Origin: a virus
Reading direction: 5' to 3' (one strand)
Virus record (IMG/VR): IMGVR_UViG_3300034022_000685
Coordinates: 1 to 59,546 of that record
DNA: 59,546 nucleotides
Shown here: in pieces, positions 1 to 59,546 of the stretch
Layout: every line of letters begins with the position of its first letter
Numbering within the stretch: position 1 is the first letter of the stretch
Position numbers and translations under genes: made by a program
Notes under the pieces: generated by a model
Databases searched by the model: none
The model's input: only the letters and a program-made list of their open reading frames with translations
What the model was told of the DNA's origin: nothing

Positions 1-10
1 AGAAAGCGGT

Positions 11-1720
11 ATGGTTGGTAACATCGGGTTAAAACACCTTAGAGTTATCAAAGAAGATACCATCAAAAAATGGGACGAACTAGGATTCTTAGAAGGTCTA
101 GAAGGTCACCAAAAAGATAACATCGCGCAATTGTATGAAAACCAAGCGTCACACTTAATCAACGAAGCAGCTGTAGCTGATGCGTCTGGTTCTTTCGAGA
201 CTGTAGTTTTCCCAATTATCCGTCGTGTATTCTCTAAATTATTAGCTAACGACATCGTGTCTGTACAAGCTATGAACTTACCAATTGGTAAATTATTCTT
301 CTTCGTTCCTAAAATTCAGGAAAGAAATTCAGGAGCTCACTATTCTCCATATGGTATGCCAGGAGCTGGTGGAAGTGCTTCTACTGGTTACACAGGAAAT
401 AACTTATACGACAGATTCTACGAAGGTGGAGATGACGCAGATCAAGGATTGTTTGACTACTCTAAAGGAGAAGTTACTGACGTTTCTTTAACTGGTACGT
501 CTATCGTTACTTTTGCAACTGGTGTTGAAAGTTCTCCAGTAACATTGACTTCAGGTTCAACTGCAGTTTCTAGTGTTATTGTTAAATTAACTGGTTTCTC
601 TAAACCAGGTCAAGGTAAATTAGCTGGTCCAGACGGTAACGAAATGGATACAGAAGAGTTCTTAGCTTCTTTACAGATTTCATCTTCTAAAGTTAAGGAT
701 GGTGCTTCATTACCTTTCAATGTGGTAACACAAAAATATGGTAAAGGTATCGTTGAATACGGAGTAAAAAGATTTGATTCTGCTAACGGTGCTGGATATC
801 AAGATATCTGTGATGAGAATGGTGTTATCTACTTAAGTGTAGACGTTGAAACATATTCTGCAACTGCAGGTTTCTCTACATTCAAACCAACAGGTACAAC
901 TGATTTAGATGGTGCTGATTTCGTAGCGGTTTACCGTAGATATGCATCTTTAGAATTTGAAGATCAAATTGGTGAAGTATCTTTTGACCTTTCTTCTGTA
1001 ACAGTTTCTGTAACTGAAAGAAAATTAAGAGCTAGCTGGTCTCCAGAATTGGCTCAAGACGTTAGTGCATTCCACAACATCGACGCTGAAGCTGAGTTAA
1101 CTGCATTGTTATCTGAGCAAATCGCAGCTGAGGTTGACCGTGAAATCTTACGTGATTTACGTAAAGGTGCAGCTTGGAAAGCTAAATGGGATTACAATGA
1201 GTGGAAATACGGTGGTGCATCTGGTGCAACATTACAAGGTTACACTCAAAAAGATTGGAACCAAACTTTGATCACTAAAATCAACCAAGTTTCAGCTCAA
1301 ATCCACAAAACTACTTTAAGAGGTGGTGCTAACTGGATCGTTGTTTCTTCAGAAGTTTCTGCAGTATTTGATGATTTAGAGTACTTCCACGTATCTAACG
1401 CTCATCCAGAGCAAGATCAGTACAATATGGGTATTGAGAAAGTAGGTACATTAGCAGGTCGTTACCAAGTATACCGTGACCCTTACTTCCCAGCAGGAAA
1501 AATCTTGATTGGACACAAAGGTAAATCATTGTTAGACGCTGGTTACATCTACGCACCGTACGTTCCATTACAATTAACTCCTACTATGTACAATCCGTTC
1601 AATATGACCCCTATAAAGGGTATTATGACACGTTACGCAAAGAAAATGGTGAACAACCGTTACTTTGGTGTAATTGATGTACAAGGTATCGTTACATTCA
1701 GTTTGGATACATTAAGATAA
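11..1720 (+). CDS. gp23: Major capsid protein, T4 gp23-like
   Basis: This protein builds the prolate or isometric head lattice. The N-terminal half carries the T4 gp23 pattern: an IAQLYENQ segment near residue 38, then SFETVVFPIIRR, then VQAMNLPIGK near residue 92. The length of 569 aa is close to T4 gp23 (521 aa). A likely prohead-protease site is LINE|AA after residue 52, at the same relative place as the FLTE|AE cleavage in T4. The frame stays open to the left edge (Glu-Ser-Gly before the Met), so the true start may lie upstream of the window and the gene may be 5'-partial. A strong terminator follows directly. Identification comes from motif recognition and is firm; the exact N-terminus is not. 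Confidence 0.93.
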   Translation: MVGNIGLKHLRVIKEDTIKKWDELGFLEGLEGHQKDNIAQLYENQASHLINEAAVADASGSFETVVFPIIRRVFSKLLANDIVSVQAMNLPIGKLFFFVPKIQERNSGAHYSPYGMPGAGGSASTGYTGNNLYDRFYEGGDDADQGLFDYSKGEVTDVSLTGTSIVTFATGVESSPVTLTSGSTAVSSVIVKLTGFSKPGQGKLAGPDGNEMDTEEFLASLQISSSKVKDGASLPFNVVTQKYGKGIVEYGVKRFDSANGAGYQDICDENGVIYLSVDVETYSATAGFSTFKPTGTTDLDGADFVAVYRRYASLEFEDQIGEVSFDLSSVTVSVTERKLRASWSPELAQDVSAFHNIDAEAELTALLSEQIAAEVDREILRDLRKGAAWKAKWDYNEWKYGGASGATLQGYTQKDWNQTLITKINQVSAQIHKTTLRGGANWIVVSSEVSAVFDDLEYFHVSNAHPEQDQYNMGIEKVGTLAGRYQVYRDPYFPAGKILIGHKGKSLLDAGYIYAPYVPLQLTPTMYNPFNMTPIKGIMTRYAKKMVNNRYFGVIDVQGIVTFSLDTLR

Positions 1721-1743
1721 TCTTAGGATTCATCATACTAAAG

Positions 1744-1771
1744 ACCCCCTCAGAAATGTGGGGGTTTTTTT
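1744..1771 (+). terminator. Rho-independent terminator after the capsid gene
   Basis: A six-base-pair stem ACCCCC/GGGGGT (1744-1749 with 1760-1765) closes a 10-nt loop and runs into seven T residues. It sits 23 nt after the capsid stop codon, so it probably isolates the highly expressed capsid transcript from the next genes. Confidence 0.88.
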
Positions 1772-1775
1772 ATTA

Positions 1776-1806
1776 TTCGTATATTCCAAAAAAATTCTTA
1801 TATTTG
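1776..1806 (+). promoter_or_regulatory. Bacteroidetes-type promoter (early)
   Basis: TTCG at 1776, a 19-nt spacer and TATATTTG at 1799-1806 fit the Bacteroidetes sigma consensus TTTG-N19-21-TAnnTTTG with one mismatch. The ATG of the next gene is only 4 nt further on, so the mRNA would be almost leaderless. Confidence 0.6.
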
Positions 1807-1810
1807 TGGT

Positions 1811-2125
1811 ATGTCAGAGGTAGATTACAGTAAATTAAGGTTAGATGTCTTAGAGAAATTAATATATTCTAGAAGTATAGAATGTAAGATGAATAAGACA
1901 GAAATGATTAGGACGTTGAAACTAGACGATGAGGGAAAGTATTTTCCACCAATGAAAGAGACAACTTACGATAAATCTGATGGGGGATACATTATTGGGA
2001 TAGATTTGACAAATAAAGCACATTTAGTACAAATTGGGAACCTAATATTAAAGAAAGAGGCTAAAAATTTACATAGATATGCAACTGGGTTGTTATATTA
2101 TTGGGCAAAACAAAAACTAATTTAA
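1811..2125 (+). CDS. Hypothetical protein with SAP-like N-terminus
   Basis: A 104-aa protein of unknown function. Residues 9-40 have the spacing of a SAP-type helix-extended-helix module (a leucine-rich helix, a short turn, then a KTEMIRTL helix), a fold often used to bind DNA; this is a weak resemblance only. It lies just after a host-type promoter and 1 nt before the dCMP deaminase gene, so the two form a small, probably early, operon. The C-terminus is basic and aromatic. No catalytic motif is visible. Confidence 0.7.
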   Translation: MSEVDYSKLRLDVLEKLIYSRSIECKMNKTEMIRTLKLDDEGKYFPPMKETTYDKSDGGYIIGIDLTNKAHLVQIGNLILKKEAKNLHRYATGLLYYWAKQKLI

Positions 2126-2126
2126 T

Positions 2127-2567
2127 ATGGAGTGGACTGAATATTTTTTAAACATTGCGGAACAGGTTAAACAGAAATCTAAAGACCAATCAACACAGAT
2201 AGGTGCAGTTATCGTTGGGGAGGACAAAGAGGTCCTTTCTACGGGTTATAATTCATTTCCGAGGGGATTGGACGATTCTAAACAAGAACGTCAGGAAAGA
2301 CCTGAAAAGTACTTTTGGATGGAACACGCAGAACGTAATGCAATATATAACGCCGCTCGTATTGGAGTATCGTTAAAAAACTCCATAATATATCTTACAT
2401 CGGGATTACCGTGTATGGATTGTGCTAGAGGTATAGTGAATAGTGGGATTAAAACTGTTTATTGTAAACAGATATGCACAACTAAGAATAAAGACAAATG
2501 GGATGAATCACAAAAGAAAAGTCTCGAGTTATTGGGAGAATGTGATGTTGACGTAATTTACTACTAA
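2127..2567 (+). CDS. cd: Deoxycytidylate (dCMP) deaminase
   Basis: Converts dCMP to dUMP, feeding dTMP synthesis for phage DNA. The zinc-dependent deaminase signature is intact: HAE at residues 67-69 (zinc ligand and proton-shuttle glutamate) and PCMDC at 95-99 (the other two zinc ligands). The length of 146 aa is typical of the single-domain enzyme and shorter than the 193-aa T4 protein. It is coupled to the upstream SAP-like gene (1-nt gap) and meets a minus-strand gene end to end. With the dUTPase and ribonucleotide reductase also present, the window encodes most of a dNTP-supply set. Confidence 0.93.
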   Translation: MEWTEYFLNIAEQVKQKSKDQSTQIGAVIVGEDKEVLSTGYNSFPRGLDDSKQERQERPEKYFWMEHAERNAIYNAARIGVSLKNSIIYLTSGLPCMDCARGIVNSGIKTVYCKQICTTKNKDKWDESQKKSLELLGECDVDVIYY

Positions 2568-3074
2568 TTACCAAGTTCTACAAGCCCAATATCTTGGTTT
2601 CCATCTTGGACCTGGATTTGAACAATTATGTCTTGCTCTAAATGATTTTCTTCTTTCAGGGTTATTTTTCTTGATAACCATTCTTTTACCTTTAGCGGAC
2701 TTACCACCAAAACCAAAGTTAACTTTAACAACCTTACCCTTATCGTTCTTAACGTATACTTTAAACTTTTTAATGTCACCCTGCATTATCTTACCCAATT
2801 GAACTTTACGACCTTGATACTCGGCCTCGTTTAACATATTATCAATAACGTAGTTGGTCATTTGAACTGATCCATCTATGTCTTCATATATTAAAACTGG
2901 AGTTTCTTCGTTATATTCGAATAATCTTTCGAATTGTTCTTCAGTAACTGTAATAATCATTTTTTTATATTTCTTGGTATTATCTGTATCACATTTGTGA
3001 CATATATATGGGTCTTTACCACCTTCCGATAGTTTCCAAGACCAACCACAATTATCACAAACAATTTTTTTCAT
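2568..3074 (-). CDS. Probable virion protein with zinc ribbon and C-terminal RARH...RYWAC motif
   Basis: A 168-aa protein of unknown function. Two CxxC pairs (C6/C9 and C25/C28) make a small zinc ribbon at the N-terminus. The last 30 residues contain a conserved-looking RARHNC, NPGP and RYWACRTW pattern that I recall from structural proteins of other large phages. Its start overlaps the stop of the upstream gene as TAATG, so it is translationally coupled to the 3074-3442 gene. That neighbour also ends in a Cys-containing tail. A structural or packaged role is inferred from the context and the motif, not demonstrated. Confidence 0.7.
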   Translation of the reverse strand: MKKIVCDNCGWSWKLSEGGKDPYICHKCDTDNTKKYKKMIITVTEEQFERLFEYNEETPVLIYEDIDGSVQMTNYVIDNMLNEAEYQGRKVQLGKIMQGDIKKFKVYVKNDKGKVVKVNFGFGGKSAKGKRMVIKKNNPERRKSFRARHNCSNPGPRWKPRYWACRTW

Positions 3075-3442
3075 TATTTCTTTTTTGGTACACAGTTAGG
3101 TACTTCTTTACCATTTTTCATTTTCTTTCCAACCATTTCATATCCTTTCCAACAAGGGTCGTCTTTCATTTCATTAATATCCCCTTCTTTTTTTGTTTCA
3201 TTCATAAAGAAATCAAACACTTGGTCCATATTGTTTTTTGCTTCAGATACGTGATCGTCAGCCCAATCGTGACCATTTTTGATTATGGAATCTAACTCAT
3301 CTGGATTCATTTTTAACAACATTTCACATTGTCTTTGAATCTGTTTTAAGTTACCAAAAAACATATAGTTTTCTTGACCAACATTTTCGTTCTCTTTAAC
3401 AACCTTATTTAGGTGTTTTTTAATTATTTCATTTAGTTTCAT
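3074..3442 (-). CDS. Small virion-type protein with short cleavable-looking leader
   Basis: About 122 aa, function unknown. The N-terminus (MKLNEIIKKHLNKVVKEN) is a short amphipathic helix like the leaders on other candidate capsid proteins in this window. The C-terminal 30 residues contain DPCWKGYEMVG and NCVP, a Cys-containing tail similar in style to the one on the downstream coupled gene. I chose the Met at 3442 rather than 3448: the upstream ATG is part of the TATTTATG promoter-like motif, and the inner Met leaves the same 3-nt gap seen at other late genes. A packaged or head-associated protein is likely but unproven. Confidence 0.65.
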   Translation of the reverse strand: MKLNEIIKKHLNKVVKENENVGQENYMFFGNLKQIQRQCEMLLKMNPDELDSIIKNGHDWADDHVSEAKNNMDQVFDFFMNETKKEGDINEMKDDPCWKGYEMVGKKMKNGKEVPNCVPKKK

Positions 3443-3445
3443 ATT

Positions 3446-3453
3446 CATAAATA
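3446..3453 (-). promoter_or_regulatory. Putative late promoter (TATTTATG)
   Basis: The sense strand reads TATTTATG, ending 3 nt before the ATG at 3442. It is a one-base variant of the motif shared by 17 gene starts in this window. Confidence 0.5.
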
Positions 3454-4827
3454 TTACTTTTCTGATACAATTTCAAATTTTATATAGTCATCATAGAATA
3501 TTTCTTCAGTATGGGTTTTACCCTTTAATTCTATCCAATATTCTCTAGGTATGTAATTTTCCGTAAACAATGTAAATGAATTCTCATTTGTAACATCTAA
3601 TTGAGTCCAATCGTGAACTATTACATTAGTTCTACCTTCCTTAATAAACATTCTATAATAAACCTCATCAAATAGTTCAGTTTTTGGTTGGTTTATTGAT
3701 CTAAACTTAACCACGATTTTTCTTTTCTCACCCTTAATTATTTTCTCATTCAATTTAATACCTGAGTATTGTATTGCGTACCTTTCTAATTCTGTCTGAT
3801 TTTCACCAACAGTATAAAGTGACGTATAGGGCTTTGGTATAAATTTTTGTTTAACGTCGCCAATAGATACACCATCTAAAGATAATAATTTCCATTTATC
3901 ATAAAAGAAACGTTTTCCATCACATAAAACACCATTTAAACCAAAACTAACCTTATATACACCCTTTTTAATTTTTATAGGTACTAAATCATTTAAACCA
4001 GTGATGATGACATTATTACTATCTAATATATCAACTCTAGGTATTGTGTTTAAATCATAAAAATTAGTACCTTTAGTTACATATAGATATAAATTTTGAA
4101 TTGTTTTTTCAACAAAATTTAGTCTGTCATCATTAATCCTATCGTTAAAATAAGTCTCAACGTATGGTTCAAAAAATGTTTGTGTATATTTTGTAAAGAA
4201 AGCAACGGATTGGTCAATTTCGGCGGTTATATCTTGATAAAGTACCGCAAATGCTAAACCTAAACCGTGATTTGTGTTACCACTAACTAAAATTCCGTTC
4301 ACATATTGTGTAATATCCACGTCTAAATCCTCATTTCCATTATCAAAATGCATTGTTGTAACTATAGTTGGGGTATTAGCATAAACACCTTCCGTAGTCC
4401 AAGGATTTAATGTTGTTCTATTAAACCAATTAGATGGTCTTTCATCAAAAGTTTCGTTACCTGTAGTAAAATCATAACCACCATCTTCATAGTCAAAACC
4501 TAAACCTTCATCCCAAAATTCTGATATTTTAAAAACAATAATATCGAATGAATTGGTTCTTTGTCTTCCAGATCCTCTTTTAGCCCCTAAAAACGTTTCG
4601 TCACCAAATATAGTGTTGGTTAAACGTAAGGTGTGTTTGGTGTCGTTATTAATGACATATTCACCTAAATCGATTTTATTTTTTAATTCACTAAAATCAA
4701 CTTTGAATATGAATTTAGAAAATCCTGAACCATAAAAAATCTCCGTAGTTGGGTTCTTCGCAGTATTAACCTGGGAGTTTTTAATGATTGTATTATTTTT
4801 TTCAAAATATGAACGAAAATATGACAT
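3454..4827 (-). CDS. Hypothetical virion structural protein
   Basis: A 457-aa protein that I do not recognise. It looks like a beta-rich structural protein: alternating hydrophobic and polar stretches, many Asn, Thr and aromatic residues, no transmembrane segment and no enzyme motif. The middle (about residues 85-210) has the feel of a jelly-roll or lectin-like domain, which is only an impression. It lies next to the gp5-like hub gene with a 26-nt gap that carries its own late-promoter-like motif. A tail, baseplate or fibre component is the best guess. Confidence 0.6.
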   Translation of the reverse strand: MSYFRSYFEKNNTIIKNSQVNTAKNPTTEIFYGSGFSKFIFKVDFSELKNKIDLGEYVINNDTKHTLRLTNTIFGDETFLGAKRGSGRQRTNSFDIIVFKISEFWDEGLGFDYEDGGYDFTTGNETFDERPSNWFNRTTLNPWTTEGVYANTPTIVTTMHFDNGNEDLDVDITQYVNGILVSGNTNHGLGLAFAVLYQDITAEIDQSVAFFTKYTQTFFEPYVETYFNDRINDDRLNFVEKTIQNLYLYVTKGTNFYDLNTIPRVDILDSNNVIITGLNDLVPIKIKKGVYKVSFGLNGVLCDGKRFFYDKWKLLSLDGVSIGDVKQKFIPKPYTSLYTVGENQTELERYAIQYSGIKLNEKIIKGEKRKIVVKFRSINQPKTELFDEVYYRMFIKEGRTNVIVHDWTQLDVTNENSFTLFTENYIPREYWIELKGKTHTEEIFYDDYIKFEIVSEK

Positions 4828-4840
4828 CTCTCTTTTATTT

Positions 4841-4848
4841 TATAAATA
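4841..4848 (-). promoter_or_regulatory. Putative late promoter (TATTTATA)
   Basis: An exact sense-strand TATTTATA, 13 nt before the ATG at 4827. The spacer contains AAGAGAG, one of the few purine-rich stretches that could act as a ribosome binding site here. Confidence 0.6.
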
Positions 4849-4853
4849 TCAAA

Positions 4854-6404
4854 TTAATTGATTCTAATCGATTTGTTCAAGAGATCATTCTCAATACTTT
4901 TAAGTAACTCCAATAATTGCATATATTCCTCGAATTCTGAGTTCTGAACCATAGGTCCAACTACGTTGTGTTCGTGGTTAAAAACAACTAAAATTAACTG
5001 TTGTAACAATCTTAGGAGATTCTCACCCCTAACTGTAGAATATGTGTTAGGTTCAATATTTTTTATATAATCCTCCTGGGTGTACTCGTATTTATCTAAC
5101 GTGTTAAAATTAATAGATTTCTCAGTTTCATTAGTATCGGTTGATAATAGAAATAATTTGTCAGATTTTAATGCCGCAAATGTTTGTTCAGGTGAAGCCT
5201 TAATTGTCTTTAAATGTGTGGTTTTAATTTTCTGTCTTTTAACGGGTGGAGTCAATTGAGTTTGAGACCAAATTAATCCACTTTTAGGACCTATTTTAAA
5301 GACTTTAACCTTTGATAGGATAGTTTCCTTATCAGTTTCTTCGGTTACCGTTAATGGGGTCATTTCGATGAATTTTACCGATGGTCTAAAATACAATGGA
5401 AAATCCTCACCTTCTTTAGGTAATCCACTATTTGAAAGTTGGGAAAATAAATCACCAAAACTTCTTAATAGTCCTTTTAATCCTCTGTCTATTACAGTAT
5501 AAAAAATGTTATTAATTTCACTATGAATAAAATTAATATTATTCGTTGTTATGTCAATTTTAAAGGTTGGGGTAGAATCTGTGTTGTCGGTATTAACTAA
5601 TTTTAGTACACTCATTGGTAACGGTGTATTCTCATTAAAGAAACTAGTCTTAGTTACCTGACCAAAAGTTTTTAATACTTTATATAGAAAAAATTCAATT
5701 TTTGTTGTGTCAGTTAATTTATCTATTTGATATTCTAAAATATATTTTATATCCTTAACTTCAGTATCGACCTTGGTTTTTGTTTTCTCCTCTAAAACCA
5801 TTTTTTTAGAAAACTTCTTTAATGATAAAGTCGCCGCTGGTCTTTTACCCATTATTGGGTAAGTCAACATTTTCTTTCTGTTAGATGGACTTGCCGCTCC
5901 TTTTGATAATAACTTACCACCTCTTAATTGAAGACCATTCTCTGTGAATATAATATCTGAACCATACTTTCCATAAACACCGTAATCACTTTTCTTTGCA
6001 AAAGACGATTCTGTTCTTTTGTCTATGTACTTATCGTTCTTGTCTACTATACTATCTCTCTCTTTATTTGCGTTACCATATGTGGTGTTGTCAATTTGTT
6101 GTGAGAATGTTTGACTATTAAAATCAAACATAGTAGTAAATGGACCTGCAATATATTCTTGGTTGGTATTGGATTTATCTGTGTTGTAATTAAGAATTTT
6201 TACTGCTTGATTAATTTCAGGAATAAAATTAATATTTGTTGGTAGGAATGGTATTGCCACAAATAAATCATTTTTACCCCAAGCTTCGTATGTTAACGCC
6301 TTTTCTTTTTCACCTACGTAATCTGAATATCGAACACAACGAATTCTACCCATTCCTTTTGGGTCAACGTTGTCGATACAAATACCAATGTCAATAATCT
6401 TCAT
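4854..6404 (-). CDS. gp5: Baseplate hub / spike protein, gp5-like with N-terminal OB fold
   Basis: Probably the central spike at the tip of the tail tube. Residues 1-90 match the OB-fold domain of T4 gp5 and gpV-type spikes: DPKGMGRIRC, then VAIPFLP, then INQAVKILNYN. Near residue 140 the YGKYGSDIIFTENGLQLRGGK stretch also resembles spike proteins. I see no lysozyme catalytic segment and no long run of beta-helix repeats, so the peptidoglycan-cutting function of T4 gp5 seems to be missing or placed on another protein. The start overlaps the preceding 66-aa gene as TAATG. The gp5-like call is good for the N-terminal third and uncertain beyond it. Confidence 0.7.
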   Translation of the reverse strand: MKIIDIGICIDNVDPKGMGRIRCVRYSDYVGEKEKALTYEAWGKNDLFVAIPFLPTNINFIPEINQAVKILNYNTDKSNTNQEYIAGPFTTMFDFNSQTFSQQIDNTTYGNANKERDSIVDKNDKYIDKRTESSFAKKSDYGVYGKYGSDIIFTENGLQLRGGKLLSKGAASPSNRKKMLTYPIMGKRPAATLSLKKFSKKMVLEEKTKTKVDTEVKDIKYILEYQIDKLTDTTKIEFFLYKVLKTFGQVTKTSFFNENTPLPMSVLKLVNTDNTDSTPTFKIDITTNNINFIHSEINNIFYTVIDRGLKGLLRSFGDLFSQLSNSGLPKEGEDFPLYFRPSVKFIEMTPLTVTEETDKETILSKVKVFKIGPKSGLIWSQTQLTPPVKRQKIKTTHLKTIKASPEQTFAALKSDKLFLLSTDTNETEKSINFNTLDKYEYTQEDYIKNIEPNTYSTVRGENLLRLLQQLILVVFNHEHNVVGPMVQNSEFEEYMQLLELLKSIENDLLNKSIRIN

Positions 6405-6604
6405 TACGATTTAGTTCTTTTTTCTATTTCTTTATTAACTTTATTATATAAATCCTCAACTGCCTCTAAATGTCTAGTTAAGTCTATAATTAAAGTTTTT
6501 GTTTTTTCAAATTCAGCGCCTAATTCGTCTAACACAACAAATAAATCTTTATTTGATTTATTTTGAACGTCATTAGTTATTTCTATTATTTTATTTTTAT
6601 CCAT
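6404..6604 (-). CDS. Small coiled-coil protein of unknown function
   Basis: A 66-aa, highly charged protein, probably one long helix or coiled coil (heptad-like spacing of Leu, Ile and Val across residues 20-60). It sits between the hydrophobic 628-aa gene and the gp5-like gene with gaps of 2 nt or less on both sides, so it is translated with them. A chaperone or small hub component is possible. No family is recognised. Confidence 0.65.
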   Translation of the reverse strand: MDKNKIIEITNDVQNKSNKDLFVVLDELGAEFEKTKTLIIDLTRHLEAVEDLYNKVNKEIEKRTKS

Positions 6605-6606
6605 TG

Positions 6607-8493
6607 TTAAAACATTTTACCAACTCCAGAAATTAAACCAGGAATAATAACCGCACCACCAGATGGTCCTGGTAATGCTCCTGCTTTTAATGTTATTTTC
6701 ACAAAAGAATTCTGATCCATTTCTTCCGTGTGTCCGTCTATTATGGATTTAACCAGAGTGCCAATGTTATTTGTTTCACCAAATATTGGACCTGTTTTTA
6801 CACCCGAAGCCGCAACTCTTTCCATAACGTTCATAAAAGCTCTATCCTGACTATAACCTGGTAACATTTCAGATAACAATAATAATATACCTGGAACCTT
6901 TAATGATATGTTTGCGGATAATGCCGCGGTTATTGCACTAATAACTGCACTGAATAAAGCGTAACAGTTATCAATTTCAGTTTCAAGTATCTTAAGTAAA
7001 AACGAAATTAACGACTTTAAAATCGTTAGATATCTTTTGAATTTATTTTTCAATATTTTCTTAACAATTTTAATTACAAACGCTATTAAATCTATTTTAA
7101 CCAACTTCCAAAATTCTTGTAAAAATCTCCATAAAAGTTGACTAATAATTGTGTTAAACAATTTAGATAACATCTTCATTAATATTTTAACATTAATAGA
7201 TTGATCGGTTATTGATTTTACAACTTTATATATTATAACAATTGGTAAAAAAATCTTAGGTGATAATAAACTTGATATTAACGCTTTAGGTAAATTTAAA
7301 ATGAATAAATTCATTAAATTTAAATTAAAATTAATTGGTGGAATGCTACTTCCAGAATCTAAATAAGCTTGAGTTGCAGTTCTACCTAAAGTAGAATCAA
7401 CTAATTCATTTAATGGTTTTTTCTTACTAAAGTAAACAAAATCTTCAATTGTGGATGGATTAACTGGAGTTTCAAAATTATCACAATCTTTAAACTTTAA
7501 TACTCTTCTAAATCTAGAGTCTTCATCATCTAAATCAATTCCTTCAACGTCATCAAAATCAAAATAAGACTCAATGTCTTCATCGGTTTCATTAAACATA
7601 TCAACCGCGTTTTGATTTTTTAATTCATTCTTTTTTGTTGGTGTTCCACAAATTGCACATAATTTTTGTAACAATCTATTAACACTATTCATTCCTTTAT
7701 TGAATAATGGATTATCACTACCATCTCCTTGAATAGTCATTAACATAGCCGTTTTGGTGATATGTTGAATATCGGGAAGTTCCATTGTGGAATAATAATC
7801 ATTAAAAAAAGTTTCGACATTTAAACCATTAAAATCGGTAATATTAAATTCTTGATTTGCTTGGTCGAATTGAGCTTTAAAAAGTGTGTTATTATTATTA
7901 GAATCAAATTGATATGTTCCACCAGAAAAAATACTATATAGTTCTCTATTAACTTTTTCTTTACCTTTATCTGGTGATTGTTGTTCGTATACGATTTGTC
8001 CTGTTGAAGTTGTTGGATCAACAGTTAACATATGCATTAAATCTATTTCCTCTGGCTTAATTTTCACACTAATACCCGTTAATGTAAGGTTAGCACCACA
8101 AATACCCTCACCAGCGAAGAATGCCTTCTTAACGCTACTTGTAACAATTTCTTTACTAGCGTCTAACGTTTTTTTAGCTGCGGTTAAACCGTGTTGTTTT
8201 AGTTTACCCTTCGATAACAACTTATCTGACGATTCTACCTTTTTACCTGAACTTAAAAATCCCTCAGCAATTTCAATTAAATCACCAAAAATATCTTTTT
8301 TGTTTTCTTTCTTACGTTTAGCCTTATTTAAGAAATCGTCTAATTTTTTACCAAAAAGTTGGTCTGTGGATGGTAAATCTTTAAGAAGTTTATCGGAAAG
8401 GCTATCCATTAAACTATTAGGGTCATCATTTATTTTTTTGATGACCTCTAGTTTTGATTGTAACCTAGCCTTAGTATCTTTAAGTTTACTCAT
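6607..8493 (-). CDS. Large hydrophobic tail or ejected protein (unknown)
   Basis: A 628-aa protein with an unusual layout. The N-terminal 110 residues are very Lys-rich and helical, the middle (about 120-330) is soluble and contains a CAICG pair near 283, and residues about 390-560 hold several long hydrophobic helices (for example LLSPKIFLPIVIIYKVV and ALFSAVISAITAALSA). The C-terminus is Gly-rich and hydrophobic. It overlaps the upstream gene as TAATG. Possible roles are a protein ejected from the tail that forms a channel in the host envelope, or a gp29-like hub protein. I prefer the first because a better tape-measure candidate lies at 34496-36382. The role is inference. Confidence 0.6.
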   Translation of the reverse strand: MSKLKDTKARLQSKLEVIKKINDDPNSLMDSLSDKLLKDLPSTDQLFGKKLDDFLNKAKRKKENKKDIFGDLIEIAEGFLSSGKKVESSDKLLSKGKLKQHGLTAAKKTLDASKEIVTSSVKKAFFAGEGICGANLTLTGISVKIKPEEIDLMHMLTVDPTTSTGQIVYEQQSPDKGKEKVNRELYSIFSGGTYQFDSNNNNTLFKAQFDQANQEFNITDFNGLNVETFFNDYYSTMELPDIQHITKTAMLMTIQGDGSDNPLFNKGMNSVNRLLQKLCAICGTPTKKNELKNQNAVDMFNETDEDIESYFDFDDVEGIDLDDEDSRFRRVLKFKDCDNFETPVNPSTIEDFVYFSKKKPLNELVDSTLGRTATQAYLDSGSSIPPINFNLNLMNLFILNLPKALISSLLSPKIFLPIVIIYKVVKSITDQSINVKILMKMLSKLFNTIISQLLWRFLQEFWKLVKIDLIAFVIKIVKKILKNKFKRYLTILKSLISFLLKILETEIDNCYALFSAVISAITAALSANISLKVPGILLLLSEMLPGYSQDRAFMNVMERVAASGVKTGPIFGETNNIGTLVKSIIDGHTEEMDQNSFVKITLKAGALPGPSGGAVIIPGLISGVGKMF

Positions 8494-8873
8494 TATATTT
8501 TATAGTTATTGTTTTTAGATTCATTACCGTCGTTGACCAATTTATCTAAAAGTTCTCTATCTTCATCGGTTAATTCTAATTTACCCATAGGTCCACCACC
8601 TTTTTGTCCAGATCCTTGTGTTTGTTTTAACATAACACTTTGAAGTTTAACTAGTGATATTTTCTTTTCGGTACACTCATTAAGGATTTTTTGTTGTTCC
8701 TTGATAACCGGACCAATTACACTCATATCTTCGGCGTCTTTCATAAAAGAAAGCATCTTTTTCATAATTAAAGACGCGGTGTTTCTGTTCTCAACAACAT
8801 CATTGTATATTTCTTGCATTAAGGATAATGCCGAATCTACATCTAGCGTAATATTATTTTTTCTCTCTCTCAT
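8493..8873 (-). CDS. Possible small terminase subunit (gp16-like)
   Basis: A 126-aa, mostly helical protein. Residues 10-75 follow the layout of T4-type small terminases: a helix with paired hydrophobic residues, then an 'ExxDMSVIGPVIKEQQKIL' stretch comparable to the ADSPRHMEVFATLM region of T4 gp16, then a helix ending in a basic segment. A Gly-Gln-rich linker near residue 90 precedes an acidic tail. The resemblance is one of pattern, not strong identity, and a baseplate or chaperone role cannot be excluded. The start is fixed by the late-type motif 3 nt upstream. Confidence 0.4.
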   Translation of the reverse strand: MRERKNNITLDVDSALSLMQEIYNDVVENRNTASLIMKKMLSFMKDAEDMSVIGPVIKEQQKILNECTEKKISLVKLQSVMLKQTQGSGQKGGGPMGKLELTDEDRELLDKLVNDGNESKNNNYKI

Positions 8874-8876
8874 ACC

Positions 8877-8884
8877 TATAAATA
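8877..8884 (-). promoter_or_regulatory. Putative late promoter (TATTTATA)
   Basis: An exact sense-strand TATTTATA, separated from the ATG at 8873 by only GGT. It lies within the 14-nt gap after the sigma-factor gene and starts the 8873-to-3454 virion sub-block. Confidence 0.62.
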
Positions 8885-8887
8885 GAT

Positions 8888-9586
8888 TTATTCTAAAAAC
8901 CCTATCATTATTCCACTATATAGTTTTTTAAACCTTTTAAGGGAAATACGGATTTCTTTGGTTGATAGTGAGGTCATCTCCCTCAATGAAAGTAGGATGA
9001 GGTTTTTGTTAAACTTATTACCATCACCAACCTGAAATATTTTATCAAAATTGCTGAAAATCTCAAGTAAGGCATAACCTAATTTTCGTTCATTTTCGGT
9101 TAAATCCTCGTTTTCAACAAATTCCTCTAATTCGTTGGTTAACTTAATGATAACATCTCTATAATCTAATTGAAACGCATCTATAGTGTAGGATAAATCT
9201 GGTCTATCTTCAATTGATGAGGATATGTCGTCATAAGAGACACTACGGTTTTGTTCCTTAGTGTCTTTTTGAATGGCACCCATAAGGTAGTTTTTACAAA
9301 TTGTACCAAAATACGAATATGCCTTATGGTTTTTAGTGTGGTCGAATTTACTAATTTTAGTAATAAGAAAAGACAAAGTGTCATTGTGAATTTCTTCAAA
9401 TTCCATATCTTTTCTGTAAAGTTTATAACGTCGAATAATTGATTCGACCATTATAATTAGGGGTTCACGTAAATATTCATTGAATATCTTATTTCTTTCT
9501 GTTTCATCAGTACTTTCTAAGTAATTGACTACCGCCTTCTCTTGATCCTCCCCAAAGTATATTTTTTGGGTTCTTGGTCTTGGCAT
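8888..9586 (-). CDS. gp55: Late-transcription RNA polymerase sigma factor, gp55-like
   Basis: Likely directs host RNA polymerase to phage late promoters. Residues 30-110 carry the sigma region-2 pattern of T4 gp55: a long helix with RNKIFNEYL and IIRRY, an acidic-aromatic stretch with FEEIHNDTL, then FDHTKNHKAYSYFGTICKNYLMGAIQKD (core binding and promoter melting). The C-terminus (about 175-232) holds a possible helix-turn-helix with LSTKEIRISLKRFKK. T4 gp55 is 185 aa; this one is 232 aa. It follows the glycosyltransferase genes with a TAATG overlap. Its natural partner is the TATTTATA motif found before virion genes throughout the window; that link is inference. Confidence 0.8.
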   Translation of the reverse strand: MPRPRTQKIYFGEDQEKAVVNYLESTDETERNKIFNEYLREPLIIMVESIIRRYKLYRKDMEFEEIHNDTLSFLITKISKFDHTKNHKAYSYFGTICKNYLMGAIQKDTKEQNRSVSYDDISSSIEDRPDLSYTIDAFQLDYRDVIIKLTNELEEFVENEDLTENERKLGYALLEIFSNFDKIFQVGDGNKFNKNLILLSLREMTSLSTKEIRISLKRFKKLYSGIMIGFLE

Positions 9587-10371
9587 TAAGCTTCCGCATA
9601 TTTAACATCTCGTTTATTTTTAAAGAAAAATTCCTTTTTAGCTGTTTCTAACCAAAATTTAACTTCGTTTTCTTCTAACTTTACAGATTCGTCATTTTTA
9701 TAAGCCCAGAATAGTGAATCTTCTCTAAAATTAACGTGTTGGTACCCAATTCTTGGGATTGACATAACTTTAACACCATTATGTGTTAATCTTAATAATA
9801 ATTCGTAGTTAAATGTCAATTTAATATTGTCTTTTAATCCTCCATTATCTTTAACGACTTGAGTTTTAAATAAACCACCACTAGTTTGATAATTTTGATA
9901 TTCCAATAGTGTTTCGTTGTCTAAAAATCCTTGTTTTTCAACAAAACCATATGCCCAAGTTGATTCATTGGTAAAACTTAAAAATTTACCGTCAACATTT
10001 ATATCTTTTACTATTGGTAGGAATACATCAACGTCACTATATTCTTTAATGTATTCATTTACAGATTTTAACCATATAGATTTAAATTCGTCATCTATTT
10101 CTAAAATTGTGAACCAAGTTGTCTCACATTTTTCTAAACCTAAGTTTATTTGTGAACAGAAATCTGTTTTACCTTTATTTTCAATTACGTTAACTTCGAT
10201 TTTATCTGATAATTGACCTAAGTCTTTTTTTACTGACGATGGACATACAACGGAAACCACAACATCGTTATGGAATGATTCCAAAGATGATAATGCGTTT
10301 ATTAACATTTCTCTATAGTCTCCGTCAATTCTATGAACGGGAATTAATACTGTGATATCTTTTTTATACAT
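9586..10371 (-). CDS. Glycosyltransferase, GT-A (family 2-like)
   Basis: Transfers a sugar from a nucleotide donor. The N-terminus (ITVLIPVHR) and the nucleotide-binding Rossmann-like repeat are those of family 2 enzymes, and EIDDE at residues 91-95 is the expected acidic, metal-binding DxD-type motif. The Gly-Gly-Leu-Phe stretch near 167 and NYELLLRL near 189 fit the acceptor half. It overlaps the next upstream GT-B gene by 8 nt and abuts the gp55 gene, so all are cotranscribed. The substrate is unknown; phage DNA bases or virion proteins are the usual targets of such phage enzymes. Confidence 0.82.
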   Translation of the reverse strand: MYKKDITVLIPVHRIDGDYREMLINALSSLESFHNDVVVSVVCPSSVKKDLGQLSDKIEVNVIENKGKTDFCSQINLGLEKCETTWFTILEIDDEFKSIWLKSVNEYIKEYSDVDVFLPIVKDINVDGKFLSFTNESTWAYGFVEKQGFLDNETLLEYQNYQTSGGLFKTQVVKDNGGLKDNIKLTFNYELLLRLTHNGVKVMSIPRIGYQHVNFREDSLFWAYKNDESVKLEENEVKFWLETAKKEFFFKNKRDVKYAEA

Positions 10372-11434
10372 TTTCTTCTACTTTTAATTTATCTAACGCT
10401 TTTTGTATTGTTTCAACTCTTTTATTTCTAAATGAATTGAAGATTGACAAAATATTATTTTTAGTTATTGATTCTTCATATGGTAATAAAGTTTCGGCCA
10501 TTTTTTGTTTAACCTCATCTTTTAATTCCACTCCCTCTAACCAGGCTAAAACATATGTTCCTAAAATTTCAACAATTTTATTTGAATCATATGTCCACAT
10601 ACCATTTTCATCTAACCAATCTGGTTCAACATTAGGAATTTTTCCAATAACTGGTATTCCACATTTTATTGATTCTAATGGGAACGTACCAAATGTTGAT
10701 TCATCATCAACCCAAACAGAAACCATACATTCGTTTATTGCTCCTGCAAATTCACTATATGATAATTGAACCATATCCTTAAATGTTATCCATCTAAGTT
10801 GTGGGAATTTTAAATAGAATTCGGAAATTATTCTTCTATGAATAACTCGATCTCTACAACTAATTGCAATAAAAGGTTTTAATGGTTTTTCAGAAGGTTT
10901 AAAGTGATCCCCAATAATTGGAGGTATAATGTGTACAATCGCCTCCGGAAAAAACTCTAAGATATATCTTTTAGATGCTTCTGTTGTAGTTATAGCTTTA
11001 TCAAAACCATAATCCGACCATCTACTACCAACTGGTAACGTATCAAATATGTAATCTTTCTGTTGCACTAACATAATTTTAACACATTTAATACTCGATA
11101 ATTGTTGAAGTACATTTGAATAATATTCAGGTACCACTAACACATCGTCGATTTTTATTTCAACCTTATCGTCTTTAATAGATACGACAGGTATATCGTT
11201 ATACTCACCCTCTAACCAATGAGATACTCCACCATATGTGTTATCCTCAACTAAAATTTTAGAAGTATAACCATTTTGGTTTAAGGTCAACGCCATATCG
11301 TAGATATGTTTTACCGCTGCCCTTGGATTATTTTTTGTATCGTATGTTAAAAAATATACGACGTTTTCATTTTTGTCTAACCTACCTAGGGCTGACTCTA
11401 GTTTTTCTATGTTTTCTTTATTCATCATCTTCAA
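10364..11434 (-). CDS. Glycosyltransferase, GT-B fold
   Basis: A 356-aa protein with the two-domain layout of GT4/GT1-type enzymes. The N-terminal domain begins VVYFLTYDTKNNPR, and the C-terminal donor domain contains FIAISCRDRVIHRR, then VSVWVDDESTFGTFPLESIKCGIPVIG, which is the donor-binding segment with the expected late acidic residue (PLESIKCG). Two further glycosyltransferases lie in the same block. The start could also be one of two Met codons 6-9 nt downstream. The donor and acceptor cannot be read from the sequence. Confidence 0.78.
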   Translation of the reverse strand: MKMMNKENIEKLESALGRLDKNENVVYFLTYDTKNNPRAAVKHIYDMALTLNQNGYTSKILVEDNTYGGVSHWLEGEYNDIPVVSIKDDKVEIKIDDVLVVPEYYSNVLQQLSSIKCVKIMLVQQKDYIFDTLPVGSRWSDYGFDKAITTTEASKRYILEFFPEAIVHIIPPIIGDHFKPSEKPLKPFIAISCRDRVIHRRIISEFYLKFPQLRWITFKDMVQLSYSEFAGAINECMVSVWVDDESTFGTFPLESIKCGIPVIGKIPNVEPDWLDENGMWTYDSNKIVEILGTYVLAWLEGVELKDEVKQKMAETLLPYEESITKNNILSIFNSFRNKRVETIQKALDKLKVEENV

Positions 11435-11696
11435 TTAATATTCCGTATTTTATTAGTGTGTTAAATGCAATCTTTAATGATACATTTACATTATTAGAGG
11501 CAAAGACCCCCATTTCTTCATCAACATCTTCATAATCATTTAAAACTCTATCTAAACACATTTTAATGATTTCATATTTAAAGATGTTAATTTCTAAGGT
11601 TTCGCCTTCATCATCTTTTATTGTATTTCCGGTTCTACATTTTTCGGTGATTCCGTCAATGTCAATGTAGTAGGATTTTCCAAAGAGTTCGACCAT
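11418..11696 (-). CDS. Hypothetical protein, overlaps the HAD-like gene
   Basis: A 92-aa acidic protein of unknown function. Its first 26 codons overlap the 3' end of the HAD-like gene in another frame by 79 nt, a long overlap for this window. No other Met lies before residue 46, so the overlap seems real unless a non-ATG start is used. It has no recognisable motif. It also overlaps the GT-B gene downstream, so it belongs to the same operon. Confidence 0.55.
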   Translation of the reverse strand: MVELFGKSYYIDIDGITEKCRTGNTIKDDEGETLEINIFKYEIIKMCLDRVLNDYEDVDEEMGVFASNNVNVSLKIAFNTLIKYGILIEDDE

Positions 11697-12268
11697 AATT
11701 CTTTTATTTCTGTTAATTTAGTTATTTCTTTTTCATTTGTAAAGTGTTCATTATAAGTGGTTTGAAATTTAATAACACTCTTCCCTTCAGGTTTTAAATC
11801 GATAATTTTCTTATTATCTGTAACCCACATATCACATTTCTCCCATTCATTTTCAATATCATTAGATTTTATGAATTTAATGTTATTACCTAAGAAACCA
11901 TTTTTTGAAAGAAAGAATAATGTTGCAGGTTTTGATTTACCAACTTCATCAACACCAATCACTGTGATGTTATGTTGTGGATTATCAAAAATAATTTTAT
12001 TTAAATCTGAGATTGAGGTTGGGTAACTGATGCCCGCGTGACCAAAAATTTCAATGGGATATTCTATGTAAGTGAAAAACTCAAACTCTTCCAATGATTG
12101 AAATTTGTATGAGTTAAGTAAGTTGTCGTTTTGGATTGGATATACGATATTGTATTCGAAATCATTTTCATTTTCGAATTCAGATTGTAAAAACGCATCT
12201 TTGTAGTGGTAGTTAAATTTTTGAATGAGGTTTCTTAAAACTCCATCTATGCTAATGTATATTTCCAT
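11618..12268 (-). CDS. HAD-like protein with altered catalytic motif
   Basis: About 216 aa. The N-terminus MEIYISIDGVLRN has the shape of HAD phosphatase motif I (DxDGVL), but the first, nucleophilic Asp is replaced by Ser (SIDGVL). Further on, TLFFLSKNG looks like motif II and CDMWVTDN like motif IV, as in phage nucleotidase-like HAD proteins. I chose the Met at 12268, not 12316: the 16 extra codons would lie across a strong hairpin terminator and look non-coding. The overall HAD fold is likely; activity is doubtful because of the missing nucleophile. It lies between PhoH and the glycosyltransferase genes. Confidence 0.6.
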   Translation of the reverse strand: MEIYISIDGVLRNLIQKFNYHYKDAFLQSEFENENDFEYNIVYPIQNDNLLNSYKFQSLEEFEFFTYIEYPIEIFGHAGISYPTSISDLNKIIFDNPQHNITVIGVDEVGKSKPATLFFLSKNGFLGNNIKFIKSNDIENEWEKCDMWVTDNKKIIDLKPEGKSVIKFQTTYNEHFTNEKEITKLTEIKELWSNSLENPTTLTLTESPKNVEPEIQ

Positions 12269-12272
12269 ATGG

Positions 12273-12319
12273 AAAAAGATAATGCGAATAAGGTTATAAG
12301 TAAACCCTATTCGCATTAT
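12273..12319 (-). terminator. Rho-independent terminator after phoH
   Basis: Two 15-nt arms (12279-12293 and 12305-12319) pair at 14 of 15 positions around an 11-nt loop. On the minus strand a run of five T residues follows (complement of 12273-12277). It ends transcription coming from phoH and lies just before the HAD-like start, so some read-through or a separate promoter must feed the genes beyond it. Confidence 0.82.
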
Positions 12320-12349
12320 TATATGGAGTCAAATTGTAATATTTTACAA

Positions 12350-13078
12350 TTAATCGTATCTATTTAAAATTTCTCCAATGATTGGATTTCTAACTATATC
12401 TTCCATACCAAATTCAAAAATTCCAATTCCATTTAAATCTTGTAATCTTTTTTTAGCGTCATATAAACCTGACTTAGTTTTGTCTCTAAATTTATCTGAT
12501 TGTTCAAGGTCACCAGATAAGAAAAATTTAGAACTAAATCCAATACGAGTAAGTAATAATTTAATCTGTGAGGGACTTGCGTTTTGAGCTTCTTCAAAAA
12601 CAAGTATGGTATTATCCACGTTCCAACCTCTCATATACGCTAAAGCGGCAACTTCAATATAACCCTCATCTTTTAAACGTTCTCTTGCTTCTTTACCTAT
12701 AATTTTATTTAATAGATAATATGACGGGTAAATGTATGGGTCTAATTTTTCTTCTAATCCACCTGGTAATGAACCCAATTTTTCTTCAGCTTCAACCGCT
12801 GGTCTAACTATGATGATTTTTTCATATTTGTTAGAATCGTCGTGTAATAAATCTATTGCCCTTTTCATTGCAATATATGACTTACCAACACCCGCAGGTC
12901 CAAAACATAATGTTATTTGGTTTTCACCAAGAATATTCCAATAAATTTCTTGGTTTTTGGTTAAAAATTTCTCCTTTGGCTTCTTTATTATCTGTCTGAT
13001 TCTTTCCTTATGTGATGTTTTTCTTTCTTCCACTAATACAGGTGGTTGGGGTTTACTAGATCTAGGTTTTACTGCCAA
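12350..13078 (-). CDS. phoH: PhoH-like P-loop ATPase
   Basis: A 242-aa PhoH family protein. It has Walker A GPAGVGKS at residues 60-67, the IVRPAVEAEEKLGSLPGG stretch typical of PhoH, a Walker B segment ending LVFEEAQNAS near 160, and the SGDLEQ sensor motif near 195. PhoH-like ATPases are common in marine and other large phages; a link to RNA metabolism is often proposed, but the role in infection is unknown. It has a late-type motif 32 nt upstream and a terminator immediately downstream. Confidence 0.9.
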   Translation of the reverse strand: MAVKPRSSKPQPPVLVEERKTSHKERIRQIIKKPKEKFLTKNQEIYWNILGENQITLCFGPAGVGKSYIAMKRAIDLLHDDSNKYEKIIIVRPAVEAEEKLGSLPGGLEEKLDPYIYPSYYLLNKIIGKEARERLKDEGYIEVAALAYMRGWNVDNTILVFEEAQNASPSQIKLLLTRIGFSSKFFLSGDLEQSDKFRDKTKSGLYDAKKRLQDLNGIGIFEFGMEDIVRNPIIGEILNRYD

Positions 13079-13110
13079 AATATTTTGTTTTTAAATTCTA
13101 ATTTATTATT

Positions 13111-13118
13111 AATAAATA
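13111..13118 (-). promoter_or_regulatory. Putative late promoter variant (TATTTATT)
   Basis: A sense-strand TATTTATT, preceded by the GA often seen before the motif, 32 nt before the phoH start at 13078, in the gap between dUTPase and phoH. Confidence 0.45.
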
Positions 13119-13122
13119 TCAC

Positions 13123-13713
13123 CTATTTCCCCGTACTACCAAATCCACCCTCACCTCTATCGGTTTCGGAAAGACTGTCAGAATTGACAAAATTAATCTT
13201 TGGGTAAGGTAAAATAATGATTTGAGCTCCTCTTTCACCTATTTCATAAATAACTGACGAATCTCCCTGTGTTTTTTTGAATGTTGCTTGAAGTTCACCT
13301 CTATAACCACTATCAATTACCCCCACTGAGTTTGTTAATAATAGGTCCGTTTTACGAACCGATGATCTTGGGAAAACTAACCCAACAAACCCAACAGGAA
13401 TCTCTAATGCAATACCAAATCCATAAGAAATGTCTTCGGTTGTGTTTTTAATAACTTCGGTTATTGTTAAGTCCATTCCCGCATCACCAGACTTAGAATA
13501 TGTTGGAATGATTGCGTTCGGGTTTAATTTTTTAATTTTAACATCGGTGGTAAATCCTGCCGCGGCGTAATTGTCTTGTACGTCTGTTGTTAATTGTTTT
13601 AGTAGTGAATCTAATTCACCAATAAAAGATAGGTCTTCTCCATCCTCATCGGACATTTCTTTTTCTAAATCCTTTAATTTACTTATGTAATCTTCTAAAT
13701 CTCCCTTTTCCAT
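13123..13713 (-). CDS. dut: dUTP pyrophosphatase (dUTPase)
   Basis: Hydrolyses dUTP to dUMP, keeping uracil out of DNA and supplying thymidylate synthesis. All five motifs of the trimeric enzyme are present (numbered from the upstream Met at 13743): GDAGMDL 86-92, PRSSV 125-129, GVIDSGYRGE 141-150, RGAQIIILP 171-179 and the P-loop-like RGEGGFGSTGK at the C-terminus. A charged 50-residue N-terminal extension precedes the catalytic core, which is unusual. I chose the Met at 13713 because it overlaps the upstream stop as TAATG, the coupling seen repeatedly in this block; the Met at 13743 would give 206 aa. Confidence 0.93.
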   Translation of the reverse strand: MEKGDLEDYISKLKDLEKEMSDEDGEDLSFIGELDSLLKQLTTDVQDNYAAAGFTTDVKIKKLNPNAIIPTYSKSGDAGMDLTITEVIKNTTEDISYGFGIALEIPVGFVGLVFPRSSVRKTDLLLTNSVGVIDSGYRGELQATFKKTQGDSSVIYEIGERGAQIIILPYPKINFVNSDSLSETDRGEGGFGSTGK

Positions 13714-13931
13714 TATGAATTGGTTTTCTTTTCTATTATCCATTTATCTAATGCCTTAATTCTTTTTTTAAGGTCATCATCTTGAGGTCTTAAACAAATT
13801 TCTACAAATAAATCTGTTATTCTTGTTAACTCTTCAACAGTAACCAAAACACCTACTGATGTAATGTACTCTAGCGCCATTTTACTTTGTGATTGACGCA
13901 TAATTTGTATTTCTCTACTATAGAATTCCAT
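13713..13931 (-). CDS. Small hypothetical protein
   Basis: A 72-aa helical protein without a recognised motif. It overlaps the dUTPase start as TAATG and follows the 76-aa gene by 26 nt. The balanced charge and Leu/Ile spacing suggest a compact helical fold. No function is assigned. Confidence 0.62.
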   Translation of the reverse strand: MEFYSREIQIMRQSQSKMALEYITSVGVLVTVEELTRITDLFVEICLRPQDDDLKKRIKALDKWIIEKKTNS

Positions 13932-13957
13932 AATTCAGTTGGTGTTTTGGTTTAATA

Positions 13958-14188
13958 TTATTTGTAGTATTCTGGTGTGTTTTTATTATCGATTACACAT
14001 TCGATTGCCATTTTGGCTACGGAAATACTTTCACTTGAGCGAGTATCACCTGATCTGTACTTAGATGCCACAATTGTTGCTTCTTCTACTGATTCAGCTT
14101 CGATAATGTACTTGTACTTCTTAACACGAGCGTTTCCTTCTCTGTCCATTTGTTCGGTTTCATAACCGATAGTTACTAGATAATGCAT
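13958..14188 (-). CDS. Small hypothetical protein, DUF4494-like
   Basis: A 76-aa protein with a beta-rich N-terminal half (YLVTIGYETEQ, then VKKYKYIIEAES) followed by an EEAT helix and a second strand. The shape recalls DUF4494, a small domain mostly seen in Bacteroidetes, which would fit the host inferred here; the match is weak and from memory. It is transcribed with the downstream 72-aa and dUTPase genes. Confidence 0.6.
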   Translation of the reverse strand: MHYLVTIGYETEQMDREGNARVKKYKYIIEAESVEEATIVASKYRSGDTRSSESISVAKMAIECVIDNKNTPEYYK

Positions 14189-14200
14189 AGTTGTTTTTAT

Positions 14201-15430
14201 TTACTTGTTTATAATTGATTTAAAAAATTGAACTCTATCTTTCGATACATTCTTTAATGAATATTTGTCTTTAACTGTTTCATAAAGTTTATTACCTAAA
14301 TCCTCAATCATATTTGGATTGTCAATAAGTTTCTTCATATATTTCGCCCATAATTTATGATTCTTAGATGGAGGTATTACTAACGCATTTCCTTTACTGT
14401 TGAATTCACTTGAGCCACTATCAATTGCCGATATTAAATCTAACGTGTAAGGTTTAACATCACTTGCAATTAACGCTTTCTTATGGAATCCTGCTTCAAT
14501 TACTTTTAACTGTGATTTATTTGAATTAAATTCAGTGTCAACTAACGGAGCTAAAGATACATCAAAAGAATTATAGTTGTTAGCATATTTGTTAATTTCT
14601 TGTGTCCATTTTCTAATGTATGGTTTATTCGAATCATCATATGGAATATCGGAAAATTTTAATAAATAATTTCTATATTCTTCATCAATAGCTTTATATT
14701 TTTCAGTAAAAATACTTTCATAACGGAACCATATTGTTTCGTAGGGTAATATGTTACGTTTTTTAGATTGACCATCTGGAGTCATTTCTGTAACGGTACC
14801 TCTTAAATCAAAACCACATAATACGAATTGTGATTTGTCTTTAAATGAACTATGAATAGATGCGATGCCTGATGACATTAATTCGATGTCGTGTAGATGA
14901 GATGACCCACCTAACCATCCAAAACGAACTTTATCTGATTTAGTTGGGTTGGATTGAAACTGAGGTTCATCTGGATTTACTGCGTTAGGAAATATTTCAA
15001 CATTCTTTACACCAAGTCTATTTTTAATAGTTTGTGCAAATATTGGAGTTGTTGTGGTTACGTAATCAGCTAATTTTAAAAGTTCTACTTTTTTCTCAGC
15101 GATTTTTTGTCCTTTAATTTGATGATACATTGGATGTCTTTGATCTACAGCCCACAAGTCATCAATGTCAACAACAACCTTAATCCCTTTTGATTTTAAC
15201 CAGTTGATTCTCTTTACGTTATCTTCGTGAGGTAATTGATGGATGAAACTATGTAGAACAACTACATCATAATTTAGAAACGCTTCATCGTTATTTTCAA
15301 CATTAAACGCGATATCCACGTGAAGATCATCAGAATGATTTTCCGCTAGATATTTGTATGGGTCTAATATTCTAAATTTCCCAACACCGTGTTGGTCAGA
15401 TGGGATTGCTAAGATTCTTATTTTTGACAT
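14201..15430 (-). CDS. Glycosyltransferase, GT-B fold (family 4-like)
   Basis: A 409-aa enzyme. It starts with a Rossmann strand and a 'GVGKFRILDPYKYL' segment of phage GT-B proteins, contains KVVVDIDDLWAVD near 110 and then FPNAVNP and VRFGWLGGSSHLHD, the usual opening of the donor-binding domain. Late in the protein LKVIEAGFHKKALIASDV is the donor-site helix with its conserved Glu (KVIEAG). It is the third glycosyltransferase in 6 kb. The target is not evident. Confidence 0.82.
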   Translation of the reverse strand: MSKIRILAIPSDQHGVGKFRILDPYKYLAENHSDDLHVDIAFNVENNDEAFLNYDVVVLHSFIHQLPHEDNVKRINWLKSKGIKVVVDIDDLWAVDQRHPMYHQIKGQKIAEKKVELLKLADYVTTTTPIFAQTIKNRLGVKNVEIFPNAVNPDEPQFQSNPTKSDKVRFGWLGGSSHLHDIELMSSGIASIHSSFKDKSQFVLCGFDLRGTVTEMTPDGQSKKRNILPYETIWFRYESIFTEKYKAIDEEYRNYLLKFSDIPYDDSNKPYIRKWTQEINKYANNYNSFDVSLAPLVDTEFNSNKSQLKVIEAGFHKKALIASDVKPYTLDLISAIDSGSSEFNSKGNALVIPPSKNHKLWAKYMKKLIDNPNMIEDLGNKLYETVKDKYSLKNVSKDRVQFFKSIINK

Positions 15431-15484
15431 TTACATTAAGTTATATGTCTAAATAATAAACAAAAAAATCGATAAAACAAAACG

Positions 15485-16051
15485 TTACTTCGCTTTATTT
15501 ACTCCAGTAATTTTACCTTTGAAGATTGAATCACCTACTTTGAGTACTAGGTTTTCATTAATTGATGAGGTTGTAGAAGCGGTTAGGATTTGATTTAGTT
15601 TCTCATCCATAACCTTACGAACCGTGTTTTCGATAAGAACCGCAATCGCGTTCATATCTATATTGTTATTGACAATAGTTTGTTTTGGTTGAGCAGACGG
15701 TCTAGTTGATACACCTTCTTGTTCCATTAATCTTTTAGCCCCTTTGATAAAATCCATATCTAAGGTATCATTTAAAGATATTTGAGATATTGGATTTTCA
15801 ATCATTGCTCGTTTAATTGCATCAGGTAGTTTTGAGTTGTTAATTTTATCGATAGATGGAGAACCTTGAGCTTCTCTTTTTGCTGGAGAAATATTTTGAT
15901 TTTTCATAAGCTCTTCTGGGTCAGATAATAACATAGCTTCATTTATGTGACCTCTTTCAAAATTTCCACCGTCCACTTTATTCATCACTTTCTTAGCGTT
16001 TACTAATCTTGACATTAAATCGTTTTGTGATATTACTCCTTGACCTGACAT
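15485..16051 (-). CDS. Candidate prohead core or capsid-associated protein
   Basis: A 188-aa protein of unknown function. Residues 35-40 read HINE|AM, matching the prohead-protease site seen in the capsid protein (LINE|AA). The middle is disordered-looking, residues 130-165 form a probable coiled coil (IAVLIENTVRKVMDEKLNQIL), and a small beta segment ends the protein. This layout suits a scaffold or packaged protein cut during head maturation. A 54-nt gap without a gene separates it from the downstream glycosyltransferase gene. The assignment is inference. Confidence 0.55.
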   Translation of the reverse strand: MSGQGVISQNDLMSRLVNAKKVMNKVDGGNFERGHINEAMLLSDPEELMKNQNISPAKREAQGSPSIDKINNSKLPDAIKRAMIENPISQISLNDTLDMDFIKGAKRLMEQEGVSTRPSAQPKQTIVNNNIDMNAIAVLIENTVRKVMDEKLNQILTASTTSSINENLVLKVGDSIFKGKITGVNKAK

Positions 16052-16084
16052 AATAATAAGTATTTTATATAATGATAATTAAAA

Positions 16085-16978
16085 TTACCCGAACATTAAA
16101 GTTTTAATTCTTTTTATTGATTCTTGTAAATCTGTTGTGTCTTCCACATCGTTGTTTACTTCATCTGAAACTTTAATATTGTTTTTAGATAATAAATTTG
16201 ATAAATCTGATTTAGAAGACATTTCAAATCTTCTTCTTGTACCTTCACCAGCGTTAACGTTTTTACCAATTTGTTTTTGAGAATCAATCCACTCTTTCTC
16301 TTTCATTTTATATAACTCAGTGCTAGCATTTTCAAAATCTTGGGTGGTAACAACTTTCTCACCATTAACATCTTTAGCATTACCCTGTAGTTTATTGAAA
16401 ACTTCACCTGAAAAATCTTTAGGTTGTTCTTGAGGTACTGCAGATGGTTTTTCATCTGTCTTAGGTTGTGGTAATGGTTCCTTAGATGGTTTAACTGTTG
16501 GTTTGGGTTGTGGGGTTGCCGATGGAGGTGGAGTTTCTTGTTTTTTAACTTCAGGAGTTTCAGTCCAATTTGTTGTAACATAAGTTGTAATCATTGGACC
16601 TTTGTCCGATTCTGCACCTTGTTTGTAACCAGGTCTTGTAACGTCAAAAGTCTCGTCTTGTTGAATTTTTAAATTACTCATTCTATCAACACGATACGTT
16701 CTCCAATTTGTTTTACTATAACCTTTTTTTGATACTGAAGGTGGTTGAACATAAGCTCTAATAATAACATTCCCACCCTTACTTAATCCCATTGCAACCG
16801 CCTCAGCTCTTACCCTAACACCAGACTTAACACTATCCTTACCTGGTTCTTTTGGTCCCGTATAATAAAATGTAATAGGATTCCTATTGGTAATAGCACT
16901 TACCAAGGTATTTGATTTTTTACCCTTTGGAACCTCTTGTTCTCCTATAATTTTAGAGAATATTTTATTTAACTCCAT
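16085..16978 (-). CDS. WYL-like domain protein with capsid-type leader
   Basis: A 297-aa protein in three parts. Residues 1-13 (MELNKIFSKIIGE) form a short helix ending in a possible protease site IGE|QEVP. Residues 25-105 resemble a WYL domain: an ITFYYTG strand, RVRAEAVAMGLSKGGNVIIRAY, then a WRTYRVDRMSNLKI ending. A Pro-, Lys- and Thr-rich linker (about 145-190) leads to a helical C-terminus that ends RIKTLMFG. WYL domains usually bind ligands or nucleic acid in regulators and defence proteins; here there is no DNA-binding domain beside it. Its place among head-type genes suggests a packaged protein. Confidence 0.6.
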   Translation of the reverse strand: MELNKIFSKIIGEQEVPKGKKSNTLVSAITNRNPITFYYTGPKEPGKDSVKSGVRVRAEAVAMGLSKGGNVIIRAYVQPPSVSKKGYSKTNWRTYRVDRMSNLKIQQDETFDVTRPGYKQGAESDKGPMITTYVTTNWTETPEVKKQETPPPSATPQPKPTVKPSKEPLPQPKTDEKPSAVPQEQPKDFSGEVFNKLQGNAKDVNGEKVVTTQDFENASTELYKMKEKEWIDSQKQIGKNVNAGEGTRRRFEMSSKSDLSNLLSKNNIKVSDEVNNDVEDTTDLQESIKRIKTLMFG

Positions 16979-16979
16979 A

Positions 16980-17639
16980 TTAAAAATCTGGATATGTTTT
17001 TGTCAATCCGTATTTGTTTCTCGCCGCGGTTTCTATTCTAGCGTTAATATCAGTTAATGAACCAACATTATTAGAATTTTCACCTTTTCCTTTATCGTCA
17101 CCGTTAGATAACGCATTCACGTGTACACTTGAATAACCGTTATCCTTATTGTAAATATTCCTTGCTGTGTTATCTATTCTATTTTGTATATCTACAGATG
17201 AACCCACACTGTTATTGTACTCTCCCTTACCTTTTTCATCACCGTTTGATAATGCATTAAGATTATTAATACCGTAACCGTTATTATCTTTATATTGGTT
17301 TCTACCTAATAATTCCAATCTATTTTGTATATCCACAGATGATCCGACACTATTACCACTTTCTCCCTTACCTTTTTCATCACCATCAGATAATGCGTTG
17401 GGATTGTTTGAGTTATATGTATTATTATCTGTATAGATATTTCTACCTAAATTAGTTATCCTATTTTGAATATCGATTGACGAACCAATATTATTACTAT
17501 TTTCACCTTTACCCTTTTCATCTCCATCAGACATCGCATTCTTATGGTTAGAACTATATTGACCATTATCGTTATACGAATTTCTAGTTAATAAATCTTT
17601 TCTAAATTTTTCGGATAGTGTTTCTAATTGTGTTGCCAT
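16980..17639 (-). CDS. 47-residue tandem-repeat protein, probable virion component
   Basis: A 219-aa protein made almost entirely of four tandem repeats with a period of exactly 47 residues (starting at residues 34, 81, 128 and 175). Each repeat has the core NAxSxGDxKGKGE, then VGSxxDIQNR, then a Tyr-Asp/Lys-Asn-rich spacer. The first 33 residues hold a helical cap plus part of a further repeat. No cysteine and no hydrophobic core segment is seen, so an extended or symmetric oligomeric structure is likely. It lies in the block of candidate head proteins, 1 nt from the WYL-like gene. Confidence 0.7.
   Translation of the reverse strand: MATQLETLSEKFRKDLLTRNSYNDNGQYSSNHKNAMSDGDEKGKGENSNNIGSSIDIQNRITNLGRNIYTDNNTYNSNNPNALSDGDEKGKGESGNSVGSSVDIQNRLELLGRNQYKDNNGYGINNLNALSNGDEKGKGEYNNSVGSSVDIQNRIDNTARNIYNKDNGYSSVHVNALSNGDDKGKGENSNNVGSLTDINARIETAARNKYGLTKTYPDF
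16983..17540 (-). repeat. Four 141-bp tandem coding repeats
   Basis: The repeats span roughly 17540-17400, 17399-17259, 17258-17118 and 17117-16983. The protein is better conserved than the DNA, so the repeats are old and kept by selection on the protein rather than recent slippage products. Confidence 0.8.
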
Positions 17640-17640
17640 A

Positions 17641-18135
17641 TTATTCCATTAATTTTTTAATTCTTTCAACTTCCTCAAATAATCCCGTTAATTTGATTGA
17701 TGATATTGAGTTTTTATGTGAATTACTTTTAATAAGGTTAGTTGGTGGTAACCATCCTGCCTTTTTAGTGTGTTTTTTTAAGTGACTATTTCTTCTCTCT
17801 CCCGTCATTGACGAAATATCGTCAGCACGTTTTCTACCATCTTTAATGTTACTTACTAAATCTCTTTCACCTTGTAAATGTTGGTTTGCCCATTTTTCCA
17901 TTAAATCACCACCACATAAGTCGTATTTTAATTTATCTTGAACTTTATCTATAGTCTTAAGGTCGTGAATTATTGACTTTAATTGACCGTATTTTACTTT
18001 TTTGTCATTAAGAATTTTTTTAGCTCTATCAATACCACGTGCGTGTTCTCCATTAAGACTAACTATTGTGTGATTAATCTTATCTAAGATATTTTGTGGT
18101 ACATCAAAAATTCTACCTTTTAATTCTTTATTCAT
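17641..18135 (-). CDS. Hypothetical virion-type protein
   Basis: A 164-aa, very basic, mostly helical protein with no recognised domain. The C-terminus (FEEVERIKKLME) resembles the end of the WYL-like protein (QESIKRIKTLMFG), hinting at a shared binding tag. It overlaps the upstream gene by 8 nt and sits 1 nt before the repeat protein, so the set is one translational unit. A DNA- or head-associated role is possible given its charge. Confidence 0.6.
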   Translation of the reverse strand: MNKELKGRIFDVPQNILDKINHTIVSLNGEHARGIDRAKKILNDKKVKYGQLKSIIHDLKTIDKVQDKLKYDLCGGDLMEKWANQHLQGERDLVSNIKDGRKRADDISSMTGERRNSHLKKHTKKAGWLPPTNLIKSNSHKNSISSIKLTGLFEEVERIKKLME

Positions 18136-18877
18136 TATCTTTAAGATGTTTGATTAAATCCTCAATAGATAAGTTGTGACTATCCATTGTATTTTTTAAT
18201 GATTTAATTTGTTTTTTTACGATTGGACTAATTTCTTTGACATCATTTGTCACAATATCATTCTCATTGGATTTTTTACCCATTAAAGATTCAATATATT
18301 CCTCAATGAATTTTTTTGGATTTTCAACTAACCTAACTTTATCTTCTGGAAGTTTTGGGTCGTATCCAATAGCACTTAATCTATCTTCAGCCTCACTACC
18401 ATCCATTCCTAATTCTTTTTCAAAATATTCCTCAGCATCTTCTAAGTCGGCGTCTTGTCCTAAAGTTTTTTCATACCCAAGAGCTTTACTCATATCTGAT
18501 TCACCCCAATATCTTCTATATGGTTGAGCACCTGCACCACCAAACGAACCCATTTGACCCGTACCTGTTTTCGCCACCTGATCAGTTGTTTTCTTTTGAG
18601 TTATTCCCTTAGCAGCCCCAACTGGATTTTTCTTACTTCTTTGAATGTTTCCTTTTGCGTCAACTATTTCATCAACTTCGGTCTCAACTTCCTTTTTTTC
18701 TACCTTATTAGGTATTTTATCATAATCCGTGTCGTCAGAGAATTCTTTAGCCCATTTACCCCATTTCTTCTTTTCTTTCTTAGGTTTATCCTTCTCATTA
18801 GCCTTAGCAAAGAAGAATCTTTGTTGTGCTTTTGAAGCAAATTTCTCTTCAATTACCTGTTTTATAAAATTATTCAT
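18128..18877 (-). CDS. Hypothetical virion-type protein with SKAQQRFF leader
   Basis: A 249-aa charged protein. The N-terminus MNNFIKQVIEEKFASKAQQRFFFAK combines a short amphipathic helix with an SKAQQRFF pattern that I recall from phage structural proteins. A Lys/Glu-rich low-complexity region follows (about 28-90), then a Gly-rich QPYRRYWG segment near 128 and an acidic helical region. It is the first gene of the minus-strand block, with its own late motif 16 nt upstream. Function unknown; packaged or scaffold protein suspected. Confidence 0.6.
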   Translation of the reverse strand: MNNFIKQVIEEKFASKAQQRFFFAKANEKDKPKKEKKKWGKWAKEFSDDTDYDKIPNKVEKKEVETEVDEIVDAKGNIQRSKKNPVGAAKGITQKKTTDQVAKTGTGQMGSFGGAGAQPYRRYWGESDMSKALGYEKTLGQDADLEDAEEYFEKELGMDGSEAEDRLSAIGYDPKLPEDKVRLVENPKKFIEEYIESLMGKKSNENDIVTNDVKEISPIVKKQIKSLKNTMDSHNLSIEDLIKHLKDNE

Positions 18878-18893
18878 CTAAATACACTTTTTA

Positions 18894-18901
18894 TATAAAT
18901 A
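18894..18901 (-). promoter_or_regulatory. Putative late promoter (TATTTATA)
   Basis: A sense-strand TATTTATA, 16 nt before the ATG at 18877. It lies back to back with the plus-strand motif at 18919-18926, making a compact divergent late promoter pair. Confidence 0.6.
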
Positions 18902-18918
18902 TCAAATCTTATGAAAGA

Positions 18919-18926
18919 TATTTATA
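18919..18926 (+). promoter_or_regulatory. Putative late promoter (TATTTATA)
   Basis: An exact GATATTTATA on the sense strand, 5 nt before the ATG at 18932. It overlaps codons of a possible upstream Met (18911), which is why the inner Met is preferred as the start. Confidence 0.6.
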
Positions 18927-18931
18927 AACGT

Positions 18932-20440
18932 ATGAATACTCAAAATATTTTAAATTTTTATGGTACAAAGTTAGACGTTAGGTTGGATAGTTCGGAGTAT
19001 TACGACTACGAAATGACCAAATTGGATGACGACTATAACAAAGATGTCTTAGATTTAACCACCCCTATAACATATACGGGTCTAACAATTAACACCAACT
19101 TGACTAATTTTGACTGCGTAAAGTCAACAATTCGACTTATTGAGGATAATGTAAGTGATTTATTAAGTTCTTACATATATTCTGGATTATCAATGACATT
19201 GCCATATAATAATTTTGTATCACGTTTTGGAACGGGATTTACTTATACAATTTTAGACAATAATATATTTAAATTTACACTTATTAATAATGAAACCCAT
19301 TATTTTAAAATTTTAGGATATAATCAAACTGGGATAACGTCCTCTATTTTAACGGGATATACTGAATCTCAACTTATTTCTGGATTTACAACAAACGTTT
19401 ATAATTGTAGAAAAAATATTATCAATCCATTAGCTTGTTGTCCTCAATCGCCAAGAATTGGTACAAAACCTTGGGCATTTAAATTTAATGAAGGTTTAGG
19501 AACCGACAATTGTTCTCCAATATTAAAAAGAAGAACAGAAAAAGGTTGGACTTTGGATTTTATCTTTAATAGAAATAATCTTCCTTGGAGTGCGGGTAGT
19601 ACATTTTACTATATTGGAGTAAGAGGTGAAAACGATACATATGACTACGCCGATAACAATCTTTCTTTTCAGTTTACCTCAGATAGAAGAATTAAATGGG
19701 TTGCACATCACTATTCTGGTTATTGTGGAACTAGTACATACCAAGAAAGTTTTTACGTTGCTAGTGGACAAACACCTCAATTATGTACAATAGACCCCGT
19801 AAAAGACTTTAATGTTACAATTGTTTTTGACCGTTATAAAAGATATACCGATTGTAATTTAGAGAATGATGGTGGTTGGAATGATATGATAGGTTATAGA
19901 ATTAACCCATATCAAGATATTGTTTATACTGCGGTTACGTCAACTCAACTAGCGATTTGGGATGAAAATGAAGTATTATCCAAACAATGGGCAGACGAAC
20001 AACAAAGAAGGTTGGGGATATTAAAAATATACATTAATGGACGACCAATTTACAAATTAGAAAATTGGGAGGAGGTTATACCATCTGAAAGAGGGGTTCA
20101 ACCGTTTATACAATCTTGGGGTGGGGGAACAGGATTAATGAATAACATTCACAATGGTGTTTGTTGTTTTAATATGAAATCAATAAAATATTATGAGGAA
20201 CCGTTAGATTTTGTTCACGTTAGACATAATTTTTTAATGAGATTAAATAACTATGATTTTTCAATATGTGGAGATGTGTGTTATGATAATGTTTCAGGTA
20301 TGACTATTACACCAACACCTACACCAATAGCAACTAGTACCCCAACACCAACTCCTACATCAACCACCACTTCCACTAATACACCAACACCTTTACCGAC
20401 TAGTACACCAACTATAACGCCTACACCGACACCTATATAA
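18932..20440 (+). CDS. Tail or fibre-type protein with Thr-Pro-rich C-terminal tail
   Basis: About 502 aa. The body is beta-rich; residues 170-440 (WAFKFNEGLG, then WTLDFIFNR, then KIYINGRPIY) have the rhythm of a LamG/concanavalin-like sugar-binding domain, and several Cys residues (ACCPQ, GVCCFN, CGDVC) could stabilise it. The last 43 residues are nearly pure Thr, Pro and Ser in TPTPTP runs, which form a stiff, surface-exposed stalk. A host-binding or tail-decoration role is likely but unproven. The start is set at 18932 because the upstream ATG at 18911 lies before the promoter-like motif. Confidence 0.6.
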   Translation: MNTQNILNFYGTKLDVRLDSSEYYDYEMTKLDDDYNKDVLDLTTPITYTGLTINTNLTNFDCVKSTIRLIEDNVSDLLSSYIYSGLSMTLPYNNFVSRFGTGFTYTILDNNIFKFTLINNETHYFKILGYNQTGITSSILTGYTESQLISGFTTNVYNCRKNIINPLACCPQSPRIGTKPWAFKFNEGLGTDNCSPILKRRTEKGWTLDFIFNRNNLPWSAGSTFYYIGVRGENDTYDYADNNLSFQFTSDRRIKWVAHHYSGYCGTSTYQESFYVASGQTPQLCTIDPVKDFNVTIVFDRYKRYTDCNLENDGGWNDMIGYRINPYQDIVYTAVTSTQLAIWDENEVLSKQWADEQQRRLGILKIYINGRPIYKLENWEEVIPSERGVQPFIQSWGGGTGLMNNIHNGVCCFNMKSIKYYEEPLDFVHVRHNFLMRLNNYDFSICGDVCYDNVSGMTITPTPTPIATSTPTPTPTSTTTSTNTPTPLPTSTPTITPTPTPI

Positions 20441-20448
20441 GTTTAAAC

Positions 20449-20456
20449 TATTTATA
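20449..20456 (+). promoter_or_regulatory. Putative late promoter (TATTTATA)
   Basis: An exact CTATTTATA on the sense strand with 4 nt to the ATG at 20461, in the 20-nt gap between the two tail genes. Confidence 0.6.
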
Positions 20457-20460
20457 ACAT

Positions 20461-20829
20461 ATGGAATTTTTTATAAGACAAGGAGCAACAGAACCAATCC
20501 TTAAAATGAGATTGATTGATGACGGTAAAAACGACAAGTCGTCCTTTAATGATATGCTAGAGAATTCAGACATTACATTTGAAATGTTTGATGTTACAAC
20601 GGAAGAATATCATATTTTAAACGGTTCTTGTATATTAACAACAAGGACCAAAAAGTATGACCAAACAACTGACGAATACTACATTACCTATCGTTTTACA
20701 GAAGAGGGTACGTCAGTTAAAGGTCGTTTCGAGGGAATTATTAGTGTACAATTCTTAGATACCAATAGTAACCCAACAACAAAGTTAATTACCCCAATTT
20801 CCGAAAAATTATTTATCAACGTAATTTGA
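20461..20829 (+). CDS. Probable baseplate or tail protein, BppU N-domain-like
   Basis: A 122-aa beta-rich protein. The opening MEFFIRQGATEPILKMRLIDDG, the ITFEMFDVTTEEY stretch and the GRFEGIISVQF ending follow the layout of the N-terminal domain of BppU-type receptor-binding baseplate proteins (family DUF2479-like). In those phages the domain links fibres to the baseplate. It lies directly after the Thr-Pro-tailed tail protein and could join it to the virion. The family link is from pattern recognition only. Confidence 0.6.
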   Translation: MEFFIRQGATEPILKMRLIDDGKNDKSSFNDMLENSDITFEMFDVTTEEYHILNGSCILTTRTKKYDQTTDEYYITYRFTEEGTSVKGRFEGIISVQFLDTNSNPTTKLITPISEKLFINVI

Positions 20830-20856
20830 TAAACTAACCTTTTTTTGTTATATTTG
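20825..20856 (+). promoter_or_regulatory. Bacteroidetes-type promoter for the DNA polymerase
   Basis: TTTG at 20825-20828, a 20-nt spacer and TATATTTG at 20849-20856 fit the Bacteroidetes housekeeping promoter exactly. The transcription start would fall near 20862, giving a leader of about 55 nt that contains the hairpin at 20873-20889. Confidence 0.72.
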
Positions 20857-20872
20857 TATTGAACAAGACAAA

Positions 20873-20889
20873 TTGTGAATTCTTCACAA
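20873..20889 (+). promoter_or_regulatory. Inverted repeat in the polymerase leader, possible operator
   Basis: A perfect TTGTGAA / TTCACAA inverted repeat with a 3-nt spacer sits just after the predicted transcription start and 26 nt before the polymerase ATG. It could be a repressor site in DNA or an RNA hairpin for autogenous control, as T4 gp43 binds its own leader. Confidence 0.5.
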
Positions 20890-20915
20890 GATAATACGTC
20901 ACAAAATATAAAATA

Positions 20916-23813
20916 ATGAAAGAAGTTATCTCACAGGAAATCATCGAGAGTTTCCTGAACGGGGCAGACCCCGAAGAATTCATTGTTGGTGTCGAGTATG
21001 ATTATCCAACCAACAAAATCTACAAAATTATTCAAGACCCTGAATTGGGTAAAATTGTTAAACCTGATAGTTTTACACCATTTTTATGGGTAGGTGACTT
21101 GATTGGGTTGGGATTTTACAATGACTCCAAGACCGATCAAAAGAAGGCAATGACTAAACACGGTATTCTTATTGAAAAATTAGAGACCGGCGATAATGTC
21201 AGACTTGAGAATGGATTAAAGTATTTGGTTAAGAGTCTAAAAAGTTATACGAGTTTAGTTTCTTTCTTTAAAGAGGGTGGACTTGATCCTTGGGGTGAAA
21301 CAACTAGACAGAATTTTATAATTTTAACTCCGGTAGAACAATACCTTGTTCAAACAAAGAAAAGATTATTTAAAGGTATTGATGAATATAGTGGTGTTAA
21401 TAGATTTGTATTTGATATTGAGACCACTGGTCTTGACCCTGAAACTTGTGTTATCATATTAATCGGGGTTAAAGATAATCGTGGTTTAAATGAAACAATT
21501 GCGGCATTTGGTGAAGACGGTGAAAAGAATTGTATTGAAAGATTTTTCAAATATATTAAAGATTTAAAACCAACAATCGTTAGTGGATATAACTCAGCGT
21601 TTTTTGACTGGCCCTTTATATTAAAAAGAGCTGAAATACTTGGTGTTGATGTCAATGGACTCACTCAGATATTCACTAAACAAGGGATGAAAGAGAAAGA
21701 GGGTATGTTGAAATTAGCTAACGAAATAGAAACATATAAACAACACGTTATATGGGGGTTCAATATTATTGACATTGCACACGCAGTACGTAGAGCTCAG
21801 GCAATTAATTCTGAAATTAAATCTTGGGGATTGAAATACATCACCACTTACTTAGAGAAAGAAAAAGAAAATCGTATCTATGTGGATGGTGGTAAAATTT
21901 CTAAAATTTATTTAGAGAATGAGAGTTACTATGTTAATCCAAAGACAGGTGGATATAAACAAATTGGGGAACCCGGTACTGATGGTTTATTGGAAAAATA
22001 TCCAGGTAAGTTTGAAATATGGACGGGAAGAAAAATTGTAGAACAATATCTCGATGATGACTTGTATGAAACTATGGTCGTAGATGATAGTTTCTCTCAA
22101 TCAACGTTCTTACTTTCTAAATTAGTACCAACGACATATGAAAGAGCAGCAACAATGGGTACTGCAACATTATGGAAATTAATAATGTTAGCGTGGTCAT
22201 ATGAAAATAAATTAGCCATTCCATCTAAAGATGAGAAACGTGCATTTACGGGAGGATTATCTCGTTTATTAAATGTAGGATACGCAAGGAACATTGTTAA
22301 GTTTGACTACTCGTCACTTTATCCATCTATTCAACTTGTATATGATGTATTCCCTGATTGTGATATTATGGGGGTACAAAAATCAATGTTAAAATATTTC
22401 CGTAATATTCGTATTAAATATAAACTTCTCGCTGGTGAATTAAAAGACAGTGATCCTATATTATCGGAAATGTATGACCGTAAACAATTACCAATTAAGA
22501 TTTTTATTAATGCATATTTCGGTAGTTTATCCGCACCTCACGTATTCCCTTGGGGTGAAATGAATTCAGGTGAAACCATTACCTGTATTGGTCGTCAGTG
22601 TTTAAGAATGATGATTATGTTCTATATGAAAAAAGGATATAAACCTCTTGTAATGGATACGGATGGTGTTAACTTTGAAACGCCTGAAACCGCTAAAGAT
22701 TCTGTTTATATTGGTAAAGGTTTAAATGAATTAGTAATTGAAGGTAAAGAATATCACGGAATTGAAGCTGACACCGCTGAATTCAATGATATCTTTATGA
22801 GAAATGAAATGGGATTAGATATTGATTACACAGCACCTGCTTGTATCAACGTATCTCGTAAGAATTATATTATTAAGTTGATTAAGAAGGGTAAAGAGAA
22901 AATTAAATTAACAGGTAACACAATTAAATCTAAAAAACTACAAACATATGTTGTAGAATTCTTAGATGAAGGATTAAAATATTTGTTAAATGGTGATGGA
23001 TTGTCGTTCGTAGAATTGTATTATGATTATGTGGAAAAGATTTATAATAAAGAAATTCCATTATCAAAAATAGCAAACAAGGCTCGTGTTAAACAATCTA
23101 TTAACGATTATAAAAAACACATACAAAAGACAACAAAGGCGGGTTCATTAATGTCACGTCAAGCACATATGGAGTTGATATTACAAAATAACCACTCCGC
23201 AGGTTTAGGTGATACAATTTATTACATTAATAATGGTGATAAAAAATCATCTGGTGATGTAACTAAAATTAATAAACCAACTAAGAAACAACAACAGGAG
23301 TATATTGATAAGCACGGTGAATCAATGCCAAGTGATTATGTTCAAGTTAACTGTTATATGATTCCAGAAAAAGATATTGTAGATAATCCCGATTTAAGAG
23401 GGGACTATAATGTTCCTCGTTATTTAACAAACTTTAATAAAAGAGTGGAACCATTATTGGTTGCCTTTAACCCTTCAATTCGTGAGGATATTTTAATTGA
23501 AGACCCAATAGATCGTCAATACTTTACTAAATTACAATGTGAGTTAGTAAACGGTTTTCCACTTAAAGAAGATGGTCAGGATAAGTTTGATGAAGTAATG
23601 ACTTTATCTGAAGGGGAAGTTATCTTTTGGAATAGAGTTGGTCGTGATCCGTATTTTATGTATGTGGAAGATAGTTTACAATTAGTTGACCAATATTGGG
23701 TTGACCATAATCGTAAGGTTCTTAAAAACCAAGCTCAAAGTATTAAAAGTAATGAAGACGAAATCATTTTATCAAATACCAACGATTTCGCTCTACACGC
23801 AATTGAAATTTAG
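20916..23813 (+). CDS. gp43: Family B DNA polymerase, gp43-like
   Basis: The replicative polymerase with proofreading. The exonuclease motifs are FDIETTGLDP (about residue 166) and GYNSAFFDWPF (about 226). The polymerase motifs are motif A FDYSSLYPSI (about 463), motif B KIFINAYFGSLSA (about 529) and motif C MDTDGV (about 579). Motif C has Gly where T4-type enzymes have Ser (DTDS). The length of 965 aa is close to T4 gp43 (898 aa). It has a host-type promoter and no late motif, so it should be made early. A leader hairpin may regulate it. It meets the gp13 gene tail to tail with a 4-nt overlap. Confidence 0.95.
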   Translation: MKEVISQEIIESFLNGADPEEFIVGVEYDYPTNKIYKIIQDPELGKIVKPDSFTPFLWVGDLIGLGFYNDSKTDQKKAMTKHGILIEKLETGDNVRLENGLKYLVKSLKSYTSLVSFFKEGGLDPWGETTRQNFIILTPVEQYLVQTKKRLFKGIDEYSGVNRFVFDIETTGLDPETCVIILIGVKDNRGLNETIAAFGEDGEKNCIERFFKYIKDLKPTIVSGYNSAFFDWPFILKRAEILGVDVNGLTQIFTKQGMKEKEGMLKLANEIETYKQHVIWGFNIIDIAHAVRRAQAINSEIKSWGLKYITTYLEKEKENRIYVDGGKISKIYLENESYYVNPKTGGYKQIGEPGTDGLLEKYPGKFEIWTGRKIVEQYLDDDLYETMVVDDSFSQSTFLLSKLVPTTYERAATMGTATLWKLIMLAWSYENKLAIPSKDEKRAFTGGLSRLLNVGYARNIVKFDYSSLYPSIQLVYDVFPDCDIMGVQKSMLKYFRNIRIKYKLLAGELKDSDPILSEMYDRKQLPIKIFINAYFGSLSAPHVFPWGEMNSGETITCIGRQCLRMMIMFYMKKGYKPLVMDTDGVNFETPETAKDSVYIGKGLNELVIEGKEYHGIEADTAEFNDIFMRNEMGLDIDYTAPACINVSRKNYIIKLIKKGKEKIKLTGNTIKSKKLQTYVVEFLDEGLKYLLNGDGLSFVELYYDYVEKIYNKEIPLSKIANKARVKQSINDYKKHIQKTTKAGSLMSRQAHMELILQNNHSAGLGDTIYYINNGDKKSSGDVTKINKPTKKQQQEYIDKHGESMPSDYVQVNCYMIPEKDIVDNPDLRGDYNVPRYLTNFNKRVEPLLVAFNPSIREDILIEDPIDRQYFTKLQCELVNGFPLKEDGQDKFDEVMTLSEGEVIFWNRVGRDPYFMYVEDSLQLVDQYWVDHNRKVLKNQAQSIKSNEDEIILSNTNDFALHAIEI

Positions 23814-24919
23814 ATTACATTAAATGGTGATACCATTGGTCTGTATTTCAAAGACTTATTAAGATTCTCCGCTTCGTTACCTTTCCTTTCTAGGATTTTT
23901 TCGGGGCGGAGTCTTTCTAATCTGGCCATAAGTTCTTCAACCAATTTAGATTTTTCATCTTTGGCTTCGGTTAATAATGATGAGTAGTCCAATTTAACTG
24001 AACTATCAGGAACTTGTAAGTCACCCGAGAATTTACCCCAAATTCTTGCTAAACCTTCTTTAGCAAATGCTATCAAATATTTTCTAACCCAGTTTTGTGC
24101 GGGTTTGTTTAATGCGTCCCAAGTAAGTTGTTCGGTTTCAACGTCTGATGGTAATTTTACAACATCTTTGTTTTTATCTAAACAAGTGTCTCTGTCCATA
24201 GTGTCATAATACCAATACCAAACGTTATAATTACGTTTAACATTTGAGAAATCAAATCTACCTCCTGGTACGTTATATAAGTGAATAATTTTTGTTCCGT
24301 CTGGACCTGCAGTGATTCTGTATGTTAAGTCACCACCAATTAATCGGTTTTTGATACTTCTATCTTGCATTCTCAATAACAAGTCAAACGCTGGCATCAT
24401 AAAATATGAACCTCCGTTGGCCATTTGAGCGAAACCACCAGATCCTGCGATACCTCCTAATCCACCAAAACCACCTAAGAACGGGTCGATGATAGAATCA
24501 GATAATTCTGAACGAGAAAACCATAAAAGTTCATTTATTTCTCTACCCGCTGGAATTGAATACATTTGTTGACCGTCAACAAGTTCAATGTAATCCTTTT
24601 TAAGTTCAGAATCCCCACCAGCTTGTAATCCTACAATTTTAGAATATGAATGTGAGTATTGAGTTTCGTAATCTAAACTTCTAGTTGTAAACGCTCTTGT
24701 TAATGATTGAGTATCTACGTCTAGACCCGCTAAAGCTGACCATTGTGACTCAATTAACCAATCACTTACATATTGTTCGTATTCAGATAATGATAATTCG
24801 ATAAATGTGTCCATTTGTTCCTCTGTAAGTTCGATACCTCTAACAGGCATACCCAACAAATGGAATACCTGAGTATATAATTTTTCCTTCTCCGGTTGTG
24901 AAATAATTGTTGCGCTCAT
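23810..24919 (-). CDS. gp13: Neck protein, gp13-like
   Basis: Forms part of the neck that closes the head after packaging and receives the tail. The N-terminus GMPVRGIELTEEQMDTFIELSLSEYEQY matches the start of T4 gp13 (GAPIINVELTPDQ...LELYGEY), and the C-terminal helix NWVRKYLIAFAKE followed by LTEAKDEKSKLVEELMARL matches the T4 C-terminus. At 369 aa it is longer than T4 gp13 (309 aa), with a Gly-rich stretch near residues 145-165, as also in T4. It is a lone minus-strand virion gene with a late-type motif 15 nt upstream. Confidence 0.85.
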   Translation of the reverse strand: MSATIISQPEKEKLYTQVFHLLGMPVRGIELTEEQMDTFIELSLSEYEQYVSDWLIESQWSALAGLDVDTQSLTRAFTTRSLDYETQYSHSYSKIVGLQAGGDSELKKDYIELVDGQQMYSIPAGREINELLWFSRSELSDSIIDPFLGGFGGLGGIAGSGGFAQMANGGSYFMMPAFDLLLRMQDRSIKNRLIGGDLTYRITAGPDGTKIIHLYNVPGGRFDFSNVKRNYNVWYWYYDTMDRDTCLDKNKDVVKLPSDVETEQLTWDALNKPAQNWVRKYLIAFAKEGLARIWGKFSGDLQVPDSSVKLDYSSLLTEAKDEKSKLVEELMARLERLRPEKILERKGNEAENLNKSLKYRPMVSPFNVI

Positions 24920-24921
24920 TG

Positions 24922-24953
24922 TTTGATTTATTCATATAAATAGTTTATATTTC
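24922..24953 (+). promoter_or_regulatory. Bacteroidetes-type promoter, overlapping the gp13 late motif
   Basis: TTTG at 24922-24925, a 20-nt spacer and TATATTTC at 24946-24953 fit the host consensus with one mismatch. It would drive the nuclease gene at 24962. The minus-strand late motif for gp13 (24935-24942) lies inside its spacer. Confidence 0.6.
24935..24942 (-). promoter_or_regulatory. Putative late promoter (TATTTATA)
   Basis: An exact sense-strand CTATTTATA, 15 nt before the gp13 ATG at 24919. Confidence 0.6.
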
Positions 24954-24961
24954 AAAAGAAA

Positions 24962-25984
24962 ATGTACAATAATATGGACAAAAAATTAAAATATAACGAT
25001 TTTAAGTCCTTGTTTGACGAAGGTTGGGATGGTTTTAAGGGGTTTTATTTCAATGAGGCTCAACGTAATTTTGAAATGGAATACCGTAAAATAGGAAAGT
25101 GGGGGTGGTGTCAATCTAGAGAAAAAGAAGGAATTTTAACGGAGGACGGGGATTGGGATGATGCAAATAGAATTAACACGCACCCAAATTTGTGTAAATT
25201 CTTTTATGAGGAATGTATAAAAGACAATCCAAATATTTTTGTGGAGTTTGGTAATCCTCAATATCATAGAGAGAATGTAATTGTATTATGGAATTTCATA
25301 ATTGGTAATTTCGACCTATATTTTACAAAAAAAATTACAAACAAATATTACGATTTAATTTATGGGTTATTAAACCAATCTTGGCAGAGAGGTAATATAT
25401 CAGTTATAATTGCCGTTATTTATCTTAAGAAATTCTATCCTAATATTAAAAATATTAAATTTGGGTTTAAGACTGGTGATAAAGATGATATGGATGGTAT
25501 TGATATTGAAGCAACTTTAGAGGATGATTCAATAATTAGGATTCAAGTAAAAGGTGGTAGATATACAGATAAAAATTACGGTGGGAAGTATTATATAAAT
25601 GGTTCCACTAATGATTTAAAATACGATAGATGTGACCACTATATCTACACACAAACAAAGTATGGTGATAAGCCATCTTCGTTTATTATGTTTAAAAATA
25701 CAGACCAAATAGGTAGGAAAGATAAAAGTATTATTGTCCCTGTTGATGATATAAAATTTAAAATACAAGAAAATATGCCAATGCCCGAAAACTTAACCGA
25801 CTTAATGAAAATTTGTGGTGAGAATAACATCCAATTTCAAATTAAAAAAGAAGAAGAGTCAAACTACATTAAGTTAGATGAAGAAAATAAAACATTAACT
25901 ATCAATTTCAGTGACTATGAAGATAATTCATTAGAAAAGGATTCAATAGAAATGTTAGATAAATTAAAAGAGATGTTTAAGTAA
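24962..25984 (+). CDS. Putative PD-(D/E)XK-type nuclease
   Basis: A 340-aa protein not assigned to a named family. Around residues 170-200 it has GDKDDMDGIDIEA, then a beta hairpin, then IRIQVKGG: the Asp...QVK arrangement of Mrr-like and other PD-(D/E)XK nucleases, with Gln taking the place of the usual Glu/Asp. A following YINGSTNDLKYDRCDHYIY segment fits the last core strands. The N-terminal 160 residues are unrecognised and rich in Trp and aromatic residues. It stands alone on the plus strand between two minus genes with its own host-type promoter, as free-standing phage nucleases often do. A Met at 24974 is an alternative start. Confidence 0.62.
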   Translation: MYNNMDKKLKYNDFKSLFDEGWDGFKGFYFNEAQRNFEMEYRKIGKWGWCQSREKEGILTEDGDWDDANRINTHPNLCKFFYEECIKDNPNIFVEFGNPQYHRENVIVLWNFIIGNFDLYFTKKITNKYYDLIYGLLNQSWQRGNISVIIAVIYLKKFYPNIKNIKFGFKTGDKDDMDGIDIEATLEDDSIIRIQVKGGRYTDKNYGGKYYINGSTNDLKYDRCDHYIYTQTKYGDKPSSFIMFKNTDQIGRKDKSIIVPVDDIKFKIQENMPMPENLTDLMKICGENNIQFQIKKEEESNYIKLDEENKTLTINFSDYEDNSLEKDSIEMLDKLKEMFK

Positions 25985-27718
25985 ATCTTTACTAAACGAT
26001 TCGGAATATTCTCCATCTCCCATTACTTGGTCAATAATATTTTTCTTCTTTTGTAAGATATTATAGATAATTTTTTCAACGGTGTTCTCAAATACAGGAT
26101 AGTATACGAGAACACTATTTTTTTGTCCATATCTATAAGCCCTATCTTCTCCTTGAGAGTGGTCTGCAGGAACAAATGATAAGTCATTCATAATAACAAC
26201 CTCAGCGGCGGTTAATGTAATACCAACACCCGCAGCTTTAATGTTACCAATAAACACTTTTATTTTATCATCAGTTTGAAACCTATCAACGTTCTCTTGT
26301 CTCTTATCTTTATTCATACGACCATCAAGAGTAACGGAGTTCTTTTTATATTTCTCGTGAATCATATCAAGACTCATTGTAAAGTTGGTAAAAACGATTA
26401 CCTTCTTACCTTGTTCTAAACATTTATCAATTAGTTCACAAGTATAAGGAATCTTTTCATACGCAATGAGTTGTCTAATCTTCATCAAACGATTAAGTGT
26501 TACACTTATAGTTTCGTTATCCTTTTTGTCGGTACTAATACGTGTAAACTCTTCTAATTCCTCATCATACATCTTGCTTGTTAATTCAACAAACACTGGT
26601 GTTACAATTTTTTCAGGTAAATCAAGAATATCTGTTTTCATTCTACGTAAAACAAGATTTTTCGTTCGTTCACGAAGTTCATCTAAATTAGATGCTCCAC
26701 TCGTGTTCCATACTCTACGATTACCAACGTTGAATTGATATCCTTTACAGTATCTACGAACATATGATTGCCAATTTAATGTTAATGGTGATTCAACAAT
26801 CTTTAATAGATTAAAATAGTTAATAGGTCTTGAGGTCATTGGTGTTCCTGTTAATAACCATACTTTGGGTATAGTTTCAAGAACATCATTTAATAGTCGA
26901 GTTCTATTTGCGGTAGCGTTAGAGATATAATGTGCTTCATCTACGATTGCCAAGTCAAAATTGGCATTAACCAATAATTTATAATCGTCACTATCCTCAC
27001 TCTTGTCTGTGGTGTGGTAGTTCTTAATAATATCATAATTAATAATATAGTAGTCATACGTTGATCCCCATTTACGTCCTTCGACAATTAAAACTTTTCT
27101 ATTTGAATAGTTTCTTATTTCCCTCTCCCAATTTATTTTTAAAGATGCGGGACACACTATAAGTATTTTTCTTGCTTTACTTTCTAACGACGCGATTACT
27201 GCGGATGTTGTTTTACCAAGACCCATATCATCCGCCAATATGAATTTGTTATTTGCTAATAACTTTTCAACTGCAATTTTTTGGTGATCCATTGGAGGTC
27301 TTGAGTCGTACTTACTATAATCAATCACCCTATCCAATTTTTTCTCTTCTTGAACCACGGCAGCCTTTGGTAACCAAAAGGATGACATTTGTTCGTGATT
27401 CAGAATTTTACCCCAAATGTGAAACGCCTTATCTGATTCACATAATAATTTCTCACACCAAATTGATTCGGGTGCGGTTGTTAATAGTTTATCTTCTTGT
27501 AGTTTTTCACCAAAAGTTGAAACGATATTAATATATTTTCTTGCAACCTTTGGAGTTGTTTCTTTATATTTTATAACATATTCAGCCTGAGGTCTTGTTA
27601 ATTTAAAATTTTTAACGTCCTTAAATTTACGTTTCCATTCCAATAGTTGGTTGTTCGAACCATCATAAGACGATAAAACATTTCTAGCCTCTATCTCAGG
27701 AATATTAATACTTTCCAT
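25964..27718 (-). CDS. SNF2-family DNA helicase/translocase
   Basis: An ATP-dependent DNA translocase, probably for fork remodelling or recombination. The helicase motifs are motif I DDMGLGKT, Ia VCPASLKINWEREI, II IVDEAHYIS, III LLTGTP, then in the second domain VIVFTNFTMSLDMI, IGNIKAAGVGITLTAAEVVI and motif VI EDRAYRYGQ. The RYGQ ending and the insertion pattern mark the SNF2/SMARCAL1 side rather than T4 UvsW. About 135 N-terminal residues are unassigned. I chose the Met at 27718 (584 aa): the Met at 27736 overlaps the TATTTATG motif. It overlaps the nuclease gene tail to tail by 21 nt. Confidence 0.9.
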   Translation of the reverse strand: MESINIPEIEARNVLSSYDGSNNQLLEWKRKFKDVKNFKLTRPQAEYVIKYKETTPKVARKYINIVSTFGEKLQEDKLLTTAPESIWCEKLLCESDKAFHIWGKILNHEQMSSFWLPKAAVVQEEKKLDRVIDYSKYDSRPPMDHQKIAVEKLLANNKFILADDMGLGKTTSAVIASLESKARKILIVCPASLKINWEREIRNYSNRKVLIVEGRKWGSTYDYYIINYDIIKNYHTTDKSEDSDDYKLLVNANFDLAIVDEAHYISNATANRTRLLNDVLETIPKVWLLTGTPMTSRPINYFNLLKIVESPLTLNWQSYVRRYCKGYQFNVGNRRVWNTSGASNLDELRERTKNLVLRRMKTDILDLPEKIVTPVFVELTSKMYDEELEEFTRISTDKKDNETISVTLNRLMKIRQLIAYEKIPYTCELIDKCLEQGKKVIVFTNFTMSLDMIHEKYKKNSVTLDGRMNKDKRQENVDRFQTDDKIKVFIGNIKAAGVGITLTAAEVVIMNDLSFVPADHSQGEDRAYRYGQKNSVLVYYPVFENTVEKIIYNILQKKKNIIDQVMGDGEYSESFSKDLLKHLF

Positions 27719-27733
27719 ATATTGTAGAATATA

Positions 27734-27741
27734 CATAAATA
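27734..27741 (-). promoter_or_regulatory. Putative late promoter variant (TATTTATG)
   Basis: A sense-strand CTATTTATG, 15 nt before the ATG at 27718, back to back with the plus-strand motif at 27758-27765. Confidence 0.45.
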
Positions 27742-27757
27742 GAATGGAAGATTAAAC

Positions 27758-27765
27758 TATTTATA
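27758..27765 (+). promoter_or_regulatory. Putative late promoter (TATTTATA)
   Basis: An exact CTATTTATA with a 6-nt gap (GAGGAT, itself ribosome-binding-site-like) to the ATG at 27772. It starts the long plus-strand tail operon. Confidence 0.62.
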
Positions 27766-27771
27766 GAGGAT

Positions 27772-28284
27772 ATGGATAATAAACTACCAATTACAAGATT
27801 AGGAAAATTCTTCTCAAAAGATGATTTTGACATCAATATTCAAATGGGTCAAGAGTATCTTCACGGAGATTTGAATATGAAATTAGTACTTTATCGTGTA
27901 GATAGAGCAAACACAGACATTGATTCGGTTTACGCTGAAGTGGGTAAGGACGAAATAAAATATTTTCCCCCTGTTGAGTTTAATGCTTTAGTCAAAATTG
28001 ACGAACCAAAAAATAACTCATACAAAACAGGGTTAATAAGATACGCCGAACCTGGTAATTTAACATTATCGGTTTATATCAGTCATTTGGAGGAATTAAA
28101 GATAGATATAAGATATGGTGATTATGTTGGTTATGCGGATTCTGAAGAGAAAATAAGATTCTACACTGTCACAAATGACGGTAAGGTTACTTCGGACAAT
28201 AAACATAAAATGTTTGGTTACAAACCACATTATAGAACAATAACTTGTGTTCCGGCACAGGAAGTAGAATTTAGAGGAGTATAA
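27772..28284 (+). CDS. Probable neck or tail-completion protein (unknown)
   Basis: A 170-aa beta-rich protein, not recognised with confidence. It is cotranscribed with, and 1 nt before, the gp15-like sheath-terminator gene, and the gp13 neck gene lies 3 kb to the left. In T4-like genomes gp14 occupies the place between gp13 and gp15, so a gp14-like neck role is possible, although I cannot see gp14 sequence motifs. The C-terminus (HYRTITCVPAQEVEF) looks like a beta strand that could add to a partner. Confidence 0.5.
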   Translation: MDNKLPITRLGKFFSKDDFDINIQMGQEYLHGDLNMKLVLYRVDRANTDIDSVYAEVGKDEIKYFPPVEFNALVKIDEPKNNSYKTGLIRYAEPGNLTLSVYISHLEELKIDIRYGDYVGYADSEEKIRFYTVTNDGKVTSDNKHKMFGYKPHYRTITCVPAQEVEFRGV

Positions 28285-28285
28285 A

Positions 28286-29539
28286 ATGGGAATACCTAAA
28301 AGAAAAAACAATATTGATGTTTATGGAGGTAAAGAAATTTACCAAGGTAAACAGGTTATGGATAGAAGACAAGAGTTATTAGATAGAATAACCAAGTCTG
28401 ATTCATATATGCCCGATTCAATATTACACGATGATTTGGATGGTGGAATGTTAGATTTCATAAAGACCCATTTCAAAGTGGTATCGGATGGTTCGGCCAT
28501 CCCAATTATACCAAAAATATTAACAATCCAAAGATGGGGTGAATTTACAAATAATTGGCAGTTCTCAGATGATGATGGTAATATGAAGTTACCGTTTATT
28601 GCAGTTATTAGAAAACCAGACGTTCAACCAGGAACAAACCCATCAATTCAAAGAACAATACCTGATAGACAATCTTTCCATTATGCAACGGTTCCAACTT
28701 GGAACGGGTCTCAAATGGGTGCGGATGTATATAAGATGCCTCAACCTGTGGCAATCGACATTAGTTTTGAGGTTACAATAGTTTGTACAAAATTTAGAGA
28801 CTTAAATCGTTTTAATAAGATTGTTCTACAAAAATTCTCAGCTAGACAATCATATACAACCGTAAAAGGTCATTATATACCCATTGTACTCGATTCTATC
28901 GATGATAATACTCCGATGGACTCAGTTGATGGTCGTAGATTCTACATCCAAAATTATAAGTTCACAATGTTAGGGTTCCTTATTGATAGTGAGGAGTTTG
29001 AGGTTAAACCCGCAGTGAGTAGAATGTTCCTTATGAATGAATTCATCCAATCAAAAGGGTATCAGAAGAAATACATTAACAAAACAATTGATATAACCGT
29101 TGCAACATTTACCGCTGATGGTATGCAGACTGCATTTAGTGTTGGTGAAAGTATTGGTATGTTGTTTAATGTTACAATTAACGGTCTTCTTCAGGAAAGA
29201 GATGTTGACTATTTCCATATTCCAGGAACATCTAAAATTACTTTCGTAAGTCCTCCACTAGAAGGGTCAAGTGTGACTGTTACATATTATAAGGGTAGAA
29301 ATAGTGTATTCATTGATTCGTACGGTAAACCAATTCAAGTTACCACCGAATATTTTACTTACAATGGAACAACCATATCGTTTACAGTACAAAATACTAT
29401 TGATAGTGTTGTGACTTTAGATATCAACGGTCTTGTTGAAGATGAGGGTGTTGGTTTTGAAATTACAGAATCGAACGAAATTACATTACAGGGAACACCA
29501 GTATTAGGGTCAGTAATTGGTATTACTTATTTGTATTAA
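28286..29539 (+). CDS. gp15: Tail sheath stabiliser / tail terminator, gp15-like
   Basis: Probably caps the tail tube and sheath at the neck. Residues 85-250 resemble the gp15/gp3-type family: PFIAVIRKPD, RQSFHYAT, then PQPVAIDISFEVTIVC and RFNKIVLQKF, the pattern of a domain that fixes tail-end hexamers. The protein is 417 aa against 272 in T4 because of two similar C-terminal beta modules of about 60 residues (about 268-335 and 350-417), each with a TINGLLQE/DINGLVED core. It follows the 170-aa gene and precedes the sheath gene. The gp15 assignment is moderate. Confidence 0.62.
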   Translation: MGIPKRKNNIDVYGGKEIYQGKQVMDRRQELLDRITKSDSYMPDSILHDDLDGGMLDFIKTHFKVVSDGSAIPIIPKILTIQRWGEFTNNWQFSDDDGNMKLPFIAVIRKPDVQPGTNPSIQRTIPDRQSFHYATVPTWNGSQMGADVYKMPQPVAIDISFEVTIVCTKFRDLNRFNKIVLQKFSARQSYTTVKGHYIPIVLDSIDDNTPMDSVDGRRFYIQNYKFTMLGFLIDSEEFEVKPAVSRMFLMNEFIQSKGYQKKYINKTIDITVATFTADGMQTAFSVGESIGMLFNVTINGLLQERDVDYFHIPGTSKITFVSPPLEGSSVTVTYYKGRNSVFIDSYGKPIQVTTEYFTYNGTTISFTVQNTIDSVVTLDINGLVEDEGVGFEITESNEITLQGTPVLGSVIGITYLY

Positions 29540-29694
29540 TCGTCACCATAGATATCTTTCTTTTTCGGTTTACAATAATCCTCAATCCATTTTTCTAACA
29601 CTTTATAGATTTTAAGACCATTCTTATCACAATAAGTTTTTAACATTTCGTGGTGTTTATCACCTATTTTAACGTTTTTCTGAGTGTTTTCCAT
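29536..29694 (-). CDS. Small 52-aa protein, ribbon-helix-helix-like
   Basis: A 52-aa open reading frame on the strand opposite to the tail operon, in the gap before the sheath gene. It reads MENTQKNVKIGDKHHEMLKTY and then NGLKIYKVLEKWIEDY, the strand-helix-turn-helix rhythm of Arc/MetJ-type regulators, with a basic tail. Its stop overlaps the gp15-like stop codon. No clear promoter was found for it. A small DNA-binding regulator is the best reading. The short length limits confidence. Confidence 0.5.
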   Translation of the reverse strand: MENTQKNVKIGDKHHEMLKTYCDKNGLKIYKVLEKWIEDYCKPKKKDIYGDD

Positions 29695-29755
29695 AGTATA
29701 AGATATTAAAAGATATATTAAGATAAATAACTATCTTTTTAAAGAAAGTACGGAA

Positions 29756-29776
29756 ATCTTTGCTAAAAACAAAGAT
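29756..29776. repeat. Hairpin before the sheath late promoter
   Basis: A perfect 7-bp inverted repeat, ATCTTTG / CAAAGAT, with a 7-nt loop. Its last base is the first T of the TATTTATA motif of the sheath gene. It could be a regulator site. No T-run follows, so it is not a terminator. Confidence 0.45.
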
Positions 29777-29783
29777 ATTTATA
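29776..29783 (+). promoter_or_regulatory. Putative late promoter (TATTTATA)
   Basis: An exact GATATTTATA, 36 nt before the sheath ATG at 29820, so this abundant protein has a longer leader than most genes here. Confidence 0.6.
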
Positions 29784-29819
29784 GAATAAGTAATAAAAAT
29801 ATTAACCAAACATTAATCG

Positions 29820-32660
29820 ATGGCAAATTCAAACAGAGTATTTGTTTCTCCAGGTGTCTACACATCAGAGAAAGATCTAACATTCGTAGCTCAAAGCGTC
29901 GGGGTAACAACTCTTGGTTTAGTCGGTGAAACCTTAAAGGGTCCAGCCTTCGAACCAGTTCTAATAAGTAGTTTCGACGAATTCAAAACATATTTTGGAC
30001 CAACTTCACCTTCAAAAGACGGTGTTGGTAACCCGAAATATGAATTACCGTATGTAGCTAAGTCGTACTTGCAAGAGTCAAACCAATTATTCGTAACAAG
30101 AGTATTGGGTCTTACAGGATACAAACCTTTCAAAACATTCGGTATTAAGACATTAGGTGGTATCACAGTAAATAAGAGTCAAACTCCTACTTCTACTGGG
30201 TTCACATTAACTCCAACCGTAACAGGTATTACAGGAAGTACAGTTTATACTGAACTTTCCACTAAAACATCTGTGGATGGTACAACAATAACAAGTTATA
30301 TCACAGATAATTTCGCTGGATTTGGTACAGGACAAACAGGACAATGGTTTGTTATCGGTCTTGTTCCAAGTTCAAGTGTTTCTGGATTAAGTGGTACTGA
30401 GGTTTCTTCTCCATTAAATGGTACAAATAGAGCCAATTCATATAACAATAAAGAATGGTTCAACGTATTTTACAACGATGGAGCAACTATAAACAGTGTT
30501 TATTCATATCTTTTTGTTTGGAATGGTACAGCTTTTACTGGAACTAAATTTATATGGACAGCAACTTTAAATACTGACTATGATAATATAGTAGTGGCCG
30601 CTTTAAGGTCAAGAGGTAAATACGTTGGTCAAACATTAACACACGAAGTAACAGCAAACACTGGTGTTACAATTTCAAGTGTTGGTACCTTGGCTAAAAA
30701 TGTATTCTCAGAATTTACAATAACAACCGCAGGATTAAATAGTGGAACTAAATCATTCACTTGTTCATTAGATACAACATCTTCAAAATACATTACAAAA
30801 GTATTAGGAAGTGACGTGTTTGATAAATCAACTGAAGATTACGCGGTTTATGTTCACGAGGTATATCCAAAATTATTAAAACACGCTTACGAGAAAGGAT
30901 TAGTAAGAGGTGTTAGTTCAACAATCGATTATAATCTTGACGGAACGAATTTCTTACATCAATGGGATACCACAATTTCTCCAATGGTTGTATCTGAGGT
31001 TCGTGGTGGTAAAGTTACGGATTTATTCCAAGTTCAGACAATTTCTGACGGTGAAGCCGCTAACTTCCAAGTTAAAATAATGATTCAAAACATTAACATT
31101 GATTCTGGTGAGTTTGATTTAATCGTAAGAGATTTTAACGATACTGATGACAATATGGTAGTAATTGAAAAATTCACAAGATGTTCAATGAATCCAGATT
31201 TACCAGGTTACGTCGCAAGAAAAATAGGTACTTCTGATGGTGAGTTTGAATTACGTTCAAAATACATTATGTTAGTTATGGACGCAAATCACCCAACAGA
31301 TGCTTTCCCTGCAGGTTTCAAAGGTTTCTTAACTGACAACGCGTTCTCAGGGTCAACTTTGGGAAGTACAATTTATAAAACTGATTATCTTGCAGCTGGA
31401 GACGTAATTTATTACGAATCAGATGGTACACCAGTATTGTCTAACGGAGATAAAGTAAGAAAAGTATCTTTAGGTCTTTCTTCTCAAGTTGGTTTCGATA
31501 AAGATTTGTTTAAATTCAAAGGAGCGGACGCAAGTGGTGAGTCTTTTGGATTCCACTTATCTTCAAACGCGGCTGCGATAACTGGGACATCATTTAAATG
31601 TACTCCATATGATTTAGAAGGTACAGATAAAGGATTGTTAGAAACTAGTGCATATCGTAAATTTACATTCGCGGTATATGGTGGTAGAGATGGTTGGGAT
31701 ATCTATAGAGATGTTAGAACTAACGGAGACGCTTACATTTTTGGTAAAAGTACATATGTAAGTGGTTATACTACTAATAGTGGTGTATTCAGTAATACAG
31801 TAGGAAACTCTGATTATTACGCTTACTTAGATGGTATTAATACCTTCTCAAACCCTGAAGCTGTGGATATTAACGTATTTGCGACTCCAGGTATTAACTT
31901 CTCAGATCACAGTTCTTTAACTACTCAAGCAATTGATATGGTTGAAAACGAAAGAGCGGATTCTCTATATATTATTGGAGCTCCGAACAACCCAACAACA
32001 GAAGGTGTTATTGGTGATCTTGATACAGTTTCTTTAGATACAAACTACTCAGCAACATATTGGCCTTGGATTCAAGTAAGAGATACAGATAATGCAACTC
32101 AATTATACATCCCACCAACAGGTGAGGTTGTTAAGAACATTGCTTTAACTGATAATGTGTCTTACCCTTGGTTCGCAGTCGCTGGTTATTCAAGAGGTTT
32201 AGTAAATGCAATCAAAGCATCTAAGAAATTAACTTTAGATGAGAGAGATGACCTATATGCTAACAGAATTAACCCAATTGCGACATTCTCTGATACTGGT
32301 ACTATAATTTGGGGTAACAAAACTCTTCAAGTTAGAGAATCAGCTTTAGATAGAATCAACGTAAGAAGATTACTATTAAGAGCAAGAAAATTAATATCTG
32401 CCGTAGCGGTTAGATTATTGTTCGAGCAAAACGATGAACAAGTTAGAAACGAATTCTTAAGATTGGTTAACCCAATTCTTGAGTCAATTAAAAAGGAAAG
32501 AGGTTTATATGAATTCCGTGTAACGGTTTCAAATGACCCAGAGGATATCGATGCTAACACATTGAGAGGTAAGATTTACGTTAAACCTACTCGTTCTCTT
32601 GAATTTATTGATTTAGAATTCATAATTACCCCAACAGGGGCTTCATTTGAGAATATCTAA
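29820..32660 (+). CDS. gp18: Tail sheath protein, gp18-like
   Basis: Forms the contractile sheath. The N-terminus VFVSPGVYTSEKDL, then GLVGETLKGPAFEPV and EFKTYFG, is typical of T4 gp18. The C-terminal third (FEQNDEQVRNEFLRLVNPILESIKKERGL, then VKPTRSLEFIDLEFIITPTGA) is the conserved sheath core with its strand-exchange arm. At 946 aa it is nearly 300 residues longer than T4 gp18 (659 aa). The extra length lies in the Thr-, Ser- and Gly-rich middle (about 120-400), probably surface domains. A late motif precedes it and a strong terminator follows. Confidence 0.95.
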   Translation: MANSNRVFVSPGVYTSEKDLTFVAQSVGVTTLGLVGETLKGPAFEPVLISSFDEFKTYFGPTSPSKDGVGNPKYELPYVAKSYLQESNQLFVTRVLGLTGYKPFKTFGIKTLGGITVNKSQTPTSTGFTLTPTVTGITGSTVYTELSTKTSVDGTTITSYITDNFAGFGTGQTGQWFVIGLVPSSSVSGLSGTEVSSPLNGTNRANSYNNKEWFNVFYNDGATINSVYSYLFVWNGTAFTGTKFIWTATLNTDYDNIVVAALRSRGKYVGQTLTHEVTANTGVTISSVGTLAKNVFSEFTITTAGLNSGTKSFTCSLDTTSSKYITKVLGSDVFDKSTEDYAVYVHEVYPKLLKHAYEKGLVRGVSSTIDYNLDGTNFLHQWDTTISPMVVSEVRGGKVTDLFQVQTISDGEAANFQVKIMIQNINIDSGEFDLIVRDFNDTDDNMVVIEKFTRCSMNPDLPGYVARKIGTSDGEFELRSKYIMLVMDANHPTDAFPAGFKGFLTDNAFSGSTLGSTIYKTDYLAAGDVIYYESDGTPVLSNGDKVRKVSLGLSSQVGFDKDLFKFKGADASGESFGFHLSSNAAAITGTSFKCTPYDLEGTDKGLLETSAYRKFTFAVYGGRDGWDIYRDVRTNGDAYIFGKSTYVSGYTTNSGVFSNTVGNSDYYAYLDGINTFSNPEAVDINVFATPGINFSDHSSLTTQAIDMVENERADSLYIIGAPNNPTTEGVIGDLDTVSLDTNYSATYWPWIQVRDTDNATQLYIPPTGEVVKNIALTDNVSYPWFAVAGYSRGLVNAIKASKKLTLDERDDLYANRINPIATFSDTGTIIWGNKTLQVRESALDRINVRRLLLRARKLISAVAVRLLFEQNDEQVRNEFLRLVNPILESIKKERGLYEFRVTVSNDPEDIDANTLRGKIYVKPTRSLEFIDLEFIITPTGASFENI

Positions 32661-32681
32661 TCTAAAAGGAGATATAAACAG

Positions 32682-32714
32682 AAAGGGGTTCCATTTACGG
32701 GACCCCTTTTCTAT
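32682..32714 (+). terminator. Rho-independent terminator after the sheath gene
   Basis: An 11-bp stem (32682-32692 with 32699-32709, one G-T pair) closes a 6-nt loop and ends in a T-rich run, 21 nt after the sheath stop codon. Confidence 0.9.
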
Positions 32715-32727
32715 TAAAAATGTATAT

Positions 32728-32748
32728 GTTCCACAAGGAACCATTTTT
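32728..32748 (+). terminator. Second small hairpin with T-run
   Basis: GTTCC / GGAAC with an ACAA loop (32728-32741), followed by a run of six T residues. It may back up the stronger terminator just before it. The opposite strand also carries a T-run, so it could act in both directions. Confidence 0.55.
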
Positions 32749-32954
32749 TATAATAATTATACTTTTTTGCTTATATTAGTACTGTGGAAGTGTATATTCT
32801 AGTATTTATTAATAATATTTTAATTATTTTATTAATTAAGTAATTTATTCTAGAGCTTTTTATAGTGGTATTGTAAAAAACTACGAAAAATAATTGACAT
32901 AATCAAGCCCAAGACAATAATAAACCAAAAAAAGATTATTTTCCATTTGGCTTA
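32749..32954. other. AT-rich intergenic region, no gene seen
   Basis: About 200 nt between the sheath terminators and the late promoter of the tube gene. I see no open reading frame of useful length on either strand and no tRNA. A weak TATATTAG (32772-32779) is the only promoter-like element and lacks a matching upstream box. Confidence 0.5.
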
Positions 32955-32962
32955 TATTTATA
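32955..32962 (+). promoter_or_regulatory. Putative late promoter (TATTTATA)
   Basis: An exact sense-strand TATTTATA, 33 nt before the tail tube ATG at 32996. As with the sheath, the leader is longer than at most other sites. Confidence 0.6.
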
Positions 32963-32995
32963 TGAAAGATAAACTAAAAACTTAACAAATACAAA

Positions 32996-33484
32996 ATGGC
33001 AGATTTACTAATGAAAATGCCGGTTCCTTACGAACCGAAAAGAGTTAACCGATTCATTGTTAGATTCCCTTCATCATTGGGTATCAACGAATGGTATGTT
33101 ACTTCAGCTAAAAGACCTAGTGCTAAAATTAACTCGGTTGAGATTCCTTTCTTAAACACTTCAACTTACGTTGCAGGTAGATTTACTTGGGAAGCTCTTC
33201 AAGTTACATTTAAAGACCCAATTGGTCCTTCAGCATCACAAGCTTTAATGGAATGGTTCCGTTTACACGCAGAATCAGTAACAGGTAGAATGGGATATGC
33301 TGCTGGATATAAAAAAGACATTGAATTGGAAATGTTAGACCCAACAGGAGTTGTGGTTGAAAAATGGATTCTTCAAGGTACATTCATCACCGACTTAAAC
33401 TTTGGTGATTTGGATTACAACAACGATGCAATCGCAACTATCCAATGTACATTGAGAATGGATAGATGTATTCAAGTATACTAA
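32996..33484 (+). CDS. gp19: Tail tube protein, gp19-like
   Basis: Forms the inner tail tube. At 162 aa it is almost the same length as T4 gp19 (163 aa). The pattern fits: an N-terminal NRFIVRFPSSLG strand, the LNTSTYVAGRFTWEALQVTFKDP core, then ALMEWFRLHAES and the final DYNNDAIATIQCTLRMDRC strand. It is transcribed from its own late promoter and flanked by terminators on both sides, which gives an isolated, highly expressed unit. Confidence 0.93.
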   Translation: MADLLMKMPVPYEPKRVNRFIVRFPSSLGINEWYVTSAKRPSAKINSVEIPFLNTSTYVAGRFTWEALQVTFKDPIGPSASQALMEWFRLHAESVTGRMGYAAGYKKDIELEMLDPTGVVVEKWILQGTFITDLNFGDLDYNNDAIATIQCTLRMDRCIQVY

Positions 33485-33509
33485 TACCATTTTCTACATA
33501 ATATTATTA

Positions 33510-33557
33510 AACCAACAACCGAATTAGTAAATCTGTCTAATGGGTTGTTGGTTTTTT
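33510..33557 (+). terminator. Rho-independent terminator after the tail tube gene
   Basis: An 11-bp perfect stem (33510-33520 with 33543-33553) with a 22-nt loop, followed by TTTTT, 25 nt after the tube stop codon. The long loop is unusual. Confidence 0.85.
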
Positions 33558-33602
33558 ATTTTAAATCTTTACTTTCACATAGTTATTAAGTAAATTAACA
33601 CT

Positions 33603-34352
33603 ATGGAACAATTTGCAATAGACCCAACAATCGCATATGATGTAGTTGAACTTCCTTCTAAAGGTATTCATTACACAAACAAGAAAAAATCGGTTCGAGT
33701 GGCTTACTTAACCGCTACCGATGAGAATATTTTATCCGCTCAAAACTTACTTAAAACCAATACAGTTATTGAGGAGTTATTGAAAAGAAAAATATTAGAT
33801 AAAGACCTACCAATAGACGAACTATCAGATGAAGATAGAAGTGCAATTCTTATATTTTTAAGAAACACATCTTTTGGTCCAGAATACACATTTTATTTAC
33901 GAGATCCGAAAAATGATGAAGAATTCACTGCAGTAGTGGATTTAAGTGAAATAACATTTAAAGACTTCACATTGGCTCCAGATGAAATGGGAGAATTTAA
34001 ATTCCATTTCCCAAAATCAAATGTCGACATTACTTTTAAATTTTTAACTAAAAAACAACTTAAAGAAATTGAAAAAATTGAAGAGAGTTGGAACGGTATT
34101 GGTGTTGCACCGATTGTTACCAAACAGTTAGAAATGATGATTAAATCCATCGCTGGTAATAGAGACCTGATGAACATCCACAATTTTGTTGAACAGATGC
34201 CAATCAAAGATTCTCAAGACTTCAGAAAATTCGTAAAAGAACATAAACCAAATTTAGATTTAGTAAAATCAGTAACCGCCCCGTCAGGAGAACTTGTCAA
34301 TGTAGAAATTGGCTTTGGGGTGGAGTTTTTTCGCCCTTTCTACGGAGTATAA
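33603..34352 (+). CDS. gp26: Tail assembly chaperone / baseplate protein, gp26-type, zero-frame product
   Basis: A 249-aa protein of the T4_baseplate (gp26) type. It shows VELPSKGIHYT, a LTATDENILSA stretch, then RSAILIFLRNTSFGPEYTF and a C-terminal helical half. It lies exactly between the tail tube and tape-measure genes, where long-tailed phages place their tail assembly chaperone. The frame ends RPFYGV-stop just after a TTT TTT CGC stretch, while a 49-codon extension stays open in the +1 frame to 34482. The zero-frame protein could be the short (G-like) form. Family membership is fairly sure; whether it acts as chaperone or baseplate part is inferred from position. Confidence 0.75.
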   Translation: MEQFAIDPTIAYDVVELPSKGIHYTNKKKSVRVAYLTATDENILSAQNLLKTNTVIEELLKRKILDKDLPIDELSDEDRSAILIFLRNTSFGPEYTFYLRDPKNDEEFTAVVDLSEITFKDFTLAPDEMGEFKFHFPKSNVDITFKFLTKKQLKEIEKIEESWNGIGVAPIVTKQLEMMIKSIAGNRDLMNIHNFVEQMPIKDSQDFRKFVKEHKPNLDLVKSVTAPSGELVNVEIGFGVEFFRPFYGV

Positions 34353-34482
34353 GAAGGGACAATTAGACGAGATTTTATTCTTGGTTAAAAGAGGGTTTTC
34401 CTATGGGGATGTTATGTCTATGCCAATATACATAAGGAGGTACTATATCAATTATTTAATTGAATTAGAAACCACAACTTAA
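34333..34482 (+). CDS. C-terminal extension of the gp26-type protein, read by +1 frameshift
   Basis: Forty-nine codons in the +1 frame relative to the gp26-type gene, from GCC 34333 to the stop at 34480-34482. It reads ALSTEYKKGQLDEILFLV, then SYGDVMSMPIYIRRYYINYL. The pattern 'SxxDVxxMPi' also occurs at the end of T4-like gp26-type proteins as I recall them. There is no ATG before the conserved part; the frame is open only from 34306, with TTG codons at 34309 and 34315. Fusion through slippage of tRNA-Phe from TTT to TTC at 34329-34332 would give a 292-aa protein. A homopolymer sequencing error is the main alternative. Confidence 0.6.
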   Translation, partial: ALSTEYKKGQLDEILFLVKRGFSYGDVMSMPIYIRRYYINYLIELETTT

Positions 34483-34484
34483 TC

Positions 34485-34492
34485 TATTTATA
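34485..34492 (+). promoter_or_regulatory. Putative late promoter (TATTTATA)
   Basis: An exact CTATTTATA with 3 nt to the ATG at 34496. It starts 3 nt after the stop codon of the frameshift extension. Confidence 0.6.
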
Positions 34493-34495
34493 TGT

Positions 34496-36382
34496 ATGAA
34501 TGCATCAGATATAGAATTAGCTAAAGCAGCTAGAAAAGGTTCCGACGAGTTTGAAAAAGTGTACGTTAGAAAATTTGGCAAAACGGACGGAGCTACTTTA
34601 GGAAATAAATTTCAATTCTATCTTAGTATAGACCCTAACGCTAAAACTAATGATGGTGGAGGTGGTGGAGGAAATTCAAATAGCGATGCGGGTAAATTAG
34701 TTAATGGTATAGGTGGAATACAAGACTTCAGTAGTAAATTAACTATGGGTCCTAGTACTGATATTACTGATTTAAAAACTTTCTTAGGTGCGGGAGTAGA
34801 AACACTAGAAAAGTTCTTTGGTAAAAATGGTGGAATTATTGACGGAACCGCCGCTTTGATTAAAAATTTAGCGGGAGCAGCAATGGTGGGTGCTGAAGAT
34901 ATTCTAAAAAAAGAAGTAGAACTTAGAGCTCAAATCAATTCCCAATTAGGGGTTGCGGGAGATTTATCAAAAAATTATAGACAAGAAATTGTTGCGTCAT
35001 TACCTGGAGTTGTTTCAATGGGTTATGGTTTTCAACAAGTAAGTGATTTAATGGTTGGTCTTGCTGAAGAAACAGGAAGATTTACAACATTAAACGCAAC
35101 CGTAGTGGCGGATACCGCCAAAACATCAAGAGCTTTCGTTGGGGACTTAACGGAAATGTCAAAAGTTTTCTCAACATTTGAACAAGTTGGTATTGGAGCA
35201 GAAAAATCATTAGAAGCAATTAATCAAGCGGGTAAGAGTTCGATAGAGTTAGGATTAAACGGTAAAAAAACTGTTAATGAAATTCGAGCAAATATTGGTA
35301 AGTTAAATGAATATGGTTTTCAAAACGGTATACAAGGTTTAACTAGAATGGTACAAAAGGCAACCGAATTCAGAATGAGTATGAATGAAGTGTTTACCAT
35401 TGCAGATAAGGTTATGGACCCAGAAGGTGCAATATCATTATCCGCTAATTTACAAGTGTTAGGTGGTGCAATTGGTGATTTTGGTGACCCACTTAAGATG
35501 ATGTATGACGCAACTAATAATGTTGAAGGGTTACAAGATGCTTTAATTGGTGCTGCGGGGTCTTTATCCACATATAATAGTGAACAAGGTAGATTTGAAA
35601 TTACTGGTGTAAATTTAAGAAGGGCTAAAGCAATGGCTGCCGAATTGGGAATCAGTTATCAAGAATTATCGAAAGGGGCAATTGCCGCCGCTGAGAGATC
35701 ATCAGCGGCTTCGGCATTAATGAGTAGAGGTTTAAAATTAGATGACAAACAAACAGAATTTATTACTAACCTTGCTAGAATGAAAGATGGTACAATGACA
35801 ATTGATGTTTCATCTATTTCAAAAGAATTTGGTGGAGCTCAATCTATTGCGTTAGATAAGTTAACACAAGAACAAGCAAATATATTAAAAGAAAACGCGA
35901 AGAAATTAGAGGGAATGAGTATTGAGGAAGTTGCAAGAGATCAATTTACCGAAACCCAAAACTTAGTTTTAAAGACAAATGAAATTTTAACAATATTAAA
36001 AGTTCAATTCGCTAAAGCTATGGTTGGACCAGGAGAAACTGCGGATAGTTACATAAAAGAAGCTAATAAGTATCTTAGTGGGGCGCTTAAAGGTGAAAAA
36101 GGAAACAAAGCGGGTGAAATGGTGGAGACAGTTAGAAACCAAGGTTTATCGGGAATATTAAAGGGTAGTGCCTCTAACAAAAAACAAGAAGCGTTAAAGG
36201 TTGATAATAAACCAAAAACGGCAACAAAAGAAGATAAAACGACTAGTACTGATAAACCTATGACCGCGGCCGAATATCTTCAAATCCAAAATAGTACAAA
36301 ATATGACAAGAATAAACAAATTATAATCAACAATAATTTGGAACCTATGAACCCGAACGATTATCTATCCCTACAGATTTAA
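34496..36382 (+). CDS. Tape measure protein (gp29-like role)
   Basis: A 628-aa protein whose length would set tail length. It is long, helical and Ala/Gly-rich, with LPGVVSMGYGFQQVSDLM, FRMSMNEVFTIADKV and LQVLGGAIGDFGDPLKMMYDATNN, a segment typical of tape measure proteins of large phages. A Gly-rich stretch lies near residue 55 and a charged, disordered-looking Lys/Thr tail follows about residue 545. It comes directly after the presumed chaperone gene, as expected. By length it is similar to T4 gp29 (590 aa), so a tail close to T4 size is predicted. Sequence identity to gp29 itself is not evident. Confidence 0.72.
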   Translation: MNASDIELAKAARKGSDEFEKVYVRKFGKTDGATLGNKFQFYLSIDPNAKTNDGGGGGGNSNSDAGKLVNGIGGIQDFSSKLTMGPSTDITDLKTFLGAGVETLEKFFGKNGGIIDGTAALIKNLAGAAMVGAEDILKKEVELRAQINSQLGVAGDLSKNYRQEIVASLPGVVSMGYGFQQVSDLMVGLAEETGRFTTLNATVVADTAKTSRAFVGDLTEMSKVFSTFEQVGIGAEKSLEAINQAGKSSIELGLNGKKTVNEIRANIGKLNEYGFQNGIQGLTRMVQKATEFRMSMNEVFTIADKVMDPEGAISLSANLQVLGGAIGDFGDPLKMMYDATNNVEGLQDALIGAAGSLSTYNSEQGRFEITGVNLRRAKAMAAELGISYQELSKGAIAAAERSSAASALMSRGLKLDDKQTEFITNLARMKDGTMTIDVSSISKEFGGAQSIALDKLTQEQANILKENAKKLEGMSIEEVARDQFTETQNLVLKTNEILTILKVQFAKAMVGPGETADSYIKEANKYLSGALKGEKGNKAGEMVETVRNQGLSGILKGSASNKKQEALKVDNKPKTATKEDKTTSTDKPMTAAEYLQIQNSTKYDKNKQIIINNNLEPMNPNDYLSLQI

Positions 36383-36399
36383 TATTTCGTATAAACCTC

Positions 36400-36407
36400 T
36401 ATTTATT
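36400..36407 (+). promoter_or_regulatory. Putative late promoter variant (TATTTATT)
   Basis: A sense-strand CTATTTATT, 14 nt before the ATG at 36422, in the 39-nt gap after the tape measure gene. Confidence 0.5.
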
Positions 36408-36421
36408 AGAAAAGCGATATA

Positions 36422-39400
36422 ATGCCAAGCTACTTAGATTTTGATTCTACAAAAAGATTTAGAGATTACATCTTAAGTAAAACGTTGAATAGACCTAACG
36501 GTCCTCAAACGTTTACTCAAAGCTCGTATACAATTCAAACTCTAAGTGAAATGGCTAACCCAGATTTACCTGAAGTTGACCAAAACAGAGCAACAGACCT
36601 ATTACAGACCCAAAATACGAACATATTCAAACCGTTGGAGTACTTTGTCACAGAGACATTAGATACACTCCCAAGACGAGCAAATTTACAACTATACCCA
36701 TATTTCAATTCGGGTAACTATAACTTTATCAGTATTATGTCAACAGACAATTATGATACTGAATCAGAGTTAATGAAGTTTGCCGCTTTGAATATGAGAT
36801 TGAACCAAAGTGGTCCAGTTTTTTCAAGAATTAATAGAAATATTGAGGCGGCAACAAATGGTAGATTAAGAATTTTAGATGCGTTAAATGGTAATACAGC
36901 AACCGCAATTAATTTAATTACAGGTAGAGAACCATTAATTGAATCGAACAATAAAATTACTGTTGCTAAAACCCTTCCAGGTAAAGCGATTGACTTTTTA
37001 CAAACAGTTGCAGGGGTAGAATTCCCTTGGTCTGAAATACCTGGAGATTATTTAAGTAACCCAAGAAACCCAATTAACGTTAGACCACAAGCTAAAACCG
37101 AATTAGGTAAAGTTTGGCAAGATGTCACAGGAGCATTAGGTTCATTAATAGGAATACAAAGAAGACCAAAATTAGATAGGAAACCATCAGATTTGATGAT
37201 TGAATATTTGGGAGAAGGTCAAAAGAATGTATTATATGATAATTTATCATATTCAAAATACGCACCAAATTATACCACAACAGCAAGATCACAAAACTCA
37301 TCGAAAGTGTTTAGTTTTGTTGATAAAATTGCTCAAGGAATTAAAAATATATTAGGTGTTGAAGCACCTAAAGGAGTTGCCTACATTGGTGATGACAGAG
37401 GAGACGATGTCAAATATGCGATGGGGGATTTTAACGATAGACAAGTTAGAAGTAGTTACTATTTGAGTTTAATGTTTGATCCCGTTCAAGCGGAGTTATT
37501 TCAAAGAGATAAGAACATATCTCAAGGAGGTAAAATTACAGGTAACTTAACTTGGATTAGTAAAAATTCTAAAAACAAAATTGGTACACATAATAAAGAA
37601 TGGGGTACAGAACAATCAACATACTCAGATACTTTATCTACAAAATTTGATTTTAGAGAAGATTCAATATTAGGATATACCCAAGAAATATTAGATACCT
37701 TACCAAATAATGGAGGGTCAGCAAGATCTCACGTTGCAAATGTTATTGACCAAACAAGTCGTTTCTTTAAAGAAGGTGACGTTATGATGTCAAGAGGATC
37801 TGCAGTGAAATATATTAAGAACAATTCTGGTGAAGAAAGTGGAATTGAATTTTGTAGAGTATGGACAAAAGATAGGTCATATATGAATTACTCGGATACT
37901 ATGAAAAGAACGGGTAATATTAGAAAATATGATGATAGTGTAATGTCCACACCCTGGAATTTAAACATCGCACCAATGTCAAATGGTAAAAAATCATTTG
38001 ACCAATCTACAAACATATTCAAAAGTGAAAAGGGTAAAGACCTTTACGGAGGTGAAGGGTTTTATGCTAAAAAATATATGTTTTCAATTGAAAACTTAGC
38101 TTGGAAATCTTCAACACTACCAGGGTTTACAGTTTTAGATTTACCATATTGTGAAAGAGGACCAAACGGAGGTCGAGTTATGTGGTTCCCACCATATGAT
38201 TTAAAGGTATCAGAACAAAATAGTGCTAAATGGGAAGAAAATAGTTTTTTAGGAAGACCAGAACCAATTTACACATATCAAAATACATCAAGAAGTGGTC
38301 AAATATCATTTAAAGTTGTTGTAGACCACCCAAGTATCTTAAACTTATTAGTTAGAGAACATTTTGAAGGAATGTCAGATGAAGATTCTGATAACTACAT
38401 TAATGCATTTTTCGCTGGTTGTGAAGAAATTGATTTTTATGATTTAATTAAAAGATACACAACAATTACCTCGGACGACGCTAAAAAAATAAAAGAATAT
38501 CTTGAAGGTGGATCTGATCCAATATCAATTAAAAAATTTAGAGTTGAATCCGATCCTATACCAACTGAAACACCTAAGACTGAACCAACTAAAATTGAAG
38601 GGGTTAAATTAAAAACTTCATTATTGTTTGCAAATGACAGGCCAAGTGGTGATGGAGATTATACTTCAGCTGCGGATTATACAACATTATACAATCAATC
38701 AATTGGTCAATCAGGTGGTACATATAAAGATAAAGCTAAGGCAGAATTAGAGGAAACTTTAAATACATTATTACCTTTAGCGTTTAATGGAACAACAGGA
38801 CCTGCGGATAATGCGAGAAAAGATATAAAAACATTAATAGGAACACCAGATGGTAAAATAGACCCATCACTTCACGCGGCAAAGATTACCGAACAAAAAG
38901 ATTTATTACAAAAACAAATAGATAAAGGTGTTACAAATTATAACGAATATAAAACAAAAATTGCAACACTAAAAGAAGATATAACAAAAGGTAAAGTACA
39001 AGAAATTACAATTACTGCGTTATCGTCTTGTTCTGCGGTTGCTGATGATACCTACAATTATAAATTATCAATAAGAAGAAGTCACAGTATTTTTAAAGAT
39101 ATTGTTAGAGAGTTAGGTGGTGACGTTAGTAAAGCTAATTGGGTGAATATACCAAAAGGTTCACCAACCACGGCAACTAAATTAGAAAGGGTTGTATCAT
39201 TTAAAGATTTAGGATTCGCAGATAAAGAAGGTAATTTAATATTCAAAGCAACTAACGCAGGAGAAAAAGTTGCAAACGAAGAAAATAAAAGTTGTAGTGA
39301 TAATGAATTTAAATCAAAATCATTAAAAGTTAATAGTGCAATTGCTTTCGGTTGTAGACAATCTAAAGTAGAATTCAATTATACTAAAGCTGTTGTACCT

Positions 39401-41185
39401 CAAGAACCTCAAAAACCAAACCCCGATGTTATTCCACCAAGAACTAGATTAGTTCCTGACGGAGAAGAGAAACTACCTTCAGGTAGAAAAAAACCACAAA
39501 TAGACCCAATGAAGAGAATAATAATGAAGACATTGTCTGAATGTTATTATTTTAAAATATTGGAAGAAAAAGACCCAGTTGTTTTTGGTTCATTAAAAGA
39601 AAAATTAAAATATTTTCACCCAGGGTTTCACTCGATGACACCTGAAGGATTAAACGCACGTTTAACATTTTTACAACAATGTCTTAGACCTGGAGATACT
39701 ATACCAATTAAAGGTTTATCTGAGGCTTTGGATTTAAACGCAAGAAATACAACATTCGGACCACCACCAATTTGTGTACTAAGAGTTGGTGATTTTTACC
39801 ACTCTAAAATTATTATTAGAGATATCAGTATAACATTTGAAGATAGTACCTGGGATTTAAATCCAGAAGGTATTGGTGTACAACCAATGTTAGCCAACGT
39901 ATCGTTACAAGTTAACTTTATTGGAGGTCAAGGATTGGCTAAACCTGTTGAAAGATTACAAAACGCATTATCGTCTAACTTCTATGCTAATACGGAAATG
40001 TACGATGAGAGATCAACCGTAACTGTAGGTAGTATAAGTGGAAGAACAGTACAAGAATTTACTAAGTGGTTCTTAGAAGGTTTACAGGTGGCGGAAGAAC
40101 CTGCGGTGGATTCAAGTAACACTACTGAAGGTGTAAAACCACAATTAGGAACATACATTGGAAAGGGTACAACAACATTAACATATGATGATTTAGTTAA
40201 TGATGTTTTCACTAAGACAAAAGTTTATTTCGAATCATTTGAACCCGCTTACAATCTTTTAAATAAAGAATTCGGGCCGTTAATAATGAAATTATTATTA
40301 AGTTCAGATTATAGAAAAATAAAAAATTACGATATATTCACGTCAACATCTTTAACTCCAGGAACCACAATTGAAATGATTGGTAAGTACCCTGACGGTA
40401 CCCCATACTCAAGATTTGTTTCTTTATTAAAAAAGAATCTACTTGATTTTACAAAAACAATAGACTTATGTTCGGTGTTTGCATTCGATAAAGTACTAAC
40501 CGCTCCTAAAATAATAAAGGCTAATGAATTATTAAGACCTTATATTACTAAATTAATTGAAGATAAAATTAGTTCGTTATCATCTAATAAACAAGTAGAT
40601 GGGTTTGAAGAAAGAAGAAATAATTTAATAATCGCATTAGATAAGGTTAATTTCTTAGTAAAATATGGATATGACGCTCAGTTAGAATCCCAGGATAAAG
40701 CAATGAAAGCAACTTTATCTGGTTATACGTCTAATTTAATTTATGATGAATATAAAACTTGTATTGATTACATAAAAGATAATACAGGTAAGTTTTATGA
40801 AAATATAGATAACACGATAGATTACACCAACCCAACAATAACATCTCAAATTTTAGGTTCTATATTGTCGGTATTGTTAAGTTCGGGAGGAATGTATAGT
40901 AAAGAAACATTAATGAAGGTATTCGATGCGGATAAAACCATATTTGATGAAAATACTATTGAAAAATTAAACAAAAAAATAACATCGTTCGTTGAATCTC
41001 CGAAAGATATTAAATTTAAATTTAAAACGATGAAAGAAAGAAAAAATAGTAACCCAATTTCTTTCAATGTCACAGCAACAGAAGAAATAACTGACCCTGC
41101 GGTAAAAGAACAAGTTACTAATTTAAATTCTAAAAAAGTTGATAGCATAAGTGGTAAATTAAATTATTATAGAAATGTCCCGTAG
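36422..41185 (+). CDS. Giant baseplate tube-initiator-like protein (gp48/gp54-type segment)
   Basis: A 1587-aa structural protein. Near residues 590-650 it has MWFPPYDLKVSEQ, then FLGRPEPIYTYQNTSRSGQISFKVV, which resembles the core of T4 gp48/gp54, the proteins that start tube polymerisation on the baseplate. A second block with CVLRVGDFYHSKIIIRDISITFEDSTWDLNPEGIGVQPMLANVSLQVNFIGG (given here in shortened sense, about residues 1115-1170) has the same tube-type fold pattern. The rest, including a Lys/Thr-rich coiled segment around 720-880, is unassigned. T4 uses two proteins of about 320-360 aa for this job, so this may be a fused and expanded version. It overlaps the LysM-like gene by 11 nt. 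Confidence 0.6.
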   Translation: MPSYLDFDSTKRFRDYILSKTLNRPNGPQTFTQSSYTIQTLSEMANPDLPEVDQNRATDLLQTQNTNIFKPLEYFVTETLDTLPRRANLQLYPYFNSGNYNFISIMSTDNYDTESELMKFAALNMRLNQSGPVFSRINRNIEAATNGRLRILDALNGNTATAINLITGREPLIESNNKITVAKTLPGKAIDFLQTVAGVEFPWSEIPGDYLSNPRNPINVRPQAKTELGKVWQDVTGALGSLIGIQRRPKLDRKPSDLMIEYLGEGQKNVLYDNLSYSKYAPNYTTTARSQNSSKVFSFVDKIAQGIKNILGVEAPKGVAYIGDDRGDDVKYAMGDFNDRQVRSSYYLSLMFDPVQAELFQRDKNISQGGKITGNLTWISKNSKNKIGTHNKEWGTEQSTYSDTLSTKFDFREDSILGYTQEILDTLPNNGGSARSHVANVIDQTSRFFKEGDVMMSRGSAVKYIKNNSGEESGIEFCRVWTKDRSYMNYSDTMKRTGNIRKYDDSVMSTPWNLNIAPMSNGKKSFDQSTNIFKSEKGKDLYGGEGFYAKKYMFSIENLAWKSSTLPGFTVLDLPYCERGPNGGRVMWFPPYDLKVSEQNSAKWEENSFLGRPEPIYTYQNTSRSGQISFKVVVDHPSILNLLVREHFEGMSDEDSDNYINAFFAGCEEIDFYDLIKRYTTITSDDAKKIKEYLEGGSDPISIKKFRVESDPIPTETPKTEPTKIEGVKLKTSLLFANDRPSGDGDYTSAADYTTLYNQSIGQSGGTYKDKAKAELEETLNTLLPLAFNGTTGPADNARKDIKTLIGTPDGKIDPSLHAAKITEQKDLLQKQIDKGVTNYNEYKTKIATLKEDITKGKVQEITITALSSCSAVADDTYNYKLSIRRSHSIFKDIVRELGGDVSKANWVNIPKGSPTTATKLERVVSFKDLGFADKEGNLIFKATNAGEKVANEENKSCSDNEFKSKSLKVNSAIAFGCRQSKVEFNYTKAVVPQEPQKPNPDVIPPRTRLVPDGEEKLPSGRKKPQIDPMKRIIMKTLSECYYFKILEEKDPVVFGSLKEKLKYFHPGFHSMTPEGLNARLTFLQQCLRPGDTIPIKGLSEALDLNARNTTFGPPPICVLRVGDFYHSKIIIRDISITFEDSTWDLNPEGIGVQPMLANVSLQVNFIGGQGLAKPVERLQNALSSNFYANTEMYDERSTVTVGSISGRTVQEFTKWFLEGLQVAEEPAVDSSNTTEGVKPQLGTYIGKGTTTLTYDDLVNDVFTKTKVYFESFEPAYNLLNKEFGPLIMKLLLSSDYRKIKNYDIFTSTSLTPGTTIEMIGKYPDGTPYSRFVSLLKKNLLDFTKTIDLCSVFAFDKVLTAPKIIKANELLRPYITKLIEDKISSLSSNKQVDGFEERRNNLIIALDKVNFLVKYGYDAQLESQDKAMKATLSGYTSNLIYDEYKTCIDYIKDNTGKFYENIDNTIDYTNPTITSQILGSILSVLLSSGGMYSKETLMKVFDADKTIFDENTIEKLNKKITSFVESPKDIKFKFKTMKERKNSNPISFNVTATEEITDPAVKEQVTNLNSKKVDSISGKLNYYRNVP

Positions 41186-41501
41186 TTATTTTAACAGATA
41201 TGAACTTTTTATGGAAGATGGTAGCTTTAGAATAGTACCAGGTATTGAACTCCCAATCAAGGGTTCGGACAAATACCACCAATATAAAAATGGAAAAGAT
41301 AGATTAGATAAATTATCGCAAGAGTTTTACGGAACACCAATTTTTGGGTGGTTAATTATGAATGCCAACGCTTTAGCGGGAACAAATGAATTTGAAATCC
41401 CCGATAATTTTATCCTTAGAATTCCTTTTCCTTTGGTTACCTCTTTACAAGATTATAAAAGAGGTGTAGAATTGTATAATTTATATTATGGGGAACAATG
41501 A
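41175..41501 (+). CDS. gp53: LysM-like baseplate protein, gp53-type
   Basis: A 108-aa protein. Residues 40-75 (DRLDKLSQEFYGTPIFGWLIMNANAL) form a LysM-like module of the kind found in T4 gp53 and in gpX-type tail proteins, where it holds baseplate parts together rather than binding peptidoglycan. It overlaps both large baseplate genes (11 nt upstream, 14 nt downstream), so the three are made in fixed ratio. A wedge-to-hub linker is likely. The naming as gp53 rests on the LysM module and position. Confidence 0.7.
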   Translation: MSRSYFNRYELFMEDGSFRIVPGIELPIKGSDKYHQYKNGKDRLDKLSQEFYGTPIFGWLIMNANALAGTNEFEIPDNFILRIPFPLVTSLQDYKRGVELYNLYYGEQ

Positions 41502-44500
41502 TTTATCGAATAGTGAGAAAATATTAGTTAAGGTCGATCAGAACAATCTGATGTACATCGACCCTAATAGTGTCGTGATTAATGGTGAAATAGAACCAAG
41601 AGGAATAAAACAGGAAAACTTGGTTATGTTTGTTAATCTTGAAGCTGATATTGTTCCTAGGTCAACACTTGTTTCAAACGACGACAAGAATACATTAAAA
41701 AACATTGCCAAAGGAACTCTGAACTTTTTAAGTAGTGCAACTACTGATAGAGATTACACAACTCAATGGACCGATTCTTATTTTGAAAGTAAACCTAAAA
41801 AAGTTACAAAAGATGAAAATGGTAACCTTCACGGTGTAGATGAGTTTTATCAAAGTGACGAAACTGGGCAATCATTTGGTATTGATAACATTAGTATATT
41901 AGTAAAAGGAGCAAATTTTATACCTCAAATCAATATTAACTTTATTGATGTTAGAGGTAAGACTCTTTTTGAATCTCCAGAGAATTCACCATATCAAGCT
42001 TTCTTTCATTTACCTTGGCCAATATTTTATTTAACGGTTAAAGGATTTTATGGTAAGGCAATTAGATATAGATTACACTTAGTAAAATTTAACTCAAGAT
42101 ATAACGAATCAAATGGTAATTTTGAAATTGCCACATCATTTGTCGGTTCATCGTTTGCGTTTATGAATGACATACCGTTAAAAGGTGTTCTAAATGCTCC
42201 ATATATGTTTCTTAAGGAGTCAACAAAACCCGTTGAGTTTAACGAAAGTACGGGTAAATCGACTCAAAAAGTTTTCAAATCATCAAAGGGTTATGCGATG
42301 CTCAATTCCGTTTACTCGGAAATGAAAAGAAAAAAATTAATACCACAAGACTTTCCAGTAAAAACGGTTAGAGAAATTGGTGCAATTGCGGAGACGTTAG
42401 ATAAAATATTAGAACAAACAATATTCAGTGAAGTAATAGACACCAAAGTCTTGGCTGGATTACAAGACTATGATAAAGATTTAACAAATTTTGAATCAGA
42501 AATAAAAAATTGGGCATCTATACATTTAAATAAAAGTTCATACGAAGATACGATTACAGGAAAAGATATTAATGGTTTGAACACCTATATTAGATATTAT
42601 GGTCTTAGTGATAAGAACAAATCTGATTTGAAAAATATTGAAGGTAAAGAAAATTATAAAACTTTAGAGGGTTTGTTAGTACTATACAACGAAAAATTAA
42701 AAAATAGTGCAGCTTTAAATAATAATTTACAAAAGAAAACAGATAAATCAATAAATGTAACCATTTCTTTTCTATCAAAAAATATAAGTAATGCAGGTAA
42801 TTACTATAAGAAAAATGAAAGAGGGGAATATGTTGTTGCAATTGATAAATTAGTACAGGATGTTGGTGAAATTAGAGGAACGTTTTTTGAACAAAAACAA
42901 AAAATAGAAAAAGAGGTAGAAAGAAAAATGAATGAAGTGGTTAAAAATCCAAAATTAGGAATTGGATTTGAACCTACCGTTAGAAATCTATTCGCCGTTT
43001 TATTAGCTAACGCGGAAGTGTACGTCAGATTAATGAAAGAAGTACATCAAGATGCATTTAAAGTTGCTAACGATAGAAAAGGAAAATTAAAAGGTTTTTC
43101 TGATGAAAGTATTGGAGAAACAATTTACCCTTGGCCAGAAATTAAAAGAACATTACCAACAGATAAGAAAAAAGTTATTGCATACCCAGGAGAACCCGAA
43201 CTTAGGGAGAAGTTACAATCTAACAACCCATTGTTATGGCCTGAGGTTGCATTTGTTGAGGAATACATTGCGGTATCAACCAATAAGAGTGACCCCAACT
43301 CCGAAAAAGAAGGTGGTGTGAATAACATTAATTATATATTTGAAAGTGATTTAGACGATTCCAAAGTCAACCAAGTAAGTTCATTATTTGAAGTTTCAAA
43401 TAGTATTCCATATAGTGATAGAAGTTTAGTTTCATTTTTATATGAACTACACGAAAGAGCTAAAATTATGACTTTCGTTGATTCATTTGATGCAACAATA
43501 ATTAAAGAATTGGTTAATATTGAATATGAAACAATTAATGAAGTAATAAGTGAGGAGCCAGATCTTATTGACATTTTAAATACAAATATTAAAACTGTTG
43601 AGAACTTAACAACATATATGCAAGGACTATCTCCATTTGAAAGAAGTCCATATTATAGAGACAGTATACCAACTCAACCGTACATTAAGGATTTGTTAGA
43701 TGCTCCATTTGATATTAAACAATATGACAATAGTATAACCAAAAAACCTAAAAACGAAAAATTATATAATACAATTAATGATCAATTATTAAAATATACT
43801 CCAGAACCATATAGAAAAAATATTTATCCGTTTAATTCACCAACATATACGACTTATCTTGATAAACCATTCTCAGAAAATGATTTGAATTTTAAAGGAG
43901 TATTAAAAGTTAGACCAGATAAGGGTTTTATTACAACACCAGTTGGAACATATAATTGGGTTAAAGAAGGATATAAAAAGAATGAGAAATACGCTAACTT
44001 ATTTACTCAATCTATGTCTTTTGCCACACATACTGAAAATGTATTAAACACACCTTACTTTCATAGACAATTATTTAGTGATTTTACAAAAACCAACCCA
44101 TATTCAAAATATGTTGGTTCGGCGTATTTGTTATTAAACTCATTACCATTTGTAGAATTAACCGATAAGATATCGTTTATTGAATTGGACGGTAAACAAG
44201 ATACACCAACCTCAGTACTTTTACCACCCGTTAGAGTATCGTCATTATTTAGAGAAATCAGTTCAACACATTATGTACCATATCATTTAATTGTGAAATG
44301 GGGTTCGATATATCACAGATATAAAAAGAAAATATTAGATGGTGTTGATATTTTAGATGGTTTCCTTGATTCAACAGGAACAACTAAAAATATTAACGCT
44401 AATTTATTTTTTAACTCAGGTAGAACATCCAATGAGTTTACTGTATTTCCAAATGGATTTAATTTTGTGGGAGGATTCCCAATACCAACAGGGGCAACAT

Positions 44501-47346
44501 TTAGTGACTCAAAAGATATTGGTATACATCCATTTTATGATGCAATATTTCATCAAGTGGTAAATGGATACAATCATTATGAGGTACTTTCAGGTAACAC
44601 CTCATATTTTAGTAATGTTATAAATGGTGGAATTAAAACAAGAGGTACAATCAAATCAAACGGATTAAGATATTGGACATCCTTTGTTGATAATTCCAAA
44701 TTTAATCCAGCTGATTTAAGATATACACCATTACCTTGTGATGGTGATAACAAATACGCCGATTTTAATAATACGGCGGAAATGGTTATTAATACAGATT
44801 CATTTGATAGAGGTAATCAAATTTACTATAGTACGATGTGGGAAGATAACTACATCAACGGAGATTATAGTGGAAGCACATTTTTTAAATACAATGAATA
44901 TAATACAAACACAAATGGAGATTATACCGCTGAAGGTAACACAAAAAAAGTTATTGATTTAATTGCAACATTTAGTCCGGCAATATTAGACCAGTTTGAA
45001 GATATATTTTTACAGTTCGCAACTGAAAAATTAAATGAGGAGACCCCTTATAAGAAATTCTCCAAAGTAAAATACGATAATTTTCAAGATTTACTAAAAG
45101 GACTTCTTTCGGTTAAGAAAGAAACATCTGATGAAGGTAAAACATTTGAAGAACTTGTAAGTCTCATAAAAGATAGACAATCTGAAAACAAAATTAAGTT
45201 AACAGATGAAATTATAGATTATAGTAACTTATTAGAAATTAAATTAGGAAACCCAAAAGAACTTGACCCTTATATAATTGAAGGGTTTGTAGGTATTTCG
45301 GGTAACTCTTTAAAATATGACAAGTATAGTTCATCACAATCTGGAAATTTAAAATACATTGAACTTTATGTTGGTGAAGATATTGGTGGATATTATTTAG
45401 ATTTTTTTGTAAAAAATAATATTGAACTATCCGAAGAGAACGTTCTTAAGTTTAGACCGTTAATATTGATTTATGCAGGATATAGACAATCAGGAGGTTC
45501 CGATGTTAAAAAGATATTTCAAGATTATATAAGTACTACTATATTAAATGGTTTACCTTTAACATTCTTATCTATAGTACCTCCATTTGCTATTCCAGCA
45601 ACACCAGGAGCAAATTCAAGATATCAACTATTCATCACCTTATTGATTGGTAAGTTGGGAAGTATAAAAAATAAAGACCACGTCCACGCGATTGATTTTG
45701 TTGATGGATATAACAATAGAAACCTAAAAGTAGAAATATATAATTTCTTTAAATCATTTAACGATAAATGGTCCTCCGGTAATTCAATTGGACAAAGGTT
45801 GTTAATGGAGGAATTTTTATTTTTAGATAAAGCGAATAAAGATATTGGAGATAAAGCTTATTTAAATTTAGAAAGGTTTGTTTCAATAATTGACCCTAAA
45901 AACGATAAGGCAAGTTTATATAGTGCAATCTCAATGTTAATACAGGGAAGTGGTTTCGATATGAGAACACTACCCGCGTATGTTAACTTTTATGGTAATG
46001 GATTAACAACAAGAAGTAAAATTACTCCATCACATACAGTTGCGAATAATTTATTTGGAACATTTTTAGAAGTTGATTACCAAGAGTCGTCACCTAAAAC
46101 AGTTATTCAATTTGCGGGACCAACATCCAAGCGTCCTTCGGATATGAATAAAAATTATAGATTTAGTGATGATAGTTTTAATATATCAGATGTTAATAAC
46201 AACCCACTAATTGTAACGTTACCTAAAATTTTTGATACGGAGAATTTATCCAAATCAAATAAGGTGGTTGCGTTTGAGGTTAGTTTTGGTGACCAAAATC
46301 AAAGTATGTTTAAAGGTGTTAGTTTAGATCAATCCACAATTAAAAACACATCAGAATCTTTTGTTGTATTAGAAAACTTGGCAAGATCTGAATCTGGAGC
46401 GGGAACGTATAATGTTGACATTGGATTATTTGATTATTACAGACAAGCTTCATATCAATGTGAAGTTACTTGTATGGGTAATGTTATGATTCAACCAACA
46501 ATGTTCTTTTATTTGAAAAACATCCCTATGTTCCGTGGTTCATATTGGATTACTGAAGTTAGTCATAGTATTAGAAATAATTCAATTACAACAACATTTA
46601 AAGGAAGTAGAATACCTCAGGCAAGTTTACCTGATCCAGAAGATTCGTTTGTGTCAAGTTATAAATCATTATTTGATAGATTACTAACAAAGGCGAAAGC
46701 AAAAACAGCAGCAGAAAATTCTGGAAAAGTAACCACAGAAGAATCATTAAAGATTCCAGGTAAAGGTGACTTTGTTATTGATAAAGGTACAATTAAAATA
46801 CCTGGAGAAGAACAAGTATTGGAATCGGGGGTTACATCATTCGGTATTCCGTATAATGGATTTAATGGTGAGAAATATATTCAAAAAGTTAAATATAAAG
46901 GTGGAGACTGGTTTAGAGCGGTTGTTGCGAGAATGGGATCAGAAGCGTATCCAATTGCAGAAGATACCCATATGGCTATTGTTAGTAGATTTAAAAATCA
47001 AGTTGTTACTGATAAAGATGGTAACGGTGGATTATCTTGGAAAGAACTTAAGAATTATTCAAAAACAGAAAATTTCTATTCAACCAAATTTATACTACAA
47101 AGTAACATCACACCTGACCATATTGGAACAGGGACAACTACGTTTTTAAACCCAAATAATGGTACTGAAAAGATGATAACCCCATCCTATTCTTTAAATA
47201 GGACACTAACAAACGTACCATTTAAAGCACAAGGACCAGTTAATATAGGACCAAGTGTGAATGGTTATGGTATAGCTCTATCGGAATCACTTATGAAATT
47301 ATTAGATACCCACGAAGGACAAGTTATCTATTTTAGTATTAAATAG
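41488..47346 (+). CDS. Giant baseplate hub protein with gp27-like C-terminal region
   Basis: A 1952-aa protein, the largest in the window. The N-terminal part (about 130-235) is beta-rich, with ISILVKGANFIPQI, FFHLPWPIFYLTVKGFYG and IRYRLHLVKFNSRY. Around residues 1640-1720 it carries YQCEVTCMGNVMIQPTMFFYL, then RGSYWITEVSHSI and TTTFKGSRIP, the pattern of gp27/gpD-type hub proteins that grip the tail spike. A C-terminal domain of about 200 residues follows. T4 gp27 is only 391 aa. Function is inferred from that segment and from the neighbouring LysM-like and tube-initiator-like genes; the middle 1300 residues are unassigned. Confidence 0.6.
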   Translation: MGNNDLSNSEKILVKVDQNNLMYIDPNSVVINGEIEPRGIKQENLVMFVNLEADIVPRSTLVSNDDKNTLKNIAKGTLNFLSSATTDRDYTTQWTDSYFESKPKKVTKDENGNLHGVDEFYQSDETGQSFGIDNISILVKGANFIPQININFIDVRGKTLFESPENSPYQAFFHLPWPIFYLTVKGFYGKAIRYRLHLVKFNSRYNESNGNFEIATSFVGSSFAFMNDIPLKGVLNAPYMFLKESTKPVEFNESTGKSTQKVFKSSKGYAMLNSVYSEMKRKKLIPQDFPVKTVREIGAIAETLDKILEQTIFSEVIDTKVLAGLQDYDKDLTNFESEIKNWASIHLNKSSYEDTITGKDINGLNTYIRYYGLSDKNKSDLKNIEGKENYKTLEGLLVLYNEKLKNSAALNNNLQKKTDKSINVTISFLSKNISNAGNYYKKNERGEYVVAIDKLVQDVGEIRGTFFEQKQKIEKEVERKMNEVVKNPKLGIGFEPTVRNLFAVLLANAEVYVRLMKEVHQDAFKVANDRKGKLKGFSDESIGETIYPWPEIKRTLPTDKKKVIAYPGEPELREKLQSNNPLLWPEVAFVEEYIAVSTNKSDPNSEKEGGVNNINYIFESDLDDSKVNQVSSLFEVSNSIPYSDRSLVSFLYELHERAKIMTFVDSFDATIIKELVNIEYETINEVISEEPDLIDILNTNIKTVENLTTYMQGLSPFERSPYYRDSIPTQPYIKDLLDAPFDIKQYDNSITKKPKNEKLYNTINDQLLKYTPEPYRKNIYPFNSPTYTTYLDKPFSENDLNFKGVLKVRPDKGFITTPVGTYNWVKEGYKKNEKYANLFTQSMSFATHTENVLNTPYFHRQLFSDFTKTNPYSKYVGSAYLLLNSLPFVELTDKISFIELDGKQDTPTSVLLPPVRVSSLFREISSTHYVPYHLIVKWGSIYHRYKKKILDGVDILDGFLDSTGTTKNINANLFFNSGRTSNEFTVFPNGFNFVGGFPIPTGATFSDSKDIGIHPFYDAIFHQVVNGYNHYEVLSGNTSYFSNVINGGIKTRGTIKSNGLRYWTSFVDNSKFNPADLRYTPLPCDGDNKYADFNNTAEMVINTDSFDRGNQIYYSTMWEDNYINGDYSGSTFFKYNEYNTNTNGDYTAEGNTKKVIDLIATFSPAILDQFEDIFLQFATEKLNEETPYKKFSKVKYDNFQDLLKGLLSVKKETSDEGKTFEELVSLIKDRQSENKIKLTDEIIDYSNLLEIKLGNPKELDPYIIEGFVGISGNSLKYDKYSSSQSGNLKYIELYVGEDIGGYYLDFFVKNNIELSEENVLKFRPLILIYAGYRQSGGSDVKKIFQDYISTTILNGLPLTFLSIVPPFAIPATPGANSRYQLFITLLIGKLGSIKNKDHVHAIDFVDGYNNRNLKVEIYNFFKSFNDKWSSGNSIGQRLLMEEFLFLDKANKDIGDKAYLNLERFVSIIDPKNDKASLYSAISMLIQGSGFDMRTLPAYVNFYGNGLTTRSKITPSHTVANNLFGTFLEVDYQESSPKTVIQFAGPTSKRPSDMNKNYRFSDDSFNISDVNNNPLIVTLPKIFDTENLSKSNKVVAFEVSFGDQNQSMFKGVSLDQSTIKNTSESFVVLENLARSESGAGTYNVDIGLFDYYRQASYQCEVTCMGNVMIQPTMFFYLKNIPMFRGSYWITEVSHSIRNNSITTTFKGSRIPQASLPDPEDSFVSSYKSLFDRLLTKAKAKTAAENSGKVTTEESLKIPGKGDFVIDKGTIKIPGEEQVLESGVTSFGIPYNGFNGEKYIQKVKYKGGDWFRAVVARMGSEAYPIAEDTHMAIVSRFKNQVVTDKDGNGGLSWKELKNYSKTENFYSTKFILQSNITPDHIGTGTTTFLNPNNGTEKMITPSYSLNRTLTNVPFKAQGPVNIGPSVNGYGIALSESLMKLLDTHEGQVIYFSIK

Positions 47347-47366
47347 GAATATTAAGAATTATGGGA

Positions 47367-47374
47367 TATTTATA
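47367..47374 (+). promoter_or_regulatory. Putative late promoter (TATTTATA)
   Basis: An exact GATATTTATA, 17 nt before the ATG at 47392. It touches an upstream ATG (47374) that is therefore unlikely to be the start. Confidence 0.58.
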
Positions 47375-47391
47375 TGTATATCTTAAAAATT

Positions 47392-47595
47392 ATGGAAAAT
47401 AATAAAATGAACGACAGTATTAATCAATTCTTAAACCCAAAACAAGTTAGAAATGTTTCTAATGATGGAATGGAAAGAGAAGAATGTGATATGTTAACAG
47501 GAGAGTGTTATACTATCAGAGAAAAAGACGGTATAGTTGAAAGAATAAATAAAAAATATATTACCAACGACGGTAGACAATTATTACAAGATTAA
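47392..47595 (+). CDS. Small hypothetical phage protein
   Basis: About 67 aa. The central ECDMLTGECYTIREKDGIVERINKKYITNDGRQLL reads like a short conserved beta protein seen in other T4-like genomes with a Cys pair that could bind metal; I cannot name it. I chose the Met at 47392; the Met at 47374 overlaps the promoter motif, and a third Met lies at 47407. It is followed after 4 nt by the candidate scaffold gene and is probably cotranscribed with it. Confidence 0.65.
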   Translation: MENNKMNDSINQFLNPKQVRNVSNDGMEREECDMLTGECYTIREKDGIVERINKKYITNDGRQLLQD

Positions 47596-47599
47596 AACT

Positions 47600-48235
47600 A
47601 TGTTAGAGAAAAAATTACACGACGAGTTGAAGCGTTATAGACAAATCAACAAATATGGTTCTAAGATGATTATGGAACAAGAAGTTCCAGAACCGCCTAT
47701 TGACCCAGCTGCCCCAGTTGATCCTGCGGCACCTATTGACCCAGCTGCTCCGATTGATCCTGCGGCACCACCAATGGACGCACCAGTAGGAGATGCACCA
47801 GCGGACGGAGGTACTGAAGAAATTGATATTACTGATTTAGTTAATATGACTAAAAGTATCAAAAACAACATCGATGACAATAAAGCGGATCACGTATCTG
47901 TTTTGAACAAAATGGATGATGTATTTAGTAAATTAACAGACCTTGAAGCTAAATTAGGTGAAATGGACCAAGTGGTTGCTAAAATCGACCAATTAGGTGC
48001 ACAAGTACAACAAATGAAACCAGAAACACCTCAAGAAAAACTTGAGATGCGTTCTTTGGATTCATATCCGTTTAACCAAAGACCAAACGAATTCTTTAAT
48101 CAAAAACAAGGTGAAATGAGAGCTTCTGGTAAAAATGAGTATGTTTTAACTAAACAAGACGTTCAAGATTACTCACCAGATACCATAAAATCATCTTTTA
48201 ACCCAGACGAAGAAGAAAATGAATTTAAGTTCTAA
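47600..48235 (+). CDS. Candidate scaffold or packaged protein with Pro-Ala repeats
   Basis: A 211-aa protein. The first 26 residues are a charged helix ending in MIME|QEVP, a possible prohead-protease site that shares EQEVP with the WYL-like protein. Residues 32-62 are five imperfect (I/V)DPAAP repeats, a flexible linker. Residues 75-140 are a long coiled coil (heptads of Leu, Ile and Val), and the C-terminus is acidic. This layout suits a core or structural protein. It overlaps the next gene by 17 nt. Role inferred, not recognised. Confidence 0.6.
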   Translation: MLEKKLHDELKRYRQINKYGSKMIMEQEVPEPPIDPAAPVDPAAPIDPAAPIDPAAPPMDAPVGDAPADGGTEEIDITDLVNMTKSIKNNIDDNKADHVSVLNKMDDVFSKLTDLEAKLGEMDQVVAKIDQLGAQVQQMKPETPQEKLEMRSLDSYPFNQRPNEFFNQKQGEMRASGKNEYVLTKQDVQDYSPDTIKSSFNPDEEENEFKF

Positions 48236-48590
48236 TGTAAACTTTTTATTAGGTTTACAAATACAAATGAAGATTAACCATTGGCAAACCAAAGGGTTTG
48301 CTAGACACAACGCGTTTGGTGGATTTTATGATTCATTAAGTGACTTAATCGACACCTTTGTTGAATCTGCAATGGGAAAATATGGTAGATTTACATTGGA
48401 CGAAGAAACTAAAACCATTCAATTGAGTAACCTTTCAGAATTAGATATGAAGGGATTAGTTAATACTGTTAGAGAATCTTTAGTCCAAATGTCAGAACAA
48501 TTGGAACCATCAGATACCGATTTATTAAACATCCGTGACGAAATGTTAGGAGAATTAAATAAATTATCTTATCTTTTAACATTGGAATAA
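48219..48590 (+). CDS. Ferritin/Dps-like small helical protein (DUF5856-like)
   Basis: A 123-aa protein predicted as a helical bundle. Residues 8-55 (LGLQIQMKINHWQTKGFARHNAFGGFYDSLSDLIDTFVE) show the spaced His and Asp/Glu (HWxT, RH, D, E) of the first two helices of Dps- and ferritin-like proteins. I recall this phage family as DUF5856. Dps proteins bind iron and protect DNA; whether this shortened version still does is unknown, since a full four-helix ferritin is longer. It overlaps the upstream gene by 17 nt and is followed by a terminator. Confidence 0.65.
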   Translation: MNLSSNVNFLLGLQIQMKINHWQTKGFARHNAFGGFYDSLSDLIDTFVESAMGKYGRFTLDEETKTIQLSNLSELDMKGLVNTVRESLVQMSEQLEPSDTDLLNIRDEMLGELNKLSYLLTLE

Positions 48591-48621
48591 AAAACCAAAA
48601 AACTTTTTTTAAAAAACTTTA

Positions 48622-48649
48622 AGCTGGATTTCGTAATCCGGCTTTTTTT
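48622..48649 (+). terminator. Rho-independent terminator before gp32
   Basis: A 9-bp stem, AGCTGGATT / AATCCGGCT (48622-48630 with 48635-48643, one G-T pair), with a TCGT loop and a run of seven T residues. It separates the late virion genes from the DNA-metabolism block. Confidence 0.9.
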
Positions 48650-48693
48650 ATCTATATTTTATCTATAACAGTTTATAACTTAAATTAACAATT

Positions 48694-49536
48694 ATGTCAA
48701 CATTTGATGCAGTACTAGCACAGTACGAAAAAAACAAGAACGCCACAAGTGGCAATGCAAACAGAGTATCCCAAGAGGATAGAATGAAGAAGTACTTCGT
48801 AACGATACTTCCTAAAGGTTCAAAAGGTGAAGAGAGAAGAATTCGTATTCTTCCTACACCAGACGGTTCATCTCCATTTAAAGAGGTGTACTTCCACGAA
48901 GTTCAGGTGGATGGAAAATGGGTTAAATTATATGACCCAAAACAAGAAGGTAAACGTTCCCCATTAAATGAGGTTCACGAAGGATTGATGATGACAGGTG
49001 TTGAGTCAGACAGAGAATTGGCTCGTCAATACCGTTCACGTAAATTCTACATCGTAAAAGTTATCGACCGTGATCAAGAACAAGATGGTCCAAAATTCTG
49101 GAGATTTAAACACAACGCTAAAGGCGATGGTATTTTAGACAAAATCTTCCCAATCTTTAAAAACAAAGGTGATGTTACCGACACTCAAAAAGGACGTGAT
49201 TTAATCATTTCTTTGACCTTAACTAAGGCGGGTACAGGTAAAGAGTACACTTCTATCAATTCGGTAATTCCTGAAGATATGGGTCCTTTACACGAAGATG
49301 AAAACATATCTAAAACTTGGTTAGAAGACGAATTGACTTGGTCAGACGTTTATTCTAAGAAAAGTGAAGACTACTTAGAAATGGTTGCTAAAGGTGAAAT
49401 TCCACGTTGGGATAATGAAACAAAAAAATGGACTTCTAATTCTTCAAATGAAGAAACTATAGGTACACAAAAAGTTTCAACACCAGTGGTTGATCCACAA
49501 GATGAGGCTGAAGTAGACGAAGATTTACCGTTCTAA
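48694..49536 (+). CDS. gp32: Single-stranded DNA-binding protein, gp32-like
   Basis: Coats single-stranded DNA during replication and recombination. The core has FVTILPKGSKGEERRIRILP, VYFHEV, RSRKFYIVKVIDRDQ and FWRFKHN, as in gp32-type OB folds. The C-terminus is acidic and ends DEDLPF, the usual SSB tail for partner binding. The length of 280 aa is close to T4 gp32 (301 aa). There is no cysteine at all, so the zinc-binding subdomain of T4 gp32 is missing. It stands alone between two terminators, fitting high expression. No late motif precedes it. Confidence 0.85.
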   Translation: MSTFDAVLAQYEKNKNATSGNANRVSQEDRMKKYFVTILPKGSKGEERRIRILPTPDGSSPFKEVYFHEVQVDGKWVKLYDPKQEGKRSPLNEVHEGLMMTGVESDRELARQYRSRKFYIVKVIDRDQEQDGPKFWRFKHNAKGDGILDKIFPIFKNKGDVTDTQKGRDLIISLTLTKAGTGKEYTSINSVIPEDMGPLHEDENISKTWLEDELTWSDVYSKKSEDYLEMVAKGEIPRWDNETKKWTSNSSNEETIGTQKVSTPVVDPQDEAEVDEDLPF

Positions 49537-49545
49537 ATTATTCAC

Positions 49546-49573
49546 GGGGTGGTGAAATATCCACCCCATTTTT
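49546..49573 (+). terminator. Rho-independent terminator after gp32
   Basis: A 7-bp perfect stem, GGGGTGG / CCACCCC (49546-49552 with 49561-49567), with an 8-nt loop and a following T-run, 10 nt after the gp32 stop codon. Partial read-through may supply uvsX, since no clear promoter is visible in between. Confidence 0.88.
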
Positions 49574-49587
49574 AAAAAAACAACATT

Positions 49588-50580
49588 ATGGCAGGAATTA
49601 AAAAAAACGACTTCTCTTCTATGAAGAAGAAATTCTCTAAAGAAGCGGAGTACAAACCAGATCGTTTCTTAGATTTGGGAGACGCGTTTTTAGATGCTAC
49701 AGGAATACCAGGTCCAGCAATTGGACACATTAATATGTTCTTAGGACATAGTGATACTGGTAAAACTACGGCACTTGTGAAAGCGGCAGTTGATGCGCAA
49801 AAGAAAGGAATTCTACCTGTGTTCATTATTACAGAACAAAAATGGAATTGGGATCACGCGGTGTTAATGGGATTCAATAAAGAAGATGATTTCTATCTCT
49901 TCAATAGTGACTTTGATTATATCGAACAGATTACTGATTTTATTAATGAAGTATTAGTGGCACAAGAAAAAGGAGAAATTCCTCACGATATTTTATTCTT
50001 ATGGGATTCAGTTGGTTCTGTTCCTTGTAAGATGACATTCGAAGGTAAAGGTGGTAAACAACACAATGCTTCGGTTCTTGCTGATAAAATAGGTATGGGT
50101 ATTAACCAACGTATTTCAGGTTCAAGAAGAACAGATAAGCCTCATACAAACACCCTTATCATTGTTAACCAACCTTGGGTTGAGTTACCTGACAATCCTT
50201 TCGGACAACCAAAGATTAAAGCAAAAGGTGGAGAGGCCATTTGGTTAAACTCAACTTTAGTATTTTTATTTGGTAACCAAAAAGGAGCGGGCACAACAAA
50301 AATCAAAATCACAAGAAATAAACGTGATGTAAACTTCGCAAGTAGAACTAAAATTTCTATTATGAAGAACCACGTTAATGGTATTGGATTTGCGGATGGA
50401 AAGATAATGGTAACTCCTCACGGATTTATGAAAGCAAAAGAACCCGCTGAAGAAAAAATATCTATCCAAGAATACGCAAAAGAAAATTTAGACTATATCA
50501 GTAAACTATTCGGAGAGAAAGTTGCTGATGTTAGCGAACTAGGATTCAAAGCAGAAATCTCGTCAGATGATGACGAATAA
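49588..50580 (+). CDS. uvsX: UvsX RecA-like recombinase
   Basis: Catalyses strand exchange for recombination-dependent replication. Walker A is GHSDTGKT at residues 53-60. ITEQKWNWDHAVLMGF follows, then ILFLWDSVGSVPCKM as Walker B, and GINQRISGSRRTDKPHTNTLIIVNQPW with the loop-2 region. KITRNKRDVNFASRTKISIM fits the end of the core. It is 330 aa against 391 in T4, lacking part of the C-terminus. It leads a plus-strand block with the exonuclease, helicase and ribonucleotide reductase. Confidence 0.92.
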   Translation: MAGIKKNDFSSMKKKFSKEAEYKPDRFLDLGDAFLDATGIPGPAIGHINMFLGHSDTGKTTALVKAAVDAQKKGILPVFIITEQKWNWDHAVLMGFNKEDDFYLFNSDFDYIEQITDFINEVLVAQEKGEIPHDILFLWDSVGSVPCKMTFEGKGGKQHNASVLADKIGMGINQRISGSRRTDKPHTNTLIIVNQPWVELPDNPFGQPKIKAKGGEAIWLNSTLVFLFGNQKGAGTTKIKITRNKRDVNFASRTKISIMKNHVNGIGFADGKIMVTPHGFMKAKEPAEEKISIQEYAKENLDYISKLFGEKVADVSELGFKAEISSDDDE

Positions 50581-50590
50581 ATTATACTAA

Positions 50591-51613
50591 ATGTCGGTTT
50601 TACTCGTTGATGGAGACAATTTACTTACGATTGGTTTTTATGGTCTCAAAAACCATTTCTACAAAGGAAAACATATTGGAGCAATATACCATTTTGTTAA
50701 TACTCTTAGGAGATCATTTGAGACGTACCATTTAGACAAAATTGTAGTATTTTGGGATGGAGAAAATGGTTCAGACTCAAGAAAGAAGTTCTACTCTCAA
50801 TACAAAGAGAATAGAAAATCTCGATTAAGAAGTGATGAAGAAATTAATTCATACCAATATCAAAAGCAACGAGTAAAACAGTATTTAGAAGAAGTCTTTG
50901 TTAGACAAGGAGAATTTGAATTTTGTGAAGCAGACGATTGTATTGCATTTTACACTCAAAATTCACCAACCGAAAACAAAACAATTTATTCTGGAGACGG
51001 AGATTTAACACAACTGGTTTCTGAACAAACTCAAATTTACAACCCCTCACATCAAAAAGTATACAAAAAAAACGACACCATCGTTTACAATCACGAAGAA
51101 ATTCTAATTGAAAACGTAATCTTGGTTAAGATGTTATGCGGTGACCCATCAGATAATATTGCAGGAATTAAGAATATGGGAATTAAAAGACTTATTACCC
51201 TTTTTCCTGAAATTAAAAACTTACCCCTTACTATTGAAGATATTAGAAGTAAAACTAATGTTCTATTTGAAGAAGATAAGGATAATTGGTTAATTAAAAA
51301 TCTTCTAACAGGTGTAACCAAACACGGTGTATTTGGTGAGGAGTTCTATGAAGTAAATAAAAAGATAGTTAGCTTGGATGAACCGTTCTTAACTGATGAG
51401 GCGAGAGAGACAATTATGTCACTAATAAATGAAAATTTGGACCCAGAAGGAAGGTCTTATAAAAATACTATGAAAATGATGATGGAGGATGGACTATTCC
51501 AACTGTTACCTAAATCGGATGACGCTTGGATAAAATTCTTTAACCCATTTCTTAGATTAACAAGAAAAGAAAAAAATAAAAGGACGATTAAAATTAAAAA
51601 CAATTATGAGTAA
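50591..51613 (+). CDS. rnh: 5'-3' exonuclease / RNase H-like (FEN family)
   Basis: Removes RNA primers or flaps from Okazaki fragments. The metal-binding acids of the FEN family are present: VDGDN at residues 6-10, EADD at 113-116, SGDGDLTQLV at 134-143 and the GDPSDNIAGI segment near 199. At 340 aa it is close to T4 RNase H (305 aa). It lies 10 nt after uvsX and overlaps the next gene by 8 nt. Whether it prefers RNA-DNA hybrids or flaps cannot be told from the sequence. Confidence 0.88.
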   Translation: MSVLLVDGDNLLTIGFYGLKNHFYKGKHIGAIYHFVNTLRRSFETYHLDKIVVFWDGENGSDSRKKFYSQYKENRKSRLRSDEEINSYQYQKQRVKQYLEEVFVRQGEFEFCEADDCIAFYTQNSPTENKTIYSGDGDLTQLVSEQTQIYNPSHQKVYKKNDTIVYNHEEILIENVILVKMLCGDPSDNIAGIKNMGIKRLITLFPEIKNLPLTIEDIRSKTNVLFEEDKDNWLIKNLLTGVTKHGVFGEEFYEVNKKIVSLDEPFLTDEARETIMSLINENLDPEGRSYKNTMKMMMEDGLFQLLPKSDDAWIKFFNPFLRLTRKEKNKRTIKIKNNYE

Positions 51614-52055
51614 CTATCAACAAGAAATCACAAAATTTGAGTTTTTGCTTAGTTTAGGTGGAAACATCGTATGTCAAAGATTCTTCAACGTAAAAGACCA
51701 CGTTGAGCAAGCACGTAGATCAATGGATCTTCACTATTATGTAAAAAATATTTGTGAAGAAATAAGTGAAGATTTGAAAATGAAAACTTCCGACTATCTA
51801 TGTGAAAATCAAAATTATTTCCTCAATTCCGAGTTTGTGGAAGATGAGAATGAGAAAGAAAAAGAGCACTTTTTATTGGAAATTAAACTCGGAGACGACG
51901 TATTTATTTCTAGAATATTTCCCGCATATTTCTTCCATCCAAAGGTTAGATATACGGTTGATATTCGCCCAAAACTAAAGAGAGTTTTGTCAGATTTAAC
52001 TGACATCTTGTCTTCGGAAGAATTGGAAACAGTATATTTGCAATATCAACTTTAA
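51606..52055 (+). CDS. Hypothetical protein in the replication operon
   Basis: A 149-aa protein without a recognised motif. It has an N-terminal helical half with FNVKDH and a charged EDENEKEKEHF linker near 85, then a beta part with GDDVFISRIFPAYFFHP. It overlaps the exonuclease gene by 8 nt and lies 19 nt before the helicase, so a replication accessory role (for example helicase loading) is possible by position only; nothing in the sequence shows this. Confidence 0.62.
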   Translation: MSNYQQEITKFEFLLSLGGNIVCQRFFNVKDHVEQARRSMDLHYYVKNICEEISEDLKMKTSDYLCENQNYFLNSEFVEDENEKEKEHFLLEIKLGDDVFISRIFPAYFFHPKVRYTVDIRPKLKRVLSDLTDILSSEELETVYLQYQL

Positions 52056-52074
52056 TAAACTTATATCATAAATT

Positions 52075-53454
52075 ATGCAGCAGGAGAAAAATTTCGGTTT
52101 TCTTGGATTTTCTTTTCAACAATCACTCATTAGAGCGGTTATCGAAGACAAAAAATTTGGAGAAGCAATCATAGACTTTCTAGACAGTAAATATTTTGAC
52201 AACAATTCATTTAGATACATTGTAGAAAATATCAAAGAATTATACGTTACGTATAATAAACTACCAGATTACCACACTCTATCACAGAAAATAATGACAG
52301 AGTCGGGTACTAAGGACACAAATAGAGTACATTTAGATACTTTACAGAACATCAAAGACGATGATAAAGACACATCATTTGTTAGAGATACCGCTCTTAA
52401 TTTTTGTAAACAACAGAACTTAAAAAAGGAACTTAAGAACGTTCATAACATTATCGAAAGTGGTGAATTTGAATCGTATAATAAGATTGAGGAAATCATT
52501 AAAAGGGCGTTACAAGTCGGTATTAATGATGATCAAGCGGTTGACGTATTTCATAATATTGACCAAGCTTTAGAAGATAATTTTAGACTACCAATCCCAA
52601 CAGGAATTGCGGGTATCGACCAACTATTAAAAGGTGGTTTAGGTCGTGGAGAATTAGGTGTTGTATTAGCACCAACTGGTACAGGTAAGACAACCTTACT
52701 TACTAAATTTGCGAACACGGCATATAACCAAGGGATGAATGTTGTTCAAATTTTCTTTGAAGACAACCCTGGTAATATAAAAAGAAAACATTATACGATT
52801 TGGTCAGGAATTACTCCTGATGACCAACCCGCAAACGCTGAAGAGGTTAAGAGATTGGTTAAAGAGGCGGAAGAGAGATCTTCAGGTTCATTAAAATTAA
52901 TGAAATTTCCTTCAGATAGTGTGACCGTTTCACAAATAAAAAACATCGTTAGAAAGATGAAATCTGACGGATTTAAAATGGATTTGTTACTTATCGACTA
53001 CGTTGATTGTATTTCAACAGATAAGAGTACAAATGGTGAAGAGTGGAAAGGTGAAGGTTCCGTTATGAGGTCTTTAGAGGCTATGACAAGTGAATTTGAT
53101 ATTGCAATATGGACCGCAACACAAGGTAATAGAGAGTCAATTTCATCAGAAGTAGTAACGGGTGACCAAATGGGTGGTTCTATTAAGAAGGCTCAAATTG
53201 CTCACGTTATTTTGTCAATAGGTAAGACATTAGAACAGAAAGAACAAAACTTGGCAACCCTATCACTTTTAAAATCTCGTATTGGTAAAGATGGTGTTGT
53301 ATTTAGTAACTGTAAATTCAATAATGAATATCTTGTTATTGATACAGAATCACAAAGTACCTTACTTGGTATGGAACAACAAAAAACTCAAAACAACGCA
53401 AATAGAGCAGCGGAAGCGTTTAAGAAGAGACAAGAATTACTTAACAATAAATAA
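52075..53454 (+). CDS. gp41: Replicative DNA helicase, DnaB/gp41-like
   Basis: The hexameric fork helicase. It has a DnaB-type N-terminal helical domain (about 1-150) and a RecA-type motor: [22 protein letters not shown], Walker [10 protein letters not shown] near residue 203, [15 protein letters not shown] (motif 1a), [11 protein letters not shown] as Walker B near 305, then [10 protein letters not shown] and [19 protein letters not shown]. At 459 aa it is close to T4 gp41 (475 aa). The next gene starts 7 nt downstream. Confidence 0.92.
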
Positions 53455-53461
53455 TAAAATT

Positions 53462-54439
53462 ATGACGGAAAGAATCTTACAAGACAATCCAGGACGTTTT
53501 GTCCTTTTTCCAATCGAACATCACGATTTATGGAAATTTTACAAACAATCTGAAGCGTCTTTTTGGACAGCTGAGGAAATTGATTTAGGTCAAGATGTTA
53601 CAGATTGGGAGAATAAATTAAATGATGACGAAAAACATTTTATTAAACACGTATTAGCATTCTTTGCTGCGTCTGATGGAATTGTAAATGAAAATCTAGC
53701 AATGAACTTTGTTAATGAAGTTCAATATACAGAAGCTAAATTCTTCTACGGATTCCAAATAATGATGGAAAATATTCATAGTGAAACATATTCTTTATTA
53801 ATCGATACGTTGGTTAAAGATAAGGATGAACAACATTACTTGTTCAATGCGGTTGATACAATTCCTGCCGTTAAGAAAAAAGCGGATTGGGCTCTTAAAT
53901 ATATTAATTCAGAATCTTTTGTTGAGAGATTATTGGCATTTGCGGCCGTAGAGGGAATCTTCTTCTCTGGTTCATTTTGTTCAATTTTTTGGTTAAAGAA
54001 AAGAGGATTAATGCCTGGTTTAACATTTTCAAACGAATTAATTTCTCGTGATGAAGGTGTACACTGTGATTTTGCTTGTCACATTTACAATAACCATATT
54101 GAAAAGAAACTAAGTGAAAAGAAAATAAAAGATATTATCTGTGGAGCATTGGAAATTGAGAAAGAATTTATTCTTGAAGCATTACCAGTTCGTTTAATTG
54201 GTATGAATTCCGATTTAATGGCTCAATATCTTGAATTTGTTACTGATAGATTATTAATGGCGTTGGGTTGTTCTAAAGTTTACAATTCAGAAAACCCATT
54301 TGATTTTATGCAGAACATCGCATTACAAGGTAAAACTAATTTCTTTGAGAAAAGAGTTGCCGAATATCAAAAGGCGGGAGTTAATAATGTTGCAACCGAA
54401 GATTTAGAATCCGCGTTTGACGAGGATATGGACTTCTAA
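53462..54439 (+). CDS. nrdB: Ribonucleotide reductase class I, beta subunit
   Basis: Holds the diiron-tyrosyl radical used for dNTP synthesis. Ligand positions are visible: Asp72 (SDGIVNENL), Glu103 and His106 in ENIHSETY with the radical Tyr110, a Glu in AVEGIFFSG and the final [15 protein letters not shown] pair. The C-terminal tail (DEDMDF) is the acidic peptide that docks to the alpha subunit. The frame is open 60 codons upstream inside the helicase gene, but the enzyme begins at [17 protein letters not shown], which sets the start at 53462 (325 aa). Confidence 0.95.
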
Positions 54440-54451
54440 AAATAGTATAAG

Positions 54452-56884
54452 ATGAAAGTAAAAAAAAGAGATGGTTCCCTAGAGGAAATGAGATATGATA
54501 AAATAACACGTAGAATAAGTGTTTTTTGTAGTGATTTAAATTTAGAATACATTGATCCAACATTTGTTACATTAAAAGTAACACAAGGTATATATGATGG
54601 AATAACAACAACTGAGTTAGATGTATTAGCGGCGGAAACAGCTGCGGCAATGGTTACCACTCATCCTGATTATGCTAAATTATCGGGTCGATTGGCGGTA
54701 TCTAATTTACATAAGACAACACATAAAAAGTTTTCTCAATGTATTAAAGAATTATATTCTTTTGTTGAACCAAAAACAGGTAAAGAATCTTCATTAATTG
54801 ATGAAGGTGTTTACAAATTTGTAATTGAAAATAGAGAGTCTTTAGATGGTGCAATTCATCAAGAAAGAGATTTTGAATTTGATTACTTTGGATATAAAAC
54901 ATTAGAACGTTCTTATCTTTTAAAGATTGGAGATAGAGTAGTTGAAAGGCCACAGTATCTTTATATGAGAGTTGCCGTTGGTATTTGTAAAGGTAATTTA
55001 GATATGGCGTTAAGAATTTATGACGACTTATCACAACATTTTTATACTCACGCAACTCCAACATTATTTAATGCAGGTACACGTAGAGCACAAATGTCCT
55101 CTTGTTTCTTAATTGGTAATAAGGGTGACGATATTGATGGTCTATTTGATACGATTAAAGATGTTGCCAAAATTTCTAAATGGGCGGGAGGTATTGGACT
55201 TCACGTTCACGATGTTCGAGCTAAAGGTTCTTATATAAAAGGTACAGGTGGACAGTCGGATGGTTTATTACCTATGATGAAAACATATAACGAAGTTGCT
55301 CGTTGGATTAACCAAGGAGGAAAACGTAAGGGATCTTTTGCGGTTTATCTTGAACCTTGGCATTCGGATATTTTTGAATTTATTGATTTAAGAAAGAATC
55401 ACGGTAAAGAAGAAATGAGAGCAAGAGATTTATTCTTGGCAATGTGGACTCCAGGTTTATTTATGGAGAGAGTTGAACAAGATGGTGATTGGTCTTTATT
55501 TTCACCTGATGAAGCACCTGGATTATCAGATGTATACGATTCACCAGAAGATAAGAAATTTACTCGTTTGTATGAACAGTACGAAAAAGAAGGCAAGGCA
55601 AGAAAAGTAATCAAGGCGAGAAAGTTAATGGATGCAATCCTTACTGCTCAAATTGAAACGGGAACACCATATATGTTATATAAGGACCCAGCTAACTACA
55701 AATCAAACCAAAAGAATTTAGGTACAATCAAATCTTCAAACTTATGTACTGAAATTATTGAATATAGTTCACCAACAGAGCAAGCAGTTTGTAATTTAGC
55801 GTCAATAGCTTTACCAAAGTATATTATTAATGGTGAATTTAATCACGATTTATTATACGAGTACACATATCAAGTTGTTAAGAATTTAAATAATGTAATT
55901 GATTTAAACTATTATCCAACTCAAGAAACCAAACTTTCAAATTTTAAACATCGTCCAGTTGGGCTTGGTGTTCAAGGATTGGCAGATGTGTTCTGTATGT
56001 TGGGTTTACCGTTCGAAAGTGAAGATGCGGATAAATTACAAACAGATATTTTTGAAACAATATATTTTGCGGCAATGACATCTTCTAAAGATTTATCTAA
56101 AGAGTTTGGACCATATGAATCAATAGCAGGATCACCAATTGAAAAAGGTGTTTTCCAATTTGAAATGTGGGGTAAAAAAGATAAAGATTTATCAGGTCGT
56201 TGGGATTGGAAATCTCTAAGAAAAGAAGTGGTAAACTATGGTGTTAGAAATTCATTATTAGTCGCACCAATGCCAACAGCATCAACTGCACAAATTTTAG
56301 GAAACAATGAAGCGTTCGAACCATTCACAACCAACTTATATTCTCGTAGAACATTAAGTGGAGAGTTCATTATGATTAATAAACATCTAGTTAATGATTT
56401 ATTAAAAATAGGATTGTGGAGTGATACCATTAAGAATAAGTTAATTATGGAGAATGGGTCAGTTCAAAACATTCCTGAAATTCCTACTGAAATGAAAGAG
56501 GTTTATAAAACAGTTTGGGAAATGTCTCAAAAACGTGTTTTACAAATGGCAGCAAATAGAAGTATATTTATTGACCAATCACAATCTTTAAACCTATTTG
56601 TTGATAATGCAACTAAACCTAAATTATTGGCGGCTCATTTATTTGGTTGGAAATTAGGGTTAAAAACGGGTATGTACTATTTGAGAACAAGGGCGGCGGT
56701 AGACGCAATTAAAGGTTTAGGAGTTGATACGTCAGTGTCGAAACCAATTGAACAAACGTCATCTATAAACAATGTGGAAGTACCAACTAATAATACATTA
56801 ATTAGTGAAAGAACACCTGAAGTCGTAATGACATCAGATAAACCAATAGACTCTCCGTTTGACTGTGAGGGTTGTGGTTCGTAA
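54452..56884 (+). CDS. nrdA: Ribonucleotide reductase class I, alpha subunit
   Basis: The catalytic subunit that reduces ribonucleotides. An N-terminal ATP-cone (MKVKKRDGSLEEMRYDKITRR, about 1-90) indicates allosteric control. Catalytic parts include MSSCFLIGNKGDD, SNLCTEI (Asn-x-Cys-x-Glu radical site), AVCNLASIALP and PMPTASTAQILGNNEAFEP. The C-terminus ends CEGCGS, with the CxxC pair that passes electrons from thioredoxin or glutaredoxin. It is 810 aa, 12 nt after nrdB, and is followed by a terminator that ends the DNA-metabolism block. Confidence 0.96.
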   Translation: MKVKKRDGSLEEMRYDKITRRISVFCSDLNLEYIDPTFVTLKVTQGIYDGITTTELDVLAAETAAAMVTTHPDYAKLSGRLAVSNLHKTTHKKFSQCIKELYSFVEPKTGKESSLIDEGVYKFVIENRESLDGAIHQERDFEFDYFGYKTLERSYLLKIGDRVVERPQYLYMRVAVGICKGNLDMALRIYDDLSQHFYTHATPTLFNAGTRRAQMSSCFLIGNKGDDIDGLFDTIKDVAKISKWAGGIGLHVHDVRAKGSYIKGTGGQSDGLLPMMKTYNEVARWINQGGKRKGSFAVYLEPWHSDIFEFIDLRKNHGKEEMRARDLFLAMWTPGLFMERVEQDGDWSLFSPDEAPGLSDVYDSPEDKKFTRLYEQYEKEGKARKVIKARKLMDAILTAQIETGTPYMLYKDPANYKSNQKNLGTIKSSNLCTEIIEYSSPTEQAVCNLASIALPKYIINGEFNHDLLYEYTYQVVKNLNNVIDLNYYPTQETKLSNFKHRPVGLGVQGLADVFCMLGLPFESEDADKLQTDIFETIYFAAMTSSKDLSKEFGPYESIAGSPIEKGVFQFEMWGKKDKDLSGRWDWKSLRKEVVNYGVRNSLLVAPMPTASTAQILGNNEAFEPFTTNLYSRRTLSGEFIMINKHLVNDLLKIGLWSDTIKNKLIMENGSVQNIPEIPTEMKEVYKTVWEMSQKRVLQMAANRSIFIDQSQSLNLFVDNATKPKLLAAHLFGWKLGLKTGMYYLRTRAAVDAIKGLGVDTSVSKPIEQTSSINNVEVPTNNTLISERTPEVVMTSDKPIDSPFDCEGCGS

Positions 56885-56903
56885 AATTATAGGAAACTAC
56901 ATT

Positions 56904-56928
56904 AAATCCAGCTTCGGCTGGATTTTTT
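56904..56928 (+). terminator. Rho-independent terminator after nrdA
   Basis: A 9-bp perfect stem, AAATCCAGC / GCTGGATTT (56904-56912 with 56917-56925), with a stable TTCG tetraloop and a T-run. Confidence 0.92.
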
Positions 56929-56954
56929 ATTTATTACCATTTTAGATTAGTTTA

Positions 56955-56962
56955 TATTTATT
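56955..56962 (+). promoter_or_regulatory. Putative late promoter variant (TATTTATT)
   Basis: A sense-strand TATTTATT with 4 nt to the gp25-like ATG at 56967. It marks the switch back from DNA metabolism to virion genes. Confidence 0.5.
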
Positions 56963-56966
56963 TGAT

Positions 56967-57419
56967 ATGGCAGCAACTTACGGTATAGATTTTCCATTTA
57001 GGAATAGTTTAAAAGGTGACTTCTTAAGGATGACAGAATCACCTGAAAGAGAAGTTCGTGCGAATTTGATTCATTTATTATTAACAAGAAAGGGTAGTAG
57101 ATATTATTTACCCGATTTTGGAACTAGATTGTACGAATACATCTTTGACCAAAATGACGTTGTTACCTTTGGTTTAATTGAAGACGAAATAAGAGAAAGC
57201 GTTAAAAAATACATTCCAAATTTAGATATTAACTCAATCAATATCGTATCAGCAGAAAATGACCCTGAAGAGACTAAATTATATTCACAACAAGAGGATG
57301 AAAGGTTATTTAGGGTATCAGACGCTACAAGTAAACCATACACCGCAAAAGTAAAAATAGACTACACGGTTAATAACGGATCATTTACGTCATCCGACTT
57401 TGTAATTATAAACATATAA
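56967..57419 (+). CDS. gp25: Baseplate wedge protein, gp25-like
   Basis: Part of the baseplate wedge that triggers sheath contraction. It matches the gp25 family: YGIDFPFRNS, ESPEREVRANLIHLLLTRKGSRYYLPDFGTRLYEYIF with the conserved EPR-like 'GxRxxxPxFG' core, then IEDEIRESVKKYIPNL. At 150 aa it is near T4 gp25 (132 aa). It is 1 nt before the gp6-like gene, its partner in the wedge. Confidence 0.92.
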   Translation: MAATYGIDFPFRNSLKGDFLRMTESPEREVRANLIHLLLTRKGSRYYLPDFGTRLYEYIFDQNDVVTFGLIEDEIRESVKKYIPNLDINSINIVSAENDPEETKLYSQQEDERLFRVSDATSKPYTAKVKIDYTVNNGSFTSSDFVIINI

Positions 57420-57420
57420 A

Positions 57421-59253
57421 ATGGCTAAAAAAATATCATACGCAACTAGAGATTTTGCGGGATTAAGACAAGAGTTAGTAAATCTAACAAATGATTACTA
57501 TCCAGATTTAATAAAAAATACTAATGACGCATCTATATTTTCTGTGTTATTAGACTTGAACGCGGCTGTGGCGGATAATCTACACTTCCATATTGATAGA
57601 GTATGGCAAGAAACAATGTTAGATTTCGCTCAACAGAGACAATCTCTTTTTCATATTGCCAAAACATATGGTTTAAGAATACCTGGAAACAGACCCTCAG
57701 TTGCCTTATGTGACTTTTCAATAAATGTACCAGTGGCGGGTGATAAGGAGAAAACTGAATACTTGGGTCTATTAAAGGCGGGAGCTCAGATATCAGGAGG
57801 AGGTCAGATTTTTGAAACATTAGAAGATATTGATTTCTCTAATCCATTTAACAATAAAGGTGAACCAAATCGTTTAAAGATACCTAATTTCGACGGTAAC
57901 AATAAATTAGTGTCATATACCATTACTAAGAGAGAAGCGGTCGTAAACGGAGTCTCAAGGATATATAGAAGAGTTGTAACTGAATTAGATCAGAAACCTT
58001 TCTTGAAACTTTATTTACCTGAACAAAACGTATTAGGTATTGTGTCGGTTATACATAAAGAAGGTACATCGTTCGGGTCAAATCCAACATCATCAGAATT
58101 TACATCATCAACTAATAAATGGTATGAAGTTAAATCTTTAATGGAAGATAAAGTATTCATTAAAGACTCAACAAAAATATCAGATAAAGATAATTTCATA
58201 CCAGGAACATACCTTTCAGTTAGTAATAAATTTATGACTGAATATACCCCAGAAGGATATTATTCGATGACATTTGGTTCTGGAACTGTGGACCCAATGG
58301 CTAATTTAGATAATTTCATAACGGGTAATTTAAAAGTTAGTTTAGGTTCTTATTTGAATAACGTATCGTTAGGTGCGGTACCTAAGTCAAACAGTACAAT
58401 GTTTGTAAAATATAGAATTGGTGGAGGTAAAAACTCAAATCTAGGGGTTAATGTTATTAATAGTATTGACAACATTGAGTTTAATGTAAATGGTCCAGTT
58501 TCAACTGTAAATTCACAAGTTATTCAATCGTTAAGAGTATCAAATGTAACTCCGGCAATAGGTGGGGCAGATCAACCAACAATTGATGAAATTAGAAATA
58601 TGATTTCTTACAATTTTGCGGCACAAAATAGAGCAGTAACGTTAAATGATTACAAATCGGTAATTGAAAATATGCCACCCACATTTGGCGCTGCGGCTAA
58701 GGTTAATGTGATGGAGGAAGATAATAAGGTGAAGATTAAATTATTGTCTTACGATTCCGACGGAAACCTAACTGACGTAGTTTCTAACACTTTAAAAGAT
58801 AATGTAACCGAATATATTTCACAATATAGAATGATTAATGACTTTGTTGAGATTCAAAGTGGTGAGGTTATTGACCTTGGATTGGAGATTGATGTTGTAA
58901 TTGATAGAAACGAATTAGAGTCAGATGTCATTAAATCAATAATTGAAAAAACAATTTCATATTTTGCAATTGAAAAAAGAAAAATGGGAGACCCATTGTT
59001 TACGGGTGAATTGTTAAAAGAAATTGGATCAACAAGTGGAGTAGTTAATGCGGTTGATGTTAGAGTTTTTAATAAAACAGGTGGTGAATATTCACAAGCT
59101 GAGGTGTCACAATCATACAAAACACCAGAAACAAAAGAGATTCTACAAGCGGATATGACCGTTTATATGAAGTCAAATCAGATATTCCAAATTAGATTTC
59201 CAAATAAAGATATTAAAGTTAGGGTTAAACCTCTCACTTCGACTACATTTTAA
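57421..59253 (+). CDS. gp6: Baseplate wedge protein, gp6-like
   Basis: Forms the inner ring of the baseplate. The N-terminus SYATRDFAGLRQELVNLTNDYYPDLIKNTNDASIFSVLLDLNAAVADNLHFHID is condensed here to its hallmark: TRDFxGLRxEL, then the long helix ending in HIDR. The middle IGGADQPTIDEIRNMISYNFAAQNRAVTLNDYKSVIENMP is the conserved gpJ/gp6 core, and a C-terminal EVDVVIDRN-type domain follows. At 610 aa it is close to T4 gp6 (660 aa). It is translated with gp25. Confidence 0.92.
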   Translation: MAKKISYATRDFAGLRQELVNLTNDYYPDLIKNTNDASIFSVLLDLNAAVADNLHFHIDRVWQETMLDFAQQRQSLFHIAKTYGLRIPGNRPSVALCDFSINVPVAGDKEKTEYLGLLKAGAQISGGGQIFETLEDIDFSNPFNNKGEPNRLKIPNFDGNNKLVSYTITKREAVVNGVSRIYRRVVTELDQKPFLKLYLPEQNVLGIVSVIHKEGTSFGSNPTSSEFTSSTNKWYEVKSLMEDKVFIKDSTKISDKDNFIPGTYLSVSNKFMTEYTPEGYYSMTFGSGTVDPMANLDNFITGNLKVSLGSYLNNVSLGAVPKSNSTMFVKYRIGGGKNSNLGVNVINSIDNIEFNVNGPVSTVNSQVIQSLRVSNVTPAIGGADQPTIDEIRNMISYNFAAQNRAVTLNDYKSVIENMPPTFGAAAKVNVMEEDNKVKIKLLSYDSDGNLTDVVSNTLKDNVTEYISQYRMINDFVEIQSGEVIDLGLEIDVVIDRNELESDVIKSIIEKTISYFAIEKRKMGDPLFTGELLKEIGSTSGVVNAVDVRVFNKTGGEYSQAEVSQSYKTPETKEILQADMTVYMKSNQIFQIRFPNKDIKVRVKPLTSTTF

Positions 59254-59263
59254 TTTAATTTTT

Positions 59264-59306
59264 TCTTATTATAATAGAAAGTAGTCTGCTTTCTATTTAT
59301 TATAAG
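59264..59306. repeat. Imperfect inverted repeat spanning the last late motif
   Basis: An inner perfect 8-bp stem, ATAGAAAG / CTTTCTAT (59274-59281 with 59289-59296), has a 7-nt loop; outer arms continue imperfectly to about 59264 and 59306. There is no following T-run. The repeat overlaps the promoter-like motif at 59294. Confidence 0.5.
59294..59301 (+). promoter_or_regulatory. Putative late promoter variant (TATTTATT)
   Basis: A sense-strand CTATTTATT with 6 nt to the ATG at 59308, inside the inverted repeat. Confidence 0.48.
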
Positions 59307-59307
59307 A

Positions 59308-59546
59308 ATGATACAAAAACATAGAATTTCAACGAATATTGGTCAAGACCAAATTGTAAAAGTCGAACTTAAACAAGATTTCGATTTATTAGAGATTTTG
59401 TCTTTAAAATTTACACAAAAAGAGATATACACATCTCTTTGTGCTGATTATGGTGTGGTTTGTGGTAGAGTTAGTGTAAATAACGGTTTTGGTGTACCAA
59501 ACGCAAGAGTTTCCATTTTTATCCCCTTATCCTCAGAAGACGAATC
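59308..59546 (+). CDS. Structural protein, N-terminal part only (runs off the window)
   Basis: An open reading frame of 79 codons that continues past the right edge. It begins MIQKHRISTNIGQDQ and contains VVCGRVSVNNGFGVPNARVSIF, the pattern of a carboxypeptidase-regulatory-like (Ig-type) domain used in tail and baseplate proteins. Position after gp25 and gp6, plus a late-type motif, suggest a baseplate wedge or fibre-attachment protein. The full length and the rest of the fold are unknown. Confidence 0.72.
   Translation, partial: MIQKHRISTNIGQDQIVKVELKQDFDLLEILSLKFTQKEIYTSLCADYGVVCGRVSVNNGFGVPNARVSIFIPLSSEDE

Follow-up and report, generated by a model that had tools for sequence, protein, structure and literature searches.

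WYL domains usually have a regulatory role (PMC6789036; PMC9122601). The locus described here raises the question of what such a domain does in a T4-like virus when it is carried by a protein with a cut-signal-like tag at each end, an arrangement that probably marks a packaged head protein. The window (the whole stretch of DNA analysed, 59,546 nucleotides) is a fragment of a T4-like myovirus, with gp23 at its first bases, PolB, a contractile sheath, baseplate J, DnaB helicase, and NrdA/B. The WYL gene lies on the minus strand, within the run p249-p164-p219-WYL-p188-glycosyltransferase-p76-dUTPase-PhoH. The genes and signals referred to below are as follows (a slash within a motif marks the predicted cut).

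11 to 1720, plus strand: gp23-type major capsid protein (PF07068, E=3.8e-73), with LINE/A as a candidate maturation site.
15485 to 16051, minus strand: p188, a conserved gene downstream of the WYL gene, from the gene order in the loci.
16085 to 16978, minus strand: the whole WYL-domain gene, a predicted prohead-core protein; intact reading frame with an ATG start, 297 aa.
16980 to 17639, minus strand: p219, a repeat protein immediately upstream of the WYL gene in the same operon, from reading frame and gene order.
17641 to 18135, minus strand: p164, a partner in the same operon with the same C-terminal tag (GLFE/EVERIKKLME), present in 98% of 62 relatives.
18128 to 18877, minus strand: p249, first gene of the operon, from reading frame and gene order.
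18894 to 18901, minus strand: late-promoter-like TATTTATA box, read on the coding strand and lying about 23 nt ahead of p249, from comparison of upstream regions.

The window starts at gp23, and gp21 and gp22 lie outside it; both were read in relatives. A gp21-type protease is encoded in five of seven relatives' contigs, and in relatives it adjoins gp23. The gp21 protease of one relative (L025:1461-3308, contig IMGVR_UViG_3300000439_000004) has 615 aa, with an intein-like insert between the protease halves; the insert contains a LAGLIDADG-like domain and a Pfam Intein_splicing match below the cut-off. The p219 protein has about four repeat units of ~45 residues (NALS[ND]GDEKGKGE..N.VGSS.DIQNRI), and its gene lies beside that of the WYL protein in almost every locus. 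A fibre-like protein at 18911-20440 has a terminal Thr/Pro tract (TPTPTPTSTTTS...); past this protein the relative L002 has other genes, and the site looks like a recombination point.

Relatives of the WYL protein were found on at least 143 IMG/VR contigs; no cultured member turned up. The gene order around it is identical in 91 loci as far as each extends, with few omissions, which places the WYL gene in the syntenic core of the phage group. The search of 50,697 phage records, PHROGs, PDB sequences, and 84,980 cellular genomes identified no relatives of the window protein; therefore, there is no annotation to be borrowed. As the window protein had no match among the phage records or PHROGs, no sequence homology of it to the T4 internal proteins or Alt was found, and the family profile had no match in the closest named T4-like phages tested. 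The protein can be divided into the following parts.

16940 to 16978, minus strand: leader, residues 1-13, ending IIGE/Q; predicted capsid-targeting sequence and prohead-protease site, from conservation and the T4 L/I-X-E rule.
16589 to 16939, minus strand: WYL (Sm-like) core, residues 14-130, basic, pI 10.0, from Pfam, AF2, Foldseek, and charge.
16679 to 16705, minus strand: predicted beta4/beta5 loop region, residues 92-100, WRTYRVDRM, from alignments A2 and A4 and PafB spacing.
16421 to 16588, minus strand: Pro-rich linker (LPQPKpeeKP), residues ~131-186, from the alignment; its length varies among relatives.
16130 to 16420, minus strand: optional helical segment, residues 187-283, from the full-length AF2 model, where the helices have good local pLDDT.
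16088 to 16129, minus strand: C-terminal tag, residues 284-297, LQE/SIKRIKTLMFG; predicted second protease site and scaffold-like helix, from conservation and motif sharing.

Profile searches and structure models both indicate that residues ~24-120 are a true WYL/Sm-like domain. The Pfam profile PF13280 (curated cut-off 21.8 bits) matched the core alone above the cut-off (E=6.7e-5, 23.2 bits) and the full-length query just under it (E=7.9e-4, 19.8 bits). The same profile matched all 28 members of the family alignment (E<=0.1; best 1.1e-6), and the alignment to the PADLOC WYL model spans residues 23-112. The AlphaFold model of the core, built from 28 sequences, consists of a helix and five strands (pLDDT 79, pTM 0.72); a poor model from 3 sequences (pLDDT 55) was left out of the fold searches. 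The first 21 Foldseek matches in the PDB were all WYL proteins (chains of BrxR, CapW, DriD, and PafBC), and many Hfq/Sm proteins followed at weaker scores. By this model, the core would have the Sm-like fold of the solved WYL proteins. The WYL-like domain of the original prediction was thus borne out by the profiles and again by the predicted structure. The W-Y-L triplet is absent from beta3, where most members of the family alignment have GN-[LVIM]-[IVA]-[IVLM]-R. No HTH and no WCX domain were found, and the short leader alone precedes the domain. An hhalign comparison to E. coli YfjR alone gave no significant match and was uninformative. Matches to Dmd (E=0.5), to HAND, and to TonB (in the linker) were taken as chance or composition.

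In the predicted beta4/beta5 loop region of the core, W92, R93, and T94 are invariant and Y/F95 and R99 nearly so (alignments A2 and A4). The binding of ssDNA by PafBC requires WYL Arg residues of this loop region (PMC11804915, PMC6789036). The spacing W92-R93-T94-[FY]95-x-x-x-R99 fits R208/F210/R214 of PafB, as judged by spacing and not by superposition. Arg at position 96 is variable among members, and R211 of PafB has no constant counterpart. The Arg/Phe loop is largely kept in the phage protein.

In T4, gp21 cleaves after L/I-X-E, and the internal proteins are directed into the core by propeptides of 10-19 residues (PMC9026906). The leader of the window protein, MELNKIFSKIIGE/Q, is predicted to be a short helix. 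E13 is invariant in the 12-member alignment A2 (identity down to 37%); the leader is otherwise diverse (39% identity among relatives), yet the [IL][IL]xE core is kept. The pattern [ILV][ILV]xE/[QASGN] within residues 1-30 was found in 81% of 68 distinct relatives, versus 0-15% in 13 neighbouring gene families used as controls. These results agree with the earlier suggestion of a 13-residue leader with a prohead-protease-type site, and the motif and its conservation point to an N-propeptide of the IP/Alt class, with a length of 10-20 residues and ending L/I-X-E. Since L-x-E is short, it is the conservation and not the motif itself that carries the protease-site claim. A strict count of the N-terminal motif over whole proteomes showed no enrichment in the window or in the relative G005 and a modest one in G004, so the case for the leader rests on conservation within the WYL family. 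Elsewhere in the window, a 211-aa Pro-rich protein (47600-48235) has an N-terminal MIME/Q site, which is kept in G005 (MIMEQDVPPPP), and may be another packaged protein.

The C-terminal tag, absent from the original prediction, is the stronger packaging signal. No other part of the protein is as conserved as these 14 residues (69% identity), whose family pattern, LxE/xIxRIKxLM, comprises a further predicted gp21 site and, after it, a conserved helix. The motif and its conservation are those expected of a C-propeptide after L-X-E, as in Alt. Among 1,284 ORFs of related loci, 101 of the 103 occurrences of the motif were C-terminal, and nearly all belonged to the WYL protein or p164; these two families are over-represented because the loci were fetched via the WYL protein. 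A simpler pattern, [RK][IMF]K.[LI][MI], was sought within the last 25 residues of the proteins encoded by the window, G004, and G005, and was found only in the WYL protein, p164, the scaffold gp22, and the protease gp21. These four families hold 10 of 10 terminal matches, and 4 occurrences lie elsewhere in proteins (Fisher 1e-8, with matches that are not independent, as the three genomes share families). The gp22 of relatives ends in VLSE/SKAYENPQFKRMKDLMSKIK; in several relatives gp21 has a [KR]MK[KS]LMG motif ~15 residues before its end. The tails of the WYL protein and p164 thus resemble those of the core's own scaffold and protease. A similar terminal R[MW][KQ]KLA is found in the gp22-position genes of Flavobacterium phage immuto, Microcystis phage Mel-JY01, and LR756508. 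The gp22 of T4 itself does not have the RIKxLM tail motif, so the motif is not universal. The same type of tag was also seen in three other proteins of related phages (L024:4960-5706, L036:17108-18553, and L021:7352-7789), which may likewise be head cargo and gave no confident domain match; one has the tag near its N-terminus followed by LMNE/Q, and two have it at the C-terminus together with an LxE leader.

Between the core and this tag, the Pro-rich linker and helical tail described earlier are both present, but the helical part (residues 187-283) is missing in some relatives (L012, L013, and L015; occupancy 0.57). The predicted freed protein, residues 14-286, would have 30.4 kDa and a pI of 9.2.

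Comparison of upstream regions showed that TATTTATA precedes p249 in 48 of 52 distinct cases; no such box stands directly before the WYL gene, p164, or p219. In G005, the box also stands before gp21, gp22, sheath, and tube. Within the window, 10 of 11 copies fall in the 2,393 gap bases, where 2 would be expected from shuffled gaps; over the window as a whole, the octamer TATAAATA/TATTTATA shows no enrichment, which is confined to gap placement and orientation. The sharing of this box suggests late co-expression of the WYL operon with the head genes. The box is the reverse complement of the T4 late box TATAAATA and may be the late promoter of the phage group. Its gap copies on the coding strand (4841, 8877, 18894, 20449, 24935, 27758, 29776, 32955, 34485, and 47367) precede sheath, tube, and other likely structural genes.

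Taken together, the WYL protein is likely to be a late prohead-core protein of the Alt/IP type, trimmed at both ends, with its basic WYL domain left in the head. The 13-residue leader and the C-terminal helix of ~11 residues would anchor the precursor in the scaffold core. IIGE-13 and LQE-286 would be the points after which a gp21-type protease cuts, just as Alt is trimmed at its two termini by T4 gp21. The product of this cleavage, of ~30 kDa, would comprise the basic WYL/Sm-like domain, the Pro-rich linker, and the optional helical segment; it would probably remain in the head beside the DNA and be ejected with it. The WYL domain, in the host or already in the head, would most likely bind single-stranded nucleic acid or a nucleotide via the Arg/Phe loop. 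For the head packaging proposed originally, support comes from the second predicted protease site, the gp22/gp21-like tail, the gp21-type protease in relatives, and the late-type box; packaging is thus well supported, although it and the cleavage are inferred from sequence features. Ejection, ligand, and host effect are speculative.

The conservation of the gene gives a counterpoint to the IP-like explanation, since the WYL gene belongs to the conserved core and T4 internal proteins are variable. The protein may therefore also serve head structure or assembly. The protein might be packaged but work there as a core- or DNA-organising assembly protein, for example on nucleic acid near the core or portal, and not as an ejected effector. 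This explanation, which differs from the Alt/IP-type one only in events after packaging, is somewhat less than even in probability. The strict synteny across the 91 loci argues for such a core role, and the tail motif common to scaffold and protease, the basic WYL core, and the high conservation of the C-terminal tag are consistent with it. However, maturation would remove both tags, as in T4 cargo, and leave the WYL domain free. The lack of a family-profile match in the closest named T4-like phages tested argues against a general assembly factor and, together with the two removable tags, for cargo.

The usual role of WYL domains would also fit a late-made regulator that acts in the infected cell, with the end motifs binding some other partner. 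This is unlikely, because the protein has neither HTH nor WCX domain, both ends fit the protease-site rules, and the late-type box and the tail motif common to gp22 and gp21 also speak against it. It is very improbable that the WYL likeness is superficial and the domain just a generic small beta barrel. The missing W-Y-L triplet and the full-length Pfam score just below the cut-off might suggest so, but PF13280 matches every member of the family alignment, and the top PDB folds are all WYL proteins, ahead of Hfq/Sm.

If the Alt/IP-type explanation is true, a WYL domain, familiar from host defence and DNA-damage regulators, would be placed inside the virus particle. The open-licence literature yielded no account of a virion that contains a WYL domain, which does not prove that there is none. 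The C-terminal LxE/xIxRIKxLM tag (as in gp22 and gp21) and the N-terminal LxE leader would then give a sequence rule for predicting packed, and maybe injected, proteins of uncultured T4-like phages. A further scenario is doubtful and is offered tentatively: a WYL nucleic-acid/nucleotide-binding domain, packaged by means of a C-terminal imitation of the scaffold and protease tails, might then be injected and, within the first minutes of infection, bind ssDNA or the signal nucleotides of host defence, or disturb the WYL regulators of the host.

A 321-aa WYL-like protein of the huge phage LR756502 has a related core (family profile E=3.9e-6) but no leader or tail tags; the tags were thus gained in this phage group or lost in LR756502. 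BrxR, CapW, DriD, and PafBC share the modelled WYL/Sm-like fold and the Arg/Phe loop. However, they are HTH-WYL transcription factors, often with WCX, whereas the phage protein has no HTH, WCX, or W-Y-L triplet. With the gp22 and gp21 of its own group, it shares the C-terminal [RK][IM]KxLM motif, and with gp22 also the preceding LxE site; the tail alone is shared, not the body. Like T4 IPI-IPIII, it is predicted to have a short N-terminal capsid-targeting propeptide ending L/I-X-E and a basic mature protein. These internal proteins differ from one phage to another, and the only processing known for them is N-terminal, whereas the WYL gene belongs to the syntenic core and encodes a C-terminal tag. 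T4 Alt, a head-packaged ADP-ribosyltransferase, has propeptides at both termini, which are removed after L/I-X-E (PMC5694885). Alt has a different domain, with no sequence relation found, and a C-propeptide of 63 residues versus about 11; like Alt, the WYL protein has L/I-X-E sites, here predicted, at both ends.
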